A stretch of 64,000 bases of DNA from Methylomonas sp. LW13 (GTDB lineage Bacteria > Pseudomonadota > Gammaproteobacteria > Methylococcales > Methylomonadaceae): positions 4,774,001 through 4,838,000 of the forward strand of contig NZ_CP033381.1 of NCBI RefSeq assembly GCF_016865255.1, in the 5' to 3' direction. Positions 1-64,000 of this stretch are shown piece after piece (within the stretch, counting starts at the first letter, position 1; each line of letters opens with the position of its first letter). Both the position numbers and the translations under genes were made by a program. The notes beneath the pieces were generated by a model, which was not told the DNA's origin, did no database searches, and was given only the letters and a program-made list of their open reading frames with translations.

Positions 1-1077
1 AAGGTAACGGGCAACACCGGTTAAAGGCTCTGCCTGGCTTTGCAATTGCAACTGTTTAGCCAGATATTTGGCAACACCGGTTGGCTTTGGCGCTTGTTGG
101 GCAGACGCAGCCTGCCTAGCCAGGTAACGCTCTACAGCGGAACCCTCAAATGCCAATTCCTCGGCCAATTCTTGCTGAGCATTTTGTTCTTGATTCAATT
201 GGGCCTCCGCTTTTTCCTGTTGAGCTAGTGCTTCCGCTGCAACATATCGGGCAATCAAAGCCGCAGCTGCCGCTTTTCTATCCGCGGCCGCCTGCTCCGC
301 CAAAAATTTAGCAACGCCGGTCAAAGGTGCCTGCTCTTTTAATAAGCGCTCCTGTTGAGCGACATACTTAGCCACACCGGTTACTAGTGGCGCATCTTTC
401 GCCAACAAAGCTTGCTTGGTGACGTATTTGCTCACACCAGTTGCGATTGGCGCGTCTTTTGCCAAGACATCTTGCTTCAACACATACTTGGCAACGCCGG
501 TAACCAATGGCGTCGAACCGCTCTGCATATTTTGCCGAATGACGTATTTAGCAACATTGGTCACCGCATGGTCTTCGCGATCATTTTTGGTAATGTATTT
601 AGAAACCCCAGTCACCGGCGCTTCTTTAGACAAAATCGACTGCTTGATCAGGTATTTGGCAACTCGAGTAACCGGATTTTCCGCTTGTTGAGTCAGATAT
701 TTATCGACACCCGTCGCAACCGGCTCGCTTTCGATCACCTCTTCAACAAGCTCTTCTACTACTTCGGCAACTTCTTCAATTTCTTCTTCTACTGTTTCCT
801 CGACAACCGGATCCACGACAGCCGCCTCTTCGACGGCTTGCCGAGCTTTTTCCAATTGCGCTTGCAAGGCTAGATATTTCGCCACCCCGGTCAACGGCTG
901 ACCGTTTTCGTCCAGCTCCGGCTTTGGCGGCTCAAGTTTTTGCAGATAACGGGCTACACCGGTCAATTGCGCGTCTTCGCTGTCGACACGAGAATAAGCT
1001 TCCGACCGACTATCACTACTGCTCGAATTGTCGAACAAAAAGCCGAATAAGCTATTCATCAAACTGTTTGTTGCCAT
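1..1077 (-). CDS. TGVxKYL tandem-repeat protein, C-terminus beyond the left edge
   Basis: The minus strand is open for 359 codons from an ATG at 1077 to the window edge, with no stop. No signal peptide or clear membrane helix is seen; residues 6-15 are a short hydrophobic stretch. A TGVAKYL-type motif recurs about 14 times: near residues 39, 63, 122, 137, 156, 173, 193, 213, 233, 252, 333 and 353, plus two weak copies near 274 and 313. Copies at 193-252 have a regular spacing of about 20 residues. A very acidic Glu/Val segment lies at about 82-117. The same motif occurs four times in the protein at 61418-62101. It follows tkt and a secreted FQPKV-motif gene, 79 bases away. I do not recognise the family. 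A role as a cytoplasmic multivalent docking protein is inference. Confidence 0.85.
   Translation of the reverse strand, partial: MATNSLMNSLFGFLFDNSSSSDSRSEAYSRVDSEDAQLTGVARYLQKLEPPKPELDENGQPLTGVAKYLALQAQLEKARQAVEEAAVVDPVVEETVEEEIEEVAEVVEELVEEVIESEPVATGVDKYLTQQAENPVTRVAKYLIKQSILSKEAPVTGVSKYITKNDREDHAVTNVAKYVIRQNMQSGSTPLVTGVAKYVLKQDVLAKDAPIATGVSKYVTKQALLAKDAPLVTGVAKYVAQQERLLKEQAPLTGVAKFLAEQAAADRKAAAAALIARYVAAEALAQQEKAEAQLNQEQNAQQELAEELAFEGSAVERYLARQAASAQQAPKPTGVAKYLAKQLQLQSQAEPLTGVARYL
63..963 (-). repeat. In-frame coding repeats for TGVxKYL motifs
   Basis: On the plus strand the repeats appear as recurring blocks resembling 'gcaacaccggt' followed by variable DNA. They keep frame with the minus-strand gene. 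Three successive units near codons 192-252 are about 60 to 63 bases long with similar linkers (KQ-x-LLAKDAP type); other linkers are longer and divergent. This is a degenerate protein-level repeat, not a perfect DNA satellite. Confidence 0.7.
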
Positions 1078-1156
1078 TTGAGAATACTCCTGAATGTAAT
1101 AATTGTTATGTGTCTAAACGACGAGTTCATCAAATTCACGGTATAGCCTAAAAATA

Positions 1157-1441
1157 CTAGGAACCGGCCGCGCTGAATACTACTTTAGGCTGAAAACTGG
1201 CTGCCGGGTACTTGGCATCAACTTCTGACGTCGGCTCCTGCTTTGCTTCGGCGCAAGGCGCACTAGCATTACTGGTAGCGGCGACCGGAGAACTGGCCTT
1301 GGCTACCTCCGCAATAGCAGGATCTCTGTAGAGAACCTTAGGTTGAAAATCCGCGGCAGGATATTCCTGGGCACTGACAGCAGCCGATGCAGCAAACAGC
1401 AAGCCCGTTAAAAACTTCTTAATCAATTGCGTGTTTATCAT
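1157..1441 (-). CDS. Small secreted protein with two YPAADFQPKV motifs
   Basis: 94 residues. The N-terminus (charged start, hydrophobic core to about residue 20, then AVSAQ) is a Sec signal peptide, probably cleaved near residue 24. The mature protein of about 70 residues is mostly two copies of one motif: YPAADFQPKVLY at 27-38 and YPAASFQPKVVF at 78-89, joined by an Ala/Ser/Glu linker with a single Cys at 63. The protein ends just after the second copy. The same paired motif, also after a signal peptide, begins the membrane protein at 61418-62101. An AAGGTGG ribosome site precedes the ATG. It lies 77 bases downstream of tkt. No known family recognised; likely periplasmic. Confidence 0.85.
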   Translation of the reverse strand: MINTQLIKKFLTGLLFAASAAVSAQEYPAADFQPKVLYRDPAIAEVAKASSPVAATSNASAPCAEAKQEPTSEVDAKYPAASFQPKVVFSAAGS

Positions 1442-1471
1442 GATTCCACCTTACTCTATTGATTAAAGACG

Positions 1472-1502
1472 GGCCTGCCGGCAAACTCGTCACCGACAGG
1501 CC
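1472..1502 (-). terminator. Hairpin between tkt and the FQPKV gene
   Basis: Ten-base inverted repeat (GGCCTGCCGG at 1472-1481, CCGACAGGCC at 1493-1502, one G-U pair) with an 11-base loop, directly after the tkt stop. On the minus strand it is followed by CGTCTTT, a poor U-tract, so it may reduce readthrough or stabilise the tkt 3' end rather than terminate fully. Confidence 0.5.
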
Positions 1503-1518
1503 TTTCACTTAGCGCCTA

Positions 1519-3534
1519 TTAAAGCACAGCTTCCACATTAGCGACGACATTGTCCACGGTAAAGCCGAACTCTTTGAAGAGCTGACCTGCCGGGGCCGAT
1601 TCGCCGAAACGGTCCAATCCTACGACTCTACCCGCGCTGCCGGCGTATTTCCACCAGCTGTCGGTTACTCCCGCTTCTACTACCACGCGCTGGGTCACGC
1701 TTGGCGGCAATACGCTGTCTTTGTAAGCTTGATCTTGCGCTTCGAAGACGTTGGTAGACGGTAGTGACACCACGCGGATTTTTTTGCCTTTCGCGCTCAA
1801 TGCGTCAGCGGCTTTCAACGCCAATTCCACTTCGGAACCGGTGGCAATGATGATCGCGTCCGGCGCGCCGTCGCTGTCTTTCAGGATGTAGCCCCCTTTG
1901 CTGATCGCGTCAATTTGTGCGGCGGTGCGAGGCACGTGCGGCAGGTTTTGACGAGAGAAGATCAGGGTGCTCGGTCCATCTTGACGTTCGATAGCGGCTT
2001 TCCAGCAAACGGCCGACTCGACGGCGTCGCAAGGACGCCAGACGTGCATGTTGGGAATCATGCGCAGGGTGGCGGTTTGTTCGACCGGTTGGTGGGTCGG
2101 GCCGTCTTCGCCCAGACCAATGGAGTCGTGGGTGTAAACGAAGATGGTCGGGATTTTCATCAACGCGGCCATGCGCAGGGCGTTACGGGCGTATTCCGAG
2201 AACATCAGGAAGGTGGCGCCGTAGGGTTTGAAGCCGCCGTGCAGGGTGATGCCGTTCATGATGGCGGACATACCGAATTCACGCACACCGTAGTAGGCGT
2301 AGTTGCCGTCGAAGCCCGGTTGGTTGACGTCTTTGCAGCCGGACCACAGGGTCAGGTTGGAGCCCGCCAAGTCGGCAGAGCCGCCCAGCAGTTCGGGCAA
2401 CAAGGGGCCAAAGCCGTTCAAGGTGTTTTGTGAGGCTTTGCGGCTGGCGATGGTTTCGCCTTTGGCATCCACCGCAGCGATAAACGCTTTGGATTTTTCA
2501 GCCCAATCGGCAGGCAGTTGGTTTTTGATCACGCGACGTTCAAATTCGGCCGCGAGTTCAGGATGTGCGGCTTTGTAAGCGGCAAATTTGGCGTTCCAGG
2601 CGCTTTCCAGCGTGGCTCCTTTGGCGTTGGCATCCCAACCGGCTTTGATGTCAGCAGGAATGTCGAACGGCGCATGCGGCCAACCCAGGTTTTCACGGGT
2701 CAAGGCAATTTCAGCTTCACCTAAGGCTGCACCATGGCATTCTTCTTTGCCTTGTTTGTTCGGCGAACCGAAGCCGATGGTGGTTTGGCAGCAGATGATA
2801 GAAGGCTTGTCGGTGACTTTTTTGGCTTCTTCAATCGCGGCTTTGACGGCGTCGGGGTTGTGGCCGTCGACTTTAGGAATGACATGCCAGCCGTAGGCTT
2901 CAAAGCGTTTCGGAGTGTCGTCGAGGAACCAGCCGGCAACGTTGCCATGACCACGGACTTCGCCGTCGATGGAGATGTTGTTGTCGTCGTAGAAGGCGAT
3001 CAGTTTACCCAGTTTCATGGAGCCGGCCAGGGAGCAGGCTTCGTGGGAGATACCTTCCATCAAGCAACCGTCACCCAGGAATACGTAGGTGTGGTGGTCG
3101 ACGATGTCGTGACCGGGACGGTTGAATTGGCCGGCCAGGGTGCGTTCGGCCAAGGCGAAACCGACGGCATTGGTGATGCCTTGTCCCAAGGGCCCTGTGG
3201 TGGTTTCCACACCTTCGGTGTAACCGTATTCAGGGTGTCCTGGGGTTTGCGAGTGCAGTTGGCGGAACTGTTTCAGTTCTTCGATCGGCAGGTTGTAGCC
3301 AGCCAAGTGCAGCAAGGAATAAATCAGCATGGAGCCGTGACCGTTGGACAGGATGAAGCGGTCGCGGTTGGGCCATTTGGGGTTGCTGGGGTTGTGTTGC
3401 AGAAAATCATTCCACAATACTTCTGCGATGTCGGCCATCCCCATCGGGGCTCCGGGGTGACCGGAGTTGGCTTTCTGTACGGCGTCCATGCTAAGTGCGC
3501 GGATGGCGTTCGCTAAGTCTCGGCGCGAAGGCAT
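1519..3534 (-). CDS. tkt: Transketolase (copy 1)
   Basis: 671 residues, close to E. coli TktA (663). Transketolase moves two-carbon units between sugar phosphates with thiamine diphosphate and here regenerates ribulose 5-phosphate for the RuMP cycle. Visible hallmarks: SGHPGAP near 24-30, NGHG near 64-67, the GDG...NN cofactor motif at 154-156 and 185-186, and the pyrimidine-domain segment [18 protein letters not shown] at 3534 ([14 protein letters not shown]) is chosen because AAAGGAG lies just upstream and it aligns with E. coli; the frame is open to 3639. Compared with TktA there is a short insertion around residues 194-200 (RGHGNVA). It follows hps by 148 bases. Identical by eye to the partial copy at 62173-64000 except next to the stop codon. 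Confidence 0.97.
1529..3346 (-). repeat. tkt: Long direct repeat, copy A (transketolase)
   Basis: About 1.8 kb matching 62183-64000 in the same orientation, offset 60654 bases. By eye I saw no difference inside the block, and translations in all frames agree. Similarity stops at the gene's 3' end: two substitutions in the last sense codons (both synonymous) and then unrelated flanks. The true length is unknown because copy B is cut by the window edge. Confidence 0.9.
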
Positions 3535-3617
3535 GTTTAATTCTCCTTTGAATCTGGTAGTGCGAGCCGGCTCGTGATCGGCCGTGCCCGGTAAAAACTG
3601 GGGGTTATAACGAACGA

Positions 3618-3647
3618 AAGGACGAGTGGCGCTAACCACCCGTCCTT
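3618..3647 (-). terminator. Hairpin between hps and tkt
   Basis: Twelve-base inverted repeat: AAGGACGAGTGG at 3618-3629, a six-base loop, and CCACCCGTCCTT at 3636-3647, with one G-U pair in the RNA. It lies after the hps stop and before tkt. The bases after it on the minus strand (TCGTTCGTT) are only moderately U-rich, so it may be an attenuator or an mRNA-stabilising hairpin giving more hps than tkt. Confidence 0.5.
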
Positions 3648-3682
3648 ATATTTCCTAACAAATAGGAATTGACAAAGCTGGT

Positions 3683-4330
3683 TTATGCAGCAGCAGCGTC
3701 AACCAGTTCGCGGATTTCGCGAGCAGCTGTTGCTGGGCATGGTGCGCCATAGATAGCAGCACCAACCACGATGATGTTAGCGCCAGCTTCAACGACTTGT
3801 TGAACAGTCGCTTGTTTGATACCGCCGGCAACAGAAATACGTACGCCCAAGCCCAAACGAGCGATGTCGTTCAAGTCGCCAAATGGGGTTTGGCCTGCCG
3901 CTTGTGCATCCAAACCGGTGTGAATACCGACGATTTGCGCGCCCAATTTAACAGACTCTCTCGCGCACTCTGCTTTGTCAGCCACGTTGATCAAGTCGAT
4001 TTGGGTTTCGGCAGCGTGTTTTTTTGCTGCTTTGATAACGCCAGCGATAGTGGCCAAACCAGATACGCCCAGCACGGTGCAGATGTCTGCGCCTGCAGCG
4101 TAGAAAGCGCCTGCTTCGTATTCGCCTGCGTCCATAGTTTTCAAGTCAACCAACAACAATTTGTCTGGGTAACGTTGTCTCAGTTCTTTGACCAGGTTGA
4201 TACCGTTATATTTAATGCAAGGAGTGCCGATTTCAAAAATATCGACATAAGGCGCTACTTTATCAGCCAATTCGACAGTTTGGTTGAAATCCAGTGAATC
4301 CAACGCCATTTGAATTAATGGTCTTGCCAT
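3683..4330 (-). CDS. hxlA: 3-hexulose-6-phosphate synthase
   Basis: 215 residues, the usual length. It condenses formaldehyde with ribulose 5-phosphate to 3-hexulose 6-phosphate, the entry step of the RuMP pathway, in the cytoplasm. It belongs to the OMP decarboxylase-like barrel superfamily: the DxKxxD metal/catalytic motif is at 62-67 (VDLKTMDAG), with the phosphate-binding end VAGGIK and NIIVVGAAIYGA. GGAG lies upstream of the ATG. No 6-phospho-3-hexuloisomerase gene is next to it; tkt follows instead, so the isomerase must be elsewhere. A good sigma-70-like promoter lies about 135 bases upstream. Confidence 0.96.
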   Translation of the reverse strand: MARPLIQMALDSLDFNQTVELADKVAPYVDIFEIGTPCIKYNGINLVKELRQRYPDKLLLVDLKTMDAGEYEAGAFYAAGADICTVLGVSGLATIAGVIKAAKKHAAETQIDLINVADKAECARESVKLGAQIVGIHTGLDAQAAGQTPFGDLNDIARLGLGVRISVAGGIKQATVQQVVEAGANIIVVGAAIYGAPCPATAAREIRELVDAAAA

Positions 4331-4464
4331 ATTTATGTGCTCCGATTGTTATAGTTACAGTTATTGTTTTAAGACCCACCCCCCAACCAAACACCATTTT
4401 CAGGTCTTTAAGTCGAGAGCGCCGCAAGCCTTTGTCGATGGGCATTTTTCGCGAGTGCGGCAAC

Positions 4465-4492
4465 TCTAAATCAGAATAAGGCACCCTGTCAA
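4465..4492 (-). promoter_or_regulatory. Sigma-70-like promoter for hps
   Basis: Read on the minus strand: a perfect -35 TTGACA (4487-4492), 16-base spacer, and -10 TTTAGA (4465-4470). Transcription would start near 4458, leaving a leader of about 128 bases before hps. The 220-base gap between ubiX and hps holds no other gene. Confidence 0.5.
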
Positions 4493-4550
4493 TTGAAGAC
4501 CGACTATTTACCCGGCAAAAACCCCGTATTTAGTCGAGACCGATAAAAAC

Positions 4551-5132
4551 TTAACCGCCCAGACCCGTCCAAGACTTGAATAGCCCCGTCGCGTCAACCC
4601 CAAACATATCCAGAATTCGCCCCACCCCCTCATCAACCATTGCCCGCACGGAATCGGTCTTGTTGTAAAAAGCCGGCATCGGCGGATAGATAATCCCGCC
4701 CATTTCCGTAACGCTGGCCATATTGCGGATATGCGCCAAATTTAACGGGGTCTCGCGGGGCACCAGTACCGTTTTGCGGCGCTCTTTCAACGCCACGTCC
4801 GCCGCTCTGGAAATCAAGTTATCGCCAAACCCATGCGCTACCGCCGCCAGCGTCTTCATCGAACACGGCGCAATCACCACGCCTTCGGTCTTGAAAGAGC
4901 CGCTGGCAATACAGGAAGCAATATCGTTTATGCCATGCGTAACATTCGCCAGCTCATACAAAGCAGCCCGATCCATATCCAGTTCGTATTTCAGGTTAAC
5001 CAAGCCGGCGGACGATACCACCAGATGCGTTTCCCATTCGTCTTGCTCTCGCAATATTTGCAGCATCCTGACGCCGTAAATAGCCCCGGTAGCACCGGTC
5101 ATGCCGATGACCAGTCGTTTTTTATTGCTCAT
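4551..5132 (-). CDS. ubiX: UbiX flavin prenyltransferase
   Basis: 193 residues. UbiX makes the prenylated FMN cofactor used by UbiD decarboxylases, needed in ubiquinone synthesis. Motifs: GMTGATGAIYG at 10-20 (FMN binding), APCSMKT at 88-94 and VPRETPL at 124-130, all typical. It starts 11 bases after the stop of the proline iminopeptidase gene, so the two are probably co-transcribed. No ubiD is in the window. Confidence 0.93.
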   Translation of the reverse strand: MSNKKRLVIGMTGATGAIYGVRMLQILREQDEWETHLVVSSAGLVNLKYELDMDRAALYELANVTHGINDIASCIASGSFKTEGVVIAPCSMKTLAAVAHGFGDNLISRAADVALKERRKTVLVPRETPLNLAHIRNMASVTEMGGIIYPPMPAFYNKTDSVRAMVDEGVGRILDMFGVDATGLFKSWTGLGG

Positions 5133-5143
5133 AATGCCCTTGT

Positions 5144-6088
5144 CTACGCTAAAAGCCTGGCCATCTCATCAGTCGCGGATACTAACGCATCGATCATTTC
5201 GTCGCCCCGCGCAATGTGGCCGGCATTAGGCAGCACTACGTAACGAGATTGCGGTAAGGCCTGACGCAGGCGCCAACCGGCTTCTATAGGACAGGTCAAA
5301 TCGTTTCTGCCGTGAATGATGATAGTTGGTATCGACTGTAACGCCGCACAGTTTTCCAGGATTTGATTTTCGCGGATGAAATAATCATGGATGGCATAAG
5401 ACAATTCCATTTTTACTTGCCGTAGCATTTGCTCGCTAACCGACTCCATACTTTCCAGATAGTCATTCCCCAGCGCCACTTGCCCGCTCCAGGCTTGCCA
5501 TTGTTGAGCAGCACGTTTAGCTACATCCTGATCGGCACCAAAAATCGCCTCCACCAATCGCTCCAGGACATTGGCATCCGGCAAATTGGGCAAAGCATCC
5601 AGCAAGATCTGCCAGCGTTCAGGGTAGATTTTATTGACGCCGTTTCCCAGAAACCACTCCATATCGGCCTGCCGCGCTAAAAACACGCCGCGCAAGATCA
5701 TAGCCAGCACCTGTGTCGGATGCTGCTGAGCATAAAGCAAAGCCAACGTACCACCCCAGGAACCGCCGAATAACAACCAGCTATCAATCCGTAATTGCGT
5801 GCGGATACGCTCCATATCGGCCAGCAAATCCTGAGTGGTATTGCCTTGCAATTCACCAAACGGCTCGGATAACCCGCAGCCACGCTGGTCCATCAGGATA
5901 ATGTGGTAGCGCTCGGGATCGAAAAACCGCCGATGATCCGGCTTGGTGCCGGAACACGGGCCGCCATGCAAAAAAATCGCCGGAATACCGGCCGGATTGC
6001 CGGATTGCTCGACATAGACGCGATGCTCGCTATCGGTTTCCAGAAAAAAGGTATGGAACGGCGAAATATCCGGATAGAGGGTTTTCAT
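5144..6088 (-). CDS. pip: Proline iminopeptidase
   Basis: 314 residues, alpha/beta hydrolase fold, peptidase family S33. It removes N-terminal proline from peptides. Motifs: oxyanion region HGGP at 41-44, DQRGCGLS at 67-74, nucleophile elbow GGSWGGT at 108-114 with Ser110, and a C-terminal NAGH supplying the catalytic His. It lies upstream of ubiX by 11 bases. Confidence 0.9.
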   Translation of the reverse strand: MKTLYPDISPFHTFFLETDSEHRVYVEQSGNPAGIPAIFLHGGPCSGTKPDHRRFFDPERYHIILMDQRGCGLSEPFGELQGNTTQDLLADMERIRTQLRIDSWLLFGGSWGGTLALLYAQQHPTQVLAMILRGVFLARQADMEWFLGNGVNKIYPERWQILLDALPNLPDANVLERLVEAIFGADQDVAKRAAQQWQAWSGQVALGNDYLESMESVSEQMLRQVKMELSYAIHDYFIRENQILENCAALQSIPTIIIHGRNDLTCPIEAGWRLRQALPQSRYVVLPNAGHIARGDEMIDALVSATDEMARLLA

Positions 6089-6102
6089 TGTTTTTCATCC
6101 AT

Positions 6103-6135
6103 AAAAAAAGGGAAGGCTGTGACACCTTCCCTTTT
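6103..6135 (-). terminator. Rho-independent terminator of the outer-membrane protein gene
   Basis: Minus strand: AAAAGGGAAGG, 8-base loop, CCTTCCCTTTTTTT, lying 21 bases after the stop of the 6157-7059 gene. Strong stem plus U-tract. Confidence 0.85.
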
Positions 6136-6156
6136 GCATGCTAACTAAGTGTTAAC

Positions 6157-7059
6157 TTAGAATTTGAAACCTAAGTAACCGCCAGCACTGAAACCGTCGG
6201 TAGGTGTACCGTCCAATTTGCTGGTGGAGTAGTGGTAACGCACGTCTGAACCCAATACGATGCCTCTGAAGATGTCATATTCGGCGCCAGCACCGAAGTT
6301 CATACCGGCATTCAACACGGAAACCGCGTTGGAAGGCACGCCCAGAATGTTGATATCCAGACCGACAGGAATCAACCAAGGACGGAATTTGCTGCCGTGC
6401 ATGAATTTGATTTTTGGAGAAGCATTGATTCTCAAGCGAGCATCGGTTGCTTGAGTGTCATCAGTAATCGCCGTTGCATTGAGAGACGGTACATAGTAAC
6501 CACTCGACACAGTGTTTGCACCAGTACCGTACTGAGCATATTCAATACCCAACTCAATAGCGAAAGAGGTGTCATCCACCAATCCGAACAAATCGTTGTT
6601 CACGTTAAAATCAAACGCACCACCGAAGTAAAAACCTTCGTTGTTTTGGTTGTTGGATAAGAATGCGCCATTATGGGTTGGAAAAACAGTACTTCCTCTA
6701 GCGTGATCCAAAGCTTGCCAACCGCCACGAACCGCCACCAAGTTATCTTTTGCAGACGCTTGTGCAGGAGTTGACTTAACAGACGCCATCCATTGATCCA
6801 ACTCTTGAACTTTTGCATTCGCAGCAGTGGAGCTGGCAGATGAAGATTTAACGCGGCTCAATTCAGCTTGCATGGCTTGCATTTGCTCAGCCATTTGTTG
6901 CATTTGCGCTTCCAGAGCTTCGGTTTTTCTGGCGGCAGCGTCAGCGACGCGCTCGGCACTGGAACCGGCAGCTTGGGCTTGTGGGGCAATGAATGCTCCA
7001 GCCATTGTTAAAGACGCTGCGGCAACACCCAGCGCTAATTTGCTTTTAGTAAAACTCAT
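6157..7059 (-). CDS. Outer-membrane beta-barrel protein with N-terminal coiled coil
   Basis: 300 residues. A signal peptide (SKLALGVAAASLTMAGA... ending APQAQA) is followed by a predicted coiled coil rich in Ala, Glu, Gln and Met (about residues 35-75, ALEAQMQQMAEQMQAMQAEL), then a C-terminal half alternating aromatic and polar residues that ends GGYLGFKF, the terminal-Phe signal of barrel proteins. The frame is open from a TTG at 7074, but the ATG at 7059 has GGGGGAAC just upstream and starts the signal peptide better. It has its own promoter and terminator, suggesting a strongly expressed single gene. The coiled-coil-plus-barrel plan resembles SLH-less trimeric porins, but I cannot name the family. 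Confidence 0.85.
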   Translation of the reverse strand: MSFTKSKLALGVAAASLTMAGAFIAPQAQAAGSSAERVADAAARKTEALEAQMQQMAEQMQAMQAELSRVKSSSASSTAANAKVQELDQWMASVKSTPAQASAKDNLVAVRGGWQALDHARGSTVFPTHNGAFLSNNQNNEGFYFGGAFDFNVNNDLFGLVDDTSFAIELGIEYAQYGTGANTVSSGYYVPSLNATAITDDTQATDARLRINASPKIKFMHGSKFRPWLIPVGLDINILGVPSNAVSVLNAGMNFGAGAEYDIFRGIVLGSDVRYHYSTSKLDGTPTDGFSAGGYLGFKF

Positions 7060-7372
7060 TGTTGTTCCCCCCAAGGGTAATTATTGTTAAGACTGAATAG
7101 CTTTAAAGCAACACAGGATTTCTTCACGTGGGCAATAATAGCAGCAAAACACTAGCCTTACAAGTTTTAAGTCTATTTTTTTTACTCAAAAAATTTGTTT
7201 TATATCAATAAGATACAAATACTTTGTAAACTATAATCCATATTTGTCAAAAATTAACAACAGCCATTTGCTTTTTCACACACCCATAGACAATCGGCAA
7301 ACCCTATCAAAATAAGCCGCCTTCGTGTTACCTTAAAAAAGCCTTCTTACACCCGTTTTCCTCGGCATTTGC
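7060..7372. other. AT-rich divergent intergenic region
   Basis: About 313 bases between the outer-membrane protein gene and thiO. It contains the minus-strand promoter at 7135-7163 and A/T tracts around 7170-7260. I see no ORF, RNA gene or clear plus-strand promoter for thiO. Confidence 0.6.
7135..7163 (-). promoter_or_regulatory. Sigma-70-like promoter of the outer-membrane protein gene
   Basis: Minus strand: -35 TTGTAA (7158-7163), 17-base spacer, -10 TATTAT (7135-7140). The predicted start near 7128 gives a leader of about 69 bases. Confidence 0.55.
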
Positions 7373-8476
7373 ATGACCACACACCTGGATATTCTGATCA
7401 TCGGCGGCGGTATCAGCGGCCTATTAGCCGCTCGCGAACTGCGCCTGGCTGGCCGCGACGTCACCATCCTCGACAAATCCAAACCGGGCCAGGAATCCTC
7501 ATGGGCCGGCGGCGGCATTTTGCTGCCGATTTATCCCTGGCGCCAAGCCGCAGCGATCTCTGATTTAGCGGTCAACAGCTTAAAAAAATACCCAGCCTTA
7601 AGCCGGGACCTGCTCGCCGCGACCGGTATCGACCCAGAATGGTATGACTGCGGCATGCTGATCTGCAAAAACCCGGACTACGCACAAGCCATAGAATGGT
7701 GTGAGCAGTACCGCATCGACTATCAGCCGGCCGCAATGGCCTTGACCGAGCCGTTTAACAGCGAACTCGACCAACCACTATGGCTGCCGGGAATTGCCCA
7801 AGCCCGCAATCCCAGATTATTAAAATCGCTCCACGCTTACTTAATACAAGCCGGCGTGAAATTTCTCGATAGTACCGAAATTCGCAAGACCGGCATCGCC
7901 AACCACCGAGTTGAGCGCATTGACACCAACAACGGTACCCACACCGCTCAACACCTGATCGTCAGCGCCGGGGCCTGGACCACCGATTTAATGCGGGATT
8001 TATTACCGGATTGGCCGGTAGACCTGCAAATCAAGCCGGTCAGAGGCCAGATGCTGCTGTTCGACGCCACGCCAACAACCTTGCCTTATATGGTATTGGA
8101 CGGCGATCAATATTTGATCCCGCGCCGTGACGGCAAAATCCTGGCGGGCAGCACCGTGGAGCAAGCCGGCTTTCACAAAGTCACCACAGAAGACGCCAAG
8201 CAACAGCTTTACCAATTCGCTACCAAATTACTGCCGACCTTGAAAAACTATCCGGTTTGCCATCATTGGGCCGGTTTGCGTCCCGGCAGCCCGCAAGGCA
8301 TCCCGACTATCGGCCAGCATCCGGACCTTGAAAATCTCAGCATCAATGCCGGCCATTTTAGAAATGGCTTGGTGATGGGCCCGGCATCCGCAAAACTGTT
8401 GACCGATCTGATATTGCAGCGCCCCACCGAAATTGACCCGACCCCGTATTCGCTAACTCGAGCAACCGCGCCATGA
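7373..8476 (+). CDS. thiO: Glycine oxidase ThiO (FAD-dependent)
   Basis: 367 residues, D-amino-acid-oxidase-like flavoprotein. ThiO oxidises glycine to the imine used to build the thiazole ring of thiamine. The FAD-binding GGGISG is at 11-16, followed by [11 protein letters not shown], the typical ThiO segment; the C-terminal [14 protein letters not shown] and [13 protein letters not shown] are also family features. It overlaps pyrD by 4 bases (ATGA), so the two are translationally coupled. Thiamine supply is relevant to the transketolases, but no other thi genes are present. Confidence 0.9.
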
Positions 8477-9486
8477 ACCTTTATCCTTTGCTACGCCCCT
8501 TACTGTTCTCCCTGGACCCGGAAACCGCGCATCATGTCACGCTGGATTTGTTAAAACTGGCCCAGCGCAGCGGCTTGTCGGTTTTGAGCAAACCCAAAGT
8601 CAGCGACAAGCCGGTCGAAGTAATGGGCTTGAATTTCAAAAACCCGCTGGGACTGGCTGCCGGCCTGGATAAAAACGGCGATTACATTGATGCGTTGGCC
8701 GAGTTGGGTTTTGGCTTTATCGAAATCGGCACCGTTACCCCGCGCCCGCAACCCGGCAACCCCAAACCGCGGCTGTTCCGCCTGCCGGAACACCAGGCCA
8801 TCATCAACCGGATGGGCTTTAACAACCAGGGTATCGATCATTTATTGGCGCAAGTCGGCACCTGCCGGTATCGCGGCATTTTGGGCATCAATATTGGTAA
8901 GAACGCCAATACGCCTTTGGAAAACGCGACTGAAGATTATTTGATCGGTCTAAGGAAAAGTTACGCAGCGGCGAGCTATATCACAATCAACATTTCCTCG
9001 CCCAACACCAAGAATTTGCGCCAGCTGCAGCAAGGCGACGAGATCAAGCAACTACTCAGCGCTTTGAAAGAAGAACAACTGAAACTTCAGACGGCGCAGG
9101 GCAAATACACGCCCATCGCGGTAAAAATCGCCCCGGATTTAACGGATGAAGAAATCAGCCACATCGCGGCATTGCTGGTGGAATTTGGCATGGACGGAGT
9201 GATTGCCACCAACACCACCATCGCCCGCGATAAAATCCAGGGGCATATCCACGCCAACGAAGCCGGTGGTTTGAGTGGTGCGCCGGTCAAAGATAGTTCG
9301 ACTCGGGTAGTGAAAGGTTTGGCGACGGAATTGAACGGCAGACTACCGATTATCGCGGCCGGCGGCATTCTCAGCAGCGCGGACGCTCAGGAAAAACTCG
9401 CGGCCGGCGCCAGCCTGGTGCAGATCTATAGCGGCTTGATCTATAGAGGCCCGGCGTTGATCGAAGAGATACTGAGCGCCAGCTGA
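8473..9486 (+). CDS. pyrD: Dihydroorotate dehydrogenase (quinone), class 2
   Basis: 337 residues, matching class 2 PyrD. A membrane-associated flavoprotein that oxidises dihydroorotate to orotate and passes electrons to quinone in pyrimidine synthesis. Seen: N-terminal quinone-pocket helices ([13 protein letters not shown]), [26 protein letters not shown] with the catalytic Ser region, and IAAGGILS phosphate binding. Overlaps thiO by 4 bases. Confidence 0.96.
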
Positions 9487-9494
9487 TAAACCAA

Positions 9495-9515
9495 AGGGTA
9501 CGCGGTGCGTACCCT
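9495..9515. repeat. REP-like palindrome, copy 1
   Basis: AGGGTACGC - GGT - GCGTACCCT, a 9-base perfect inverted repeat between the convergent pyrD and ABC permease genes. Its core matches the larger palindrome at 12853-12883. It could also act as a weak bidirectional transcription stop. Confidence 0.65.
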
Positions 9516-9567
9516 AACAAGCTATTCCTTGGTGGAGTGATGAAGCGCCGTCTAGGTTGCTTCAGAC

Positions 9568-10329
9568 TCAATTTCTGATCTTGTACCCGGTCTTAAATAC
9601 CCACCAGACAAAAATCAAACACACGGCCAGAAAGCCAAACGTCATGCCTATGCTCATCGCCACATCCACGTCGGCCATGCCGTAAAAGCTCCAGCGAAAG
9701 CCGCTGATCAAATACACCACCGGGTTGAACAAGGTGACTTTCTGCCACAAGGGCGGCAGCATATTGATTGAATAGAACGCGCCGCCCAGGAAAGTCAGCG
9801 GCGTCACCACCAACATCGGCACCACTTGCAACTTCTGAAAACTGTCGGCCCACAGGCCGATAATGAAACCGAACAGACTGAAGGTCACGGCCGTCAGCAG
9901 TAAAAAGCCGATCATCCACAGCGGATGGGCGATCTCGTAAGGCACGAATAGTCGAGCTGTACCCAAAATCAGCAAGCCCAACAGCACCGACTTGGTCGCC
10001 GCCGCCCCCACATAACCCAGCAGCACTTCGATCCAGGACACCGGCGCCGACAGCAGTTCGTAAATCGTGCCGGCCCACTTGGGCATGTAAATACCAAACG
10101 AAGCGTTGGAGATACTTTCGTTGAGCAGATTCAGCATCACCAATCCGGGGATGATAAAGGCCCCGTAGCTCACGCTGTCAATGTCGCCCATCCGCGAACC
10201 GATGGCTTTGCCAAAGACAATGAAGTACAGCGAGGTGGTCAGCACCGGCGCCGCGATGCTTTGCGCCAGCGTGCGAAAGGTGCGGGCCATTTCGAAGCGG
10301 TAAATGGCGCGAATGCCGTAGATATTCAT
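9568..10329 (-). CDS. yadH: ABC-2 type transporter permease (YadH-like)
   Basis: 253 residues with six hydrophobic segments (about 22-45, 60-80, 105-130, 137-160, 172-190, 220-245), the ABC-2 permease plan. Its partner ATPase lies directly upstream with a 4-base ATGA overlap. The pair matches E. coli YadG/YadH in length and layout, an exporter of unknown substrate. The gene symbol is by similarity. Confidence 0.85.
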
Positions 10330-11270
10330 GATTGCGCCCCTTGTGATTGGTGAACCAGGCTGACGAAAATGTCTTCCAACGAGCTTTCGCTGGAGCTGAG
10401 GTCTTTGAAATCGATACCGTGTTCGCTCAGCCGGCGTAGCAGCTCGGCAATACCTGTCTCCTCTTCCTGGGTATCGAAGCTGTAGACCAAGCGTTCGCCG
10501 TCTGCTGTCAGCGTCAACGCCCAGGCGTCAAGTTCGGACGGAATCTCGGACATGGGCTGGCGCAAGGTCAGCGTCAATTGCTTCTTGCCGAGTTTGCGCA
10601 TCAGCACCGCTTTGTCTTCCACGATGATCAGTTCGCCTTTATTGATGACGCCGATGCGGTCCGCCATGTCTTCGGCTTCTTCGATGTAATGCGTAGTCAG
10701 AATGATGGTGGTGCCGTTGGCGCGCAGCTCGCGCACCATCCGCCACATGTCGTGGCGCAACTCCACATCGACACCGGCGCTCGGCTCATCCAGAAACAAT
10801 ATTGTCGGCTCATGCGCCAGGGCTTTGGCGATCAGCACCCGGCGTTTCATACCACCGGAAAGCGACATGATTTTCGCGTCGCGCTTGTCCCATAACGATA
10901 AATCCCGCAGCACTTTTTCTACATAAACAGGATTGGGCGGCTTGCCGAATAATCCGCGACTGAAACTAACCGTGGCCCATACCGACTCGAAGGCGTCGGT
11001 ATGCAATTCCTGCGGCACTAGGCCAATGGCGGCGCGCACGGCGCGGTAGTCTCGGACGGTGTCGTGGCCGTCGGCGATGATGGTGCCGGCACTGGCGTTG
11101 ACGATGCCGCAAATGACGCCGATTAACGTGGTTTTGCCTGCGCCATTGGCACCGAGCAAAGCAAATATTTCACCGCGCCGGATGTCCAGGTTGATATTTT
11201 TCAATGCCTGAAAACCGCCGGCATAGGTCTTGTTGACCCCGCGTATGGAAATAATAGGGTCGTTATTCAT
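10326..11270 (-). CDS. yadG: ABC transporter ATP-binding protein (YadG-like)
   Basis: 314 residues. Walker A GANGAGKT at 40-47, signature LSGGMKRR, Walker [11 protein letters not shown] and the H-loop TTHYIEEAE are all present, so the ATPase should be active. The frame opens at a TTG (11276); the ATG at 11270 is preferred though neither has a clear ribosome site. It energises the permease encoded downstream, which overlaps it by 4 bases. Confidence 0.88.
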
Positions 11271-11356
11271 GGACAATACGCGATTAAGGGTTGCCGATAA
11301 GATTTAGTCATGTGGTTTCCTGTGGGCAAAAATTGATATGACTTTCGTTGATGTTG

Positions 11357-12835
11357 CTATTGCTTGTCGCGGCTAGCGATCGATTCATTGTCGATCCCAC
11401 TCACCAATGAATCAACTGTCCAGCCGCCGCCAAACGCCCGGTACAACGATACCATCGCCACGCCGACCGCCGTTTCGGCTTTGGCGCGTTCGTCGCTCAC
11501 AGACAGTTTGCTGCGTTGGGCATCCAAAACGGCCAAATAATTCCCTGCGCCGCGACTATACAAGGTATCGACCAGCCGGTAGGCTTTTTCCGCAGAAGCT
11601 TCCGCTTCAGTCAATTTTCCCAAGCTATCGGTGGCGGAACGATGGGCGACGAAGGCGTTTTCGACGTCTTCCAAAGCCAGCAAAAAAGTCTTCTCGTAAT
11701 TAGCCGCGACTTGCTCCAGCCGGGCATCGGCGGCGGTAATCTGGGCGCGGATGCGTCCGGCGTTGAATATGGGCGCCGAAAGCCCCGAGCCGAGCGCATA
11801 AACGCTATCGGCCAGACTCGGAAAACCGCCGACCGCAATCGCGCCTAGACCGCCACTCGCCGACAAAACGATCTTGGGATAAAGATCGGCCCGCGCCGAA
11901 CCTAGGCTGGCCGCCGCCGCGCTGACTTCGGTTTGCGCCAAACGCAGATCCGGCCGTTGCGCGAGCAAATCGGCCGGCAGTAGCGTGGGCATGATCGGCG
12001 TTTGTTTCGGCAACGGGCCGACAGCGGCCAGCCGCGTTCCCAGGCTTTCCGGCGGCTCGCCCAGCAACACGCCCAAACGATGGATCAGGTTTTGCTCGGC
12101 GTTGACCAATGTCGGCAGAGTCGCTTCGGTACTCTGTAACAGCGTTTGCTGGCGGGCAAGGTCCGCCTCGTTAGCCAGTCCGGCTTTAACAAATACCTGT
12201 ACCGTCCTCAACCGCTCGCGCTGCAAGGCGATATTGTTTTGCAGAATGCCGGTGCGTTGCTGCACGCCGCGCAGTTCCAGATAATTGGTCGCCACCTGGG
12301 CCAACAGGCCGACTTGCGCCGCATGCAAGCCTTCCTGGCTGCCTTCGGCTTGCGCGGCAGCGGCTTCCGCTTCCAAATGCCGGCCACCAAACACGTCGAT
12401 TTCCCAACGCGCCGCCAGTCCGCCGCTGACGGCATCGGCGGTCGGCGTAATCAATTTGATGCCTTGCCCGTCCGGCACGCCGACGATGCGGTCGATGCGT
12501 TTTTCCCGGCCGCCGGACAGCGAGAAATCCAGACTGGGATACAGCGCCGCTTCGGCAACGGTGACCATGGCGTTGGCTTCGCGGACGCGAGCGGTGGCTA
12601 TTTTCAGATCGTGGTTGGCGGCCAAAGCCTTGTCTATCAATTCGTCCAGCAAGGGATCTTTGAAACCTTGCCACCAAGTCTTTAGGTCCACCGTTTCGGC
12701 GGTTTGAGTATTGGGTGCGTGTTGCCAGGTTGCCGGGCTGTTGAGTGCTACTTGGTCGCCGACGCGGGTTGGTGTACAAGCGATTAGACCAACCAAGGAT
12801 AGAATGGCTAGCGGTGTTAAATATCGGTTATTCAT
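11357..12835 (-). CDS. RND efflux outer-membrane factor lipoprotein (NodT family)
   Basis: 492 residues. A lipoprotein signal ending LIAC supplies the lipidated Cys near residue 20. The rest is the TolC-like repeat structure: two related halves with long helices (DLKIATARVREANAMV; LRLAQTEVSAAAASL) and an LLPADLLAQRPDLR segment typical of NodT proteins. ATG at 12835 is chosen over the open frame start at 12868 because GGAG lies upstream and the lipobox is then well placed; the rejected 11 codons are part of a palindrome. Last gene of the efflux operon, 160 bases after the pump gene. Confidence 0.93.
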   Translation of the reverse strand: MNNRYLTPLAILSLVGLIACTPTRVGDQVALNSPATWQHAPNTQTAETVDLKTWWQGFKDPLLDELIDKALAANHDLKIATARVREANAMVTVAEAALYPSLDFSLSGGREKRIDRIVGVPDGQGIKLITPTADAVSGGLAARWEIDVFGGRHLEAEAAAAQAEGSQEGLHAAQVGLLAQVATNYLELRGVQQRTGILQNNIALQRERLRTVQVFVKAGLANEADLARQQTLLQSTEATLPTLVNAEQNLIHRLGVLLGEPPESLGTRLAAVGPLPKQTPIMPTLLPADLLAQRPDLRLAQTEVSAAAASLGSARADLYPKIVLSASGGLGAIAVGGFPSLADSVYALGSGLSAPIFNAGRIRAQITAADARLEQVAANYEKTFLLALEDVENAFVAHRSATDSLGKLTEAEASAEKAYRLVDTLYSRGAGNYLAVLDAQRSKLSVSDERAKAETAVGVAMVSLYRAFGGGWTVDSLVSGIDNESIASRDKQ

Positions 12836-12852
12836 CGTAAAACTCCGTGGGC

Positions 12853-12883
12853 GCCGTAGGGTACGCAATGCGTACCCTACGGC
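12853..12883. repeat. REP-like palindrome, copy 2
   Basis: Perfect 15-base inverted repeat around one central base: GCCGTAGGGTACGCA at 12853-12867 and TGCGTACCCTACGGC at 12869-12883. It contains the core of the 9495-9515 palindrome and is followed on the plus strand by a T-rich run. It lies between the pump and outer-membrane factor genes. Confidence 0.75.
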
Positions 12884-12893
12884 TATTTTTTCT

Positions 12894-12967
12894 CCCCTCT
12901 TTGGAAAAGAGGGGCTGGAGGAGATTTTTCAAATAAATCCCCCTCGATCCCCCTTTGTCAAAGGGGG
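12894..12967. repeat. Double-hairpin intergenic repeat
   Basis: Two small palindromes: CCCCTCTTT-GGA-AAAGAGGGG at 12894-12914 and CCCCCTTT-GTC-AAAGGGGG at 12949-12967, joined by a purine-rich then A/T-rich linker. Paired hairpins of this kind are a common dispersed intergenic element in Proteobacteria. Within this operon it may lower expression of the outer-membrane factor. Confidence 0.6.
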
Positions 12968-12995
12968 AAGTGTCGTTGATTCGATAGCGTTGCCA

Positions 12996-15900
12996 TTAGC
13001 TGAGGGCTTTAACACCTCCGTCCTTGCGCTCTACCCTGAACCACGCCGCATACAGCGCCGGCAGGAAGAACACCGTCAACACAGTTGCCACCGTCAGCCC
13101 GCCCATGATGGCGATGGCCTGCGGGCCGAAGAAGTCGTTGCGCGACAATGGAATCATCGCCAGGATCGCCGCTGCCGCGGTCAGCATGATCGGCCGGAAA
13201 CGCCGCACCGTCGATTCGACGATGGCCGACCAGGTGTCGAGCCCCGACTGTTCGTCCTGATCGATCTGATCCACTAAAATCACCGAGTTGCGCATGATCA
13301 TGCCGGCCAGCGCCAGGATGCCGAGCAGCGCCATAAAGCCGAACGGTGCCCCGAACAGCAGTAAGGCGAAGGCGGCGCCGATCACGCCCAGCGGCGCGGT
13401 GCTGAACACCATGAAAGTCCTGGACAGGTTCTGCAACTGCATCATCAACAAGATCAGCGTGACGATCAGCACCAGCGGAATCCAGATCAGAATCGACTTC
13501 TGCGCGGTCCAGGCGTCTTCCTTGGTGCCGCCGGTCTCGATGAAATAACCGGCCGGCAGACTGTCTTGTATCGGTTTAAGTTTCGGGATGATTTGCGCCG
13601 ACACGTCGGGAGCCAGCATGCCGTCGACCACGTCGGCGCGCACCGAAATGGTGGGGAAGCGGTTGCGCCGCCAGCGCACGCCGTCTTCGAACACGGTCTC
13701 GAATTTGACGAACTGCGACAGCGCTACCGACTTGCCATTAGCGGTGCGCACCGCGACGTCCGGCAATTCATCGGCAGCGGTGCGCAATTCGGGACTAGCC
13801 CGCCAGACGATGTCGATCAATTTATCCTGCTCGCGCAACTGCCCGACCGGGATGCCGGTGTAATGCGCCTGCAAGGCTTGCGACAGGCTAGCCGTCGACA
13901 CGCCGAGGGCGCGGGCCTTGTCCTGATCCAACATCAGGCGGAACGACGGCATGCGGTCATGCCAGTCGTCGTTGACGTCCACGGTGCCGGGATGCTCGCG
14001 CACGACCTCGGCTACCTGGTCGGCAATGCCGCGCACGATGTTGGGGTTTTCGCCTAATACTCTGAACGCCACCGGATAATCCATCGGCGGACCGACATTC
14101 AGGCGCTTGACCCGGCCCCTGACATTCGGGAAATCCGTCTCCAAAATCCGCCGGACGCGCTGCATCACCCGCTCGCGGGCCTGGTTATCCTTGGTCATCA
14201 CCACCAATTCGGCCAGATTGGTATTCGCCAATTGCTGCACGATCAGCAGGAAAAATCTCGGCGTGCCGCTGCCGATATAGCTGGCGACATGTACCACGTC
14301 TTCGTCCTTGGCTAACAGCACTTCCATGCGTTTGGCGGCGGCTTCGGTTTGCTCGAAGGCGCTACCCTCCGGCAGCCACAGGTTGACAATGACTTCCGGG
14401 CGGTTGGAAAGCGGGAAGAACTGTTCGGGGACGTGAACCAAGGTCACGATACCGAGGCCGAACAACGCCAATGTGGCGATGATGACTTTGTTACGGTGCG
14501 CCACGCAGGCATCCACCCAACGCCGCAGCCGTTTGTAGAACGGCGTATCGAACAAATCGTGGATAGGACCATCGGCGGCGGTATGGACTTTGAGGATCAA
14601 AAATCCCAAATAAGGAGTGAACACCACCGCGCCTATCCACGACAGTAGCATAGCGATGCCCACCACCTGAAAAATCGACACAGTGTATTCGCCGGCTTGC
14701 GACTTGGCCAAACTCACCGGCAAGAAACCGGCGGCGGTGATCAAAGTCCCGGTCAACATCGGAAAAGCGGTGGCAGTGTACGCATAAGTCGCGGCACGAA
14801 TCCGGTCCCAACCTTCCTCCAGCTTGCGGGCCATCATCTCGACGGCAATCATCGCATCGTCCACCAACAGGCCCAGCGCCAGAATCAAAGCACCCAAGGA
14901 AATCCGTTGCAAATCGATGCCGCAGAGCAACATCACCAGCAAGGTCGCGGCCAGCACCAGCGGCACGGTCAGGGCCACCACGGAACCGGTGCGCCAGCCC
15001 AGGCTCAAGAAGCTGACCACCAACACGGTGGCCAGAGCTTCGAAAAAAGTGCCGCCGAATTCAGACATTTGCGTTTTTACGACATGCCCTTGATTGGCGA
15101 CCGGCTCCACATCCATACCCAACGGTAACTCGCTTGCCATACCGGCAAGCGTGTCATCCAAGGCGTGCTCCAGGTCGATCACATTGCCTTTCTTGTTCAT
15201 CGTCACGCCGAGACCAAGAGCTGGCTTGCCGTTGAAACGCATCTTGAATTCGGCGGGATCAATATAGCCGCGCGTCACCTGGGCAAAATCCTTGACCTTG
15301 AAGGTGCGATTGGCGATGCGTACCGCCATATTGGCGACGCTGTCTTCCGAGTCGAACGAGCCGGTCAGGCGTATCGGCAGATTGCGTTGCGCGGAATATA
15401 CCGTGCCGGCCGGGGCCATGCCGTTCTGTGCCTGCAAAGCCTGAGCAACCGCCGCCGTGTCCAAGCCCAGTTCGGCCAGCTTCTTGTCGGAAAACTCGAC
15501 GAAAATCTTTTCGTCCTGCACGCCGATCAGATCGACTTTCTCGACATCCTTGACCCGCAACAGCTGTTGGCGAACCGAATCGGCCGCCAGTTTGAGGTCG
15601 GCATAATTAAAGCCGTCGCCAGAGAAGGCATAGAGCAGACTATAGGTATCGCCGAACTCGTCGTTGAAAAACGGCCCGATGCTGCCGGGCGGCAGCGTCA
15701 TGCGGATGTCATCGACTTTTTTGCGCACTTGATACCAAAGCTCGGGAATCTCCTTGGGTGGCGTATCTTCGCGCGGGGTGACGAAAATCACCGATTCGCC
15801 GGGTTTGGAGTAACTGCGCAGATAATCCAGGTTAGGCAATTCCTGAATTTTCTTTTCCAACCTATCGGTCAACTGCTGCTCGACTTCCAAAGCGGTAGCG

Positions 15901-16067
15901 CCGGGATAGAGGGTCTTGACCACCATGATACGGAAGGTGAACGGCGGATCTTCCTGCTGGCCCAGCGTGTAATAAGCAAATATCCCACCAAGCATCACCA
16001 ATACCAGCATGAAGCCGGTGAAGGAACGGTGGTTTAGCACCCATTCGCTGAGGTTGAATGCTTTCAT
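12996..16067 (-). CDS. RND efflux pump inner-membrane permease
   Basis: 1023 residues, the size of AcrB/MexB-type proton antiporters. Twelve membrane helices are expected: one near 18-36, clusters at about 335-480 and 855-1000, with large periplasmic loops between. Functional features seen: GLLVDDAMIAVEMM (proton-relay Asp pair) in TM4 and GMIMRNSVILVDQI in TM10. The sequence is closest in feel to the TriC/MexK group rather than AcrB, but substrate cannot be read. Its start overlaps the adaptor stop by 4 bases. Confidence 0.93.
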   Translation of the reverse strand: MKAFNLSEWVLNHRSFTGFMLVLVMLGGIFAYYTLGQQEDPPFTFRIMVVKTLYPGATALEVEQQLTDRLEKKIQELPNLDYLRSYSKPGESVIFVTPREDTPPKEIPELWYQVRKKVDDIRMTLPPGSIGPFFNDEFGDTYSLLYAFSGDGFNYADLKLAADSVRQQLLRVKDVEKVDLIGVQDEKIFVEFSDKKLAELGLDTAAVAQALQAQNGMAPAGTVYSAQRNLPIRLTGSFDSEDSVANMAVRIANRTFKVKDFAQVTRGYIDPAEFKMRFNGKPALGLGVTMNKKGNVIDLEHALDDTLAGMASELPLGMDVEPVANQGHVVKTQMSEFGGTFFEALATVLVVSFLSLGWRTGSVVALTVPLVLAATLLVMLLCGIDLQRISLGALILALGLLVDDAMIAVEMMARKLEEGWDRIRAATYAYTATAFPMLTGTLITAAGFLPVSLAKSQAGEYTVSIFQVVGIAMLLSWIGAVVFTPYLGFLILKVHTAADGPIHDLFDTPFYKRLRRWVDACVAHRNKVIIATLALFGLGIVTLVHVPEQFFPLSNRPEVIVNLWLPEGSAFEQTEAAAKRMEVLLAKDEDVVHVASYIGSGTPRFFLLIVQQLANTNLAELVVMTKDNQARERVMQRVRRILETDFPNVRGRVKRLNVGPPMDYPVAFRVLGENPNIVRGIADQVAEVVREHPGTVDVNDDWHDRMPSFRLMLDQDKARALGVSTASLSQALQAHYTGIPVGQLREQDKLIDIVWRASPELRTAADELPDVAVRTANGKSVALSQFVKFETVFEDGVRWRRNRFPTISVRADVVDGMLAPDVSAQIIPKLKPIQDSLPAGYFIETGGTKEDAWTAQKSILIWIPLVLIVTLILLMMQLQNLSRTFMVFSTAPLGVIGAAFALLLFGAPFGFMALLGILALAGMIMRNSVILVDQIDQDEQSGLDTWSAIVESTVRRFRPIMLTAAAAILAMIPLSRNDFFGPQAIAIMGGLTVATVLTVFFLPALYAAWFRVERKDGGVKALS

Positions 16068-17257
16068 AGCTGTTCCTTGGATAGAGGTTCCTGGCCACCG
16101 TGATTGTTAGGCAATCCCGGTTGTTCCGGCAAGCGGACAGCCTGGCCCTCGGCCAGGCGCTGCACGCCGGCGCTGACCAGCAATTGGCCGGGAGTTACTC
16201 CATCGACGGCAATGCGTTCGCCGGGCTGCGTCTCGCCCAACTTAACTGGCACGGCTTTGACGGTGGCGGCCTGCTCATCGATCAACCACACGGCGGGATG
16301 ATCGGGTTGGTTTTGCGGGGTATAGACGGCGGACAGCGGGATGGCGATACCGGAAGCGGTGTTCGCCGTTATATGAACGGTCGCCGTCATGCCCAATTGC
16401 GCGGCGTCCAGACCTTCTAGCAAGCTGGCCTTGACGCGATAGGTGCGGCTGGCCGGATCGGCGGCCGAGGCGATCTCGCGGATTCTGGCCTTGAGCGGCC
16501 GATCATCGTCTAACCACAACGACACATTAACTTCTTGTTGGCGCTGGATTTCCGCCAGTCTATGCTCGGGCACGTCGAAATGGATTTCCTTTTCGTCGAG
16601 CTGGGCCAACGTCACCACTGCCTGACCCGCCGCCAACACTTGCCCGGCCTCGACAGCCAAGGCCGTGACCACGCCGTCGCGGTCGGCATGCAATTCGGTA
16701 TAGCTCTGTTGGTTATGCGCCTCGGCCAATTGCGCTGCCAGCGCCGCCGTCCGCTCCCGCGCCGTGGTATAGGCGGTTTCGTGCCGTTCGAACTCCGGCG
16801 GGCTGATGACTTGCTGGGCCAGCAGTTCGCGGTATCTCACCAGATCGTCGCGTAGAAAAGCGCTGTCGGCCTGAGCGGCAACCAGCTGAGCCTTAATGGC
16901 CTGCACGGCGAGGCGGTAATCGTTGCCATCCAGTATCGCCAGCAGTTGGCCTTTGTGCACTGGGTCGCCGACGTCGACTTTGCGCTCCAGCAGTTTACCG
17001 CCCACCCGGAAGGATAAGGGCGTCTCGAATCTTGCCCTGACTTCCCCGGCAAAGCTTCTGGCGGCGGCGACGGCGTTTTGCTCGATGCGAAACACCTTCA
17101 CCGGGCGGACAACCGATTGTGTGGGTTTGTCCTGGTCGCTGCAGCTGGCATTCATCATAAGCGGCAACAGCCCAGCCAGCAGCCAGCCTTTGTTGGTGAA
17201 GCGGAATTGCGGCCGGTCAGGGGCAATCGGTGTAAACGGCGTATTTGGTTTCGGCAT
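16064..17257 (-). CDS. RND efflux periplasmic adaptor lipoprotein
   Basis: 397 residues. The ATG at 17257 is preferred to 17305 because GGAGG lies just upstream. A signal sequence ends in MNASC, a lipobox. The barrel-hairpin-lipoyl order of membrane fusion proteins is visible: lipoyl half KVDVGDPVHKGQLLAILD, a coiled-coil hairpin (about 130-190), the second lipoyl half ADRDGVVTALAVEAGQVLAAGQ, then beta-barrel and membrane-proximal domains. First gene of the operon; no dedicated regulator gene is adjacent. Confidence 0.92.
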   Translation of the reverse strand: MPKPNTPFTPIAPDRPQFRFTNKGWLLAGLLPLMMNASCSDQDKPTQSVVRPVKVFRIEQNAVAAARSFAGEVRARFETPLSFRVGGKLLERKVDVGDPVHKGQLLAILDGNDYRLAVQAIKAQLVAAQADSAFLRDDLVRYRELLAQQVISPPEFERHETAYTTARERTAALAAQLAEAHNQQSYTELHADRDGVVTALAVEAGQVLAAGQAVVTLAQLDEKEIHFDVPEHRLAEIQRQQEVNVSLWLDDDRPLKARIREIASAADPASRTYRVKASLLEGLDAAQLGMTATVHITANTASGIAIPLSAVYTPQNQPDHPAVWLIDEQAATVKAVPVKLGETQPGERIAVDGVTPGQLLVSAGVQRLAEGQAVRLPEQPGLPNNHGGQEPLSKEQL

Positions 17258-17398
17258 GTGGCTGCCTCCTTCGGTAAAAGGTTGAGTGATATTCGAAATA
17301 ATCATTCGCTGCTGTTATTGATCAGGATCTCGGCGGCCAACTTGGCATCGACGGCTGCAGGGGAATTACGCTGCAATGGTTCGGCAAAGCAATGGCCA

Positions 17399-17857
17399 TC
17401 AATTAGCCTCTCGCCCGAAAATCAATAATGTCGATGACGCCGAGGCATAGAGCTGGTCTTCTGCATCAATCAGACGGGCTTCGGCAAAAGCGACTCGCTT
17501 ACCTAACGACAAAACCCTGCCTTCCGCTCTTACCAAGCCCGTGTGCTTGGTCATGGCCTGATGATAGGCAATTTTCAATTCCAAGGTGGTATAGGCCTGC
17601 TTTCCGGTTAGTCTGGAATGAACGGCACAGCCGCAGGCGGAATCCAGCAAAGTGGCCGCATAGCCGCCGTGAACGGTGCCCAGGGGGTTATAAGCATGTT
17701 CGCCAGGCTTGCCGGCAAACACGGCTTTGCCTAGATCGACTTCCAACAGCTCGAAATCCAGCGACATCAACATTCCCGGCTTACGCTCAGAGGCCATCAG
17801 GGCGCGCAACTGGTTTAAGCCATTGAGCCCGGCGCCGGTTTTGGTCACAAGACTCAT
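17399..17857 (-). CDS. PaaI-family hotdog thioesterase
   Basis: 152 residues. The motif GTVHGGYAATLLDSACGCAV is the hallmark of the PaaI/YbaW hotdog group, where the Gly-rich loop and Asp hydrolyse acyl-CoA thioesters. The middle segment YTTLELKIAYHQAM forms the central strands. Substrate unknown. No operon partner is certain; the SDR gene upstream ends 84 bases away. Confidence 0.87.
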   Translation of the reverse strand: MSLVTKTGAGLNGLNQLRALMASERKPGMLMSLDFELLEVDLGKAVFAGKPGEHAYNPLGTVHGGYAATLLDSACGCAVHSRLTGKQAYTTLELKIAYHQAMTKHTGLVRAEGRVLSLGKRVAFAEARLIDAEDQLYASASSTLLIFGREAN

Positions 17858-17941
17858 ATCGCTACCGTTCCTTCTCGGACATGCTTACCCAATGTCATGG
17901 CATTCTTAGATGAATAGATCATGTGCTTATCTTCCAATCAT

Positions 17942-18757
17942 TCAGACTATCGGCAGCTGGTTAAACTGGCGCAAGCTCTTGTCCACCAAGGCTTCCGGCA
18001 TGAAACGGCGCAGAAAACGCACCTGGCCGGCTTGTTTTCCGGCGGTATAGCGCCTTTTGGGAGCCACGGCAGTCGCGGCTTTCAAAACCGTGTCGGCGAC
18101 CACCTGCGGAGCGTCGCCCGCATTCACGCCATTGCGCATGACCACTTCCATACCGGCACGCACCGAGTCGTAGACGGCCAGCGGTTGATCGGGCTTGGTT
18201 AGGCTGGCTTCGAACGCGGTGCGGGTATATCCCGGTTCAACCAATACCACCCGGATGCCGAAGCTGCGCAGTTCGTGGTCCAGCGATTCGGAATAGCCTT
18301 CGACCGCATGCTTGGTCGCGGCATACAGCGCGTTGTAAGGCGCTGGGATAAAACCAAGGGCGGAGCTGATATTGACGATTCTGCCTTTCCCTTGGTTGCG
18401 CATGGCCGGCAACACGGCATTGGTCACGCGAGTAATGCCGAACACGTTGACGTCGAACAAAGCCTGGGCTTGCGCGGTGGACGATTCTTCCGCGCCTCCT
18501 AGCAAGCCGACGCCGGCATTGTTGACCAGCAGATCGATGCGTCCGGCCTGTTTCAAGACCTCGGCTACCGTGTTGTTTACCGACGCTTCGTTGGTCACGT
18601 CGCAGCTCAGCATGGTGATGCCGTCGACGCTTGCAGTTGCCTTGCGGCTGGTGCCGAATACGCGGTAACCCGCGCGTTGCAGGGCCTTGGCCGTTACCAA
18701 CCCAATGCCAGAGGATGCACCGGTGATCAAGGCTACGGCTTGGTCTTTATTATTCAT
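17942..18757 (-). CDS. Short-chain dehydrogenase/reductase
   Basis: 271 residues, classical SDR. NAD(P)-binding TGASSGIG near 13-20, NNAG near 84-87, catalytic Ser in ISSALG, and YxxxK (YAATKHAVEG). A cofactor-specificity Arg/Lys pair (TSRK) follows strand 2, favouring NADP. Divergent from an hxlR-type regulator that shares its promoter region. A ribosome site GGGAG precedes the ATG. Substrate unknown. Confidence 0.9.
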   Translation of the reverse strand: MNNKDQAVALITGASSGIGLVTAKALQRAGYRVFGTSRKATASVDGITMLSCDVTNEASVNNTVAEVLKQAGRIDLLVNNAGVGLLGGAEESSTAQAQALFDVNVFGITRVTNAVLPAMRNQGKGRIVNISSALGFIPAPYNALYAATKHAVEGYSESLDHELRSFGIRVVLVEPGYTRTAFEASLTKPDQPLAVYDSVRAGMEVVMRNGVNAGDAPQVVADTVLKAATAVAPKRRYTAGKQAGQVRFLRRFMPEALVDKSLRQFNQLPIV

Positions 18758-18795
18758 ATCAAGTCTCCCGTGAGGTGGATTGTCTATCGCTTAAG

Positions 18796-18829
18796 TGTTA
18801 CTATCATTTTGAAATCAATGTTACTATCA
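18796..18829. promoter_or_regulatory. Direct-repeat operator and hxlR-type promoter
   Basis: TGTTACTATCA occurs twice, at 18796-18806 and 18819-18829, a centre spacing of 23 bases. A plus-strand promoter fits around it: -35 TTGAAA at 18809-18814 and -10 TAATAT at 18833-18838 (spacer 18). The second repeat lies in the spacer, so binding would block the regulator's own promoter. Confidence 0.55.
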
Positions 18830-18858
18830 ATTTAATATTAAGTCACTACTAAAAACGT

Positions 18859-19302
18859 ATGAACGATAAAAATATTTGTGCTGATCCTTGCCCTATCGCG
18901 CGCAGCCTGGCTTTTCTCGGCGACGCCTGGAGTCTATTGATTCTGCGGGACGCGCATTTTGGCCTGACGCGCTTCGACCAGTTTCGGAAAAGTCTTGGCA
19001 TCGCGCCGACGATGTTGACCCGGCGCTTGGCGACGCTGACAGAGGAAGGTATCTTGGAAAAGCGGCTTTACTCGGAGCGTCCGCCGCGCGAGGAGTATGT
19101 GTTGACGGCCGCCGGCCGCGATTTTCTGCCGGTGTTGATCATGATAGGTGCATGGGGTAGCCAACACCGTAGTGGCGGCAAACTGGTGTATATCGAGGAC
19201 GCCGAAACCGGGCAGGCAATTAAACCGGTGGCCATCGACGAGGTGACGGGTGCAAAGATCGGTTCACGACCGATTCGCTTTGTGTTGCCGGATGTGGGCT
19301 AA
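18859..19302 (+). CDS. HxlR-family transcriptional regulator
   Basis: 147 residues. Winged-helix HxlR domain at about 8-100: the DPCPIARSLAFLGDAWSLLILRDA segment carries the conserved Cys (residue 11) often used as an electrophile or redox sensor in this family, and FRKSLGIAPTMLTRRLATL is the recognition helix region. About 45 extra residues follow. Divergent from the SDR gene, so it probably represses that gene and itself through the shared direct repeats. Confidence 0.92.
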   Translation: MNDKNICADPCPIARSLAFLGDAWSLLILRDAHFGLTRFDQFRKSLGIAPTMLTRRLATLTEEGILEKRLYSERPPREEYVLTAAGRDFLPVLIMIGAWGSQHRSGGKLVYIEDAETGQAIKPVAIDEVTGAKIGSRPIRFVLPDVG

Positions 19303-19473
19303 TTTTTGGCCCATTTCTGCGTATAGACCAACCGCATGTCAAGAGCCGGATTCAGCCAAACACTGCATGGTACTATTCGATCACGACACCGTTTGTTTTA
19401 TAGAGGATGCAATGGCCAGCTATTTCTAAGGAGCATGTCGCCAGTGTTTACAGAGACATAAACAAAGTTCCGC

Positions 19474-20199
19474 ATGATTACGTTGTATCAATTTCCCAGA
19501 GCCTGGAACATCCCCAATCCAGGCCAGTTTTGCGTAAAGCTGGAAACCTATCTGCGCATGGCCGGCATCGAGTATCGGATCGCTGAAACCCTGCCGCTTT
19601 ATGCCCCATTGGGCAAACTACCTTTTATAGAAGACAACGGCCAAAAGCTTGCCGATAGCCGGATGATTATTCGCTATCTGCAACACCATTACGGCGACAG
19701 CCTGGATGAGCATCTATCGACCGAGCAAAAGGCCATAGCTCTGGCTTGGCAACGCTTATTGGAAGAACATTTGTATTGGGTGTGCATGTATAGCCGTTGG
19801 CAATACGGATCGGAAAATTGGCAAATCAATAAGCAGGCGATCTTTCAAGGGTTGTCGCAACCCATGGCGGATGTGGTGGCCGCACTCTATCGGCTGCGGA
19901 TTCGGGGGCAACTGCGCGGCCAGGGCATTGGCCGGCTAGCCGCCGCCGACATTTTCGAATTGGGCCGGCGCGATGTGGCGGCTATTTCCGCCGCGCTTCA
20001 AGGCAAGGCGTTTTTGTTGGGAGACCGGCCCAGCAGCGTCGATGCTTCGGCCTTTGGCTTATTGATCAATCTATTGGCCTGTCCAGTCAATTCGCCGGTT
20101 AAGGATTATGCCTTAACGCAATCCGTGTTAGTCGATTATTGTCGGCGCATCCAGGTCCGCTATTTTCCCGAGCTGGGCGAGCCGAAGTTTGGCGATTAA
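19474..20199 (+). CDS. Glutathione S-transferase-like protein (metaxin/Faxc type)
   Basis: 241 residues. N-terminal thioredoxin-like domain (ITLYQFPRAWNIPNPGQFCVKLETYLRMAG), with KLPFIEDNGQKLADSRMIIRYL carrying the cis-Pro and Ser of the glutathione site, then an all-helical C-terminal domain. The pattern resembles the bacterial relatives of metaxin and Faxc. Its stop overlaps tail-to-tail with the LysR gene stop (shared TTAA). Function unknown. Confidence 0.8.
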   Translation: MITLYQFPRAWNIPNPGQFCVKLETYLRMAGIEYRIAETLPLYAPLGKLPFIEDNGQKLADSRMIIRYLQHHYGDSLDEHLSTEQKAIALAWQRLLEEHLYWVCMYSRWQYGSENWQINKQAIFQGLSQPMADVVAALYRLRIRGQLRGQGIGRLAAADIFELGRRDVAAISAALQGKAFLLGDRPSSVDASAFGLLINLLACPVNSPVKDYALTQSVLVDYCRRIQVRYFPELGEPKFGD

Positions 20200-21116
20200 T
20201 GGTTCAGCGTAGCGCAAGCGGCGCGAATTTCATCACGTAGCCAGCGGTTGGCGACATCCTGGTCTTGCAGCGGATGCCAGACCATGACCGTGTCGTAATG
20301 CGGTAAATCCAGCGGCAAGGGCACCCATTGCAATGGCAAGTTCCGGACGAATTGCTCGGCCGTTCGTTTGGGAAAAGCCATGACCATGTCCGTTTGTGCC
20401 ACGATCAACGATGCGGACAGAAAATGCGACACGGTCAGCGCCACACGCCGCTCGCGACCGTGTTCCGCCAACCAGGCGTCTACTTGCCCCATACCGGCCC
20501 CGGTTCTGGATAGCAGAATATGCGGCAGGTCGATATAGTCTTCCAGCGTCAATGCCGCATTCACTCGCGGGTGGCCTATGCGGGCCACGCAGACCATGAA
20601 ATCGTCGAACAGGCGTTCACGAAGTAGATGCTTGGGCGGATTCAACATCACTTCAAAACCCAGTATCAGGTCTATCTCGCTTTGCTCCAAGGCATTAATA
20701 GGAAAGCGGCTGCTGGTACGTTTGAAATGAATATCTACGCCGGGCGCCTGGCGGGCGATGCGCGGCGCCAGTATCGGCAACAGCAAGGCTTCCACGTAAT
20801 CCGTTGCTGCAATGGTAAAAGCGCGCCGGCAGATGGCGGAATCGAACGGCGCCGGCGCGCGAATCAAGTTTTCCACCTCTTTAAGTACCGCCGCTACGGG
20901 AGCCACCAGGGACAAGGCGCGTAGCGTCGGTGTCATACCCTCCGGGGTTTTCACCAGCAACGGGTCTTCCAATTGTTGCCGCAAGCGTTGCAGCACGTGG
21001 CTCATTGCCGATTGGCTAATGAACATTTTTTCCGCCGCCCTCGATACATTGCGTTCCTTCATCAGCAGATCGAAGGCGATCAATAGATTCAAATCAAACG
21101 TTCTTAAGTCGGCCAT
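20196..21116 (-). CDS. LysR-family transcriptional regulator
   Basis: 306 residues, the standard LysR length. N-terminal winged helix-turn-helix at about 5-65 (LLIAFDLLMKERNVSRAAEKMFISQSAMSHVLQRLR), linker helix, then a periplasmic-binding-protein-like effector domain from about 93. The N-terminus resembles the NodD/PBP2 group. Target genes are unclear: the nearest divergent gene is the tautomerase, 301 bases away. Confidence 0.92.
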   Translation of the reverse strand: MADLRTFDLNLLIAFDLLMKERNVSRAAEKMFISQSAMSHVLQRLRQQLEDPLLVKTPEGMTPTLRALSLVAPVAAVLKEVENLIRAPAPFDSAICRRAFTIAATDYVEALLLPILAPRIARQAPGVDIHFKRTSSRFPINALEQSEIDLILGFEVMLNPPKHLLRERLFDDFMVCVARIGHPRVNAALTLEDYIDLPHILLSRTGAGMGQVDAWLAEHGRERRVALTVSHFLSASLIVAQTDMVMAFPKRTAEQFVRNLPLQWVPLPLDLPHYDTVMVWHPLQDQDVANRWLRDEIRAACATLNH

Positions 21117-21417
21117 GGCTGGGTTTCCGGAATGTAAACGCAGGCTATGTTACCGAAAATGCCTGGGGCGTTTGGCATCAATTATTTTCATAGGCGCATG
21201 AATACAAAGCATTTTACCGTTTGCCTCCTCAGGCATAGATTTACCGCCGACGCAGCCGCCGGCGCTTAGATCCCCCCAAGGAATTTGCAAGTCAACGCGG
21301 TGGCGTCGCCTCACTCTCAATCGTGCATCAAGCCTCAGTTTTTGGCGGGATGCTGATTAAGAACAACAAGGCGGTCAGTGGATCACCAAAACTTACTCAA
21401 TTATCAGGAGAATCATC
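21117..21417. other. Intergenic region without a recognised feature
   Basis: 301 bases between the divergent LysR gene and tautomerase gene. A short GC-rich stretch near 21243-21266 is the only notable composition change. I see no ORF with support, RNA gene or clear terminator; it probably holds the two promoters. Confidence 0.5.
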
Positions 21418-21897
21418 ATGCCTTTGTGGAAAGTCTACCATCCCAGCGGAGCCTTCAGCGCAGAAGACAAACAGGAACTGGCTGAACAAATCACCAGCGT
21501 CTATGCGGCGGTGCCAATCCCAAGATTTTACGCCGTCGTTATTTTCGAAGAAGTGGTTAAAGGCAATTGTTTTGTCGGTGGCGTGCGGAATGACAAGTTT
21601 ATTCGCTTTAAGGTTGACCAAATCGCCCGGACATTGCCGGGGCCAATCATACGAGAATGGTGGATGCGAACGCTTGACGACGTGATTGCGCCTTTTGTCA
21701 AAGAGCGTGGTTTCGATTGGGAGATTTCAATTGACGAAACTCCGTTCGATCTTTGGTCGCTGCAGGGCGAATTGCCGCCGCCTTTCGAGTCGATAGCGGA
21801 AAAACGCTGGGTCGAGGAAAACAAGGCTAGCCCTTACACATACCCAGAAAAACTCCCCGCAGGCCACTTTTTACTGACCCCTGGCGTAACGGGTTGA
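21418..21897 (+). CDS. Tautomerase-superfamily protein (cis-CaaD-like)
   Basis: 159 residues. It begins MPLWKVYHP: after Met removal Pro becomes the N-terminal catalytic base of the tautomerase superfamily. Length and the later FYAVVIFEEV, VGGVRND and REWWMRTLDDVIAPF segments fit the single-chain cis-CaaD/putative oxalocrotonate tautomerase group seen mainly in fungi and some bacteria. An AGGAG site precedes the ATG. Stands alone; substrate unknown. Confidence 0.78.
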   Translation: MPLWKVYHPSGAFSAEDKQELAEQITSVYAAVPIPRFYAVVIFEEVVKGNCFVGGVRNDKFIRFKVDQIARTLPGPIIREWWMRTLDDVIAPFVKERGFDWEISIDETPFDLWSLQGELPPPFESIAEKRWVEENKASPYTYPEKLPAGHFLLTPGVTG

Positions 21898-22071
21898 TTG
21901 ACTATTCACCCGGCCCTAATTATCACGGGTATTCCGTTCGGGCTGAGCGGAAGCCCTGGCTGGATTGCCTCTCGACAGTGCAAACAGGATTTAAGGGCCG
22001 GGTTAATAATGCCGAAGTCGTCTGAGACGCTTAGACTTATATAGCGGCTGAACAGACAACCCACCGGGCAT

Positions 22072-23403
22072 TTACTCGCCCGCAATCGCCATCTGTTCCA
22101 GCAAAATCGAGCCCACCCGGATATTGCCGCGCAAATCCACATCGTTGCCGATGGCGACGATGTTGCGCAGCATGGACTTTAAATTTCCGGCAATCGTGAT
22201 TTCCTGTACCGGGTATTGAATAACGCCGTTTTCCACCCAAAACCCCGAGGCGCCGCGCGAATAGTCGCCGGTCACCCGGTTCACGCCCTGCCCCATCAAT
22301 TCGGTGACCAGCAAACCGGTATCCAGCAATTTCAGCATGCCGGCAAAATCGTTGCTGCCGGGTTCGACGGTCAAGTTGTGCACGCCGCCGGCATTGCCGG
22401 TGGTTTGCATGCCCAACTTGCGGGCCGAGTAGGTGCTGAGCACGTACGATCTTAAAATACCGTCGCTGACAATATCCCTGGCCTTAGTCGCGACACCTTC
22501 CGAGTCGTAACTGGCGCTGCCCAGCGCGCCGCGCAGGAAGGGTTGCTCATGAATGCGCACGAAATCCGGCAAAATTTGCGTATCCAGCGTATCCAGCAAA
22601 AACGAAGATTTGCGATATAAACTGCCGCCGCTGATCGCACCGATCAACGCCCCGATCAAACCGGACGCCATTTCCGATGCAAACAATACCGGACACTGCC
22701 TCGTACTCAGACTACGGGCGTTCAAGCGAGCTATGGTGCGTTGCGCGGTTTTTTCGCCGACTTGTCTAGCCGATTCCAGAGCTGCCGCATCACGCGCCAC
22801 GCTGTACCAATAATCGCGCTGCATCGCGTCGCCGCTGCCGGCCAGCACCGAGCAACTTAGAGAATGCCGGCTGGATTGGTAACCTTGCAAAAAGCCCAGC
22901 GAATTACCGAATACCCGCGTGCCTTGATGCGTATTCACCGACGCGCCTTCGGAATTGCTAATCGCTTTATCGTAGCCGCGGGCGATGTTTTCGCATTCGA
23001 TGGCGATATTGATGGCTTGCTCGGCGTTAATATCCCAGGGGTGGTTCAGCTCCAGATCCGGAAACTCGGTTGCCAATAACTCGGCATCCGGCAAGCCGGA
23101 ATAGGCATCGTCGCTGGCGTAACGGGCGATACTACAGGCTGCCTTGACGGTTTCTTTTAGCGAATCACTGGAAATATCGTTGGTACTGGCCGAACCCTTT
23201 TTCTGGCCGAAATAAACGGTAACCCCGATGCCTTGATCGCAGTGATACTCGACGGTTTCCACTTCCCCTAGCCGCGCCGACACCGACAGCCCGTTGTCTA
23301 CGCTGAACGCCGCTTCGGCGCCACTGGCGCCTTGTTGTTTGGCTTCGTCCAATAACTGTTGAACGACATTTTTTAAGCGATTAATTTCTTCCTGATTTTG
23401 CAC
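22072..23403 (-). CDS. pmbA: Metalloprotease subunit PmbA/TldE
   Basis: 443 residues, the usual PmbA length. With TldD it forms the heterodimeric protease that trims peptides such as microcins and degrades CcdA-like antitoxins. PmbA lacks the HExxxH motif, as here. Family segments: LSVSARLGEVETVEY, SNSEGASVNTHQGTRVFGN, and the C-terminal GNAGGVHNLTVEPG and DYSRGASGFWVENG. Start codon appears to be GTG at 23403. Lies 57 bases downstream of tldD in the same direction. Confidence 0.93.
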   Translation of the reverse strand: MQNQEEINRLKNVVQQLLDEAKQQGASGAEAAFSVDNGLSVSARLGEVETVEYHCDQGIGVTVYFGQKKGSASTNDISSDSLKETVKAACSIARYASDDAYSGLPDAELLATEFPDLELNHPWDINAEQAINIAIECENIARGYDKAISNSEGASVNTHQGTRVFGNSLGFLQGYQSSRHSLSCSVLAGSGDAMQRDYWYSVARDAAALESARQVGEKTAQRTIARLNARSLSTRQCPVLFASEMASGLIGALIGAISGGSLYRKSSFLLDTLDTQILPDFVRIHEQPFLRGALGSASYDSEGVATKARDIVSDGILRSYVLSTYSARKLGMQTTGNAGGVHNLTVEPGSNDFAGMLKLLDTGLLVTELMGQGVNRVTGDYSRGASGFWVENGVIQYPVQEITIAGNLKSMLRNIVAIGNDVDLRGNIRVGSILLEQMAIAGE

Positions 23404-23460
23404 GGTAAGTCTCTTAGAATTCGATTGCAGGTGTGGGCCGAGGCCGAGCGGCCCGAGGCA

Positions 23461-24900
23461 TTAAACGCTGGTGCCGCCGACGGTTAGACCATCGATTTTC
23501 AAGGTGGGCTGACCGACGCCGACCGGTACGCTTTGCCCATCCTTGCCGCAAGTGCCTACGCCGCTATCCAGGGCCATGTCGTTGCCGACCATGGATACTT
23601 TGGTCAACACATCCGGACCATTACCAATTAGCGTGGCGCCTTTCACGGGGCGGGTAATTTTGCCGTCTTCGATCAAGTAGGCTTCGCTGGTGGAAAACAC
23701 GAATTTGCCGGAGGTAATATCCACCTGCCCGCCGCCAAAGTTACGGGCGTACAAGCCTTTCTTAACGGAACGGATAATTTCTTCCGGATCGCTCTGCCCC
23801 GGCAGCATGTAGGTATTGGTCATGCGCGGCATCGGCAAGTGCGCATACGATTCCCGGCGGCCGTTGCCGGTGGGTTTTACGCCCATCAAGCGCGCATTGA
23901 GTTTGTCTTGCATATAGCCCTTTAAAATGCCTTTTTCGATGAGTACGGTATTTTCGGTGGGCGTGCCTTCGTCGTCGATATTCAAGGAGCCGCGCCGCCC
24001 AACCAGTGTACCGTCGTCGACCACGGTGCATAAATCCGACGCCACCCGTTCGCCGACTCGGCCGCTAAATGCTGAAGTACCTTTGCGGTTGAAGTCGCCT
24101 TCCAAACCGTGGCCGATGGCCTCGTGCAACAAAATCCCCGGCCAGCCCGGCCCCAACACCACGGTCATATTGCCGGCCGGTGCTTCCTGGGCCTGCAAAT
24201 TAACCTGGGCCAAACGCACCGCTTCGCGGCCGTATTCGAAAGCCCGGTCATTTTCCAGAAAAAAGCTGTAATCGCTGCGCCCGCCGCCGCCCATGCCGCC
24301 CTGCTCGCGGCGACCGTTTTCGACCATAATCACCGTCACGTTCATCCGCACCAAGGGCCGCACATCGGCCGCCAACGAGCCATCCTGATTGGCAATCAGC
24401 ACGCTGTCATAAGCGGCAATCAAACTGACCATCACCTCTTCGATGCGGCTGTCCAGTTTACGGGTTTCGCTATCGACACGTTTTAGTAAGTCGATTTTTG
24501 CCTGATCGTCCAGAGACTTTAACGGATTAACCGGTTGGTATAACTGCGGCCAACTCTTGGCGACTTCGATCTGGCGCCGCGCCTGCTGACCGTGTCTGAC
24601 AATGGCTTTGACGTTATTGGCGGCCTCCAGCAGAATCGGCAATTCGATGCGGTCGCTGTAAGCAAAGCCGGTCTTATCGCCGCTCACCACGCGCACTCCG
24701 GCGCCGTGTTCTATGGAATGACTACCTTCCTTGATAATGCCGCCCTCCATGGACCAGGACTCGAAATGACTGGACTGAAAATAAATATCGGCCGCGTCGA
24801 CCGGCGCACTGAGCAGCGCCGCCATCACTCGGTCTACGTCCTGGGTTTGCAGGCCGTTGCCGGCCAGAATGGATTGGGTAACTTGTTCTAGTAATGGCAT
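23461..24900 (-). CDS. tldD: Metalloprotease TldD
   Basis: 479 residues. The zinc motif [11 protein letters not shown] (HExxxH) marks the catalytic subunit of the TldD/TldE protease. Other family signatures: [39 protein letters not shown] and [14 protein letters not shown]. Upstream of pmbA, whereas in many bacteria the two genes are unlinked. Confidence 0.95.
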
Positions 24901-24943
24901 AAGAAAATTAAAAATAAAACGGTTTCGTCAACGGTGCACGCCA

Positions 24944-25408
24944 TCACATCACGAAAAATGACGCGATATAAGCAACAGCCACGGCAGTAAAAGCGATAGT
25001 CACCTTGTCCCTTATCGTCAGCGACAGCCAATACAACTCTAATTCGGTCTTCCGCCGTACCCAGGTATTCAAAAGCATTTGCTTAAAAGAGGCCCAAAGC
25101 CGGGGAACTAATTTCGAGAGTCGATAAAAACCGAACCACGCAATGGTGACCAAAATATAAAACGTTACCACCTGGCTACCGTGGCGGTCGGACTCGAATA
25201 GATACTCGATGATTTCACCAACATCCAAAACGTGGAATACCAATTCGACGGCTTCTTCAATACCTAATTCGACATACTCGAAGGCCACATGAAATCCTTC
25301 GAACACCAGATGCATCAATTCACCCAGCAGCTCCAACGTCACATCGTACATGACGATAGCAAGTACCACAAAACCGACGATGATCAAGTCGAGATTCTTT
25401 CTAATCAT
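24944..25408 (-). CDS. Small membrane protein of unknown function
   Basis: 154 residues from the ATG at 25408, which has AAGGA upstream; the longer frame to 25504 overlaps rlmJ and is unlikely. Hydrophobic segments at about 7-27, 82-102 and 132-152. Between the first two is a glutamate-rich amphipathic stretch (ELLGELMHLVFEGFHVAFEYVELGIEEAVEL), helical with acidic and aromatic residues alternating. I recognise no family. It begins 2 bases after the rlmJ stop, so is probably co-transcribed with it. Confidence 0.7.
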   Translation of the reverse strand: MIRKNLDLIIVGFVVLAIVMYDVTLELLGELMHLVFEGFHVAFEYVELGIEEAVELVFHVLDVGEIIEYLFESDRHGSQVVTFYILVTIAWFGFYRLSKLVPRLWASFKQMLLNTWVRRKTELELYWLSLTIRDKVTIAFTAVAVAYIASFFVM

Positions 25409-25410
25409 GG

Positions 25411-26277
25411 CTAATTCCTTACCGCGCTCGCCACTGTCGCTTCGGGCACCTGCCACTCTACCCGCCAATGCCCCCGGCCATCCGCCAACGCTTGATTCAA
25501 GCAAGGCAACAAGGCTTCGGCTTGACTATCCAGTTGCCACGGCGGATTGATGAATAACATGCCGGAACCGGTCATGCCGCGCCCCGGCCCGTCATCGGCT
25601 ATACAATGCTCGATGCGCAGTTGGCGAGGAATACCGCTTTGCTCTAGTTGCCGCATGAAGTTTTCAGTGGCCGCGCGGTCGATGACCGGATACCACAGCG
25701 CATAAACACCGGTAGCGAAGTGTTTATATGCGGTCGCCAGCGCGGCAACGATTTTTTTGTATTCGTCGCGCATTTCGTAACTGGGATCGATCAGAATCAA
25801 GCCGCGCTTTTGGATGGGTGGTAATTTTTTGCTCAAGGTTTGCAAGCCGTCTTCCTTGGAGACGCTGACCTGCTTGTCGCCGGCGAACAATTGTTGAAGG
25901 GCTTCGACATCGCTGCTATGCAATTCGGACAATACCAAGCGGTCTTGTTGCCTGACCAAACGCTTGACCAATTGCGGTGAGCCGGGGTAACGCACCAGTT
26001 GCCGTCCGGTGTTTTCCGCACGTACCGCGGATAGATAATCTTTTAATTCCGGCGGCGTGTCCTGGCTGTCCCAAAGTTTGGCGATGCCTTGCTGGTATTC
26101 GCCGGTTTTTTGGGCAAACTCGGATTTAAAAGAATATTTACCGGCTCCGGCGTGGGTATCGATGTAAACAAACGGTTTGTCTTTCTGTTTCAAAGCGTTG
26201 ATCGCCAGCGTCAGCAGACTGTGCTTTAAAACATCGGCAAAATTGCCGGCGTGGAAGCCGTGGCGGTAACTAAGCAT
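25411..26277 (-). CDS. rlmJ: 23S rRNA (adenine-2030-N6)-methyltransferase
   Basis: 288 residues from the ATG at 26277 (MLSYRHGFHAGNFADVLKH), which matches E. coli RlmJ's start; a GTG 9 bases upstream is also open. SAM-binding YIDTHAGAGKY near 40-50 and the catalytic DPSYE (DPPY type) near 167-171 are present. It methylates A2030 in 23S rRNA. Confidence 0.94.
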   Translation of the reverse strand: MLSYRHGFHAGNFADVLKHSLLTLAINALKQKDKPFVYIDTHAGAGKYSFKSEFAQKTGEYQQGIAKLWDSQDTPPELKDYLSAVRAENTGRQLVRYPGSPQLVKRLVRQQDRLVLSELHSSDVEALQQLFAGDKQVSVSKEDGLQTLSKKLPPIQKRGLILIDPSYEMRDEYKKIVAALATAYKHFATGVYALWYPVIDRAATENFMRQLEQSGIPRQLRIEHCIADDGPGRGMTGSGMLFINPPWQLDSQAEALLPCLNQALADGRGHWRVEWQVPEATVASAVRN

Positions 26278-26318
26278 GCTGTTCACCCATTATTATTGTT
26301 ATTCCATTCCGTTCAATT

Positions 26319-26669
26319 TCAGCTTAATTTGGCTCTGAACATAAAAAACACCGCACCCAGCAAACATAGCCCGGCCCAGAGATAATCCAGTTTCAACGGT
26401 TCTTTCATGTAATACACCGAGAACGGTACAAAGACGCTCAGCGCTATCACTTCCTGCATAATTTTCAGTTGGGCAACACTGCACTGGGTGTAACCAATGC
26501 GATTGGCGGGCACTTGTAACAGATATTCGAATAGGGCGATGCCCCAACTGACGAATGCGGCCAGCAACCACGGTTTGTTATTCAATTCCTTTAGATGTGC
26601 GTACCAGGCAAAGGTCATAAAGACGTTGCTGCAAATCAATAAGCCGGCGGAGACCAGGATGGCATTCAT
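26319..26669 (-). CDS. DUF486 small membrane protein (DMT-like)
   Basis: 116 residues, four predicted helices, strongly matching the DUF486 family: LLICSNVFMTFAWYAHL, FVSWGIALFEYLLQVPANRIGY and the last helix AGLCLLGAVFFMF. The family resembles half-size drug/metabolite transporters; function unknown. The start at 26669 overlaps cca by 4 bases (ATGA). The longer open frame from 26891 runs inside cca and is rejected. Confidence 0.88.
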   Translation of the reverse strand: MNAILVSAGLLICSNVFMTFAWYAHLKELNNKPWLLAAFVSWGIALFEYLLQVPANRIGYTQCSVAQLKIMQEVIALSVFVPFSVYYMKEPLKLDYLWAGLCLLGAVFFMFRAKLS

Positions 26670-27913
26670 GCTGATTCGATTGTTAGTTGCTGATAGCGTT
26701 GTTTGTAATCGTTGATGGCCTGAGTCCGCAATTTGCGGATGGCGAGTCCAATCTGTTCGCCTTGCAAGCCTTTCAGCAAAGCCGCCGAGGTATCGACAGC
26801 CGTGGCCGCCAGTGCCGCCGAGCGAATGTAGTCGGCTTGCGGGTAGGGCCGGTCTTCGAATCCGGTCCGGCCGCGCGCGTCGGCTTCGCACGCCTGGAGA
26901 AATTCAGCCAAATGGCTATCGGGCTTGAATGCGCCCAGGGTTTGCAACATATCGGTCAAGGTATCCGCCCGCAATTCCAAAGCCCGGTGGCAATGGGTGT
27001 GGTATTGCATGACCTGCGCACACAGCGATTTAAAATGATTCGGCACCCGCAATCTTTGGCACAGTTTGGCAAGCACCGGCAAACCTTTTTGCTCATGCCC
27101 ATGATGGCTGGGCCAATGCTGGCTGGGGGTCAAGGCCTTACCTAGATCATGTAACAAGGCCGCCAGGCGTACCTCTGGCTTTTCGGAAAGCCGCGCCGCC
27201 TGCTCCAGCACCATCAAGGCATGCACGCCGGTATCGATTTCCGGATGATATTTCTCCGGTTGCGGTACGCCGAATAAAGCGTCGAGCTCGGGAAAAACCA
27301 CTCGCAAAGCGCCACAGTCTTTCAATACCTGGAAAAACGCCGCCGGCGTTCGCTCCAATAAGGCTTTGTGCAATTCGGCCCACACCCGCTCGGCAACCAG
27401 AAAATCCGCTTCGCCGGCCACTACCATCTTGCGCATCAATTCCAGCGTTTCCTCGGCGACAATAAAGCCCAAATGGGCATAACGGGCAGCGAAACGGGCC
27501 ACACGCAAGATCCGCACCGGGTCTTCACTAAAAGCGGGTGACACATGGCGCAAGATGCGGTTTTCCAAATCGCGCCGTCCATGAAACGGATCAATCAATT
27601 CGCCGTCATCCGTCATTGCCATTGCATTGACGGTTAAATCCCGTCGCAATAAATCCTCTTCCAGCGTCACATCCGGTGACGCATGCACCGCAAATCCCTT
27701 GTAACCCGGAGCCGTTTTACGCTCGGTACGCGCCAAGGCATATTCTTCGTGATCGATAGGATGCAAAAATACCGGAAAGTCTTTGCCCACCGGCCGAAAA
27801 CCGGCGGCCAGCATACTGTCCGCAGTCTCACCTACCACCAGCCAGTCACGCTCCTTAACCGGAAAATCCAGCAAACGGTCGCGAACTGCGCCGCCGACCA
27901 GATACGTTTTCAT
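26666..27913 (-). CDS. cca: CCA tRNA nucleotidyltransferase (multifunctional)
   Basis: 415 residues, same plan as E. coli Cca. Adds CCA to tRNA 3' ends without a template. Class II head motif GGAVRD at 7-12 followed by an ERD metal motif (E. coli has DRD), RRDLTVNAMA, EDPVRILRVARFAARY for nucleotide specificity, and an HD phosphohydrolase domain (HALMVLEQ...LLHDLGKALT, HHGHE) present only in the gammaproteobacterial type. Confidence 0.95.
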   Translation of the reverse strand: MKTYLVGGAVRDRLLDFPVKERDWLVVGETADSMLAAGFRPVGKDFPVFLHPIDHEEYALARTERKTAPGYKGFAVHASPDVTLEEDLLRRDLTVNAMAMTDDGELIDPFHGRRDLENRILRHVSPAFSEDPVRILRVARFAARYAHLGFIVAEETLELMRKMVVAGEADFLVAERVWAELHKALLERTPAAFFQVLKDCGALRVVFPELDALFGVPQPEKYHPEIDTGVHALMVLEQAARLSEKPEVRLAALLHDLGKALTPSQHWPSHHGHEQKGLPVLAKLCQRLRVPNHFKSLCAQVMQYHTHCHRALELRADTLTDMLQTLGAFKPDSHLAEFLQACEADARGRTGFEDRPYPQADYIRSAALAATAVDTSAALLKGLQGEQIGLAIRKLRTQAINDYKQRYQQLTIESA

Positions 27914-28006
27914 GCCTTAGCCACTCGCCTACTTAATGGATCAAAAGACACAGTATAAATGAGTCGCTATCATAGTGCTTTGCTTATTCCCCAGCCATTA
28001 ATCATC

Positions 28007-28795
28007 ATGACGGAAATTTTTTTAGCCGGCCTTTTACTGGGCATTCTAGCCGGCGTCGCCGCCGGTTTGTTCGGTATAGGCGGCGGCGCATTGATTGTGC
28101 CGGTGCTGGTGTGGGCGTTCCAAGCTCAGCGCTTTGATCCCGAGCAAATCATGCTGATCGCCGTGGCCACATCTTTAGCAACCGCAATATTTACTTCGCT
28201 GGCCTCTGTGCGTACTCACCACAAACTTGGGAACATCGACTGGCATCGGGCAAAACATTTAGCCCCGAGCATGCTGCTGGGCGCCGTTGGCGGTGCCGTA
28301 TTGGCCGAATATATCAGCGCCGACTCACTCCGTTGGTTTTTTGTTGCGTATCTAATATATACCAGCGTACAAATGGCTATACCCAAGCCCAACAAAGCGT
28401 CATCACACCCAGCCAAATTCTCCCTGGATTACCCGATGGGTCTGTTGATCGGCGTACTATCAGCCATTTTAGGCATCGGCGGCGGCACCATGACCGTACC
28501 TTATCTGGCGAGCAACGGCCTGCCGATGAAAAACGCGGTCGCCACCTCCAGCACCTGCGCAATCCCTATTGCCCTGGCGGCTGCGACCAGTTACGCGGTA
28601 TTGGGTTGGCAAGATAGTCATTTACCTGTTGGCAGTTTCGGCTATCTGTACCTGCCCGCCTTCGCCGGCATAGTCTTAACCAGCATATTTACCGCACCGT
28701 TAGGCGCCAAATTGGCGCACAGTTTGCCGGCGCAAAAATTGAAGCGTTACTTTGCGATTGTGCTGTTGGCACTTGCGCTGAAAATGGCCTGGTAA
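28007..28795 (+). CDS. TauE/SafE-family membrane transporter
   Basis: 262 residues from the ATG at 28007 (MTEIFLAGLLLG); the frame opens at 27959. Two homologous halves, each with a conserved re-entrant glycine motif: FGIGGGALIVP and LGIGGGTMTVP. About eight membrane helices. The family exports sulfite, sulfoacetate or other small organic anions; the substrate here is not deducible. It precedes pqqA by 154 bases in the same direction but a separate promoter lies between. Confidence 0.88.
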   Translation: MTEIFLAGLLLGILAGVAAGLFGIGGGALIVPVLVWAFQAQRFDPEQIMLIAVATSLATAIFTSLASVRTHHKLGNIDWHRAKHLAPSMLLGAVGGAVLAEYISADSLRWFFVAYLIYTSVQMAIPKPNKASSHPAKFSLDYPMGLLIGVLSAILGIGGGTMTVPYLASNGLPMKNAVATSSTCAIPIALAAATSYAVLGWQDSHLPVGSFGYLYLPAFAGIVLTSIFTAPLGAKLAHSLPAQKLKRYFAIVLLALALKMAW

Positions 28796-28858
28796 GGCCG
28801 GGAACTTAAGCGCAGAGACATCGCTCCAAGTGCTGTTAGTTCCGGTTTGATTGCTCTG

Positions 28859-28887
28859 TTGCGCAAAGAAAAACTTCATCGTATACT
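28859..28887 (+). promoter_or_regulatory. Putative pqqA promoter
   Basis: -35 TTGCGC at 28859-28864, 17-base spacer, -10 TATACT at 28882-28887, placing the start near 28894, about 55 bases before pqqA. The -10 is good, the -35 weak. Confidence 0.45.
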
Positions 28888-28949
28888 TCGGCGCAGCTTT
28901 CTCGATCAAGCTATCGCACACAACAACAAAACCTCTGGAGGGTATATAA

Positions 28950-29024
28950 ATGAAATGGGAAACACCAGCTTACAATGACATGCGTTTCGGTTTTGAAGTT
29001 ACCATGTACATCTACAACCGTTAA
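28950..29024 (+). CDS. pqqA: PQQ precursor peptide PqqA
   Basis: 24-residue peptide too short for most gene finders. Sequence ends FEVTMYIYNR and contains the invariant Glu16-x3-Tyr20 (E-V-T-M-Y), whose side chains are cross-linked by PqqE to form the PQQ skeleton. GGAGGG lies 7 bases before the ATG. It is separated from pqqB by a terminator-like hairpin, consistent with higher expression of the consumable precursor. Confidence 0.97.
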   Translation: MKWETPAYNDMRFGFEVTMYIYNR

Positions 29025-29041
29025 TCCTTAGGGATGACGAT

Positions 29042-29073
29042 AAAAAAGGGGCATTTTCCTGCCCCTTTTTTTT
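29042..29073 (+). terminator. Rho-independent terminator/attenuator after pqqA
   Basis: AAAAAAGGGGCA, loop TTTTCC, then TGCCCC followed by eight T. It lies 17 bases after pqqA and 60 bases before pqqB. Partial termination would let pqqA exceed the downstream enzymes. Confidence 0.88.
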
Positions 29074-29133
29074 GCCTGGCGTTTTTTAATCCCGTATCAT
29101 GCGGCGCTCATTCATCATTCCCCTTAGGCAAAC

Positions 29134-30045
29134 ATGAAGATTAGAGTTCTCGGCGCCGGCGCCGGCGGCGGCTTTCCGCAATGGAACTGCAACTGCGACA
29201 ATTGCCGACGCCTGCGTAATGGCCAATTCAACGGCAAAGCCCGCACCCAGTCATCAATCGCGATCAGTACCGACAACCGCAACTGGCTGCTGTTTAACAC
29301 CTCGCCGGACATTCGCGCCCAATTGGAGGCGTTTCCCGCCATTCAGCCTAAAGAAGGCATCCGCGATACCGGTATCAAGGCCGTGCTCTTGATCGACAGC
29401 CAGATCGACCATACCACCGGCATGCTGATGCTGCGCGAAGGCAAACCGTTGAACGTGTATTGTACCGAGATGGTCAGGCAGGATTTGACTAGTGGTTTTC
29501 CGCTCTTCAACATGTTGAAAGACTATTGCACCGTCAATCACCATCCGATTGCCTGCGACGAAACCCCGTTCGAGATTCCCGGCATTGATGACATCCGCAT
29601 TTATGCCCACGCCCTGAAAAGCAAGGCACCGCCCTATTCGCCGCACCGCCACGATCCGCACGACGGCGACAACATCGGCGTCATCGTCGAGCAAATTTCC
29701 ACCGGTAAAAAACTGTATTACTCACCCGGCCTCGGTGAGATCGAGCCTCACGTCCTGCAAGCGATGCTGAACGTTGACTGTCTAATGGTAGACGGTACCT
29801 TCTGGACCGATGACGAAATGGTGACACGCGGCATTAGCCAAAAACGTGCTCGCGACATTGGCCACTTGCCGCAGTCCGGGCCTGGCGGCATGATTGAAGT
29901 ATTGAATGGCGTGGCGAACGCTCGCAAGATTTTGATTCATATCAACAACACCAACCCGATTCTCGACGAAGATTCGCCGGAGCGTAAAACCCTGGATGCC
30001 AACGGCATCGAAGTGGCTTACGACGGACTGGAAATTGACTTATAA
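29134..30045 (+). CDS. pqqB: PQQ biosynthesis protein PqqB
   Basis: 303 residues, metallo-beta-lactamase fold. Thought to hydroxylate the tyrosine part of the Glu-Tyr intermediate. The zinc-site CxCxxC is at 19-24 (CNCDNC), preceded by [14 protein letters not shown]. Further metal-ligand segments: [16 protein letters not shown] and [11 protein letters not shown]. Second gene of the pqq operon. Confidence 0.96.
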
Positions 30046-30056
30046 AAAGGTGTGAC

Positions 30057-30785
30057 ATGACTGCAGATAATCAACCGTGGAGCCGCGAAGAATTCGAAGC
30101 CAAATTGCGTGGGATGGAAAAGTTCTACCACATCCATCATCCGATGCACACGCTGATGAATGAAGGCAAACTGACCAAGCAACAATTGCAAGGCTGGGTA
30201 GCCAACCGCTTTTATTACCAGGTGATGATTCCGATCAAGGACGCCAATATCATGGCCAACTGTCCTGATCGAGAAACCCGCGCCAAATGGGTTCAACGCA
30301 TACTCGACCACGACGGCCATCCCGGCGACCCGGGTGGCATCGAAGCCTGGATACGTTTAGGCATCGCGGTTGGCCTGAGCCGCGAAGAAATTACTTCGCT
30401 GGAACACGTGCTGCCCGGCGTACGTTTTGCCGTGGACGCTTACGTCAATTTCGCCCGCCGCGCCGAGTGGCATGAAGCCGCCAGTTCCTCTCTAACGGAA
30501 CTATTCGCCCCCAAAATTCATCAACAGCGCTTGGACAACTGGCCCGACGTCTATCCTTGGGTAGAACAAGAGGGTTACACTTACTTCCGCAAACGCCTGA
30601 CCGAAGCCCGCCGCGATGTGGAACACGGCTTGGAACTGACGCTAGACTGGTACAAAACCCGCGAACAGCAGGAACGCATGGTGCAAATTCTGAAATTTAA
30701 ACTGGATGTATTGTGGAGCATGGCCGATGCGATGTATCTGGCTTATGTCGCCGACATGCCGCCGTATTTCAATATCGAAAAATAA
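30057..30785 (+). CDS. pqqC: Pyrroloquinoline-quinone synthase PqqC
   Basis: 242 residues, haem-oxygenase-like all-helical fold. Catalyses the last oxidation and ring closure to PQQ. Family motifs: [38 protein letters not shown], and RILDHDG; active-site His and Tyr residues fall in these. It starts 11 bases after pqqB. It is not fused to PqqD, unlike in Methylorubrum. Confidence 0.96.
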
Positions 30786-30787
30786 CC

Positions 30788-31351
30788 ATGCAAACCGCCG
30801 AGCGACTTCATTTTAGTGCCGAGGATTATCTGGCTTGGGAAGCAACCCAGGCCGAGAAGCACGAGTTCGTCGCCGGCGAAGTGTTTGCGATGACGGGAGC
30901 TCGACAGGATCATGTCGTCGTCAGCCTGAATATCGCATCCGCCTTGAAACAACGCTTACGCGGCACGTTTTGCCGGCCTTATATCGCAGATTTGAAATTG
31001 AAAGTCGAAGCAGCCGAAGCGTTTTTCTATCCTGATGTGATGGTATCCTGCCATCCTGGCGATCTAGGCAACCAGCAATATATTTCCAACCCAACGCTGA
31101 TCGTCGAAGTTCTATCCGACTCGACCGCTGCTTACGACCGCGGCGGCAAATTCGCCGCCTACCGCAAACTCGCGTCGCTACAGGAATACCTGATCGTCGA
31201 CATCGACGCGCGCCGCGTCGAGTGCTTCCGCCGCACAGCCGAAAACGATTGGCTACTGCACGATTACATAGGCGACGTCGATTGCCAACTACACAGTTTG
31301 AGCCTCAGCCTGCCGCTCGCGGAAATTTTTGAAGACATCGAAACGACCTGA
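30788..31351 (+). CDS. Uma2-family putative endonuclease inside the pqq operon
   Basis: 187 residues from the ATG at 30788, 2 bases after the pqqC stop. PD-(D/E)xK-like Uma2 (DUF820) fold: EKHEFVAGEVFAMTGA near the start, FYPDVMVSC carrying the Asp, then LIVEVLSDSTAAYDRGGKFAAYRK with the ExxS/K signature, and QEYLIVDIDARRVECFRR. No strong ribosome site, so translation may depend on pqqC. The family is abundant in cyanobacteria and some Proteobacteria with no firm role. It splits pqqC from pqqD and has no transposase or repeats beside it. Confidence 0.9.
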   Translation: MQTAERLHFSAEDYLAWEATQAEKHEFVAGEVFAMTGARQDHVVVSLNIASALKQRLRGTFCRPYIADLKLKVEAAEAFFYPDVMVSCHPGDLGNQQYISNPTLIVEVLSDSTAAYDRGGKFAAYRKLASLQEYLIVDIDARRVECFRRTAENDWLLHDYIGDVDCQLHSLSLSLPLAEIFEDIETT

Positions 31352-31384
31352 TTCTCCAGGCGTTTGCTTAAACACCGGAACCCC

Positions 31385-31657
31385 ATGACCATCGCCCCAG
31401 ACCAACTTATCCAATTCTCGCCCCTGCACAGGCTGCAATGGGAAGAAGCCCAGCAAAAATATGTGATTCTCTATCCCGAAGGCATGGTCGAGTTAAACCA
31501 AAGTTCGGCAGAAATCCTCAAGCTATGCGACGGTAGCCGGCTGCTGGCACAAATCGTCAGCGAACTGGAGGAGAAATTCGCCACCTCCGGCCTGACCAAC
31601 GACATCACTAATTTTTTGAACGTAGCATTGCAAAATGGCTGGATCAGACAAGCTTAA
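31385..31657 (+). CDS. pqqD: PQQ peptide chaperone PqqD
   Basis: 90 residues from the ATG at 31385 ([21 protein letters not shown]). RiPP recognition element that holds PqqA and presents it to PqqE; the winged-helix-like core contains [26 protein letters not shown]. Its 3' end overlaps pqqE by 23 bases, suggesting tight coupling with its partner. Confidence 0.95.
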
Positions 31658-32759
31658 TATCACCCCACCGCGCTGGCTGCTGGCGGAACTGAGCTACAAG
31701 TGCCCGCTGCAATGCCCTTATTGCTCCAACCCCTTGGATTACGCTAAATATCCGAACGAATTAAGTACCGAGGATTGGAAGCGCGTATTAAGCCAAGCGC
31801 GCAAAATGGGTGCGGTACAGCTAGGCTTTTCCGGCGGCGAACCGCTAACCCGCCAGGACTTGACAGAATTGGTAGCATACGCGCGCGAACTGGGTTATTA
31901 CTCCAACCTGATCACTTCGGGTTATGGCTTGAGCGAAGAAAAAATCGTCGAATTGAAACAAGCCGGTTTGGACCATATCCAGATCAGTATTCAGGCCAGC
32001 ACCCAGGAACTGAACGACCACATCGCCGGCACTTCGACTTATCAGCATAAGCAAGAAGTGGCAAAGCTGATCAAGAAACACGGCTATCCAATGGTGCTGT
32101 GTGTGGTGATCCACCGCGAAAATATTCACCAAATGCCGGAAATTTTGCAGATGGCCGAAAACCTCGGCGCCGATTATCTGGAACTGGCCAACACCCAATA
32201 TTACGGCTGGGCGCATTTGAATCGAGACGCCTTGCTGCCCACCCGCGAGCAGTTTCAGGAAGCGGAAAAAATTGCCCAGGCTTATAAAGAAAAAGTAGCC
32301 GGCAAAATGAAAATTTATTACGTGGTGCCAGACTACTACGAAGACCGGCCAAAAGCCTGCATGAACGGTTGGGGCACGACGTTTTTGACCATCGCCCCGG
32401 ACGGTACCGCGTTGCCCTGCCATTCGGCTCGCGAATTGCCCGGCCTAGATTGCCCGAACGTCAAGGATTTCAGCATCGAAGAAATCTGGAATGAGTCGAA
32501 AACCTTCAACTTCTTCCGCGGCACCGAGTGGATGCAGGAGCCTTGCCGCAGCTGCGACGAGAAGCTTAAAGACTTCGGCGGTTGCCGCTGCCAGGCCTTC
32601 TTGTTCAATGGCGACATGTACAGTACTGACCCGGTATGCAGCAAATCGCCGGAGCGACACAGAATTGACGCCGCGATTGATTCGGCGCGCGAACTCGCCT
32701 TGTCCGACCGGGAAAAGCCGCTGATATTCCGCAACAGCAAAAACTCCAAACAATTTTAA
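31635..32759 (+). CDS. pqqE: Radical SAM enzyme PqqE
   Basis: 374 residues. Cross-links Glu and Tyr of PqqA by a carbon-carbon bond. Radical SAM CxxxCxxC at Cys23, Cys27 and Cys30 (KCPLQCPYC), SGGEPL nearby, and a C-terminal SPASM domain with Cys-rich segments ([28 protein letters not shown]) binding auxiliary clusters. Last gene of the operon; no pqqF or pqqG follows. Confidence 0.96.
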
Positions 32760-32770
32760 ACGCCTATCCC

Positions 32771-32798
32771 AGCCGGCGGATCATCTGAGCCGCCGGCT
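32771..32798. terminator. Hairpin between convergent pqqE and msbA
   Basis: AGCCGGCGG at 32771-32779 and CCGCCGGCT at 32790-32798, a perfect 9-base GC-rich stem with a 10-base loop. No clear U-tract on either side, but the position between converging genes fits a bidirectional stop. Confidence 0.55.
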
Positions 32799-32804
32799 GA
32801 CTCT

Positions 32805-34598
32805 TCACTCCTGCCCGACAGCAGTCTCCGGCTGCTCTGTTTGACCGCCATCCTGAAACTGCATCTTATGCAATTTGGCATACGCCCCATCGCGAGCCAA
32901 CAGTTCGCGATGCGAACCTTGTTCGACAATCCGGCCTTTGTCCATTACCAAGATCACGTCCGCACTCTCGATGGTGGACAAGCGATGCGCCACCACCAAA
33001 GTCGTGCGGCCTTGCATCACCCGATTTAATGCCGCCTGAATATAGCGCTCCGATTCGGTATCCAGCGCTGAGGTGGCTTCATCCAGAATCAAAATCGGCG
33101 CATCTTTTAACAAAGCTCGCGCCAAGGCCAAGCGCTGGCGTTGGCCGCCGGACAGTTTCACGCCGTTCTCACCGATTTCGGTTTCCAATCCTTGCGGCAT
33201 TTTGCTGATAAAGTCCATCGCATAGGCATCGACCGCGGCCTGCTCTATCTGCTCTCTGGCCGCGCCTTGTAACGCGCCATAGGCGATATTATTCGCGACG
33301 GAAGCGTTGAACAAGGTAACATTCTGCGTGACCAAGGCAATCTGTCGGCGCAAACTGTCCAGACGGTAACGTTTTAACTCCACGCCGTCGATCAAAATCT
33401 CGCCCTGCTCGTAGTCGTAAAAACGTGGCAACAGGTTAATCATCGTGCTTTTGCCGCCGCCGGACGCCCCCACCAAAGCTACGGTCTGGCCGGGTTCAAT
33501 TGTCACATTAATATTATTCAATGCCGGGGTTTCACTACCGGGATAGCTAAAACTGAGATTCTTGAATTCGATGCGACCCTGGCTGCGCTCAACCTGATAG
33601 TCGCCACCATCGATTTCCGCCGGCTCGTCCAATACTTCGAACAAAGACTCCGCCGCCGCGATACCGCGCAGGATCTCGGAATTGGCATCGCTCAATTGCC
33701 GAATCGGTTTGGGCAACAAGAACGCCGCGGTAAAAAAGCCGACAAATTCACCCGGACTAGATGATTTCATCATGATCAAGGCCAAATACATCATGCCGGC
33801 CAAAGCAAAAGAAATGACCAGTTGCATCAATGGGTTATTTAACGACACTGTCATGATCAGCTTGCGATGTTGACCACGATTTTCCAGACTGGCTTTCTTA
33901 AAGCGTTGCCGCTCGTAATCTTCCCCGCCGAAACTTTTTACGATACGGTTTCCGGAGACCATTTCCGAGGTGATATGCGTCAAATCGCCGACCGTATCCT
34001 GCATGTTGCGGCTTAAGCGTTTTAAACGTTTGCCGACATAACGCACCATGATCGCTACCACCGGTGCTATCGCCAAAAACACCAAGGAGAGCTGCCAGTT
34101 GGTATAAGCCAGATAACCCAGCAAGCCAACCGCAGTAAAACCTTCGCGCACGAAAGAACGAATCGAATCGGACGTCGCCCGCGTGACTTCGCCGATATTA
34201 TTGGTAATCCGCGAAATCATGTAGCCGCTGTTATGCGCATCGAAATATTGCACCGACAAGCGGGTGTACTGATTAAAAATCTCGCAACGCAGCTTGTGAA
34301 TCAAATTGCCGGAAATTCGCGCCAGGTAATAATTACCCAAAAACGAGCCTATGCCGCGTACCAGAAACAACACCACGAAGGCCAGCGGCAGATATTGAAT
34401 ATCTCCCCGATCCGGCGCCCCAAAGCTGTCGATGATGCGCTGAATAATCATCACCACCGCCGGCTCGGTTGCGGCATAGATCGCAAAACCGATGGCAGTT
34501 ACCAAAAATAAACGCCAATACGGCAACACAAACGCTAACAAGCGTTTGTACACCTGCCCGTCCGTCATGGTTTTGCGCGAATTTTGTAACGTGTTCAA
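32805..34598 (-). CDS. msbA: Lipid A export ABC transporter MsbA
   Basis: About 597 residues. One polypeptide with six membrane helices (about 30-310) and an ATPase domain with Walker A GASGGGKST, signature LSGGQRQRLALARAL, Walker B ILILDEATSALD and H-loop VAHRL. It flips lipid A-core across the inner membrane. The first codon is either TTG at 34598 (AAAGG nearby) or ATG at 34568 (no ribosome site). It diverges from the core-glycosyltransferase cluster, supporting MsbA over other half-transporters. Confidence 0.9.
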   Translation of the reverse strand: MNTLQNSRKTMTDGQVYKRLLAFVLPYWRLFLVTAIGFAIYAATEPAVVMIIQRIIDSFGAPDRGDIQYLPLAFVVLFLVRGIGSFLGNYYLARISGNLIHKLRCEIFNQYTRLSVQYFDAHNSGYMISRITNNIGEVTRATSDSIRSFVREGFTAVGLLGYLAYTNWQLSLVFLAIAPVVAIMVRYVGKRLKRLSRNMQDTVGDLTHITSEMVSGNRIVKSFGGEDYERQRFKKASLENRGQHRKLIMTVSLNNPLMQLVISFALAGMMYLALIMMKSSSPGEFVGFFTAAFLLPKPIRQLSDANSEILRGIAAAESLFEVLDEPAEIDGGDYQVERSQGRIEFKNLSFSYPGSETPALNNINVTIEPGQTVALVGASGGGKSTMINLLPRFYDYEQGEILIDGVELKRYRLDSLRRQIALVTQNVTLFNASVANNIAYGALQGAAREQIEQAAVDAYAMDFISKMPQGLETEIGENGVKLSGGQRQRLALARALLKDAPILILDEATSALDTESERYIQAALNRVMQGRTTLVVAHRLSTIESADVILVMDKGRIVEQGSHRELLARDGAYAKLHKMQFQDGGQTEQPETAVGQE

Positions 34599-34625
34599 TA
34601 CTGTTTACCTTTAAAATGTACAGCC

Positions 34626-35738
34626 ATGTTGATCAGCCAGCGTTCCATGCCCAACCAAAAACCGCTCAATATACAACCTAAACGCATTTTGGTGATAACC
34701 CTGCGATATCTGGGCGATACGCTGCTGGTTACCCCACTCATCTCGTCGCTGAAGCAAGCCTATCCAAACGCCGACATTGACGTTTTACTGCCGGCCAGCA
34801 ACGCCGGTATGCTGGAAGGCAATCCCGACATCCGGCGCTTATTAACCGTAGCGGGCAAGCCCGGCGGTTTGGCATTCGGCAAATTGTTATTCAGCCTGTT
34901 TCGCCGTTACGATTTAGCCATTTCCACGCAAGCCGGCGACCGGCCAACTTTGTGCGCAGCGATAGCCGGCAAAACCAGCATCGGCTTTGTGCCTGGCGAT
35001 GCTACTAAGGCTTGGTGGAAAAAAGCGCTACTCAAGCGCTGGCTGGTATTTAGCAGCGATTACGGTCACGCCGTCTTGGAAAACTTGCGCTTCTGCAAGT
35101 TACTGGGAATAGCGCCTTGCTATCGCCTGACTCCGCCGCAAAGCTCGACGCCGATACCCAGCATAACTGATCCCTACGTCGTTCTACATATTATGCCGCA
35201 ATGGCGCTATAAACAGTGGCACGCCGAGGGCTGGTGCGAGCTCATCGCCTTTTTAGACCGGCAAGGTTTTAAAGTCGTATTAACCGGCAGCGGCAATCCC
35301 GCCGAGTTGGCAGCCTTGCGAGAAATACAGCAACAACTGCCAACAGATGTCATCAATCTTGCCGGTCATCTGTCGCTGGCGCAATTGTCCGCCTTGATTG
35401 GCAAAGCCGCATTCTTCGTCGGCCCAGACACCGGCATCACCCACTTGGCGGCGGCCACCGGCACACTGACTTTTGCCTTATTCGGACCCACCGATCCGGA
35501 AAAATGGGCACCCTGGCCGTGCGGATACGGCGAAGATAAAACGCCATTCGCGTCTCGTGGTGCAAGCCAAGTAAATAACGTGTATCTGCTGCAAGGCCAA
35601 ACCGAACAAAACTGCCTACCCTGCCAACTGGAAGGTTGCGACCGGCACCGTGAGAGCTACAGCGCCTGCCTTGATCAGTTATCCAGTGGCCGGGTGATCG
35701 ACGTGATCGCGCAAACATTGCAAGCCAAACGGCCATAA
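34626..35738 (+). CDS. Family 9 glycosyltransferase (heptosyltransferase-like)
   Basis: 370 residues, GT-B fold. N-terminal RILVITLRYLGDTLLVTPLISSLK and C-terminal FFVGPDTGITHLAAATGT are the GT9 signatures for transferring heptose from ADP-heptose to the inner core. A Cys-rich C-terminal region (NCLPCQLEGCDRH) is seen in the WaaQ-like group. It opens a plus-strand lipopolysaccharide cluster. The second Met (34647) is an alternative start. Confidence 0.85.
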   Translation: MLISQRSMPNQKPLNIQPKRILVITLRYLGDTLLVTPLISSLKQAYPNADIDVLLPASNAGMLEGNPDIRRLLTVAGKPGGLAFGKLLFSLFRRYDLAISTQAGDRPTLCAAIAGKTSIGFVPGDATKAWWKKALLKRWLVFSSDYGHAVLENLRFCKLLGIAPCYRLTPPQSSTPIPSITDPYVVLHIMPQWRYKQWHAEGWCELIAFLDRQGFKVVLTGSGNPAELAALREIQQQLPTDVINLAGHLSLAQLSALIGKAAFFVGPDTGITHLAAATGTLTFALFGPTDPEKWAPWPCGYGEDKTPFASRGASQVNNVYLLQGQTEQNCLPCQLEGCDRHRESYSACLDQLSSGRVIDVIAQTLQAKRP

Positions 35739-35807
35739 CGATGATGTTATTTTCCACAAAACCGTCGATAATCGCCGCTTTTTTCAGCAGCCTAACTACA
35801 ATTTCGC

Positions 35808-36536
35808 ATGATGCAATCGCCTAGCCTTGACCGCATTTTGGTTTTGAATGTCAAAGCGTTCAGTCAACGCCGTATGTTCATGGAACAACAACTACGCGAT
35901 TTCGGGATGTCGGCGGAATTTATTTTCGACTGGGATATAGGCGATTTGACAGACAGCGTGGTGGCCGAGTATTTCCGTGACGACCATCATCTGACTACGG
36001 CTCAGCAATCCTGCGCATTAAAGCATGTGGCAGCCTTACAGAGAATTGCGGACGGTAATGGCCAAGGATTCTGTTTGGTACTGGAAGACGATGCCGTGTT
36101 CAGTAAGGATATTCAGCTCGGTTTGCAACGCGCGCTCAGTCAGAGCGGGCAATTTCCCGACAACAAAGTCATCTACGTCGGCTCCGGCGGTAATTTTTTT
36201 ACGCCCAAGAGTCAGCGCAAACCGGATCAATACCTGTATCTCGGGCATCGCGGTCGCTTTGCCGATTCCTATCTTATTGATTCCAGCACCGCCCGCCAGA
36301 GACTAGACTGGATTAAAACTAACAAAATAGCCGAACCGATTGACAATCAGTTCGAAAAAATCGACAAACAGCTCGGCATTCAAATGATTTGGCTGGAAGA
36401 TCCTGTCATCGAACAAGGCAGTAAAAACGGCCTGTTCAAAAGTGCTTTGGAAGCCGATCCGCCCATCTGGCTGAAAGGACTGTTTTTCCGCTGGGAAAAA
36501 CTCAAGCGTAAATACATTTATCAGTTATGGCGCTAA
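35808..36536 (+). CDS. Family 25 glycosyltransferase
   Basis: 242 residues. The LEDDAVFS motif and N-terminal ILVLNVKAFSQRRMFMEQQL, with LTTAQQSCALKHVAAL, mark the LPS-modifying GT25 family (LgtB/Lex2B type), which adds galactose or glucose to core oligosaccharide. Its 3' end overlaps the open frame of the next gene by 10 bases. Confidence 0.85.
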   Translation: MMQSPSLDRILVLNVKAFSQRRMFMEQQLRDFGMSAEFIFDWDIGDLTDSVVAEYFRDDHHLTTAQQSCALKHVAALQRIADGNGQGFCLVLEDDAVFSKDIQLGLQRALSQSGQFPDNKVIYVGSGGNFFTPKSQRKPDQYLYLGHRGRFADSYLIDSSTARQRLDWIKTNKIAEPIDNQFEKIDKQLGIQMIWLEDPVIEQGSKNGLFKSALEADPPIWLKGLFFRWEKLKRKYIYQLWR

Positions 36537-37768
36537 GGCTACAAAATATGCTTGCATCCCCCCTGACATCCGAGACATCGCTCAACATCTGTCGCTGCCT
36601 CACTATTGCCGCTGCTATCGCCGCCCCCGTTTCCACGGCGGTTGCCAGCATAGCCAGCGTGGCGTTGCTGATATTCTGGCTACTTTCCGGCCAGGCAGTG
36701 CAGACCCTTAAGTTATCCTGGCAACAGCCTGTCGGAAAAATGATCGTGCTTTTCTTTGCCTGGTTAATCATCGGCACGCTTTACGCCGAAACAGACTGGC
36801 ACAGCAAATTGGAAACCTTATCCAGCTGGAAAAAACTACTTTACGTGTTTCTGCTACTCGGTGTTTTTCAGCAATCGCAGTGGCAAAAACGTTTTGTCTA
36901 CAGCTATTTTGTCGCCATGGTGGTGGCTGGCATGATTGCGATGCCGCTTTGGGCGTTGGATCTTATCGTTAGAGACGGCCGGGAAGCCGGTATTTTCATG
37001 ACCAATCACGCCACCCAGAGCACTGCTTTTGTGGCGGCCCTGCTATGCGCTATCTTCCTGGTGCAGGAACCGCTAACCCCTCGTTGGAAATGTGCCGTGT
37101 GGGCGGGAATTGCCATATTTTTATTCAATATTTTCTTCATCAGTACCGGTAGGAGTGGCTATTTGGCCGTACCCATCGCCGCGGTTTTTGCATTGGGCTC
37201 GATATATGGCTACAGCAAACTACCACAAATTATTGGGATAGCCGCCATCGTGCTGGTGGCCTTTGGCCTGAGCTCCAACACCTTGCAAGACCGATTCAGA
37301 CTGGCCTGGGACGAACAATCAAGCTATCAAAGCAGCCAGGATTTAACATCGGTAGGCATTCGGGTGGTCTTTTACAAAAACACCGTGGAACTCATCGAGA
37401 AAGCGCCTTGGTTTGGCTATGGCACGTCATCGTTCAAGCCGACCTACAGTAATTATGCCTTGGCCAAAAGCCAGGGATGGCAAGGCACCAGCACTAGCGA
37501 CCCGCATAATCAATACCTGTTTATTTGGCTGGAAAACGGCTTGGTCGGCTTGCTGTTGTTCTTTGCTTATATTGTCGTCGCATTGCGCCAGGGCATGAAT
37601 AACAAGCCCTACGGGCCGATTGCCGCCAGTTTTTTGGTGGCAATTTGTGCTTCAAGCCTGTTCAACTCGCATTTCAAAACTTTTGCTGAAGGCTATTTGC
37701 TGGCGTTTTTTCTCGGTGCCTTACTCAGTCATCCTGCCGACTCCACCCTTCGTCAGGCCAATGCTTAG
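36527..37768 (+). CDS. O-antigen ligase/polymerase-family membrane protein
   Basis: 413 residues with about 10-12 hydrophobic helices and one large periplasmic loop near residues 260-330. The loop ends SDPHNQYLFIWLENGLVGLLLF, the Wzy_C/WaaL motif with its conserved His. WaaL joins O-antigen to lipid A-core in the periplasm. The core-transferase neighbours favour ligase over polymerase. Possible start codons: ATG at 36527 or ATG at 36548. Confidence 0.82.
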   Translation: MALRLQNMLASPLTSETSLNICRCLTIAAAIAAPVSTAVASIASVALLIFWLLSGQAVQTLKLSWQQPVGKMIVLFFAWLIIGTLYAETDWHSKLETLSSWKKLLYVFLLLGVFQQSQWQKRFVYSYFVAMVVAGMIAMPLWALDLIVRDGREAGIFMTNHATQSTAFVAALLCAIFLVQEPLTPRWKCAVWAGIAIFLFNIFFISTGRSGYLAVPIAAVFALGSIYGYSKLPQIIGIAAIVLVAFGLSSNTLQDRFRLAWDEQSSYQSSQDLTSVGIRVVFYKNTVELIEKAPWFGYGTSSFKPTYSNYALAKSQGWQGTSTSDPHNQYLFIWLENGLVGLLLFFAYIVVALRQGMNNKPYGPIAASFLVAICASSLFNSHFKTFAEGYLLAFFLGALLSHPADSTLRQANA

Positions 37769-38510
37769 CGTTATCGTCATCACCAAAAACGAGGCGCAAC
37801 ATATCGGCCGCTGCCTGGCATCGGTTGCTTGGGCCGATGAAATCATTGTTCTCGACTCGGGTAGTAGCGATGAGACTGTCGCGATTTGCCGACAATTTAC
37901 CAACAAAGTCTTCATCACCGACTGGCCCGGGTTTGGCCCGCAAAAACAGCGGGCCTTGGATAAGGCGCGCGGCGACTGGGTGCTATCTATCGACGCCGAC
38001 GAAGAAATCGGGCCGGCGTTAAAAGCCGAAATCCTGCAAGCCATGCAGCAAAACGAGGTGCAGGGCTTCGAAATCCCCCGCTTATCCAGCTACTGCGGCA
38101 AGCCAATCAAGCATGGCGGCTGGTGGCCGGATTACGTGCTTAGGCTGTTTCGCCGCGATGTCGGACGCTTCAGCAGCGAAGTCGTGCATGAGCGTATTGA
38201 GGTTAAAGGGGTTATCGGTCGGCTCAAAAACCCGCTTTGGCACGAAGCCTTCGTCGATCCCGCCGAGGTGCTGCATAAGATCAACGCTTATTCTTCGCTG
38301 GGTGCCGAGAAAATGTTCAATCACGGTAAGCGGGCCAGCTTGGGCAAAGCCATCGGCAAGGGCCTGTGGACCTTCATCCGCACTTACTTCGTCCAGGCAG
38401 CCATTTTGGATGGTGCAGAAGGCCTGATGCTGGCCATATCCAACGCCGAGGGCAGTTACTATAAATATCTGAAACTGCGCGAGCTTTGCCGCAAAACGGC
38501 AAACAAATGA
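37761..38510 (+). CDS. Family 2 glycosyltransferase (WaaE/KdtX-like)
   Basis: 249 residues from the ATG at 37761, overlapping the ligase gene by 8 bases; the open frame from 37620 is rejected. GT-A motifs: VIVITKNEAQHIGRCLASV, VLDSGSSDET, and DxD in LSIDADEE. The C-terminal GGWWPDYVLRLFRRDVGRF and SNAEGSYYKYLKL are typical of the WaaE beta-1,4-glucosyltransferase group acting on inner-core heptose. Confidence 0.87.
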   Translation: MLSVIVITKNEAQHIGRCLASVAWADEIIVLDSGSSDETVAICRQFTNKVFITDWPGFGPQKQRALDKARGDWVLSIDADEEIGPALKAEILQAMQQNEVQGFEIPRLSSYCGKPIKHGGWWPDYVLRLFRRDVGRFSSEVVHERIEVKGVIGRLKNPLWHEAFVDPAEVLHKINAYSSLGAEKMFNHGKRASLGKAIGKGLWTFIRTYFVQAAILDGAEGLMLAISNAEGSYYKYLKLRELCRKTANK

Positions 38511-39340
38511 ATGGGTTGATCTCAGTCATCGTCACCACCTACAACTGGCCGGAAGCGCTTTCCGCCTGTTTACGCGCACTGATGGCTCAACGGGATCGCC
38601 GGTTTGAAATTATTGTCGCCGACGACGGTTCCGGCATTGCAACGCAGGAATTGATCAAAGGCTTTATCGAAACCAGCGAAATTCCACTAGGGCACGTTTG
38701 GCATGAGGATAATGGATTTAGGGCCGGCACCATTCGTAATAAAGCGGTTGCAGCCAGTCGCGGCGATTATCTGCTGTTTATGGACGGCGATTGCGTCGCG
38801 CTACCGGATTTTATTAGAAATCATCGGCAATTGGCCGAAACCGGTTATTTCGTTCCGGGCAACCGGCTGTTATTGAACGAAGCTTACACATCACGGGTAT
38901 TAGGGCAAAAAATACCCCTGCACAAACAGTCACTTGGCTTTTTTTTATGGCAACGGCTGCAAGGCCGCATCAATCGTTTGTTGCCGTTACTGTACTTACC
39001 GCTGCACAGCTGGCGTTATCGGCAACCGCAGAATTGGCAAAAAGCCATGACTTGCAATCTGGCGGTCTGGAAAGACGATTTTCTGGCAACAAATGGTTTT
39101 GATGAAGTCTTCGAAGGCTGGGGATATGAAGATTCGGACTTGGTGATCCGCCTGATTCATCAAGGCGTCAAACGGAAGGAAGGCCGCTTTGCGGTACCGG
39201 TTTTACATCTTTGGCACCGGCATAACGATAGAAGTCAACACGATGAAAATTACCGGCGTTTGTTACAGAGGGTAGCGGATATATCGATAACTCGCGCGGA
39301 ACGGGGCGTGGACCAGTATCTGGAAACGACCAGCGCCTAA
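38507..39340 (+). CDS. Family 2 glycosyltransferase
   Basis: 277 residues from the ATG at 38507, overlapping the previous gene by 4 bases (ATGA). Motifs: SVIVTTYNWPEALSACLRAL, VADDGSG, LFMDGDC (DxD) and GFDEVFEGWGYEDSDLVIRL, the latter a GT27-like C-terminal domain. Acceptor is probably lipopolysaccharide core. Last gene of the cluster, converging on the DUF2802 gene with a 4-base overlap. Confidence 0.85.
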   Translation: MNGLISVIVTTYNWPEALSACLRALMAQRDRRFEIIVADDGSGIATQELIKGFIETSEIPLGHVWHEDNGFRAGTIRNKAVAASRGDYLLFMDGDCVALPDFIRNHRQLAETGYFVPGNRLLLNEAYTSRVLGQKIPLHKQSLGFFLWQRLQGRINRLLPLLYLPLHSWRYRQPQNWQKAMTCNLAVWKDDFLATNGFDEVFEGWGYEDSDLVIRLIHQGVKRKEGRFAVPVLHLWHRHNDRSQHDENYRRLLQRVADISITRAERGVDQYLETTSA

Positions 39341-39759
39341 CCCAAACCGGAACGTTTGCCGCCGCCATGCAAACGCATTAATAAAACCGCTTCATCACGG
39401 GTCAAGCCGCAATCCCGGACCAGCGCCTCAATGCCAACCCCACTACGGATTTTTTGGATGACATCTTCATAGCCGCCTGCGGGGATAGGTTCAGCGGGCG
39501 CCACGTCAGCAACGGTTTGCCGTTGCGTGTTGACTTGATCGACAATGCTATTCAATCGCGAGTCGTTCGCCGCCAGCCGCCGATCAACAGCCACAGCGGC
39601 AGAGCAAAGGCCGGCCACATCCTCGTTGCTACGCTGCACCCGCTCTTCAAGACGCTGAAATTGTTGTTTTAGTGTTTGCTGCTGGCGCAACAGCCGAACT
39701 AACACCGCTAGCATAAATACGACTACCCCCGCCAAAACCAGCACTAAATATTCGCTCAT
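39337..39759 (-). CDS. DUF2802 protein of the chemotaxis cluster
   Basis: 140 residues from the ATG at 39759. One N-terminal membrane helix (about 4-24), a coiled coil to about 80 (QQQTLKQQFQRLEERVQRS), then a compact domain GIEALVRDCGLTRDEAVLLMRLHG resembling a helix-turn-helix. DUF2802 genes follow cheW in Pseudomonas and related flagellar clusters; function unknown. Its ATG overlaps the stop of the small upstream gene (TGATG). A GTG codon directly before is an alternative start. Confidence 0.83.
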   Translation of the reverse strand: MSEYLVLVLAGVVVFMLAVLVRLLRQQQTLKQQFQRLEERVQRSNEDVAGLCSAAVAVDRRLAANDSRLNSIVDQVNTQRQTVADVAPAEPIPAGGYEDVIQKIRSGVGIEALVRDCGLTRDEAVLLMRLHGGGKRSGLG

Positions 39760-39923
39760 CACACTATTTCGTCAACATGCTCGGCAGGCTGTTTATCGTC
39801 TTTGTTTGGGTCGGGTTTGGTCTGCGGTTGTTTTTGCGGCTGGCGCTTTTCACGCTCTTCGCGCTCGACCTTGTATATCGTGTGTACTGGGGAAAAAGGC
39901 GTGATCGGTGTTATTTCGGTCAT
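39759..39923 (-). CDS. Small chemotaxis-cluster protein (54 residues)
   Basis: A 54-codon frame, short enough to be missed by gene finders. Protein: MTEITPITPFSPVHTIYKVE, then a charged Arg/Glu/Lys/Gln/Pro-rich tail (about 22-48) ending VDEIV. GAGGTG lies 6 bases before the ATG. It sits between cheW and the DUF2802 gene, its stop overlapping the next start, which supports real translation. No membrane helix; the tail looks disordered. I do not recognise it, but similar small genes are found at this place in Pseudomonas-type clusters. Confidence 0.65.
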   Translation of the reverse strand: MTEITPITPFSPVHTIYKVEREEREKRQPQKQPQTKPDPNKDDKQPAEHVDEIV

Positions 39924-39951
39924 GTTGCACCTCGCATGCCTAGTCAGGCAA

Positions 39952-40425
39952 TCAAAACATATCCAGCTCGGCTTTTTCGTCGTCGCTGAGGAATTTATTC
40001 AAATCCACCAGAATTAACAACTGATTGTCGCGACTGGTGACACCTTGAATGTATTTTGAGCTTTCTTCATTGCCGACGTTAGGCGCGGTTTCAATCTCGG
40101 AAGCGCGCATTTCCACGACTTCGGCGACGCTATCAACCAAAATGCCGATGATATGCCGGTCGGTTTCGATGATCACTACCCGTGACGCATCATCGGTGTC
40201 TTTGGAAGGTAAGCCGAAACGGTTACGGGTATCGATCACCGTCACCACATTACCGCGTAAATTGATAATCCCCAATACATAGGACGGCGCGCCGGGCACC
40301 GGGGCAATTTCGGTAATCCGCAATACCTCTTGTACTTGCATGACATTGATACCGTACTTTTCGTCGCCTAGACAAAAAGTCACCCATTGCATGATAGGGT
40401 CGCCTTGTTTTTTATCTTCGCTCAT
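39952..40425 (-). CDS. cheW: Chemotaxis coupling protein CheW
   Basis: 157 residues, a single CheW domain at about 12-150: WVTFCLGDEKYGINVMQVQEVLR, GAPSYVLGIINLRGNVVTVIDTRNRFG and IGILVDSVAEVVEM. It links chemoreceptors to CheA. Position at the end of the che string as in Pseudomonas; the previous CheW-like gene ends 21 bases upstream. Confidence 0.95.
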   Translation of the reverse strand: MSEDKKQGDPIMQWVTFCLGDEKYGINVMQVQEVLRITEIAPVPGAPSYVLGIINLRGNVVTVIDTRNRFGLPSKDTDDASRVVIIETDRHIIGILVDSVAEVVEMRASEIETAPNVGNEESSKYIQGVTSRDNQLLILVDLNKFLSDDEKAELDMF

Positions 40426-40446
40426 TTTGCTTTATCCAGATGCTGT

Positions 40447-41178
40447 TTAACTATTTTTTCTATGCGGTACCAACTGTTTAACATCGATAATCGCTGTCAA
40501 CTCGTCTATTACCGTACCGATTAACCATGGTTTTTTTTGTCTGGCCGTTCGCCATCTGACCCCATCGGGCTTTACTTTACCGATGGAGAGAATTTCATCA
40601 CACACCAAACCCCATTTTTTATCCTGGGTGATTAAAATGCGCTCGAACGGATATTCTTCACTATCAGGCTGCAAGCCTCGGCTTTTACCAAAAATCAGCT
40701 GCCGGGTATCAAGCACGCCGATACGGCTATCGTGCTCATCCAGCAACCCCAGAAACCAAGAGGGTTGTCCGGGAATTTTCGTGGGCTTGCGGTCGATTTT
40801 GATCGTTCTCGACAACTCGATCAGCGGCGTTGCCAATATCAGCTTATCAACCTTAAAAAACAAAGCCTGAAACTCGTACTGCGACCAATCCGGCATTATA
40901 GACAGTGCCTGTAGTTTAGCCGGGATTTCCGGCTCTACAAGCTTGGGTTGCCGGTTCCTGACCAGTGCTTTGGAGCTTGCTTTTGGACTGCCGGTCACGA
41001 CCGGAGCAGGATCCGGCAATTTGATAGGCTCCTCAACAACAAGCTGTTCCAGCAATATTGCCGGTTTTACGCTAACAGCTTCCTCTGCCTCGGGCACCTC
41101 ATCCAACAGAGTCTGCAAATAAACATCGAGCGCTAACTGTTGATGAACGATACTGGGGGGTGGTTTTGCCTGAGTCAT
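40447..41178 (-). CDS. Second CheW-domain protein
   Basis: 243 residues. A Pro/Lys-rich N-terminal region of about 95 residues precedes a CheW domain (about 100-235: FFKVDKLILATPLIELSRTI, PSWFLGLLDEHDSRIGVLDTRQL, WGLVCDEILSI). It corresponds by position to PA1463 of Pseudomonas, between the ParA-like gene and cheW; there the ParA-CheW pair localises chemosensory arrays to the pole. The N-terminus may carry the ParA-interaction motif. ATGA overlap with the ParA-like gene. Confidence 0.9.
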   Translation of the reverse strand: MTQAKPPPSIVHQQLALDVYLQTLLDEVPEAEEAVSVKPAILLEQLVVEEPIKLPDPAPVVTGSPKASSKALVRNRQPKLVEPEIPAKLQALSIMPDWSQYEFQALFFKVDKLILATPLIELSRTIKIDRKPTKIPGQPSWFLGLLDEHDSRIGVLDTRQLIFGKSRGLQPDSEEYPFERILITQDKKWGLVCDEILSIGKVKPDGVRWRTARQKKPWLIGTVIDELTAIIDVKQLVPHRKNS

Positions 41179-41978
41179 TTATGCGGTGCCAAGTTTTTGT
41201 CTGGACTCTTATCAAGCAATAACAGTTCCAACAATTCGGCATAGGCTTCGGCCGCACGCGCGCTTTTGTCGTACAGGGGTAAGGGAATACCGGCCTGGCT
41301 GGCATCCCGCACTTTAGTATCCACCGGGACGACCGAACTCCAGGCATTGTCTGGATACTGTTGATGTAAGGCCGCTAAGCTGTCGCGAGCCGCCTTGGTG
41401 CGTTTATCAAACATGGTCGGTACGATAGTGAATTTAGGCGGTGTTTTCCGGGAATGAAAAACCATTTTTATGGTATGCACCATTCTATCCAGCCCTTTTA
41501 GGGCCAGGAATTCAGCTAAAACCGGAATCACTAAATGATCGCAGGCCGCCAGCGCATTGATCATTAACACCCCCAACATCGGCGGGCTGTCGATAATCAC
41601 ATAGTCGTATTGGTCGGCCATTTTGTGCAATGCGGTAGCAACCACCAAGCCCATGCCGCCGATTGCGGCGACCTGCCTATCCAAGGTGGCTATAGCAGTG
41701 GATGCTGGCAAGACATCAATACCGTCGAAGTCGGTTTTGGCGATATAGACCTGAGGATCGACGTTTTTCTTTTTCTCGCTGGCGTCGAGAAATAAATTGT
41801 AAACGCCAAGCTCGATCTCATCCGGATTCATCTTGAAATAGCTGGTCAACGAACCATGGGGATCCAAATCGACCAGCAAAGTCCTGAACCCCCAGGACGA
41901 CAACAAGCCACCCAGCGTCACCACGGTAGTCGTTTTACCGACCCCGCCTTTTTGATTGGAAACTGACCATATTTTCAT
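41175..41978 (-). CDS. parC: ParA-family ATPase of the chemotaxis cluster (ParC type)
   Basis: 267 residues. Deviant Walker A SNQKGGVGKTT near 6-16 and LLVDLDPHGSL mark a ParA-type ATPase. In Vibrio and Pseudomonas the homologue encoded here (ParC/PA1462) places chemotaxis arrays at the cell pole. Not a plasmid or chromosome partition gene, since no parB or parS is present and its neighbours are motD and cheW. It overlaps motD by 4 bases. Confidence 0.92.
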   Translation of the reverse strand: MKIWSVSNQKGGVGKTTTVVTLGGLLSSWGFRTLLVDLDPHGSLTSYFKMNPDEIELGVYNLFLDASEKKKNVDPQVYIAKTDFDGIDVLPASTAIATLDRQVAAIGGMGLVVATALHKMADQYDYVIIDSPPMLGVLMINALAACDHLVIPVLAEFLALKGLDRMVHTIKMVFHSRKTPPKFTIVPTMFDKRTKAARDSLAALHQQYPDNAWSSVVPVDTKVRDASQAGIPLPLYDKSARAAEAYAELLELLLLDKSPDKNLAPHK

Positions 41979-42856
41979 AACTGAGCCGGCGCTTCCGGCG
42001 TCTTTTCAACTGCGGTTTCAGGTGGCGAACTGGGCTGTGACGGCGCCAAATTCAGCACTTTCGCGCGTTCGTCGTCAGTCATGCCGTAACGAGCAAAGGC
42101 TTGCGACATCAGCACCAATACAACTCGCCGATTTTTAAAACGCCCCTCCTCGTCTTTGTTATCGGCGATCGGATGAAATTCTCCATAGCCCACCGCCGAT
42201 AATCGTGTCGCCGGAATATTGTTTTTCACCAATTCTTTGACCACACTGGTTGCCCTGGCTGAGGACAAGTCCCAATTGGATGGATAAAAGCCGGTGGAAA
42301 TCGGTACGTTGTCGGTATATCCCTCGACATTGATCACGTTGGGTACGTCGCGCACGGCCTCTGCAACTTTCTGCAACACCGGAACGGCCTTGCTGGAGAG
42401 CTCGGCCTTACCGCTGGCAAACAGTAACTCGCTATTCATTTCCAGTTCCACCCAGAAATCGTGCTGTTTGATACCCACCAACTGGCTTTCCACAAAAGGC
42501 TGCAAGGCTCGTTGAAACTCCTGCGACACTTCATCCAGCCGGCGTTTTTCCTGCATGATTTCTTCGCTCAGCTCTCTTTCCTCGGCCGTCATCAAATTTG
42601 GCAATTCAATCGGCTGGATCGTGGTGGGAATCGTGCCAACCTGAATCGGCTCTGCTTCTTTTTGAATCTTCTCGTTGTGAAACAGAGCCTGGTCCAGCGA
42701 TTCGGAGAATGTTTCGTACTTACCCTTATTTACCGAGGAAATCGAATACATCACCACAAAAAACGCAAACAGCAAGGTCACAAAATCCGCGTAAGACACC
42801 ATCCAGCGGTCGTGATTATCGGCCTGTTGCAATGGTCTACGTCTGCGCCGACTCAT
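41975..42856 (-). CDS. motD: Flagellar motor stator protein MotD
   Basis: 293 residues. One membrane helix near 20-45 with the proton-carrying Asp in RWMVSYADFVTLLFAFFVVMYS, a plug/linker region, and an OmpA-like peptidoglycan-binding domain (VEGYTDNVPI..., LSSARATSVVKELV, NRRVVLVLM). Partner of MotC encoded just upstream. Confidence 0.94.
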   Translation of the reverse strand: MSRRRRRPLQQADNHDRWMVSYADFVTLLFAFFVVMYSISSVNKGKYETFSESLDQALFHNEKIQKEAEPIQVGTIPTTIQPIELPNLMTAEERELSEEIMQEKRRLDEVSQEFQRALQPFVESQLVGIKQHDFWVELEMNSELLFASGKAELSSKAVPVLQKVAEAVRDVPNVINVEGYTDNVPISTGFYPSNWDLSSARATSVVKELVKNNIPATRLSAVGYGEFHPIADNKDEEGRFKNRRVVLVLMSQAFARYGMTDDERAKVLNLAPSQPSSPPETAVEKTPEAPAQL

Positions 42857-42866
42857 AAGGCCTCCC

Positions 42867-43613
42867 TTATTTTTCCAATAAAAAGCCGGATAATTTCAAC
42901 TCGATATTGCGCGGGTTCTCGCCCTCTGCTATCGACGAAATGCCTTCTATCACCATTTCCCTGGCTTGCGATGCTTCGAAAATCAGACTCTTCAGCTTAT
43001 TGGCGATAGGAATAAACAACAGATTGGCCAAGCCAACACCGTAAATAGTCGCCACGAAAGCTGTCGCGATACCGCTACCCAATAACTCCGGCTTGGCGAG
43101 GTTCTGCATCACATGAATCAAGCCTATTACCGCGCCGATAATGCCGATCGTCGGCGCATACCCACCCATCGCCTCGAAAACCCTGGCAGCTTGAGTATCC
43201 AAATGCTCCTTTGTCGTTAGCTCAACCTCAAGGCAATCGCGTATCACTTCCGGCTCGTTACCATCGACCAACAACTGCAAACCTTTTTTGGCAAAACTGT
43301 CTTTTTCGGTTTCGATAACCGATTCCAAGCCCAGCAAGCCTTCCTTGCGGGCCAGAGAGCTCCATCGCACGATTTTGTCGATTTGCTTTTTGAGCTGCAA
43401 ATTTTGCGGCACAAAAATCCAACTCAAAATGCGTAAACTGCGCAGAAAAACCTTGGGCGGAAATTGCAACAGTGTCGCTCCCAGCGTACCGCCCACCACA
43501 ATAATAAAGGCATGAAAATTGATCAGGGACCCGAGTTCTCCTCCCCCCATTAGGTTACCGCCGATAATCGCGGCAAAGCCTATCAACACACCCAAAATAC
43601 TGAGAATATCCAT
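42867..43613 (-). CDS. motC: Flagellar motor stator protein MotC
   Basis: 248 residues from the ATG at 43613, overlapping the cheB stop by 1-3 bases (ATGA). Four membrane helices (about 3-20, 32-50, 148-168, 180-200), MotA/ExbB family; segment RWSSLARKEGLLGLESV is the cytoplasmic loop that contacts FliG. Forms the stator with MotD. Confidence 0.94.
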   Translation of the reverse strand: MDILSILGVLIGFAAIIGGNLMGGGELGSLINFHAFIIVVGGTLGATLLQFPPKVFLRSLRILSWIFVPQNLQLKKQIDKIVRWSSLARKEGLLGLESVIETEKDSFAKKGLQLLVDGNEPEVIRDCLEVELTTKEHLDTQAARVFEAMGGYAPTIGIIGAVIGLIHVMQNLAKPELLGSGIATAFVATIYGVGLANLLFIPIANKLKSLIFEASQAREMVIEGISSIAEGENPRNIELKLSGFLLEK

Positions 43614-44707
43614 CAATGTAATTTTTTAAATTGGTTGGCAATCTCTTCCAGAGAATAAATATGATCCGCCAGACCGGCTTCTGCGATGGCTTTCGGCATG
43701 CCGTAGATAGTACTTGTCGCCTCGTCCTGCGCCCAGATTTGCGCGCCGCGCTGCCTTAACTTCATAGCGCCAGCCTTGCCGTCTGCGCCCATGCCGGTCA
43801 ACACCACTGCCAACACATGCCCGGCGAATACCTCGGCAAGCGAGTCAAAAGTAATATCAACACAGGGACTATAAATTTCCCCACTTTGCTTGGCCCGCAA
43901 CACAATCCGCCGCTCACCGGCTACTTGCTTAACTTGCATCTGCATTGCACCTGGCCCCAATAACGCGGTCCCCGGCTGCAATACGTCACCATCCCGCGCC
44001 TCCCTGACATTAATATTGCAAAGCAAATTCAAGCGTTCGGCAAAGCTTTTGGTGAAATTAGGCGGCATATGTTGCACCAGCAATATGGGTATCGAACACT
44101 CAGCCGGAATTTTGCTCAGCACGTATTGCATGGCGACCGGCCCGCCAGTCGAGGCGGCAACCACCAAAAGCTCGATTTTGCTGCTGGTTGCAGTTTTGGG
44201 CCACGCGGACGCAGCGCGTATCGGCTTAACTACGGGGTTTTCGGCGGTTGAGCTCTGATGTTCTTCTTGATTCACGCGCGGCAGAGGTCGTGGGGAAGAC
44301 ATTCTAGTCGCCTGAGAAGCCACCATTCTCACTCTATATCTCAGTAAGTAGCGAGCCGTTTCACGATTAGCATCAATGTCTTCCAACTGCTTGGGCAAAA
44401 AGTCGATAGCGCCGGCATTCAACGCATCCAGAGTGGCTTGAGCGCCGACTTGCGTCATTGCCGAAAACATTAGTATCGGACAGGGCCGGGTGCCCATGAT
44501 TTTTTTGACTGCCGTGATACCATCCATGATTGGCATCTCCACATCCATGGTGATAACGTCCGGTTGCAGACTTGCCGCAAGTTCTATAGCTTCGCGACCG
44601 TCGTGAGCGACGCCTATCACTTTAAACTCTTGATCCTCTTCTAAAATTTCCCGAATTCTTTTACAGATAAAACTGGAGTCGTCGACGATCAGCACCCGAA
44701 TGGTCAT
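43613..44707 (-). CDS. cheB: Chemotaxis methylesterase CheB
   Basis: 364 residues: receiver domain with Asp9-Asp10 and phospho-acceptor Asp55 (TMDVEMP), a Pro/Ser-rich linker (about 130-170), and a methylesterase domain with nucleophile AASTGG, His in LVQHMPPNF, and GMGADG. Demethylates receptors. No cheR is in the window. Confidence 0.96.
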   Translation of the reverse strand: MTIRVLIVDDSSFICKRIREILEEDQEFKVIGVAHDGREAIELAASLQPDVITMDVEMPIMDGITAVKKIMGTRPCPILMFSAMTQVGAQATLDALNAGAIDFLPKQLEDIDANRETARYLLRYRVRMVASQATRMSSPRPLPRVNQEEHQSSTAENPVVKPIRAASAWPKTATSSKIELLVVAASTGGPVAMQYVLSKIPAECSIPILLVQHMPPNFTKSFAERLNLLCNINVREARDGDVLQPGTALLGPGAMQMQVKQVAGERRIVLRAKQSGEIYSPCVDITFDSLAEVFAGHVLAVVLTGMGADGKAGAMKLRQRGAQIWAQDEATSTIYGMPKAIAEAGLADHIYSLEEIANQFKKLH

Positions 44708-44716
44708 ATTGCCGCG

Positions 44717-46927
44717 TCACATCGCATACTTCTTCATCAGGCCAGGCACATCGAGTATCAGCGCTATCTTGCCGTCACCGGTGATGGTTGCTCCCGCCAA
44801 TCCTTCCAATCCATGTAACTTGGCACCCAGCGCTTTAATCACCACTTCTTCCTGACCGATTAATTGATCCACCACGAATCCGACATGCCTGCCGCCAGCG
44901 TTGACGACCACCACATGATTGGTCGGCTGCGTTTCGCCTGTGAAATAAGAACCTCTAACCAGCCACTCACTTAAATAAAACAGCGGCAAGGCCTTGTTTC
45001 TGACCATTACCACCAATTGACCATCTACCTTATTGGTTTTGCTCAAATCCAGATCGAGTATTTCCAAGACGCTGGCCAAGGGTAACGCGAAAGCCTGCCC
45101 GCGCAACTTCACCATAAGGGTCGGCATAATAGCCAAAGTCAACGGCACCTTGATGATAATGGTGCTGCCCTTGCCTTCCACCGAATCAATTTCCACCACG
45201 CCGTTCATTTGCGCGATCCGTGTTTTCACCACGTCCATGCCGACACCGCGACCGGACACGTCGGAAATTTCAGTTTTGGTGGAAAATCCGGGCAGAAAAA
45301 TCAGGTTGTAACACTCTTTATCGTCAAGACGGGCGGCGCTTTCTTCATCCATCAAGCCTTTTTCCACTACTTTGGCGCGCAGTATGTCGGGGTTCATGCC
45401 CTTGCCGTCGTCTTTGATGGACAACTGGATATGATCACCTTCCTGAGACGCTTTCAATATCACCACGCCTTCCCGAGGTTTGCCGTTGGCTTCGCGCTCA
45501 TCCGGCGATTCGATTCCGTGATCTACCGCATTCCTGACCAAATGCACCAAAGGATCCGCCAGAGCCTCGACCAGATTTTTGTCGAGATCGGTTTCTTCAC
45601 CCACCAACTCCAGCCTGATTTCTTTTTTCAGACTTCTAGCCAAATCGCGTACCACACGCGGAAAACGTCCAAAGACTTTTTTGATTGGCTGCATCCGGGT
45701 TTTCATGACCGCCAATTGCAAATCGGCGGTCACCACGTCCAGATTGGATATCGCCTTGGACAACTGCTCGCCTGCTTCAGCATTGGCTTTAAGCGTCTGG
45801 AAACGGTTACGCACCAGAACCAGCTCGCCGACCATGTTCATAATATCGTCCAAAATCTGAGTATCTACCCTGACGGTGGTATCGGCTTGGGGTGTGGCGG
45901 CTTTACTTTTGTCGGAAACGGAATCTACTACCGGCGCTACTTTGCCTAAGCTATTTTCCGGCTCTACATCGACGGACGGTTTTGCGACCGGCTCAGGTTT
46001 AGCCGCCACGAACGGTTTCTCGACAGGCAACTCTACATTTTTAATTGGTGGGTTTTTTTCACCCGCAGCCGGCTCATCAATCTTGCCCAAATTGGCAGCA
46101 TCGAACTTACCTTTGCCGTGCAAAGCATCAAGTACCTTATCGAACTCCTCATCGGTAATATCGCCGGAATCGCTGGCGGGCGCAGACGGCTCGGTTTTTA
46201 CCGAAAACTTGCCTTTGCCATGCAACTCGTCCAGCAGATTTTCAAACTCGTCTTCACTGATTTCGTCATCCGCCGCCGGCGCTGCCGATTGCGCCGCAAT
46301 GTTCGCGGTCGGAGAACCGCCCTTACCATGCAGCGCATCCAGCAAATCTTCGAATTCCTGCTCGGTAATTTCATCGCCATCTTCCGAGGCGGATTCGCTG
46401 GCCAATAACTCCTCTGGATCGAGCATTGCATCATAGTCTTGCGCTGCGGATTCTTGAGGGGATAGCGGCGGGGTGGATTCGAAGGTTTCGTTGATGACAG
46501 CGGCTTCAACCGCTATCTCAGCAGGCGCGGCAGCTTCGGCCGGCCCCGCGTAAGATTTCAAGCGTTTTAATAGACCTTGATCGGCCGATTTTGGCGTATT
46601 ACCGGAACGGACTTGCCCGAACATCTCGTTGACGATGTCCACGACTTGCAAAATCACGTCCATCAAATCCGGCGTGACTTGGCGATCACCCTGCCTGAGT
46701 ACGTTAAAAACGTCTTCGGCGTTATGACAAACATCGACCAAAGCGCTGATAGCCAGAAAACCAGCGCCGCCCTTTATGGTGTGGAACCCACGAAATATCG
46801 AGTTGAGAAGATCAAGGTCGCCAGGTGATTGCTCCAGCTCCACAAGCTGCTCACCCAATGAATCAAGAATCTCCCCGGCCTCGACCAGGAAGTCTTGCAA
46901 TATTTCGTCGTCCAGATCGATCGCCAT
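44717..46927 (-). CDS. cheA: Chemotaxis histidine kinase CheA
   Basis: 736 residues. P1 domain with phospho-His49 in FRGFHTIKGGAGFL; a long linker (about 110-345) instead of a clear P2; P3 dimerisation near 350-410 (DIMNMVGELVLVRNRF); ATPase P4 with HLVRNAVDHGIE, DDGKGMN and SGRGVGMDV; P5 CheW-like at the C-terminus. The linker holds three copies of an acidic LLDALHGKG motif at 186-203, 222-239 and 256-273. Phosphorylates CheY and CheB. Confidence 0.97.
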   Translation of the reverse strand: MAIDLDDEILQDFLVEAGEILDSLGEQLVELEQSPGDLDLLNSIFRGFHTIKGGAGFLAISALVDVCHNAEDVFNVLRQGDRQVTPDLMDVILQVVDIVNEMFGQVRSGNTPKSADQGLLKRLKSYAGPAEAAAPAEIAVEAAVINETFESTPPLSPQESAAQDYDAMLDPEELLASESASEDGDEITEQEFEDLLDALHGKGGSPTANIAAQSAAPAADDEISEDEFENLLDELHGKGKFSVKTEPSAPASDSGDITDEEFDKVLDALHGKGKFDAANLGKIDEPAAGEKNPPIKNVELPVEKPFVAAKPEPVAKPSVDVEPENSLGKVAPVVDSVSDKSKAATPQADTTVRVDTQILDDIMNMVGELVLVRNRFQTLKANAEAGEQLSKAISNLDVVTADLQLAVMKTRMQPIKKVFGRFPRVVRDLARSLKKEIRLELVGEETDLDKNLVEALADPLVHLVRNAVDHGIESPDEREANGKPREGVVILKASQEGDHIQLSIKDDGKGMNPDILRAKVVEKGLMDEESAARLDDKECYNLIFLPGFSTKTEISDVSGRGVGMDVVKTRIAQMNGVVEIDSVEGKGSTIIIKVPLTLAIMPTLMVKLRGQAFALPLASVLEILDLDLSKTNKVDGQLVVMVRNKALPLFYLSEWLVRGSYFTGETQPTNHVVVVNAGGRHVGFVVDQLIGQEEVVIKALGAKLHGLEGLAGATITGDGKIALILDVPGLMKKYAM
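46109..46372 (-). repeat. cheA: Triple LHGKG motif repeat in the CheA linker
   Basis: Three in-frame copies of an 18-residue motif, consensus EI(S/T)EEEFExLLDALHGKG, spaced 36 and 34 residues, separated by Ala/Ser/Pro linkers. Acidic amphipathic helix then HGKG. It may act as repeated docking helices in place of a classical P2 domain. Confidence 0.85.
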
Positions 46928-46937
46928 GTTGTTTTCC

Positions 46938-47660
46938 TCAGAAACCTAGACTAGACAGTAAATCGTCAACATCGACCTGACTGGTGGCCACATCACCGGC
47001 TCTGTCATCTACTCCGGGGACAACCGGTCCGGGCACTTCGGGCTGCAACGCGGCACCGCTGCTTGACGTAATTTTACGACTGGAAATTTTGATCAGATTC
47101 ACCATGCTGCCTTCAAGATCCTGCACCAAATCGATAACCCGGCGGATAATCTGCCCGGTAATATCTTGAAACCCTTGCGCCATCAATATATCGCTTAGGC
47201 CCGCCTGGATTTTCTCCAGAGACACTTGCGACTGCTCAAAATACTGACTGAGATCGGCGCTCATGGCCTTAAACTCGTCGAACGGCATTTCCCGATCCAA
47301 AAAGCGATTCCATTGCGCCGACAATTGTTTAACCTGCCCGTTTAGCTCATCTGATACCGGCAACAACTCTTCAACGGCGGTTAAGGTTTGATCTGCGGCT
47401 TGCTCCGTCATCGCGATCACATAATGCAGACGCTCCTTGGCATCCGGTATATCGTGCTCAGCCATGGCTGCTATTTTTGAGTCGACGGAAAAACTCACCA
47501 TAGTGTCGTGCAATTGGCGAGTTAGGCGGCCAATTTCTTTAAACAATTGTGTTTCTCTTAATCCGGCTACTTGATCAAGAATTTCATCGGCAGCCGCTTC
47601 GTCGCACTTTTCTAATGCTGCGACCAAATCTCGGGCCAAACTCAGCAGGTCAGTATTCAT
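46938..47660 (-). CDS. cheZ: CheY-P phosphatase CheZ
   Basis: 240 residues, mostly helical. FQDITGQIIRRVIDLV carries the catalytic Gln that dephosphorylates CheY-P, and the C-terminal VDVDDLLSSLGF is the CheY-binding tail. Located between cheY and cheA. Confidence 0.95.
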   Translation of the reverse strand: MNTDLLSLARDLVAALEKCDEAAADEILDQVAGLRETQLFKEIGRLTRQLHDTMVSFSVDSKIAAMAEHDIPDAKERLHYVIAMTEQAADQTLTAVEELLPVSDELNGQVKQLSAQWNRFLDREMPFDEFKAMSADLSQYFEQSQVSLEKIQAGLSDILMAQGFQDITGQIIRRVIDLVQDLEGSMVNLIKISSRKITSSSGAALQPEVPGPVVPGVDDRAGDVATSQVDVDDLLSSLGF

Positions 47661-47677
47661 GGTAATCTCCCTGTGCT

Positions 47678-48064
47678 TCAGCCGTCGATGCGTTCAAAAA
47701 TCTTTTCGATTTTCTCTTTAAGCGTAGCAGCCGTAAAAGGCTTGATGACATAACCATTTACACCGGCCTGTGCAGCCATAATGATTTGCTCGCGCTTGGC
47801 TTCAGCTGTGACCATCAACACCGGCAGATTGGCCAAACTGGGAGTAGACCTGACGGCCTTCAATAAATCGATGCCGGTCATGCCCGGCATATTCCAGTCA
47901 GTAATCAAAAAATCGATACCGCCTTTTTCCAGAATAGGCAGTGCTGTTTTACCGTCGTCCGCTTCCACGGTGTTGGTAAAACCCAGATCTTTCAACAGGT
48001 TTTTTACTATTCTCCGCATTGTCGAAAAGTCATCGACAACCAGAATACGCATATTTTTATCCAA
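47678..48064 (-). CDS. cheY: Chemotaxis response regulator CheY
   Basis: 128 residues from a TTG at 48064. GGAG lies 7 bases before the TTG, whereas the next ATG (48052) is 12 bases further downstream with no site; the leading MDKNM also occurs in relatives. Acidic pocket Asp11-Asp12, phospho-acceptor Asp56 in ITDWNMP, and Lys in YVIKPF. Binds FliM when phosphorylated. Confidence 0.95.
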
Positions 48065-48151
48065 GGATAATCTCCACCCAGATTACTTTATTGTTAAGAA
48101 ACCGCTAAATTGTGACCAATAATTGCGAAAAATTCCTGCAATAACCACACA

Positions 48152-48898
48152 TTAGCTGCACTTTTCATTATCTTTCCCTTCCACCCAATCCGCAAGTCTA
48201 GCGCGTAAGCGCAACATCGCCTGACTACAAATTTGGCTAACCCGCGATTCGCTGACATCAAGCACCTTGCCTATCTCACGCAAATTCAGCTCTTCGTCGT
48301 AATACAGCGATATGACTAAGCGCTCCCGTTCCGGTAATTCCGAGATGGCCTTGGCTAGGGCTTTTTGAAAATTCTGTTGGATCAGCACATCTTCCGGCTG
48401 CTGATTGCCGTGCACATCATCTATAACACTGTCTTCGCCTTGCACCAATTCTTCGACGCTAAAGGTCTTACAAGACACCGCGTCCTGCAAAATATGATGG
48501 TATTCAGTCAGATCGATACCCATATGTCCGGCCACTTCGGTATCCTTGGCATCACGTCCCAGTTGATTCTCAACCTCGCGTATCGCCTCCGCCACCATCC
48601 GGGCTTTCTTATGCACCGAACGCGGCGTCCAATCCGAACGGCGCAGTTCGTCCAACATGGCCCCGCGAATCCGGATACCGGCATAGGTATCGAAACTGGC
48701 ACCCTGCCCAGCATCATAATGTTTCAGCGCTTCCAGCAAGCCCAGCATGCCGGATTGAATCAAATCATCGAGCTGCACCGTATCGGGCAGTCGTCCCATT
48801 AAGTGGTAGGCAATGCGTTTTACCAGCGGCGCATGCTGAATGACTAAGGCATCAACATTTCCAGCCTGCACAGCAGCATACATTGCCGCTCCACTCAT
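48152..48898 (-). CDS. fliA: Flagellar sigma factor FliA (sigma-28)
   Basis: 248 residues. Region 2 (HAPLVKRIAYHLMGRLP, DLIQSGMLGLLEAL, FDTYAGIRIRGAMLDELR), region 3, and region 4 helix-turn-helix (ERERLVISLYYDEELNLREIGKVLDVSESRVSQI). Directs late flagellar and che genes. Overlaps fleN by 4 bases. Confidence 0.96.
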   Translation of the reverse strand: MSGAAMYAAVQAGNVDALVIQHAPLVKRIAYHLMGRLPDTVQLDDLIQSGMLGLLEALKHYDAGQGASFDTYAGIRIRGAMLDELRRSDWTPRSVHKKARMVAEAIREVENQLGRDAKDTEVAGHMGIDLTEYHHILQDAVSCKTFSVEELVQGEDSVIDDVHGNQQPEDVLIQQNFQKALAKAISELPERERLVISLYYDEELNLREIGKVLDVSESRVSQICSQAMLRLRARLADWVEGKDNEKCS

Positions 48899-49767
48899 GC
48901 AACATCCTCTTTCGCGCTGTACTGAATCATCCGTTCGACAAAAAACTCCAGGTAGCCGCCCGCTTTGGGCTTGATCGGCCAGCTGTCGATTTTTCGCGCC
49001 AAATTCTTAATCGCCAGCGCCGCCTTACTTTGCGGGAATGCTTCCACCACTGGCGTTTGTTTTTGCACGGATTTTTTCAAATATTCGTCCTGCGGCACCG
49101 CGCCGACAAACTGCAAGGCCACATCCAAATAACGGTCGGTTACCTTACTCAGCTTATTGAACAAGGCCTGTCCATGCTCAGCCGACTGCACCATATTCGT
49201 AATGATATGAAAGCTATTCAACCCGTAATCTCTATTCAACAGCTTGATATACGCATAAGCATCAGCCAACGAGGTGGGTTCGTCGCAAACCACCACGATT
49301 ATTTCTTGGCAAGCCCGGGCAAAATTCACCACGCTTGCCGAAATACCGGCAGCGGTATCGACGATCAACACATCCAACTCTCGGTCGATTTCGCTAAAAG
49401 CCCTTATCACGCCGGCTTGCTCGATACTCGACAAATCGGACATCCGCTGAATACCCGACGACGCCGGAATGATTTTCAGCCCCGAAGGTCCGGTCATCAT
49501 GATTTCCTTCAAGCTTTTTTCGCCGCTCAATACATGCGACAAATTGAATTCGGGAAACATGCCCAGCAAAATATCGACATTAGCCAAGCCCATATCGGCA
49601 TCGAGTATCGCCACCCGCCTACCCATTTTAGACAGCGCCACGCCGATATTGACGGAAAGATTGGTTTTGCCAACCCCGCCCTTGCCACTTGTTACCGCGA
49701 TTACTCGCACCGGTTTCATATGTCTCATTTGTCTAATTCCAGCTGCCTGATCGAATGACTTATGCAT
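48895..49767 (-). CDS. fleN: Flagellar number regulator FleN/FlhG
   Basis: 290 residues from the ATG at 49767. MinD-like ATPase with AVTSGKGGVGKTNLSVNIG and AILDADMGLANVDIL. It antagonises FlhF and the FleQ-type master regulator to limit flagellar number. Overlaps flhF by 8 bases. Confidence 0.95.
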   Translation of the reverse strand: MHKSFDQAAGIRQMRHMKPVRVIAVTSGKGGVGKTNLSVNIGVALSKMGRRVAILDADMGLANVDILLGMFPEFNLSHVLSGEKSLKEIMMTGPSGLKIIPASSGIQRMSDLSSIEQAGVIRAFSEIDRELDVLIVDTAAGISASVVNFARACQEIIVVVCDEPTSLADAYAYIKLLNRDYGLNSFHIITNMVQSAEHGQALFNKLSKVTDRYLDVALQFVGAVPQDEYLKKSVQKQTPVVEAFPQSKAALAIKNLARKIDSWPIKPKAGGYLEFFVERMIQYSAKEDVA

Positions 49768-51175
49768 GGCTTTCCGCCAGCCAGTCTTCAACATTCACAT
49801 CGTCGCCATAGCCATGGTCCTGATCGACACTTTCCATACACTGCCGAATCAAAGCATCGGCATCGGGCAAGTAAATATCTTCCGGAACCTGCTGACCGTC
49901 AGTGATAAATGACAATGGCATACGCCGCTCGATAATCGCCGACAACGCGGTACCTTTGCTAACTGCCTCATCAAACTTGGTTAGTATAGTCGCTTGTGGT
50001 TCGAGTATTCGGAACGCATCCATAATTTCCAGCATTGCTTTGTATTGCGTGGTGGCGGACATCACCAGATAAGAGCGTATAGGCAAATCGCCGTGTTGCA
50101 AGGTTTTCAGCTGCTCGGCCAAACGCATATCGCGCTGACTCATGCCGGCGGTGTCGATCAAAATCAGGCGTTTATCGGAAAAACTATTGATATGCCTGCG
50201 CAATTCTTCCGCATCACCCGCTACTCTGACCGGCACATCCAAAATTCTGCCGTACGTATTGATTTGCTCGTGCGCGCCTATCCGATAATTATCGGTGGTA
50301 ATCAGCGCGATCTGCCTGGAACCGTGTTTTAAAATAAATTGCGCAGCCAATTTAGCGACTGTCGTGGTTTTACCGACCCCGGTAGAGCCAACCAACGCGG
50401 CGATACCGCCTTGATCCAACAGGTTGTCGTCGGCTATCGGCACCAGTCTGGCCAACATTTCCTGGGCTTTGCCAATGGCCAAATCGAATTGCTTGTGGCT
50501 ACCCAACCGGTTGGCTATCTTGCCTGCCAAGTTTTTCGAGAAGCCACACTCCAACATCCGGTCGCGCAAATCATCGTGTAAAGGTAGCCCGTGTTGCGGC
50601 ATTTGCATGACGATATTCGACAGTTTGCTGTCCAACATCGTCCGCAGTTCTTTCATTTCCGCACGCATTTCGTCGATAAATTTATCGCCGTTGTGCGCTT
50701 GCACCGGCCGTGGCTCGGTCAACGGTTTGATTTTGGGATCGGCACTTGCCCAGGCTGGTTTTTCAATTTTTTCAACTTGGCGAACTTTTTCGGCGATTTT
50801 CTGTGCGTTGTTATGCCCAACCTGGAGTTTTTCGGCATAACCGACGTATTGATCCAGGTTGCGACGGATCGGATTTTCCGGAATGCTGCCTTCCGCGCCG
50901 CGTTTTCTGGCGCTGCTTAAAACATGCAGCGATTTCTTTTCGGCTTCGAGATCGGGCAAATCGACTTTTTTAACTTCATTGGGCGGCGATTTTTCGTCTT
51001 CGCGTTGCTTGAGATTTTTATGAATGACCTGTTCGTCAAAGTCGCGGGCCGCCACGATTTCCACGCCGCCATCCACCGAACGGTTGGACATAATCACTGC
51101 ATCGGCGCCCAATTCTTCTTTGACCATGCGCATGGCCTGCCGTATGTCTGCTGCAAAAAAGCGTTTAATTTTCAT
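49760..51175 (-). CDS. flhF: Signal-recognition-like GTPase FlhF
   Basis: 471 residues. N-terminal MKIKRFFAADIRQAMRMVKEELGADAVI, a basic/charged middle, and an SRP-type GTPase domain with GSTGVGKTTTVAKLA, LIDTAGMSQRD and TKFDEA. Sets the polar site of flagellar assembly, implying a polar flagellum. Lies between flhA and fleN. Confidence 0.96.
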   Translation of the reverse strand: MKIKRFFAADIRQAMRMVKEELGADAVIMSNRSVDGGVEIVAARDFDEQVIHKNLKQREDEKSPPNEVKKVDLPDLEAEKKSLHVLSSARKRGAEGSIPENPIRRNLDQYVGYAEKLQVGHNNAQKIAEKVRQVEKIEKPAWASADPKIKPLTEPRPVQAHNGDKFIDEMRAEMKELRTMLDSKLSNIVMQMPQHGLPLHDDLRDRMLECGFSKNLAGKIANRLGSHKQFDLAIGKAQEMLARLVPIADDNLLDQGGIAALVGSTGVGKTTTVAKLAAQFILKHGSRQIALITTDNYRIGAHEQINTYGRILDVPVRVAGDAEELRRHINSFSDKRLILIDTAGMSQRDMRLAEQLKTLQHGDLPIRSYLVMSATTQYKAMLEIMDAFRILEPQATILTKFDEAVSKGTALSAIIERRMPLSFITDGQQVPEDIYLPDADALIRQCMESVDQDHGYGDDVNVEDWLAESHA

Positions 51176-51190
51176 CGCGCAACCTCTGTT

Positions 51191-53296
51191 TTATTGTCCC
51201 CGCTGTCCCACTGTGGAAACCACCCTGATCTGCCGATCTTGCGGGATTTCATTATAGGCCAGCACATGTAAGCCGGATATCGAATGACGAACGAAGCGAG
51301 CCAACCAAGGACGAATATAAGAAGACACCAACAACACTGCGGTTTGTCCTTCCATTTCCATCCTTTGCGCACTTTCCTCCAGGGATTTGTGCATCTGCTC
51401 GGCTAGACCCGGTTCTAAACCCGCACCACCTTCGCCCGCCGTCTGCAATGACCTATGCAATATCTGTTCCAATCCAGGATCGAGGGTAATAACCGGAATC
51501 TCTGTCTGTACACCATTGATTTCATGGACAATTGAGCGCCCCAAGGCCGCCCGCACCGCTGAGGTCAAGATGTCCGGATCTTGACTCTTCACCCCGTACT
51601 CCGCCAAAGTTTCGGCGATGGTTCGTAAATCGCGAATGGAAACCCGCTCTTGCAGCAGATTTTGCAGAACCTTGACCAAAATACCCAAGGGCAAGGTTTT
51701 CGGCACCAGATCCTCGACCAGCTTCGGCGCCACTTTGGACAAGTTATCCAGTAACTGCTGCGCCTCCTCGTAACCGAACAATTCATGCGCATTGCTTTGC
51801 AGAATATGACTGAGATGCGTGGCCACCACGGTGCTGGGATCGACGACCGTGTAACCCAGAGTTTGCGCTTGGTCTTTTTGATTGGCGTCGATCCAGATCG
51901 CATCCAAACCAAACGCCGGATCCTTACAAGGCGCGCCTTGCAAAGTACCGAACACCCGGCCGGGATTAATCGCCATTTCTTTCTCGGGCATGATATTGGC
52001 TTCGCCGACGCTCACGCCCATCAAGGAAATCCGGTATTCGGTAGGCGACAAATCCAGGTTGTCCCGAATATGCACCGACGGAATTAGAAAACCCAGCTCT
52101 TGCGACAATTTCTTGCGCACACCCTTGATACGCATCATCAATTGCCCGCCCTGATTTCTATCCACCAGCGGAATCAAGCGGTACCCCACTTCCAGGCCAA
52201 TGGCATCGACCGGCATTACATCGTCCCAGCCCAATTCCTTGATCTCGGTTTTGGCCAGTTGCTGCGGCGAAACGATACGTTCCATTTCCAGGGCTTTTTC
52301 TTCCTCCAACTTACGGCGTCTGTCGATCAAATAAGCGCCACCGACCAATGTCAGAGCTAACAGGATAAACACCAGATTCGGCATGCCGGGAATGATACCC
52401 AGGATACCCATCACCGCCGCCGTCACCAGCAAGGTACGAGGATCTTCGAACAGCTGTGAACTTAACTGTTTACCAATATCCTGCTTGCTGCCGCGAACCC
52501 GCGTCACCACCATCGCCGCGGCCACCGACAACAACAGCGATGGAATCTGCGCCACCAAACCGTCACCGATGGTCAGCAACACATAAATATTGGCGGCGTC
52601 GGCAAAGCTCATGCCGTGTTGGCCCACGCCTATCGCCAAGCCGCCTATCATGTTCACGAACAAAATGATGATGCCGGCTACCGCGTCGCCACGCACGAAT
52701 TTACTGGCGCCATCCATGGAGCCGTAAAAATCCGCTTCGGCAGCCACTTCTTCCCGGCGGGCACGCGCTTCATCCTGATTGATCAACCCGGAATTCAAAT
52801 CGGCGTCGATGGCCATCTGCTTGCCAGGCATCGCATCCAAGGTAAACCGAGCACTCACCTCCGCTACCCGTCCGGCACCTTTGGTGACCACCATAAAATT
52901 GATGACCACCAAGATCGCAAACACCACGATACCGACCGCGAAATTGCCGCCGATGACGAACGAACCGAAGGCTTCAATGACTTTCCCGGCGGCATCCCCA
53001 CCCTCATGCCCGCGAATCAACACGACCCGGGTGGAAGCCACGTTCAAGGACAGCCGCAACAAGGTTGCGACCAGAATGACGGTAGGAAATGAGGCAAACT
53101 CCAGCGGCTTGAGGGTGTAAATCACCACCAACAAGATGATCAGCGAAAACGCGATATTGAAGGTAAAAAACAGATCCAGCACAAACGGCGGCAGCGGCAA
53201 AATCAACAACGCCAGCAACATCACGATCAATAGTGGCGCGCCCAAGCCCAAGCCGGTCAGCGCCTTAAGTGAGTTGAGTATTTTCGTAAAATCCAT
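51191..53296 (-). CDS. flhA: Flagellar export gate protein FlhA
   Basis: 701 residues. Eight membrane helices in the first half, with the FHIPEP-type region VEVSARFTLDAMPGKQMAID and ADADLNSG loop; cytoplasmic nonameric domain in the second half with the P-rich hinge and LGRSIVHEI. Forms the export gate ring. Confidence 0.97.
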   Translation of the reverse strand: MDFTKILNSLKALTGLGLGAPLLIVMLLALLILPLPPFVLDLFFTFNIAFSLIILLVVIYTLKPLEFASFPTVILVATLLRLSLNVASTRVVLIRGHEGGDAAGKVIEAFGSFVIGGNFAVGIVVFAILVVINFMVVTKGAGRVAEVSARFTLDAMPGKQMAIDADLNSGLINQDEARARREEVAAEADFYGSMDGASKFVRGDAVAGIIILFVNMIGGLAIGVGQHGMSFADAANIYVLLTIGDGLVAQIPSLLLSVAAAMVVTRVRGSKQDIGKQLSSQLFEDPRTLLVTAAVMGILGIIPGMPNLVFILLALTLVGGAYLIDRRRKLEEEKALEMERIVSPQQLAKTEIKELGWDDVMPVDAIGLEVGYRLIPLVDRNQGGQLMMRIKGVRKKLSQELGFLIPSVHIRDNLDLSPTEYRISLMGVSVGEANIMPEKEMAINPGRVFGTLQGAPCKDPAFGLDAIWIDANQKDQAQTLGYTVVDPSTVVATHLSHILQSNAHELFGYEEAQQLLDNLSKVAPKLVEDLVPKTLPLGILVKVLQNLLQERVSIRDLRTIAETLAEYGVKSQDPDILTSAVRAALGRSIVHEINGVQTEIPVITLDPGLEQILHRSLQTAGEGGAGLEPGLAEQMHKSLEESAQRMEMEGQTAVLLVSSYIRPWLARFVRHSISGLHVLAYNEIPQDRQIRVVSTVGQRGQ

Positions 53297-53315
53297 AATT
53301 CAGCTCGATACCGGG

Positions 53316-54443
53316 CTATTGCTTAAAGTCGTCGGGTACTTGCACATCGGTAGGCGGAACCGGTTTGTTCCAGCCGTATTGCGTCGAAGCCCGTAATTGA
53401 AAAACATAGGCCAATACTTGAGCGACGGCTAAGAATAAGCCGCGAGGTATTTCCTGATTCAGGTCGGTGGAATAGTATAAAGCTCTTGCTAGCGAAGGCG
53501 CTGCGACCAAGGGTACTTGCGAGGCCATTGCCAGCTGGCGGATCTGTGCGGCAACTAAATCCGTGCCTTTGGCAACCAGCAAAGGTGCACCATTGCCGTT
53601 CTGATCGTATTTTAAGGCTACCGCGAAATGGGTAGGATTGGTGACGATGACGTCGGCACTAGGCACCGCATCCATCATCCGCCGCTGCGCGGCCTCCATC
53701 TGCATGCGGCGGATTTTGCCTTTAACTTCCGGATTACCCTCTTGATCCTTAGCCTCGTCCCGAACTTCCTGCTTGGTCATTTTCAGTTGGCGCTGGTGAT
53801 TCCATAACTGATAAGGGGCATCCAGCATTACCAACAATAAAAAGGTAGCACTCAAAATCACTAAACAGAAGGAAATAATATCGCCGACATGATGGATGGC
53901 TTGATCGAGCGGCAAGCGGCTCAAGCCCATGAAATCGTCGAAATACAGTTTGAACAAATTCCAGGAGACAATCGCAACCAGTATGGTTTTGATGATGGCC
54001 TTGACCAATTCGACCAAGCCTTGAATTCCGATGATTTTTTTTATCCCGGTCAGCGGATTGAGCTTGGAAAACTTCATTTCGAAGGCTTCGCTGGTAAAGT
54101 TCCAGCCACCCAACATCATCGCCGCTGCCAAATCGGCAATCACCAACACCACCAAAAACGGCAGGATCACCCACAAACCTTCGGCAAACGCCGCCTTCAG
54201 ATAAATCAGCGGAGTCGCCGGATCGAACACAGCCTCCCGCGACAACTGCAAGGGATGCTTCATCATCTCCAGCATACTGCGCCACATGCCTTGCCCGAAA
54301 TAGAAAAACAGCGCCGAACTGGTAATCAACGTTACAAAAGTGTTGAGTTCCTTGGAACGGGGAATCTGGCCTTTTTTACGCGACTCGCTAAGTCGCTTGC
54401 CGGTGGGGTCTTCGGTTTTATCTTGACCGGAATCTTCCGCCAT
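53316..54443 (-). CDS. flhB: Flagellar export switch protein FlhB
   Basis: 375 residues. Four membrane helices and a cytoplasmic domain with the autocleavage motif NPTH in DVIVTNPTHFAVALKY, which switches export from hook to filament substrates. The N-terminus EDPTGKRLSESRKKGQIPRS is characteristic. Confidence 0.97.
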   Translation of the reverse strand: MAEDSGQDKTEDPTGKRLSESRKKGQIPRSKELNTFVTLITSSALFFYFGQGMWRSMLEMMKHPLQLSREAVFDPATPLIYLKAAFAEGLWVILPFLVVLVIADLAAAMMLGGWNFTSEAFEMKFSKLNPLTGIKKIIGIQGLVELVKAIIKTILVAIVSWNLFKLYFDDFMGLSRLPLDQAIHHVGDIISFCLVILSATFLLLVMLDAPYQLWNHQRQLKMTKQEVRDEAKDQEGNPEVKGKIRRMQMEAAQRRMMDAVPSADVIVTNPTHFAVALKYDQNGNGAPLLVAKGTDLVAAQIRQLAMASQVPLVAAPSLARALYYSTDLNQEIPRGLFLAVAQVLAYVFQLRASTQYGWNKPVPPTDVQVPDDFKQ

Positions 54444-55220
54444 TTATTGCAACCTCAATAATGCATGGACCAGCGCGAAGCCGTTGTGCAGCATATCGCT
54501 AAAACCTTCCAGCATGGTCGGCAGGCCAATCCAGATTAAGCCCATACCGAGCATGATGGTGATAGGGAAGCCGACTCCGAATATCTGTAGCTGCGGCGCC
54601 GCTTTTGACGCCACACCGAAGCTGATGTTGACGAATAACAAGGTCGCCATCACCGGCATAGCCAGCAGCAGGCCATCAGCGACTATCAGACTGCTCCAAC
54701 TGATTACTCGCCACACATCGCTCTTATCCATACCCATACTGCCGACCGGTAATGTATGGAAGCTTTGCGCCAACATCTCGATCAGCAATAAATGGCCATC
54801 CACCGCGAGAAATAACAAGCTGCCGCTAATCACAAATAGTTGGGCGATCACCGGCACCTGCACCCCAGTTGCCGGATCGACCATGGATGCAAAGCCCAAA
54901 CCCATGCTGTAAGCGATAGTCTGTCCGGCAAACAACATGATGGAAAACACCATTTGCAGGATGAAGCCTGTGGTCAGCCCCAAGGCGACTTGCTGTACCG
55001 CCACCATAAACCCTTGGTAGCCAAATATTTCAATATCCGGCATCGCCGGCAAAGTTGGCATAATGACCCAGGTAATCAATAAGCTGGCGATCAATCTGAC
55101 TTTGGCCGGCACCGCTTTCACGCTAAAAACCGGCACGGTGATGAACATGGAACTGATGCGAAAGAATGGCCAGACAAACGAAGCAAGATACCGCAGTAGC
55201 TCGTCTTCGCCGAAGTTCAT
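54444..55220 (-). CDS. fliR: Flagellar export protein FliR
   Basis: 258 residues from the ATG at 55220 (MNFGEDELLRYLASFVWPFFRI), overlapping fliQ by 4 bases; the longer frame to 55544 covers fliQ and is rejected. Six hydrophobic helices; GLGFASMVDPATGVQVPVIAQ is a family hallmark. Part of the FliPQR channel. Confidence 0.95.
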   Translation of the reverse strand: MNFGEDELLRYLASFVWPFFRISSMFITVPVFSVKAVPAKVRLIASLLITWVIMPTLPAMPDIEIFGYQGFMVAVQQVALGLTTGFILQMVFSIMLFAGQTIAYSMGLGFASMVDPATGVQVPVIAQLFVISGSLLFLAVDGHLLLIEMLAQSFHTLPVGSMGMDKSDVWRVISWSSLIVADGLLLAMPVMATLLFVNISFGVASKAAPQLQIFGVGFPITIMLGMGLIWIGLPTMLEGFSDMLHNGFALVHALLRLQ

Positions 55221-55489
55221 CCTATTAGCGTAGGAATATCGCGCATCAAATCTTGGAAATAATCGATGAGCATTTGTAACATGCCGGGACCGGCTATCAT
55301 CAACACGGCGATAATAGTCGCCAGCTTGGGGATAAAGGTCAGAGTCTGTTCTTGAATCGAAGTCGCCGCCTGAAACATGGACACCAGCAAACCGACAACC
55401 AAGGAGGCAATCAGGATAGGACCCATTAATTTCAGGGAAATCAATACGGTGTCCTGGGCTATTGCCGAGATGGTTTCCGGTGTCATCAT
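55217..55489 (-). CDS. fliQ: Flagellar export protein FliQ
   Basis: 90 residues, two membrane helices. MTPETISAIAQDTVLISLKLMGPIL and the middle VSMFQAATSIQEQTLTFIPK are diagnostic. Channel subunit. Lies 9 bases after fliP. Confidence 0.96.
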   Translation of the reverse strand: MMTPETISAIAQDTVLISLKLMGPILIASLVVGLLVSMFQAATSIQEQTLTFIPKLATIIAVLMIAGPGMLQMLIDYFQDLMRDIPTLIG

Positions 55490-55498
55490 CGGCTTGGC

Positions 55499-56245
55499 CT
55501 ATACGTAAAAGCTGGCTGCCAGCATTTCCATCACCATGGTCCAACCGTCCGCCAGCACAAACAACATAATCTTGAACGGCAACGACACGATCATCGGTGA
55601 CAGCATCATCATACCCATAGACATCAATACACTGGCAACCACCAGATCGATGACCAGGAACGGCAGAAAAATTAGAAAGCCTATCTGAAACGCGGTTTTC
55701 AATTCGCTAGTCACATAAGCCGGCACCAACAAGGAAAACGGCACATCTTCCGGCTTGTCAATTTGTTCACGGCCAGAGATACGTACAAAGGTATCCAAAT
55801 CCGCCTCGCGGGTTTGCTTGAGCATGAACTGTTTAAACGGCTCGGAGGCATTTTGTAAGGCAGTCACTGCGTCAATTTTTTCTTCCATGTACGGCTGCAC
55901 GGCGGTTTCATTCACTTTCTCCAGAACCGGCATCATAATGAAAATAGTTAGAAATAGAGATAGCCCCAATAACACTTGGTTACTTGGCGCTTGTGCGGCA
56001 CCTATGGCTTGGCGTAGCAAGCCCAGTACGATCATGATGCGAGTAAACGAAGTCATCGATAACAACAATGCCGGCAATAAGGTCAGCATAGTCATCAACG
56101 CTAAAATCTGGATGGTAACCGTATAGGTTTCGCCACCTTTAGGGTTACTGGTAACGGTAATAGCATCTATGCCTACTGCGGCGTAAACAGCTTCCGGCAA
56201 AAACAGTAAGCCTATTATCAGGCAGGAAAAAATCAACTTAATCAT
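55499..56245 (-). CDS. fliP: Flagellar export protein FliP
   Basis: 248 residues from the ATG at 56245 (signal peptide [22 protein letters not shown]), overlapping fliO by 8 bases. Family motifs: [31 protein letters not shown], and the C-terminal VLADGWTMV. Forms the core of the export channel. Confidence 0.96.
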
Positions 56246-56681
56246 GGTGCTTACCTTGCATGACCTGCAGCAATTTCTTGGCAAATACGCTGGTTTCCTG
56301 CCCGTCTGCGCTATTCATAAACAAGCGCTGGTCGCCTTCAAGCTCAAGCAGTTTATCGATACGCCCGCCACTAACGCCTAACAGTAGCTGTTTTTCACCG
56401 ACTTTAACCAAAACCAATTTTTCACGCATACCCAATGACAATCCGGCCAGCACTGCCAACTGACTTTTACCGACAAAAGCCAAACTGCCGGTTTTACGTA
56501 ATAGCCACACCGACAGAAAAAATAGCGCCAACACCAATAGCAACGCCAACAGCCATTGTGCGACATCCCCGGAAGTCACTACTTTCGCGGTCTGCCTGGG
56601 CAACGTAGCCGCTTCGTCAGCCCATGCAACAGGTGCAATCAATACCGAAATAATTTGGGTAGACAGGCGAGATACAGTCAT
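56238..56681 (-). CDS. fliO: Flagellar biosynthesis protein FliO
   Basis: 147 residues: a signal-like N-terminus, one membrane helix (about 42-62), and the cytoplasmic [24 protein letters not shown] domain. Assists FliP assembly. Its start overlaps the fliN stop by 1 base. Confidence 0.9.
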
Positions 56682-57133
56682 CAGCCGAGCTTTCTGACTC
56701 GCTCCGACGGACTGATAATGTCGGTCAGCCGAATACCAAATTTGTCGTTAACCACCACGACTTCGCCGTGAGCGACTAAGGTTCCATTCACCAATACATC
56801 CATCGGTTCGCCGGCAAAACGATCCAGTTCCACAACAGAGCCCTGGTTTAGCTGCAATAAATTGCGGATATTAATTTTGGTTCGACCGATCTCCAGCGAC
56901 ACCGTCACCGGCACATCGAGAATGACGTCCAGCTTGACTTCATCACTGCTGGGACCGTTATTTCTGGATTTTTGCTCGCTAAACTCGGGAAACTCCGCTG
57001 CGGCAAAACCTTGTTGAGAGCTCTTGGCGGCGTTTGCTTGTTCCTTCAGCGCGTCACCCCAATCAGCTTCAGCATCGGCTTGCTCGTTCATCGCTGCGGC
57101 CCAGTCGTCGCCGATTTCGTCGTTTTCACTCAT
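56681..57133 (-). CDS. fliN: Flagellar C-ring protein FliN
   Basis: 150 residues: an acidic, Gln/Ala-rich N-terminus of about 65 residues and a SpoA domain (about 70-148) with VTVSLEIGRTKINIRNLLQLNQGSVVELDR and the C-terminal IRLTDIISPSERV. Forms the switch ring with FliM. Confidence 0.96.
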   Translation of the reverse strand: MSENDEIGDDWAAAMNEQADAEADWGDALKEQANAAKSSQQGFAAAEFPEFSEQKSRNNGPSSDEVKLDVILDVPVTVSLEIGRTKINIRNLLQLNQGSVVELDRFAGEPMDVLVNGTLVAHGEVVVVNDKFGIRLTDIISPSERVRKLG

Positions 57134-57151
57134 GCTTATCCTTCCCTGCTG

Positions 57152-58132
57152 TCAAATATTATCCAGCGTCATTTTTTCTGTAATTTCGATGGCGTAGTTA
57201 CCATCGGAAAGCCCTAATTTGCCCCGAAAAACCGGCACATCCTCAACTTCGAGTAATACGGTTTCCGGCATTTCTATAGGAATCACATCGCCTTTTTTAA
57301 GCTCAATCACTTCGCTGATAGACATTTCTTTTTCTATCAGTTTACTGTTGACGACCACTTCGCTACGCATAATTTCAACTCTTAGCGAATCTTGCCAACG
57401 GCCATCCACCTCACCCCGGTCGCTGGTTACCGCATCCAGCAATTCTCTGATAGGTTCAATCATGGAGTAAGGCATTGCAATATTGATATCGCCACCGCCG
57501 CCCTCCAACTCCACATGGATAGTGGAAATCACCACGATTTCCGAAGGACTGACAATGTTGGCGAACTGCGGATTGACTTCTGAATTGATGTATTCAAAGT
57601 CAATATCCATCACGGGTTTCCAGGCTTCGGCTAAATCCTTGAAAATCATGTCGATGATCAGCCGAATAATGCGCATTTCGGTCGGCGTGAACTCCCTGCC
57701 TTCTACCTTGTTATAAAACTGACCGCCACCGCCGAAAAAGTTATCGACAGCGGTAAACACCAGTCGCGGCTCCATCACGATCAATGCCCGCCCGCGTAAA
57801 GGCGACATCCGAATCACATTCAAATTAGTCGGTACGAATAAACCCTGAATGAATTCGGAAAACTTCTGTACTTGAATCCCGGATACGGAGATTTCTGCGG
57901 CACGCCGCAAAAAGTTAAATAACGCTATCCGAAAATGGCGAGCGAAGCGCTCGTTGACCATTTCCAAGGTGGGCATCCGCCCCCGAACAATCCGTTCCTG
58001 ACTGTTAAAATCATAGACTCTCGCTGTGCCTCGACTGTAGTCTTCATCAGCCCCTGTATCGACGTCGCCATCGTCCACGCCATGCAGTAGCGCATCGATT
58101 TCGTCTTGTGATAATAGATCGGCGGTTGACAT
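57152..58132 (-). CDS. fliM: Flagellar switch protein FliM
   Basis: 326 residues. N-terminal LSQDEIDALLHGV (about 7-19) is the CheY-P binding motif, followed by a CheC-like middle domain (NERFARHFRIALFNFLRR; GGGGQF) and a C-terminal SpoA domain. It starts 1 base before the fliL stop. Confidence 0.96.
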   Translation of the reverse strand: MSTADLLSQDEIDALLHGVDDGDVDTGADEDYSRGTARVYDFNSQERIVRGRMPTLEMVNERFARHFRIALFNFLRRAAEISVSGIQVQKFSEFIQGLFVPTNLNVIRMSPLRGRALIVMEPRLVFTAVDNFFGGGGQFYNKVEGREFTPTEMRIIRLIIDMIFKDLAEAWKPVMDIDFEYINSEVNPQFANIVSPSEIVVISTIHVELEGGGGDINIAMPYSMIEPIRELLDAVTSDRGEVDGRWQDSLRVEIMRSEVVVNSKLIEKEMSISEVIELKKGDVIPIEMPETVLLEVEDVPVFRGKLGLSDGNYAIEITEKMTLDNI

Positions 58133-58681
58133 TTATTGCATTACAAATTCAGTGAAGTACACATCTTTAACGGTGTTTTTACCGGCCATTTTTTCCAAAA
58201 CTTTACCAATTTCGGCTTGCATCATGGTTTTTAACTCTTGTTTTCCTTCCAAGGTTTTCGCCTTTTCCGCACCCACTGCACTGATGGCCATCAACAAATT
58301 GTTGCGTATCATCGGCTCATGCTTTTTCATCGCATCCTTACTCGCCTCACCTTTCATCAGTATTGTCAGGGATATTCTGATCACTTTTGCGCCGGAGCCG
58401 GCGGGAAAATTAACCAATAAGGGGCTTGGTAAATCATAATAAACATCAGGCTCAGCGACTTTTTCGTGGCCGGCCTCTTCTTCATGCGCTGCTTCATCCT
58501 TGTGCTCCGCCTTGTCGTGCTTGGCATCGCCTTCTTCTTTATGCTCGGCGTCAGCCGGCTTATTCAGAAAGAAATAAGCCCCACCTCCCGCGCCAGCCAA
58601 AACCAAGACAACCGCGACGATTATTATGATTATTTTCTTGGAAGACTTCTTACCTTCTTCTTTCCCATGGGCTTCTGCCAT
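58133..58681 (-). CDS. fliL: Flagellar basal-body protein FliL
   Basis: 182 residues. One membrane helix at about 17-38, then a His/Glu/Asp/Lys-rich linker (about 45-75; repeated HKEE and EHKDE runs) and the periplasmic FliL domain (DLPSPLLVNFPA to the C-terminal VYFTEFVMQ). Stator-associated. First gene of the string; the His-rich linker could bind metal but that is unproven. Confidence 0.94.
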   Translation of the reverse strand: MAEAHGKEEGKKSSKKIIIIIVAVVLVLAGAGGGAYFFLNKPADAEHKEEGDAKHDKAEHKDEAAHEEEAGHEKVAEPDVYYDLPSPLLVNFPAGSGAKVIRISLTILMKGEASKDAMKKHEPMIRNNLLMAISAVGAEKAKTLEGKQELKTMMQAEIGKVLEKMAGKNTVKDVYFTEFVMQ

Positions 58682-58703
58682 TTTCCACCTTTTAAATTTT
58701 TAC

Positions 58704-58720
58704 AGCACAATACGCGCCAA
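58704..58720 (-). promoter_or_regulatory. Sigma-54-like promoter of the flagellar operon
   Basis: Minus strand TTGGCGCGTATTGTGCT: GG and GC elements separated by ten bases (-24/-12 spacing), close to the TGGCAC-N5-TTGC consensus. The start would fall near 58693, only about 12 bases before fliL but still leaving its AAAAGGTGG site. Fits FleQ/sigma-54 control of Pseudomonas-type flagella. Confidence 0.5.
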
Positions 58721-58882
58721 AATATTCAAGCTCAATCAGACCACTGTACGAAAATCAGCTGGATTTGATCATACAAGAAAAAACATCGTTTTAGAATAAT
58801 AGTATAGCCGTCACTGGAAAGCAGTTAGGCAAAAAGCGGAGCTCAGGTATGCACAAAATACCTGGAGGAATTGTAGCTGTTA

Positions 58883-58898
58883 AGTCAAATTTTTGACT
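58883..58898. promoter_or_regulatory. Perfect palindrome, possible operator
   Basis: AGTCAAATTTTTGACT: two AGTCAAA half-sites around TT. Located between fba terminator and the fliL promoter. Could be a protein-binding site; no evidence which. Confidence 0.3.
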
Positions 58899-58925
58899 CA
58901 GCTTGTGGATGTTTTGCAGAAAGAA

Positions 58926-58951
58926 CTGCAAAGACCTCACGGCCTTTGCAG
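58926..58951 (-). terminator. Terminator after fba
   Basis: Eleven-base inverted repeat CTGCAAAGACC / GGCCTTTGCAG with loop TCAC (one G-U pair), 13 bases after the fba stop, followed on the minus strand by TTCTTTCTG. Confidence 0.7.
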
Positions 58952-58964
58952 CTTTATCAAGATA

Positions 58965-60044
58965 TTACAGCGAATTAACTGCGTTTAATTCTTGGAAGGC
59001 TTGCTCTAAACGAGTCACCATGCCAACTTGCCCGGCACGTTGCCAAACACGTGGGTCATAGTATTTTTTGTTCGGTTTATCGGCACCTTCCGGGTTACCG
59101 ATTTGACTTTGCAAATAGCCTTCGTTCTTTTTGTAAAACTCCATCACACCGGCCCAGCTAGCCCATTGAGTATCGGTATCGATGTTCATTTTGACAACAC
59201 CGTAACTGATGGATTCTTTGATCTCTTCAGGAGAAGAACCTGAACCACCGTGGAAAACGAAGTTCAATGTGTTATGCGGCAAACCGAATTTCTCGGAAAC
59301 AAATTTTTGAGAATTGTCCAGAATTTTCGGCGTCAATTTAACGTTACCTGGAGAGTAAACGCCATGAACGTTACCGAACGATGCGGCGATAGTGAATCTG
59401 TGACTGATTTTGCTCAGTTGCTCGTAAGCGTAAGCAACGTCTTCAGGTTGGGTATACAGCGCAGAATGATCCATACCGCTGTTGTCGACACCGTCTTCCT
59501 CACCACCGGTACAACCCAGTTCGATTTCCAGAGTCATACCCATTTTGGACATGCGCTCCAAATACTTACCGCAGATTTCAATGTTTTCTTGCAAACTTTC
59601 TTCGGAAAGATCCAGCATGTGCGAGCTGAACAAAGGCTTGCCGGTTGCAGCGAAGAATTTTTCACCTTCATCCAGCATGCCGTCTACCCATGGCAGCAAT
59701 TTTTTTGCCGCGTGATCTGTATGCAAAATAACAGGTACGCCATACAGTTCCGCCATGCGGTGAACATGGTGAGCACCGGAAATGGCGCCAACGATAGAGC
59801 AACCTTGGCCTTCCAGTTTCAGACCTTTACCAGCAACGAATGCGGCGCCGCCATTAGAAAATTGAATGACGACAGGTGACTTGGCTTTTGCTGCCGCTTC
59901 CAATACCGAGTTAATGGTATCGGTGCTGATGACGTTTACAGCCGGCAACGCAAAATTATTTTCTTTGCAGATAGCAAAGATTTTTTGTACATCTTCACCG
60001 GTGACAACACCCGGCTTAACAACATCAAATATTTTTTGTGGCAT
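58965..60044 (-). CDS. fba: Fructose-bisphosphate aldolase, class II
   Basis: 359 residues, exactly the length of E. coli FbaA. Zinc-dependent aldolase; in the RuMP cycle it cleaves fructose 1,6-bisphosphate. Seen: VILHTDHAAKKLLPW (zinc His and active-site Asp), LEIELGCTGGEEDGVDN, and FVFHGGSGSSPEEI (zinc His and phosphate loop). It follows tal by about 100 bases. Confidence 0.97.
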   Translation of the reverse strand: MPQKIFDVVKPGVVTGEDVQKIFAICKENNFALPAVNVISTDTINSVLEAAAKAKSPVVIQFSNGGAAFVAGKGLKLEGQGCSIVGAISGAHHVHRMAELYGVPVILHTDHAAKKLLPWVDGMLDEGEKFFAATGKPLFSSHMLDLSEESLQENIEICGKYLERMSKMGMTLEIELGCTGGEEDGVDNSGMDHSALYTQPEDVAYAYEQLSKISHRFTIAASFGNVHGVYSPGNVKLTPKILDNSQKFVSEKFGLPHNTLNFVFHGGSGSSPEEIKESISYGVVKMNIDTDTQWASWAGVMEFYKKNEGYLQSQIGNPEGADKPNKKYYDPRVWQRAGQVGMVTRLEQAFQELNAVNSL

Positions 60045-60070
60045 AAATTTTATCCTGTTAATAACAAATC

Positions 60071-60131
60071 AAGGCCGCGTACTCGATTCGGCGGCCTTGC
60101 AAATCTTAAACAACCGAGTGCCTGCACTCGG
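60071..60131 (-). terminator. Two hairpins between tal and fba
   Basis: CCGAGTGC-CT-GCACTCGG at 60114-60131, followed by TTGTTT on the minus strand, and AAGGCCGC (60071-60078) with GCGGCCTT (60091-60098) around a 12-base loop. They may separate or stabilise the tal and fba messages. Confidence 0.55.
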
Positions 60132-60145
60132 CGGCTAGACCAAGA

Positions 60146-61132
60146 TTAGGCTTCCAAGGCAGCCAAACGGTCCGACAACAATTTTTCCAGTGCTTCCAGC
60201 GCTTTGGCGAAACCATCGATACCTTCGGCCAATTTTTCTTTAGCCATCCGGTTTTCTTCATGCATGCGGTCAAAAGTGGCTTTGTCGACTGAAATTTTTT
60301 CGATTGAAGCTGTTGCTGCTTTGGCAGGATCCAGTTTGCGCGGCAAGTCACCCTCAACGGATTGCAACTCTGCCAATAAAGACGGCGCGATGGTCAACAA
60401 ATCGCAGCCCGCCAATTCGGTGATCTCGCCGATGTTACGGAAGCTGGCGCCCATGACTTCGGTTTTGTAGCCGAATTTTTTGTAGTAGTTATAGACTTCG
60501 GTCACTGACAATACACCTGGATCTTCAGCAGGCGCATAAGAATCACGGCCTGTGTCTTTTTTATACCAGTCTAAGATACGGCCAACGAATGGTGAAATCA
60601 GTGTGATACCGTTTTCCGCACAAGCAATCGCTTGGTGCAAACCGAACAACAATGTCAGGTTGGTGTGAATACCTTCTTTTTCCAATACGGCGGCAGCTTG
60701 AATGCCTTCCCAGGTAGCAGCGATTTTAATTAAAACGCGCTCTTTGGAAATGCCTGCAGCTTCGTATTGAGCGATCAAGTCGCGACCTTTAGCGATGGTG
60801 GCTTCGGTATCGTAAGACAAACGCGCATCGACTTCAGTCGATACACGACCTTCGACGATTTCCAGAATTTTCAAGCCAAAAGACACGGCCAAACGATCAA
60901 ATGCCAGGGTCACAACTTCTGCAGCCGAAGCAGCGGCACCCAATGTTGCTCTTGCACCTTTCAAAGTATCGTCAACAATTCCTTGATATTGCGGCATTTG
61001 TGCAGCAGCGGTGATCAAAGAGGGATTGGTGGTTGCATCGCGCGGTTTGAAAGTTTCGATCGCTTGAATATCACCGGTATCGGCGACAACCACAGTTATT
61101 TCACGGAGTTGTTCGAGTAAATTTTTTGCCAT
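60146..61132 (-). CDS. tal: Transaldolase
   Basis: 328 residues, E. coli TalB type. Schiff-base Lys136 in [14 protein letters not shown]; substrate region DATTNPSL at 32-39 and [12 protein letters not shown] also match. Transfers dihydroxyacetone units in regeneration of ribulose 5-phosphate. A GAGGAT site precedes the ATG. It is preceded by the membrane repeat protein and followed by fba. Confidence 0.96.
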
Positions 61133-61417
61133 AGGATTATCCTCAGATGTGTTGTTAATTTTTCCCCCTCGTTTGAACCGAGCTTTACAAGCAAAAGATG
61201 TTCAGCAATTCTTGCAGGAGATTGATTTGCAAAAGAGTCCCTGGTGATGAAACTCTATTTTTAGCTATATTGATAAGACTGAATCGCCACTTGGCATATA
61301 TTCAAAGCCGAAACACACGCTTTAAAACATACGAAGTGGCGATCATTTAAATCTACCGGTTCAGAGTTAACGCTTAACCCTTAAGTTCCAGCAATCAGCA
61401 TCAGGAATCAGATGCTA
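61133..61417. other. Leader region upstream of tal
   Basis: 285 bases. It contains a 10-base perfect inverted repeat ATCGCCACTT (61283-61292) and AAGTGGCGAT (61334-61343) enclosing a smaller pair AAAGC/GCTTT (61304-61308, 61319-61323). The RNA could fold as a nested stem. No ORF; a promoter was not clear. Confidence 0.5.
61283..61343 (-). repeat. Nested inverted repeat upstream of tal
   Basis: Outer arms of 10 bases pair perfectly across 41 bases, and an inner pair of arms lies inside. Either a terminator-like element for the upstream gene or a structured leader. Poor U-tract after it on the minus strand. Confidence 0.5.
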
Positions 61418-62101
61418 TTAAGCTTTATCACGTAAATACTTTTCCACGCCAGTCGCTTTCGCAGCGGCAGCTTCCCGATCTCTTACGATTTGCTTTGCCA
61501 TGTATTTGGCAACACCGGTAGCAGGATTGGAATCTTGTTTTTCCAAGTATTTGGCAACGCCGGTTTTATTCGCACCCATTTTTTCCAGATACTTTTCAAC
61601 GCCGGTTGCGCCAGATGCAACTTGGTAATCATCAGCTGAAGAACCTTTGGCACTTTTAGGCGATTTTTTGTTGTAGATAAAAAATCCGGCTACAGCCAAC
61701 AAAATTAAACCAATGTAGGAAAAATCAGAGGACGCAGCCTTTTCTGTTTGTATCACATCTACCGCTGCTTCCGCAGAAGTTGTGGAGGCAGATGACGAGC
61801 TTGACGATTTAGCCGCAGTTGGTGCTGCAGAGCTGTGCTTGTAGTCAGCATCGCTGTATAACACTTTAGGTTGAAAATTCGTCGCTGGGAAAGCTGGATC
61901 CGCTTCAACTTCTTTTACAGCTGGTTTCGCTGCAGGTGCTGTGGCAGCCGCAGGGGCAGCTTTGCTGTCGTTATATTCAGGATTGGTATAAAGCACCTTT
62001 GGCTGATAATCAGCCGCCGGATAATCCGATCCCGCCATAGCTAAGGAACTGGTCAGCATTAGAGCTGCCATCACGCCTTTCGTTAATTCATTTCTTTTCA
62101 C
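61418..62101 (-). CDS. Membrane protein joining FQPKV and TGVxKYL motifs
   Basis: 227 residues from a GTG at 62101 with AGGTG six bases upstream. Order: signal peptide (1-24, ending AMAG); YPAADYQPKVLY at 27-38 and FPATNFQPKVLY at 71-82; Ala/Ser/Thr linker; one membrane helix at 128-143 (YIGLILLAVAGFFIY) followed by NKKSPKSAK, so the C-terminus should be cytoplasmic; TGVEKYL-type motifs at 166-172, 180-186, 195-201 and 217-223. It sits between tkt copy 2 and tal. The left-end genes at 1157 and 1077 carry the same two motif types in separate proteins. No known family recognised. Confidence 0.9.
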   Translation of the reverse strand: MKRNELTKGVMAALMLTSSLAMAGSDYPAADYQPKVLYTNPEYNDSKAAPAAATAPAAKPAVKEVEADPAFPATNFQPKVLYSDADYKHSSAAPTAAKSSSSSSASTTSAEAAVDVIQTEKAASSDFSYIGLILLAVAGFFIYNKKSPKSAKGSSADDYQVASGATGVEKYLEKMGANKTGVAKYLEKQDSNPATGVAKYMAKQIVRDREAAAAKATGVEKYLRDKA

Positions 62102-62172
62102 GTCTATCACCTATGCTGTTAGAAACGTGAGGCTTCGATCATTTAATCCAAACCTCACCTAAGTTTACAAAA

Positions 62173-64000
62173 TTAAAGAACGGCTTCCACATTAGCGACG
62201 ACATTGTCCACGGTAAAGCCGAACTCTTTGAAGAGCTGACCTGCCGGGGCCGATTCGCCGAAACGGTCCAATCCTACGACTCTACCCGCGCTGCCGGCGT
62301 ATTTCCACCAGCTGTCGGTTACTCCCGCTTCTACTACCACGCGCTGGGTCACGCTTGGCGGCAATACGCTGTCTTTGTAAGCTTGATCTTGCGCTTCGAA
62401 GACGTTGGTAGACGGTAGTGACACCACGCGGATTTTTTTGCCTTTCGCGCTCAATGCGTCAGCGGCTTTCAACGCCAATTCCACTTCGGAACCGGTGGCA
62501 ATGATGATCGCGTCCGGCGCGCCGTCGCTGTCTTTCAGGATGTAGCCCCCTTTGCTGATCGCGTCAATTTGTGCGGCGGTGCGAGGCACGTGCGGCAGGT
62601 TTTGACGAGAGAAGATCAGGGTGCTCGGTCCATCTTGACGTTCGATAGCGGCTTTCCAGCAAACGGCCGACTCGACGGCGTCGCAAGGACGCCAGACGTG
62701 CATGTTGGGAATCATGCGCAGGGTGGCGGTTTGTTCGACCGGTTGGTGGGTCGGGCCGTCTTCGCCCAGACCAATGGAGTCGTGGGTGTAAACGAAGATG
62801 GTCGGGATTTTCATCAACGCGGCCATGCGCAGGGCGTTACGGGCGTATTCCGAGAACATCAGGAAGGTGGCGCCGTAGGGTTTGAAGCCGCCGTGCAGGG
62901 TGATGCCGTTCATGATGGCGGACATACCGAATTCACGCACACCGTAGTAGGCGTAGTTGCCGTCGAAGCCCGGTTGGTTGACGTCTTTGCAGCCGGACCA
63001 CAGGGTCAGGTTGGAGCCCGCCAAGTCGGCAGAGCCGCCCAGCAGTTCGGGCAACAAGGGGCCAAAGCCGTTCAAGGTGTTTTGTGAGGCTTTGCGGCTG
63101 GCGATGGTTTCGCCTTTGGCATCCACCGCAGCGATAAACGCTTTGGATTTTTCAGCCCAATCGGCAGGCAGTTGGTTTTTGATCACGCGACGTTCAAATT
63201 CGGCCGCGAGTTCAGGATGTGCGGCTTTGTAAGCGGCAAATTTGGCGTTCCAGGCGCTTTCCAGCGTGGCTCCTTTGGCGTTGGCATCCCAACCGGCTTT
63301 GATGTCAGCAGGAATGTCGAACGGCGCATGCGGCCAACCCAGGTTTTCACGGGTCAAGGCAATTTCAGCTTCACCTAAGGCTGCACCATGGCATTCTTCT
63401 TTGCCTTGTTTGTTCGGCGAACCGAAGCCGATGGTGGTTTGGCAGCAGATGATAGAAGGCTTGTCGGTGACTTTTTTGGCTTCTTCAATCGCGGCTTTGA
63501 CGGCGTCGGGGTTGTGGCCGTCGACTTTAGGAATGACATGCCAGCCGTAGGCTTCAAAGCGTTTCGGAGTGTCGTCGAGGAACCAGCCGGCAACGTTGCC
63601 ATGACCACGGACTTCGCCGTCGATGGAGATGTTGTTGTCGTCGTAGAAGGCGATCAGTTTACCCAGTTTCATGGAGCCGGCCAGGGAGCAGGCTTCGTGG
63701 GAGATACCTTCCATCAAGCAACCGTCACCCAGGAATACGTAGGTGTGGTGGTCGACGATGTCGTGACCGGGACGGTTGAATTGGCCGGCCAGGGTGCGTT
63801 CGGCCAAGGCGAAACCGACGGCATTGGTGATGCCTTGTCCCAAGGGCCCTGTGGTGGTTTCCACACCTTCGGTGTAACCGTATTCAGGGTGTCCTGGGGT
63901 TTGCGAGTGCAGTTGGCGGAACTGTTTCAGTTCTTCGATCGGCAGGTTGTAGCCAGCCAAGTGCAGCAAGGAATAAATCAGCATGGAGCCGTGACCGTTG
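62173..64000 (-). CDS. tkt: Transketolase (copy 2), 5' end beyond the right edge
   Basis: At least 608 codons; the frame is open to the window edge, and the [13 protein letters not shown] region shows about 61 N-terminal residues are missing. Identical by eye to copy 1 over all sequence present in both, down to the last codons, where GCC-GTT-CTT replaces GCT-GTG-CTT (both changes synonymous). It is followed 71 bases later by the FQPKV/TGVxKYL membrane protein, then tal and fba. Confidence 0.95.
62183..64000 (-). repeat. tkt: Long direct repeat, copy B (transketolase)
   Basis: Matches 1529-3346 in the same orientation with no difference seen by eye. The repeat reaches the window edge, so its full extent, possibly including hps upstream, cannot be seen. 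Confidence 0.9.

Follow-up and report, generated by a model that had tools for sequence, protein, structure and literature searches.

How a large and toxic flux of formaldehyde passes from the periplasmic methanol dehydrogenase of methanotrophs to the cytoplasmic hexulose-phosphate synthase (HPS) is, to our knowledge, an open question, and the locus analysed here raises it in a particular form: what is the function of a membrane protein that carries one kind of short repeated motif before its single membrane helix and another kind after it, and whose gene lies among those of the RuMP pathway? Methanol dehydrogenase, the periplasmic source of the formaldehyde, uses PQQ as its cofactor, and the purification of HPS from Methylococcus in 1974 reportedly touched on membrane association. 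The gene, here called A, lies towards the right end of a 64 000 nt stretch of the Methylomonas sp. LW13 genome (the window), and its longest ORF (61418–62110, minus strand) encodes 230 aa. Residues are numbered from the start at 62110; the GTG at 62101, selected in the original prediction, is nevertheless the better choice of start, since AGGTG lies six bases upstream of it. This ORF shows the predicted layout: after a signal peptide come two YPAADFQPKVLY-type motifs, then a single membrane helix, and finally four TGVxKYL motifs (below, 'F' denotes the YPAADFQPKVLY-type or FQPKV motif, 'T' the TGVxKYL motif, and AF2 the AlphaFold model):

61418..62101, minus strand: gene A, candidate for a bitopic scaffold protein; starts at GTG, with its ORF reaching a second GTG at 62110
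62027..62101, minus strand: Sec signal peptide of A, ending SSLAMA; AF2 helix 5–24; aligned across homologues
61988..62023, minus strand: periplasmic motif F1 of A, YPAADYQPKVLY, residues 30–41
61856..61891, minus strand: periplasmic motif F2 of A, FPATNFQPKVLY, residues 74–85
61667..61729, minus strand: transmembrane helix of A; AF2 helix 128–148, with which the best 19-residue hydropathy window coincides
61586..61606, minus strand: T motif 1 of A, TGVEKYL, residue 169; AF2 helix 170–177
61544..61564, minus strand: T motif 2 of A, TGVAKYL, residue 183; AF2 helix 184–194
61499..61519, minus strand: T motif 3 of A, TGVAKYM, residue 198; AF2 helix 199–217
61433..61453, minus strand: T motif 4 of A, TGVEKYL, residue 220; AF2 helix 221–229

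The signal peptide and a Lys-rich stretch past the helix would place the N-terminal part of A in the periplasm and its C-terminal part in the cytoplasm. Within motif F1, residues Y30, P31, A32 and P37 are invariant among 25 A homologues, as are P75, A76, P81 and V83 within F2.

A sits between tkt and tal, with fba beyond tal, and the HPI and HPS genes precede this tkt copy just outside the window; hps, hpi, tkt, tal and fba beside A all score above their NCBIfam cut-offs. The left end of the window holds a second tkt copy, after which come two further genes, B and C, whose motif types had been noted in the original prediction and which proved to be real genes:

62173..64000, minus strand: tkt, transketolase copy 1 (TIGR00232), continuing past the window
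60146..61132, minus strand: tal, transaldolase (TIGR00874), in conserved order
58965..60044, minus strand: fba, class II fructose-bisphosphate aldolase (TIGR01520)
3683..4330, minus strand: second copy of hps (hexulose-phosphate synthase), sharing 96% identity with the copy that lies outside the window
1519..3534, minus strand: tkt copy 2, with 99.9% identity to copy 1 across 1829 bp
1157..1441, minus strand: gene B, encoding a small secreted protein that has a pair of FQPKV motifs; signal peptide, no second hydrophobic helix
1..1077, minus strand: gene C, encoding a soluble protein of TGVxKYL repeats, truncated where the window stops
97..315, minus strand: long helix of C, residues 255–327, between two motif groups (AF2, ten-residue block pLDDT 79–97)

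That the tkt copies are so nearly identical, though about 60 kb apart, suggests recent gene conversion. The window also carries pqqB, pqqC and pqqE (NCBIfam; 29134–32759) between its two RuMP loci. At its full length (L007:8680-10077) C has 465 aa and 17 T-type motifs, with no signal peptide and, by hydropathy, no membrane helix. Three motif arrangements occur: F only and secreted (B), T only and soluble (C), and F–membrane–T (A). The number of motifs ranges from 8 to 18 among 19 C proteins of the own family, and the median motif spacing over all C-type proteins is 20 residues.

In the own genome the T motif was found in A and C alone. The pattern T-G-V-x-K-Y followed by a hydrophobic residue occurs at 13 sites in the DNA of the 5.23 Mb genome, four in A and nine in C, against a single site for the reversed pattern, and all ten matches of a T-repeat profile in the own genome fall in A or C. 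As would be expected of a multivalent linker, the motifs are conserved and the linkers are not: in the 25 A homologues the commonest residue makes up a fraction of 0.84 at T-motif positions and 0.82 at F-motif positions, versus 0.41 in the linkers, the highest value in 10 000 random residue draws being 0.66. The T form met most often among 296 motifs from 44 proteins of the A and C kinds is [TS]GV[A/S][KR]Y[L/M]x[KR]Q, in which V was found in every motif where the relaxed expression used permits V or I, and Y is required by that expression itself. Overall AlphaFold confidence was low (mean pLDDT 58 for A and 68 for C), which is to be expected if both chains are, as these values suggest, mostly disordered. 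Within them the modelled helix begins one residue past the motif start in all four T motifs of A; in C it starts no more than three residues from the motif start in 16 of the 17 motifs, exactly one residue in 14, and the remaining motif, at 156, falls within a stretch of pLDDT below 50. The models thus present several short helical motifs (four in A, 17 in C) on a probably disordered chain, and suggest that the Thr/Ser may cap each T-motif helix, with V, Y and L sharing one face.

None of the three proteins has an explanatory family in Pfam or NCBIfam. A match of C to PF12220 (24.1 bits, cut-off 23; residues 48–113) covers a charged stretch with one T motif, and was judged to reflect composition. 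Among PDB sequences the F profile found nothing and the T profile three matches that are not meaningful (E 0.3–0.9), and a search of plasmids with C gave no match. In the open-access literature searched, no motif string was matched and no description was found in titles or the opening parts of abstracts; in the part of the M. capsulatus genome report that was available, the duplicated RuMP block is described by its enzymes, with a gene like A unmentioned (PMC517821). A, B and C are a real and conserved set of proteins and, within the reach of these searches, an undescribed one.

Gene order in a number of families strongly supports the tie of these proteins to the RuMP genes that was proposed in the original prediction. 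In the own family (f1; from its named loci, Methylomonas and relatives, the closest being Methylomonas fluvii EbB at 97%), 20 loci were fetched from 20 of the 96 matching genomes, in 15 genera, and in all 20 hps-hpi lies upstream, tkt directly before A and tal after it. C follows A directly and intact in 12 of these loci and broken in one (L048), lies by a second hps-hpi or tkt copy in four (broken in L041), and is absent from the fetched 20 kb in three. One locus, L038 (genome G010), has two hps-hpi-tkt units preceding A-tal-fba, and each hps is itself preceded by a copy of C; together with the identical scores of its HPS copies this suggests cassette amplification that carried C along. Families f3 and f5, with one locus each, keep the gene order of the own family. 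In f4 the operon is rearranged, and A is in ten of 11 loci either a neighbour of hps or flanked by tkt and tal, the exception being L121 and the tally including L162 (G103), whose frames look broken. In the Methylophaga-like family (as we take f10 to be), a soluble repeat protein of 97–187 aa with 4–7 motifs lies between hps and tal-hps-hpi in three of three genomes. Over all fetched loci, 84 of 93 ORF rows with at least two T motifs, a count that contains overlapping frames and some genomes twice, have a RuMP gene in the same orientation no more than 1.5 kb away; the nine others are in L121, L124 (at a contig end), L125 (twice), L212, L161, L187, L188 and L189.

The same tie appears in the phyletic distribution. 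At a threshold of E <= 0.001, and with some matches partial, A matched 96 of 101 genomes and 28 of 29 genera of the own family and, searched as a profile, 118 of the 151 genomes of the order. When 369 genomes sampled from the class were searched, the A profile was found in six, the T-repeat profile in seven and HPS in six, and the six genomes with A profile, T repeats and HPS are identical, every A-profile genome thus having hps; they come from two lineages only, and so do not represent six independent events. The seventh T-profile genome (G359, E 0.007), in which the match lies among apparent ribosomal protein genes, was treated as chance. Family f10 is the only other family with HPS in this sample, and since the T profile had been widened by two f4 and three f10 pieces, f10 was partly in its training; an A1 profile built without the f10 pieces also matches the same three f10 genomes. 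Motif proteins were thus not widespread among non-methylotrophs in the class sample; a wide spread there would have spoken against the original prediction. Two further cases were set aside: G030, apparently with A and without hps, where the contig ends just past hpi, and contig G116:C1 (f6), an f3-like cluster scoring the same as G102 and probably contamination.

The profile search found no A match in eight HPS-bearing f4 genomes (G121, G127, G136, G141, G147, G162, G171 and G174), which argues against a universal role for A; the HPS of these genomes (E 1e-94 to 1e-81) matches more weakly than that of nearly all A-bearing f4 genomes. A was likewise unmatched in four small genomes of the own family (G021, G047, G069 and G087, genus g21).

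Considering these motifs and their genetic setting, we put the chances at about even that A, B and C form a multivalent scaffold that organizes formaldehyde assimilation at the membrane. The T motif would then be a short helix that docks at a single site of an oligomeric enzyme in the cytoplasm, most likely HPS or HPI; C would cross-link the docked enzyme into a cluster, and A would tie the cluster to the membrane. What favours HPS/HPI, still a tentative client, is that hps-hpi stays by A in four f4 loci (L108, L120, L122 and L126) in which tkt, tal and fba are separated from it, lie on the opposite strand or are beyond reach. A docking site was sought by contrasting stand-alone HPS (49 sequences) and HPI (45), nearly all from loci with T motifs, with 19 fused HPS-HPI proteins, and the two consistent positions in HPS and one in HPI were too few to define it; since the fused proteins may bind too, a missing docking signature does not count out HPS/HPI.

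The lack of such a signature on HPS or HPI would also suit a different partner. Positioning or polar hub proteins (ParA-type, FimV-type) are common, and the T motif might bind a general hub of this kind, A and C then serving to place RuMP gene products, or the membrane that bears them, at one site of the cell, much as the ChpA-like kinase of f10 would be placed. Consistent with this, a ChpA-like kinase of pilus type carries T motifs in all three sampled f10 genomes (L189:3-2549, L188:4601-10207 and L161:5745-11852; two to six motifs by a narrower pattern). Two of these kinases have Hpt, HATPase, CheW and receiver domains and the third is cut by a contig end after Hpt, and the motifs, of TSVERYIQQQ, TSVDRYI or TGVARYL type, stand before or between the Hpt domains. 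The G200 kinase has six TSVERYIQQQ copies, and in G200 and G559 the motif variant of the kinase closely resembles the one found in this lineage on the repeat protein linked to RuMP genes, two kinases sharing the local type TSV[ED]RYI with the repeat protein of the same genome; this likeness would indicate either a shared partner from outside the RuMP enzymes or copying of the motif. Against a general hub, the own genome has no motif match beyond A and C, and T repeats occur in one of 363 class-sample genomes without HPS, which is chance level, despite hubs being common; we therefore consider this reading unlikely. A 298-aa protein of G010 (L187:8478-9374), with four T motifs, a small Cys-containing C-terminal segment and no Pfam family, also lies far from RuMP genes. 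Of the proposed RuMP role, the link itself thus holds by gene order and by the match with HPS, but the f10 kinases and the eight HPS-bearing f4 genomes without an A match speak against its exclusivity.

On the periplasmic side, the scaffold reading supposes that the F motifs of A and B would bind a partner from the PQQ/methanol-dehydrogenase system, and here gene context gives independent support to what had been offered as a speculative choice of partner. In other genera of the family, B mostly comes directly after the genes of an ABC transporter that is PqqT-like and so PQQ-binding: of 20 B genes examined, 17, in eight of ten genera, lie 0–472 bp from the gene for the ATPase, and L146, missed by the strict expression and so outside this count, has the arrangement too. 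The binding protein of the transporter, examined in one representative, matched PDB 9b1u by phmmer (E 4e-55), and 9B1V, identical to it in sequence, is PqqT with PQQ (PMC12828617). In the own genome the transporter is present and has no B beside it; B adjoins tkt instead, as in L147. The transporter also occurs with no recognized B in the four sufficiently long stretches (L216, L218, L220 and L221), and is retained in the four g21 genomes, with no recognized B beside it in the two stretches that were long enough.

Moreover, in both inspected genomes of the own genus (G186 and G187), a paralogue of A with an F-like motif, a membrane helix and three T motifs is placed between genes for an SRPBCC-type protein and a response regulator, and adjoins a PQQ dehydrogenase gene of the methanol/ethanol family (PF01011, TIGR03075). 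In G186 the dehydrogenase gene is followed by genes for PF00497, cytochrome c and PF02315 (methanol dehydrogenase beta subunit), an order that is presumably mxaF-J-G-I. Taking the RuMP context of T together with the PQQ and methanol dehydrogenase context of F, we suggest that each motif type belongs with one of the two sides of a single reaction sequence. These neighbourhoods might also fit maturation or regulatory factors in place of a scaffold, in which the F motifs would, for example, supply PQQ or aid methanol dehydrogenase and the T motifs would sequester a RuMP enzyme or modulate it, as the adjacency of B to the transporter and the position of the A paralogue within the dehydrogenase cluster might indicate; considering that 8–18 motif copies in a soluble chain suit multivalent cross-linking better than a one-to-one regulator, we find this quite unlikely.

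The F part can apparently also stand alone. In f6 (L110, L111, L113 and L118) and f2 (L117) we found F-motif proteins with a membrane helix and an acidic/basic tail, ending KTKR[ST]RRR in all four f6 proteins, that have no T motifs and, in five of five loci, no RuMP gene in the fetched stretch. In L110 and L111 the neighbours of the F-motif gene are not C1 genes; those nearby include what we take to be mutS and dsbC. Since A spans the membrane with multivalent motifs on both faces, and since F-motif matches occur, in the samples searched, only in the methanotroph order, including the PF02461-bearing f2/f6 genomes G108, G105, G116 and G122, it is formally conceivable that A, B and C shape or stack the pMMO-bearing intracytoplasmic membranes, with F in the lumen and T between the sheets. 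Yet the f10 T proteins go with RuMP genes and show no F-motif match, 14 f7 and f8 genomes with a PF02461-type monooxygenase and without HPS have no A match, and the neighbours are RuMP, PQQ and methanol dehydrogenase genes, with no motif match near the PF02461 genes of the own genome; a role in membrane stacking is on this evidence very unlikely.

Returning to the scaffold, the fullest form of the proposal is a transmembrane metabolon in which F would hold methanol dehydrogenase or the PQQ supply, T would gather HPS-HPI, A would couple the two and B and C would extend the network, so that periplasmic formaldehyde would enter the cytoplasm beside its fixing enzyme. In this complete form the proposal is doubtful. 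Its closest analogues lie in CO2 fixation: CsoS2 and CcmM have repeated elements, in CcmM folded domains, encoded with the enzyme they gather, and the repeats of A and C are similarly encoded alongside candidate client enzymes, but are unrelated to either in sequence, and no shell protein gene was apparent among the ORFs listed around A, B and C. Membrane-anchored pyrenoid proteins, reportedly described by Meyer et al. in 2020 as carrying the same Rubisco-binding motif as the soluble linker, resemble A and C in sharing a motif between anchored and soluble proteins; A differs from them in its second, different motif pair across the membrane, a pair that also occurs separately on a secreted protein (B). 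For the proposed mode of action, the linkers EPYC1, CsLinker and CsoS2 serve as the comparison (PMC11570498, PMC12368222). EPYC1 and CsLinker are, as C probably is, disordered chains with repeated short helices, which in their case bind one carbon-fixing enzyme; unlike them, A, B and C belong to the RuMP pathway, have no sequence relation to them and have a client that is a candidate only, the modelled C has a long central helix, and the chain of A crosses the membrane. Profile searches of families and of the PDB, used in place of one-by-one comparisons, and the RuMP neighbours gave no sign of descent from EPYC1, CsLinker or CsoS2. With MxaI, PqqT and other accessories of PQQ and methanol dehydrogenase the F side shares neighbourhood and compartment; unlike these, A and B fall into no family of Pfam or NCBIfam, and PF02315 belongs to a separate neighbouring gene.

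Finally, methanol dehydrogenase artificially fused with HPS-HPI improved methanol conversion in vitro (PMC8879981), which makes a natural device of that purpose plausible. The conserved set described here, whose halves are encoded beside the methanol oxidation and HPS systems, makes formaldehyde transfer directly testable. If the proposal is true, the gathering of enzymes by short repeated motifs would extend from CO2 fixation to C1 assimilation, and the set would offer a genetic part for synthetic methylotrophy; gammaproteobacterial methanotrophs would then possess a shell-less carbon-fixation organelle across the membrane, in which formaldehyde is made and fixed at one spot.
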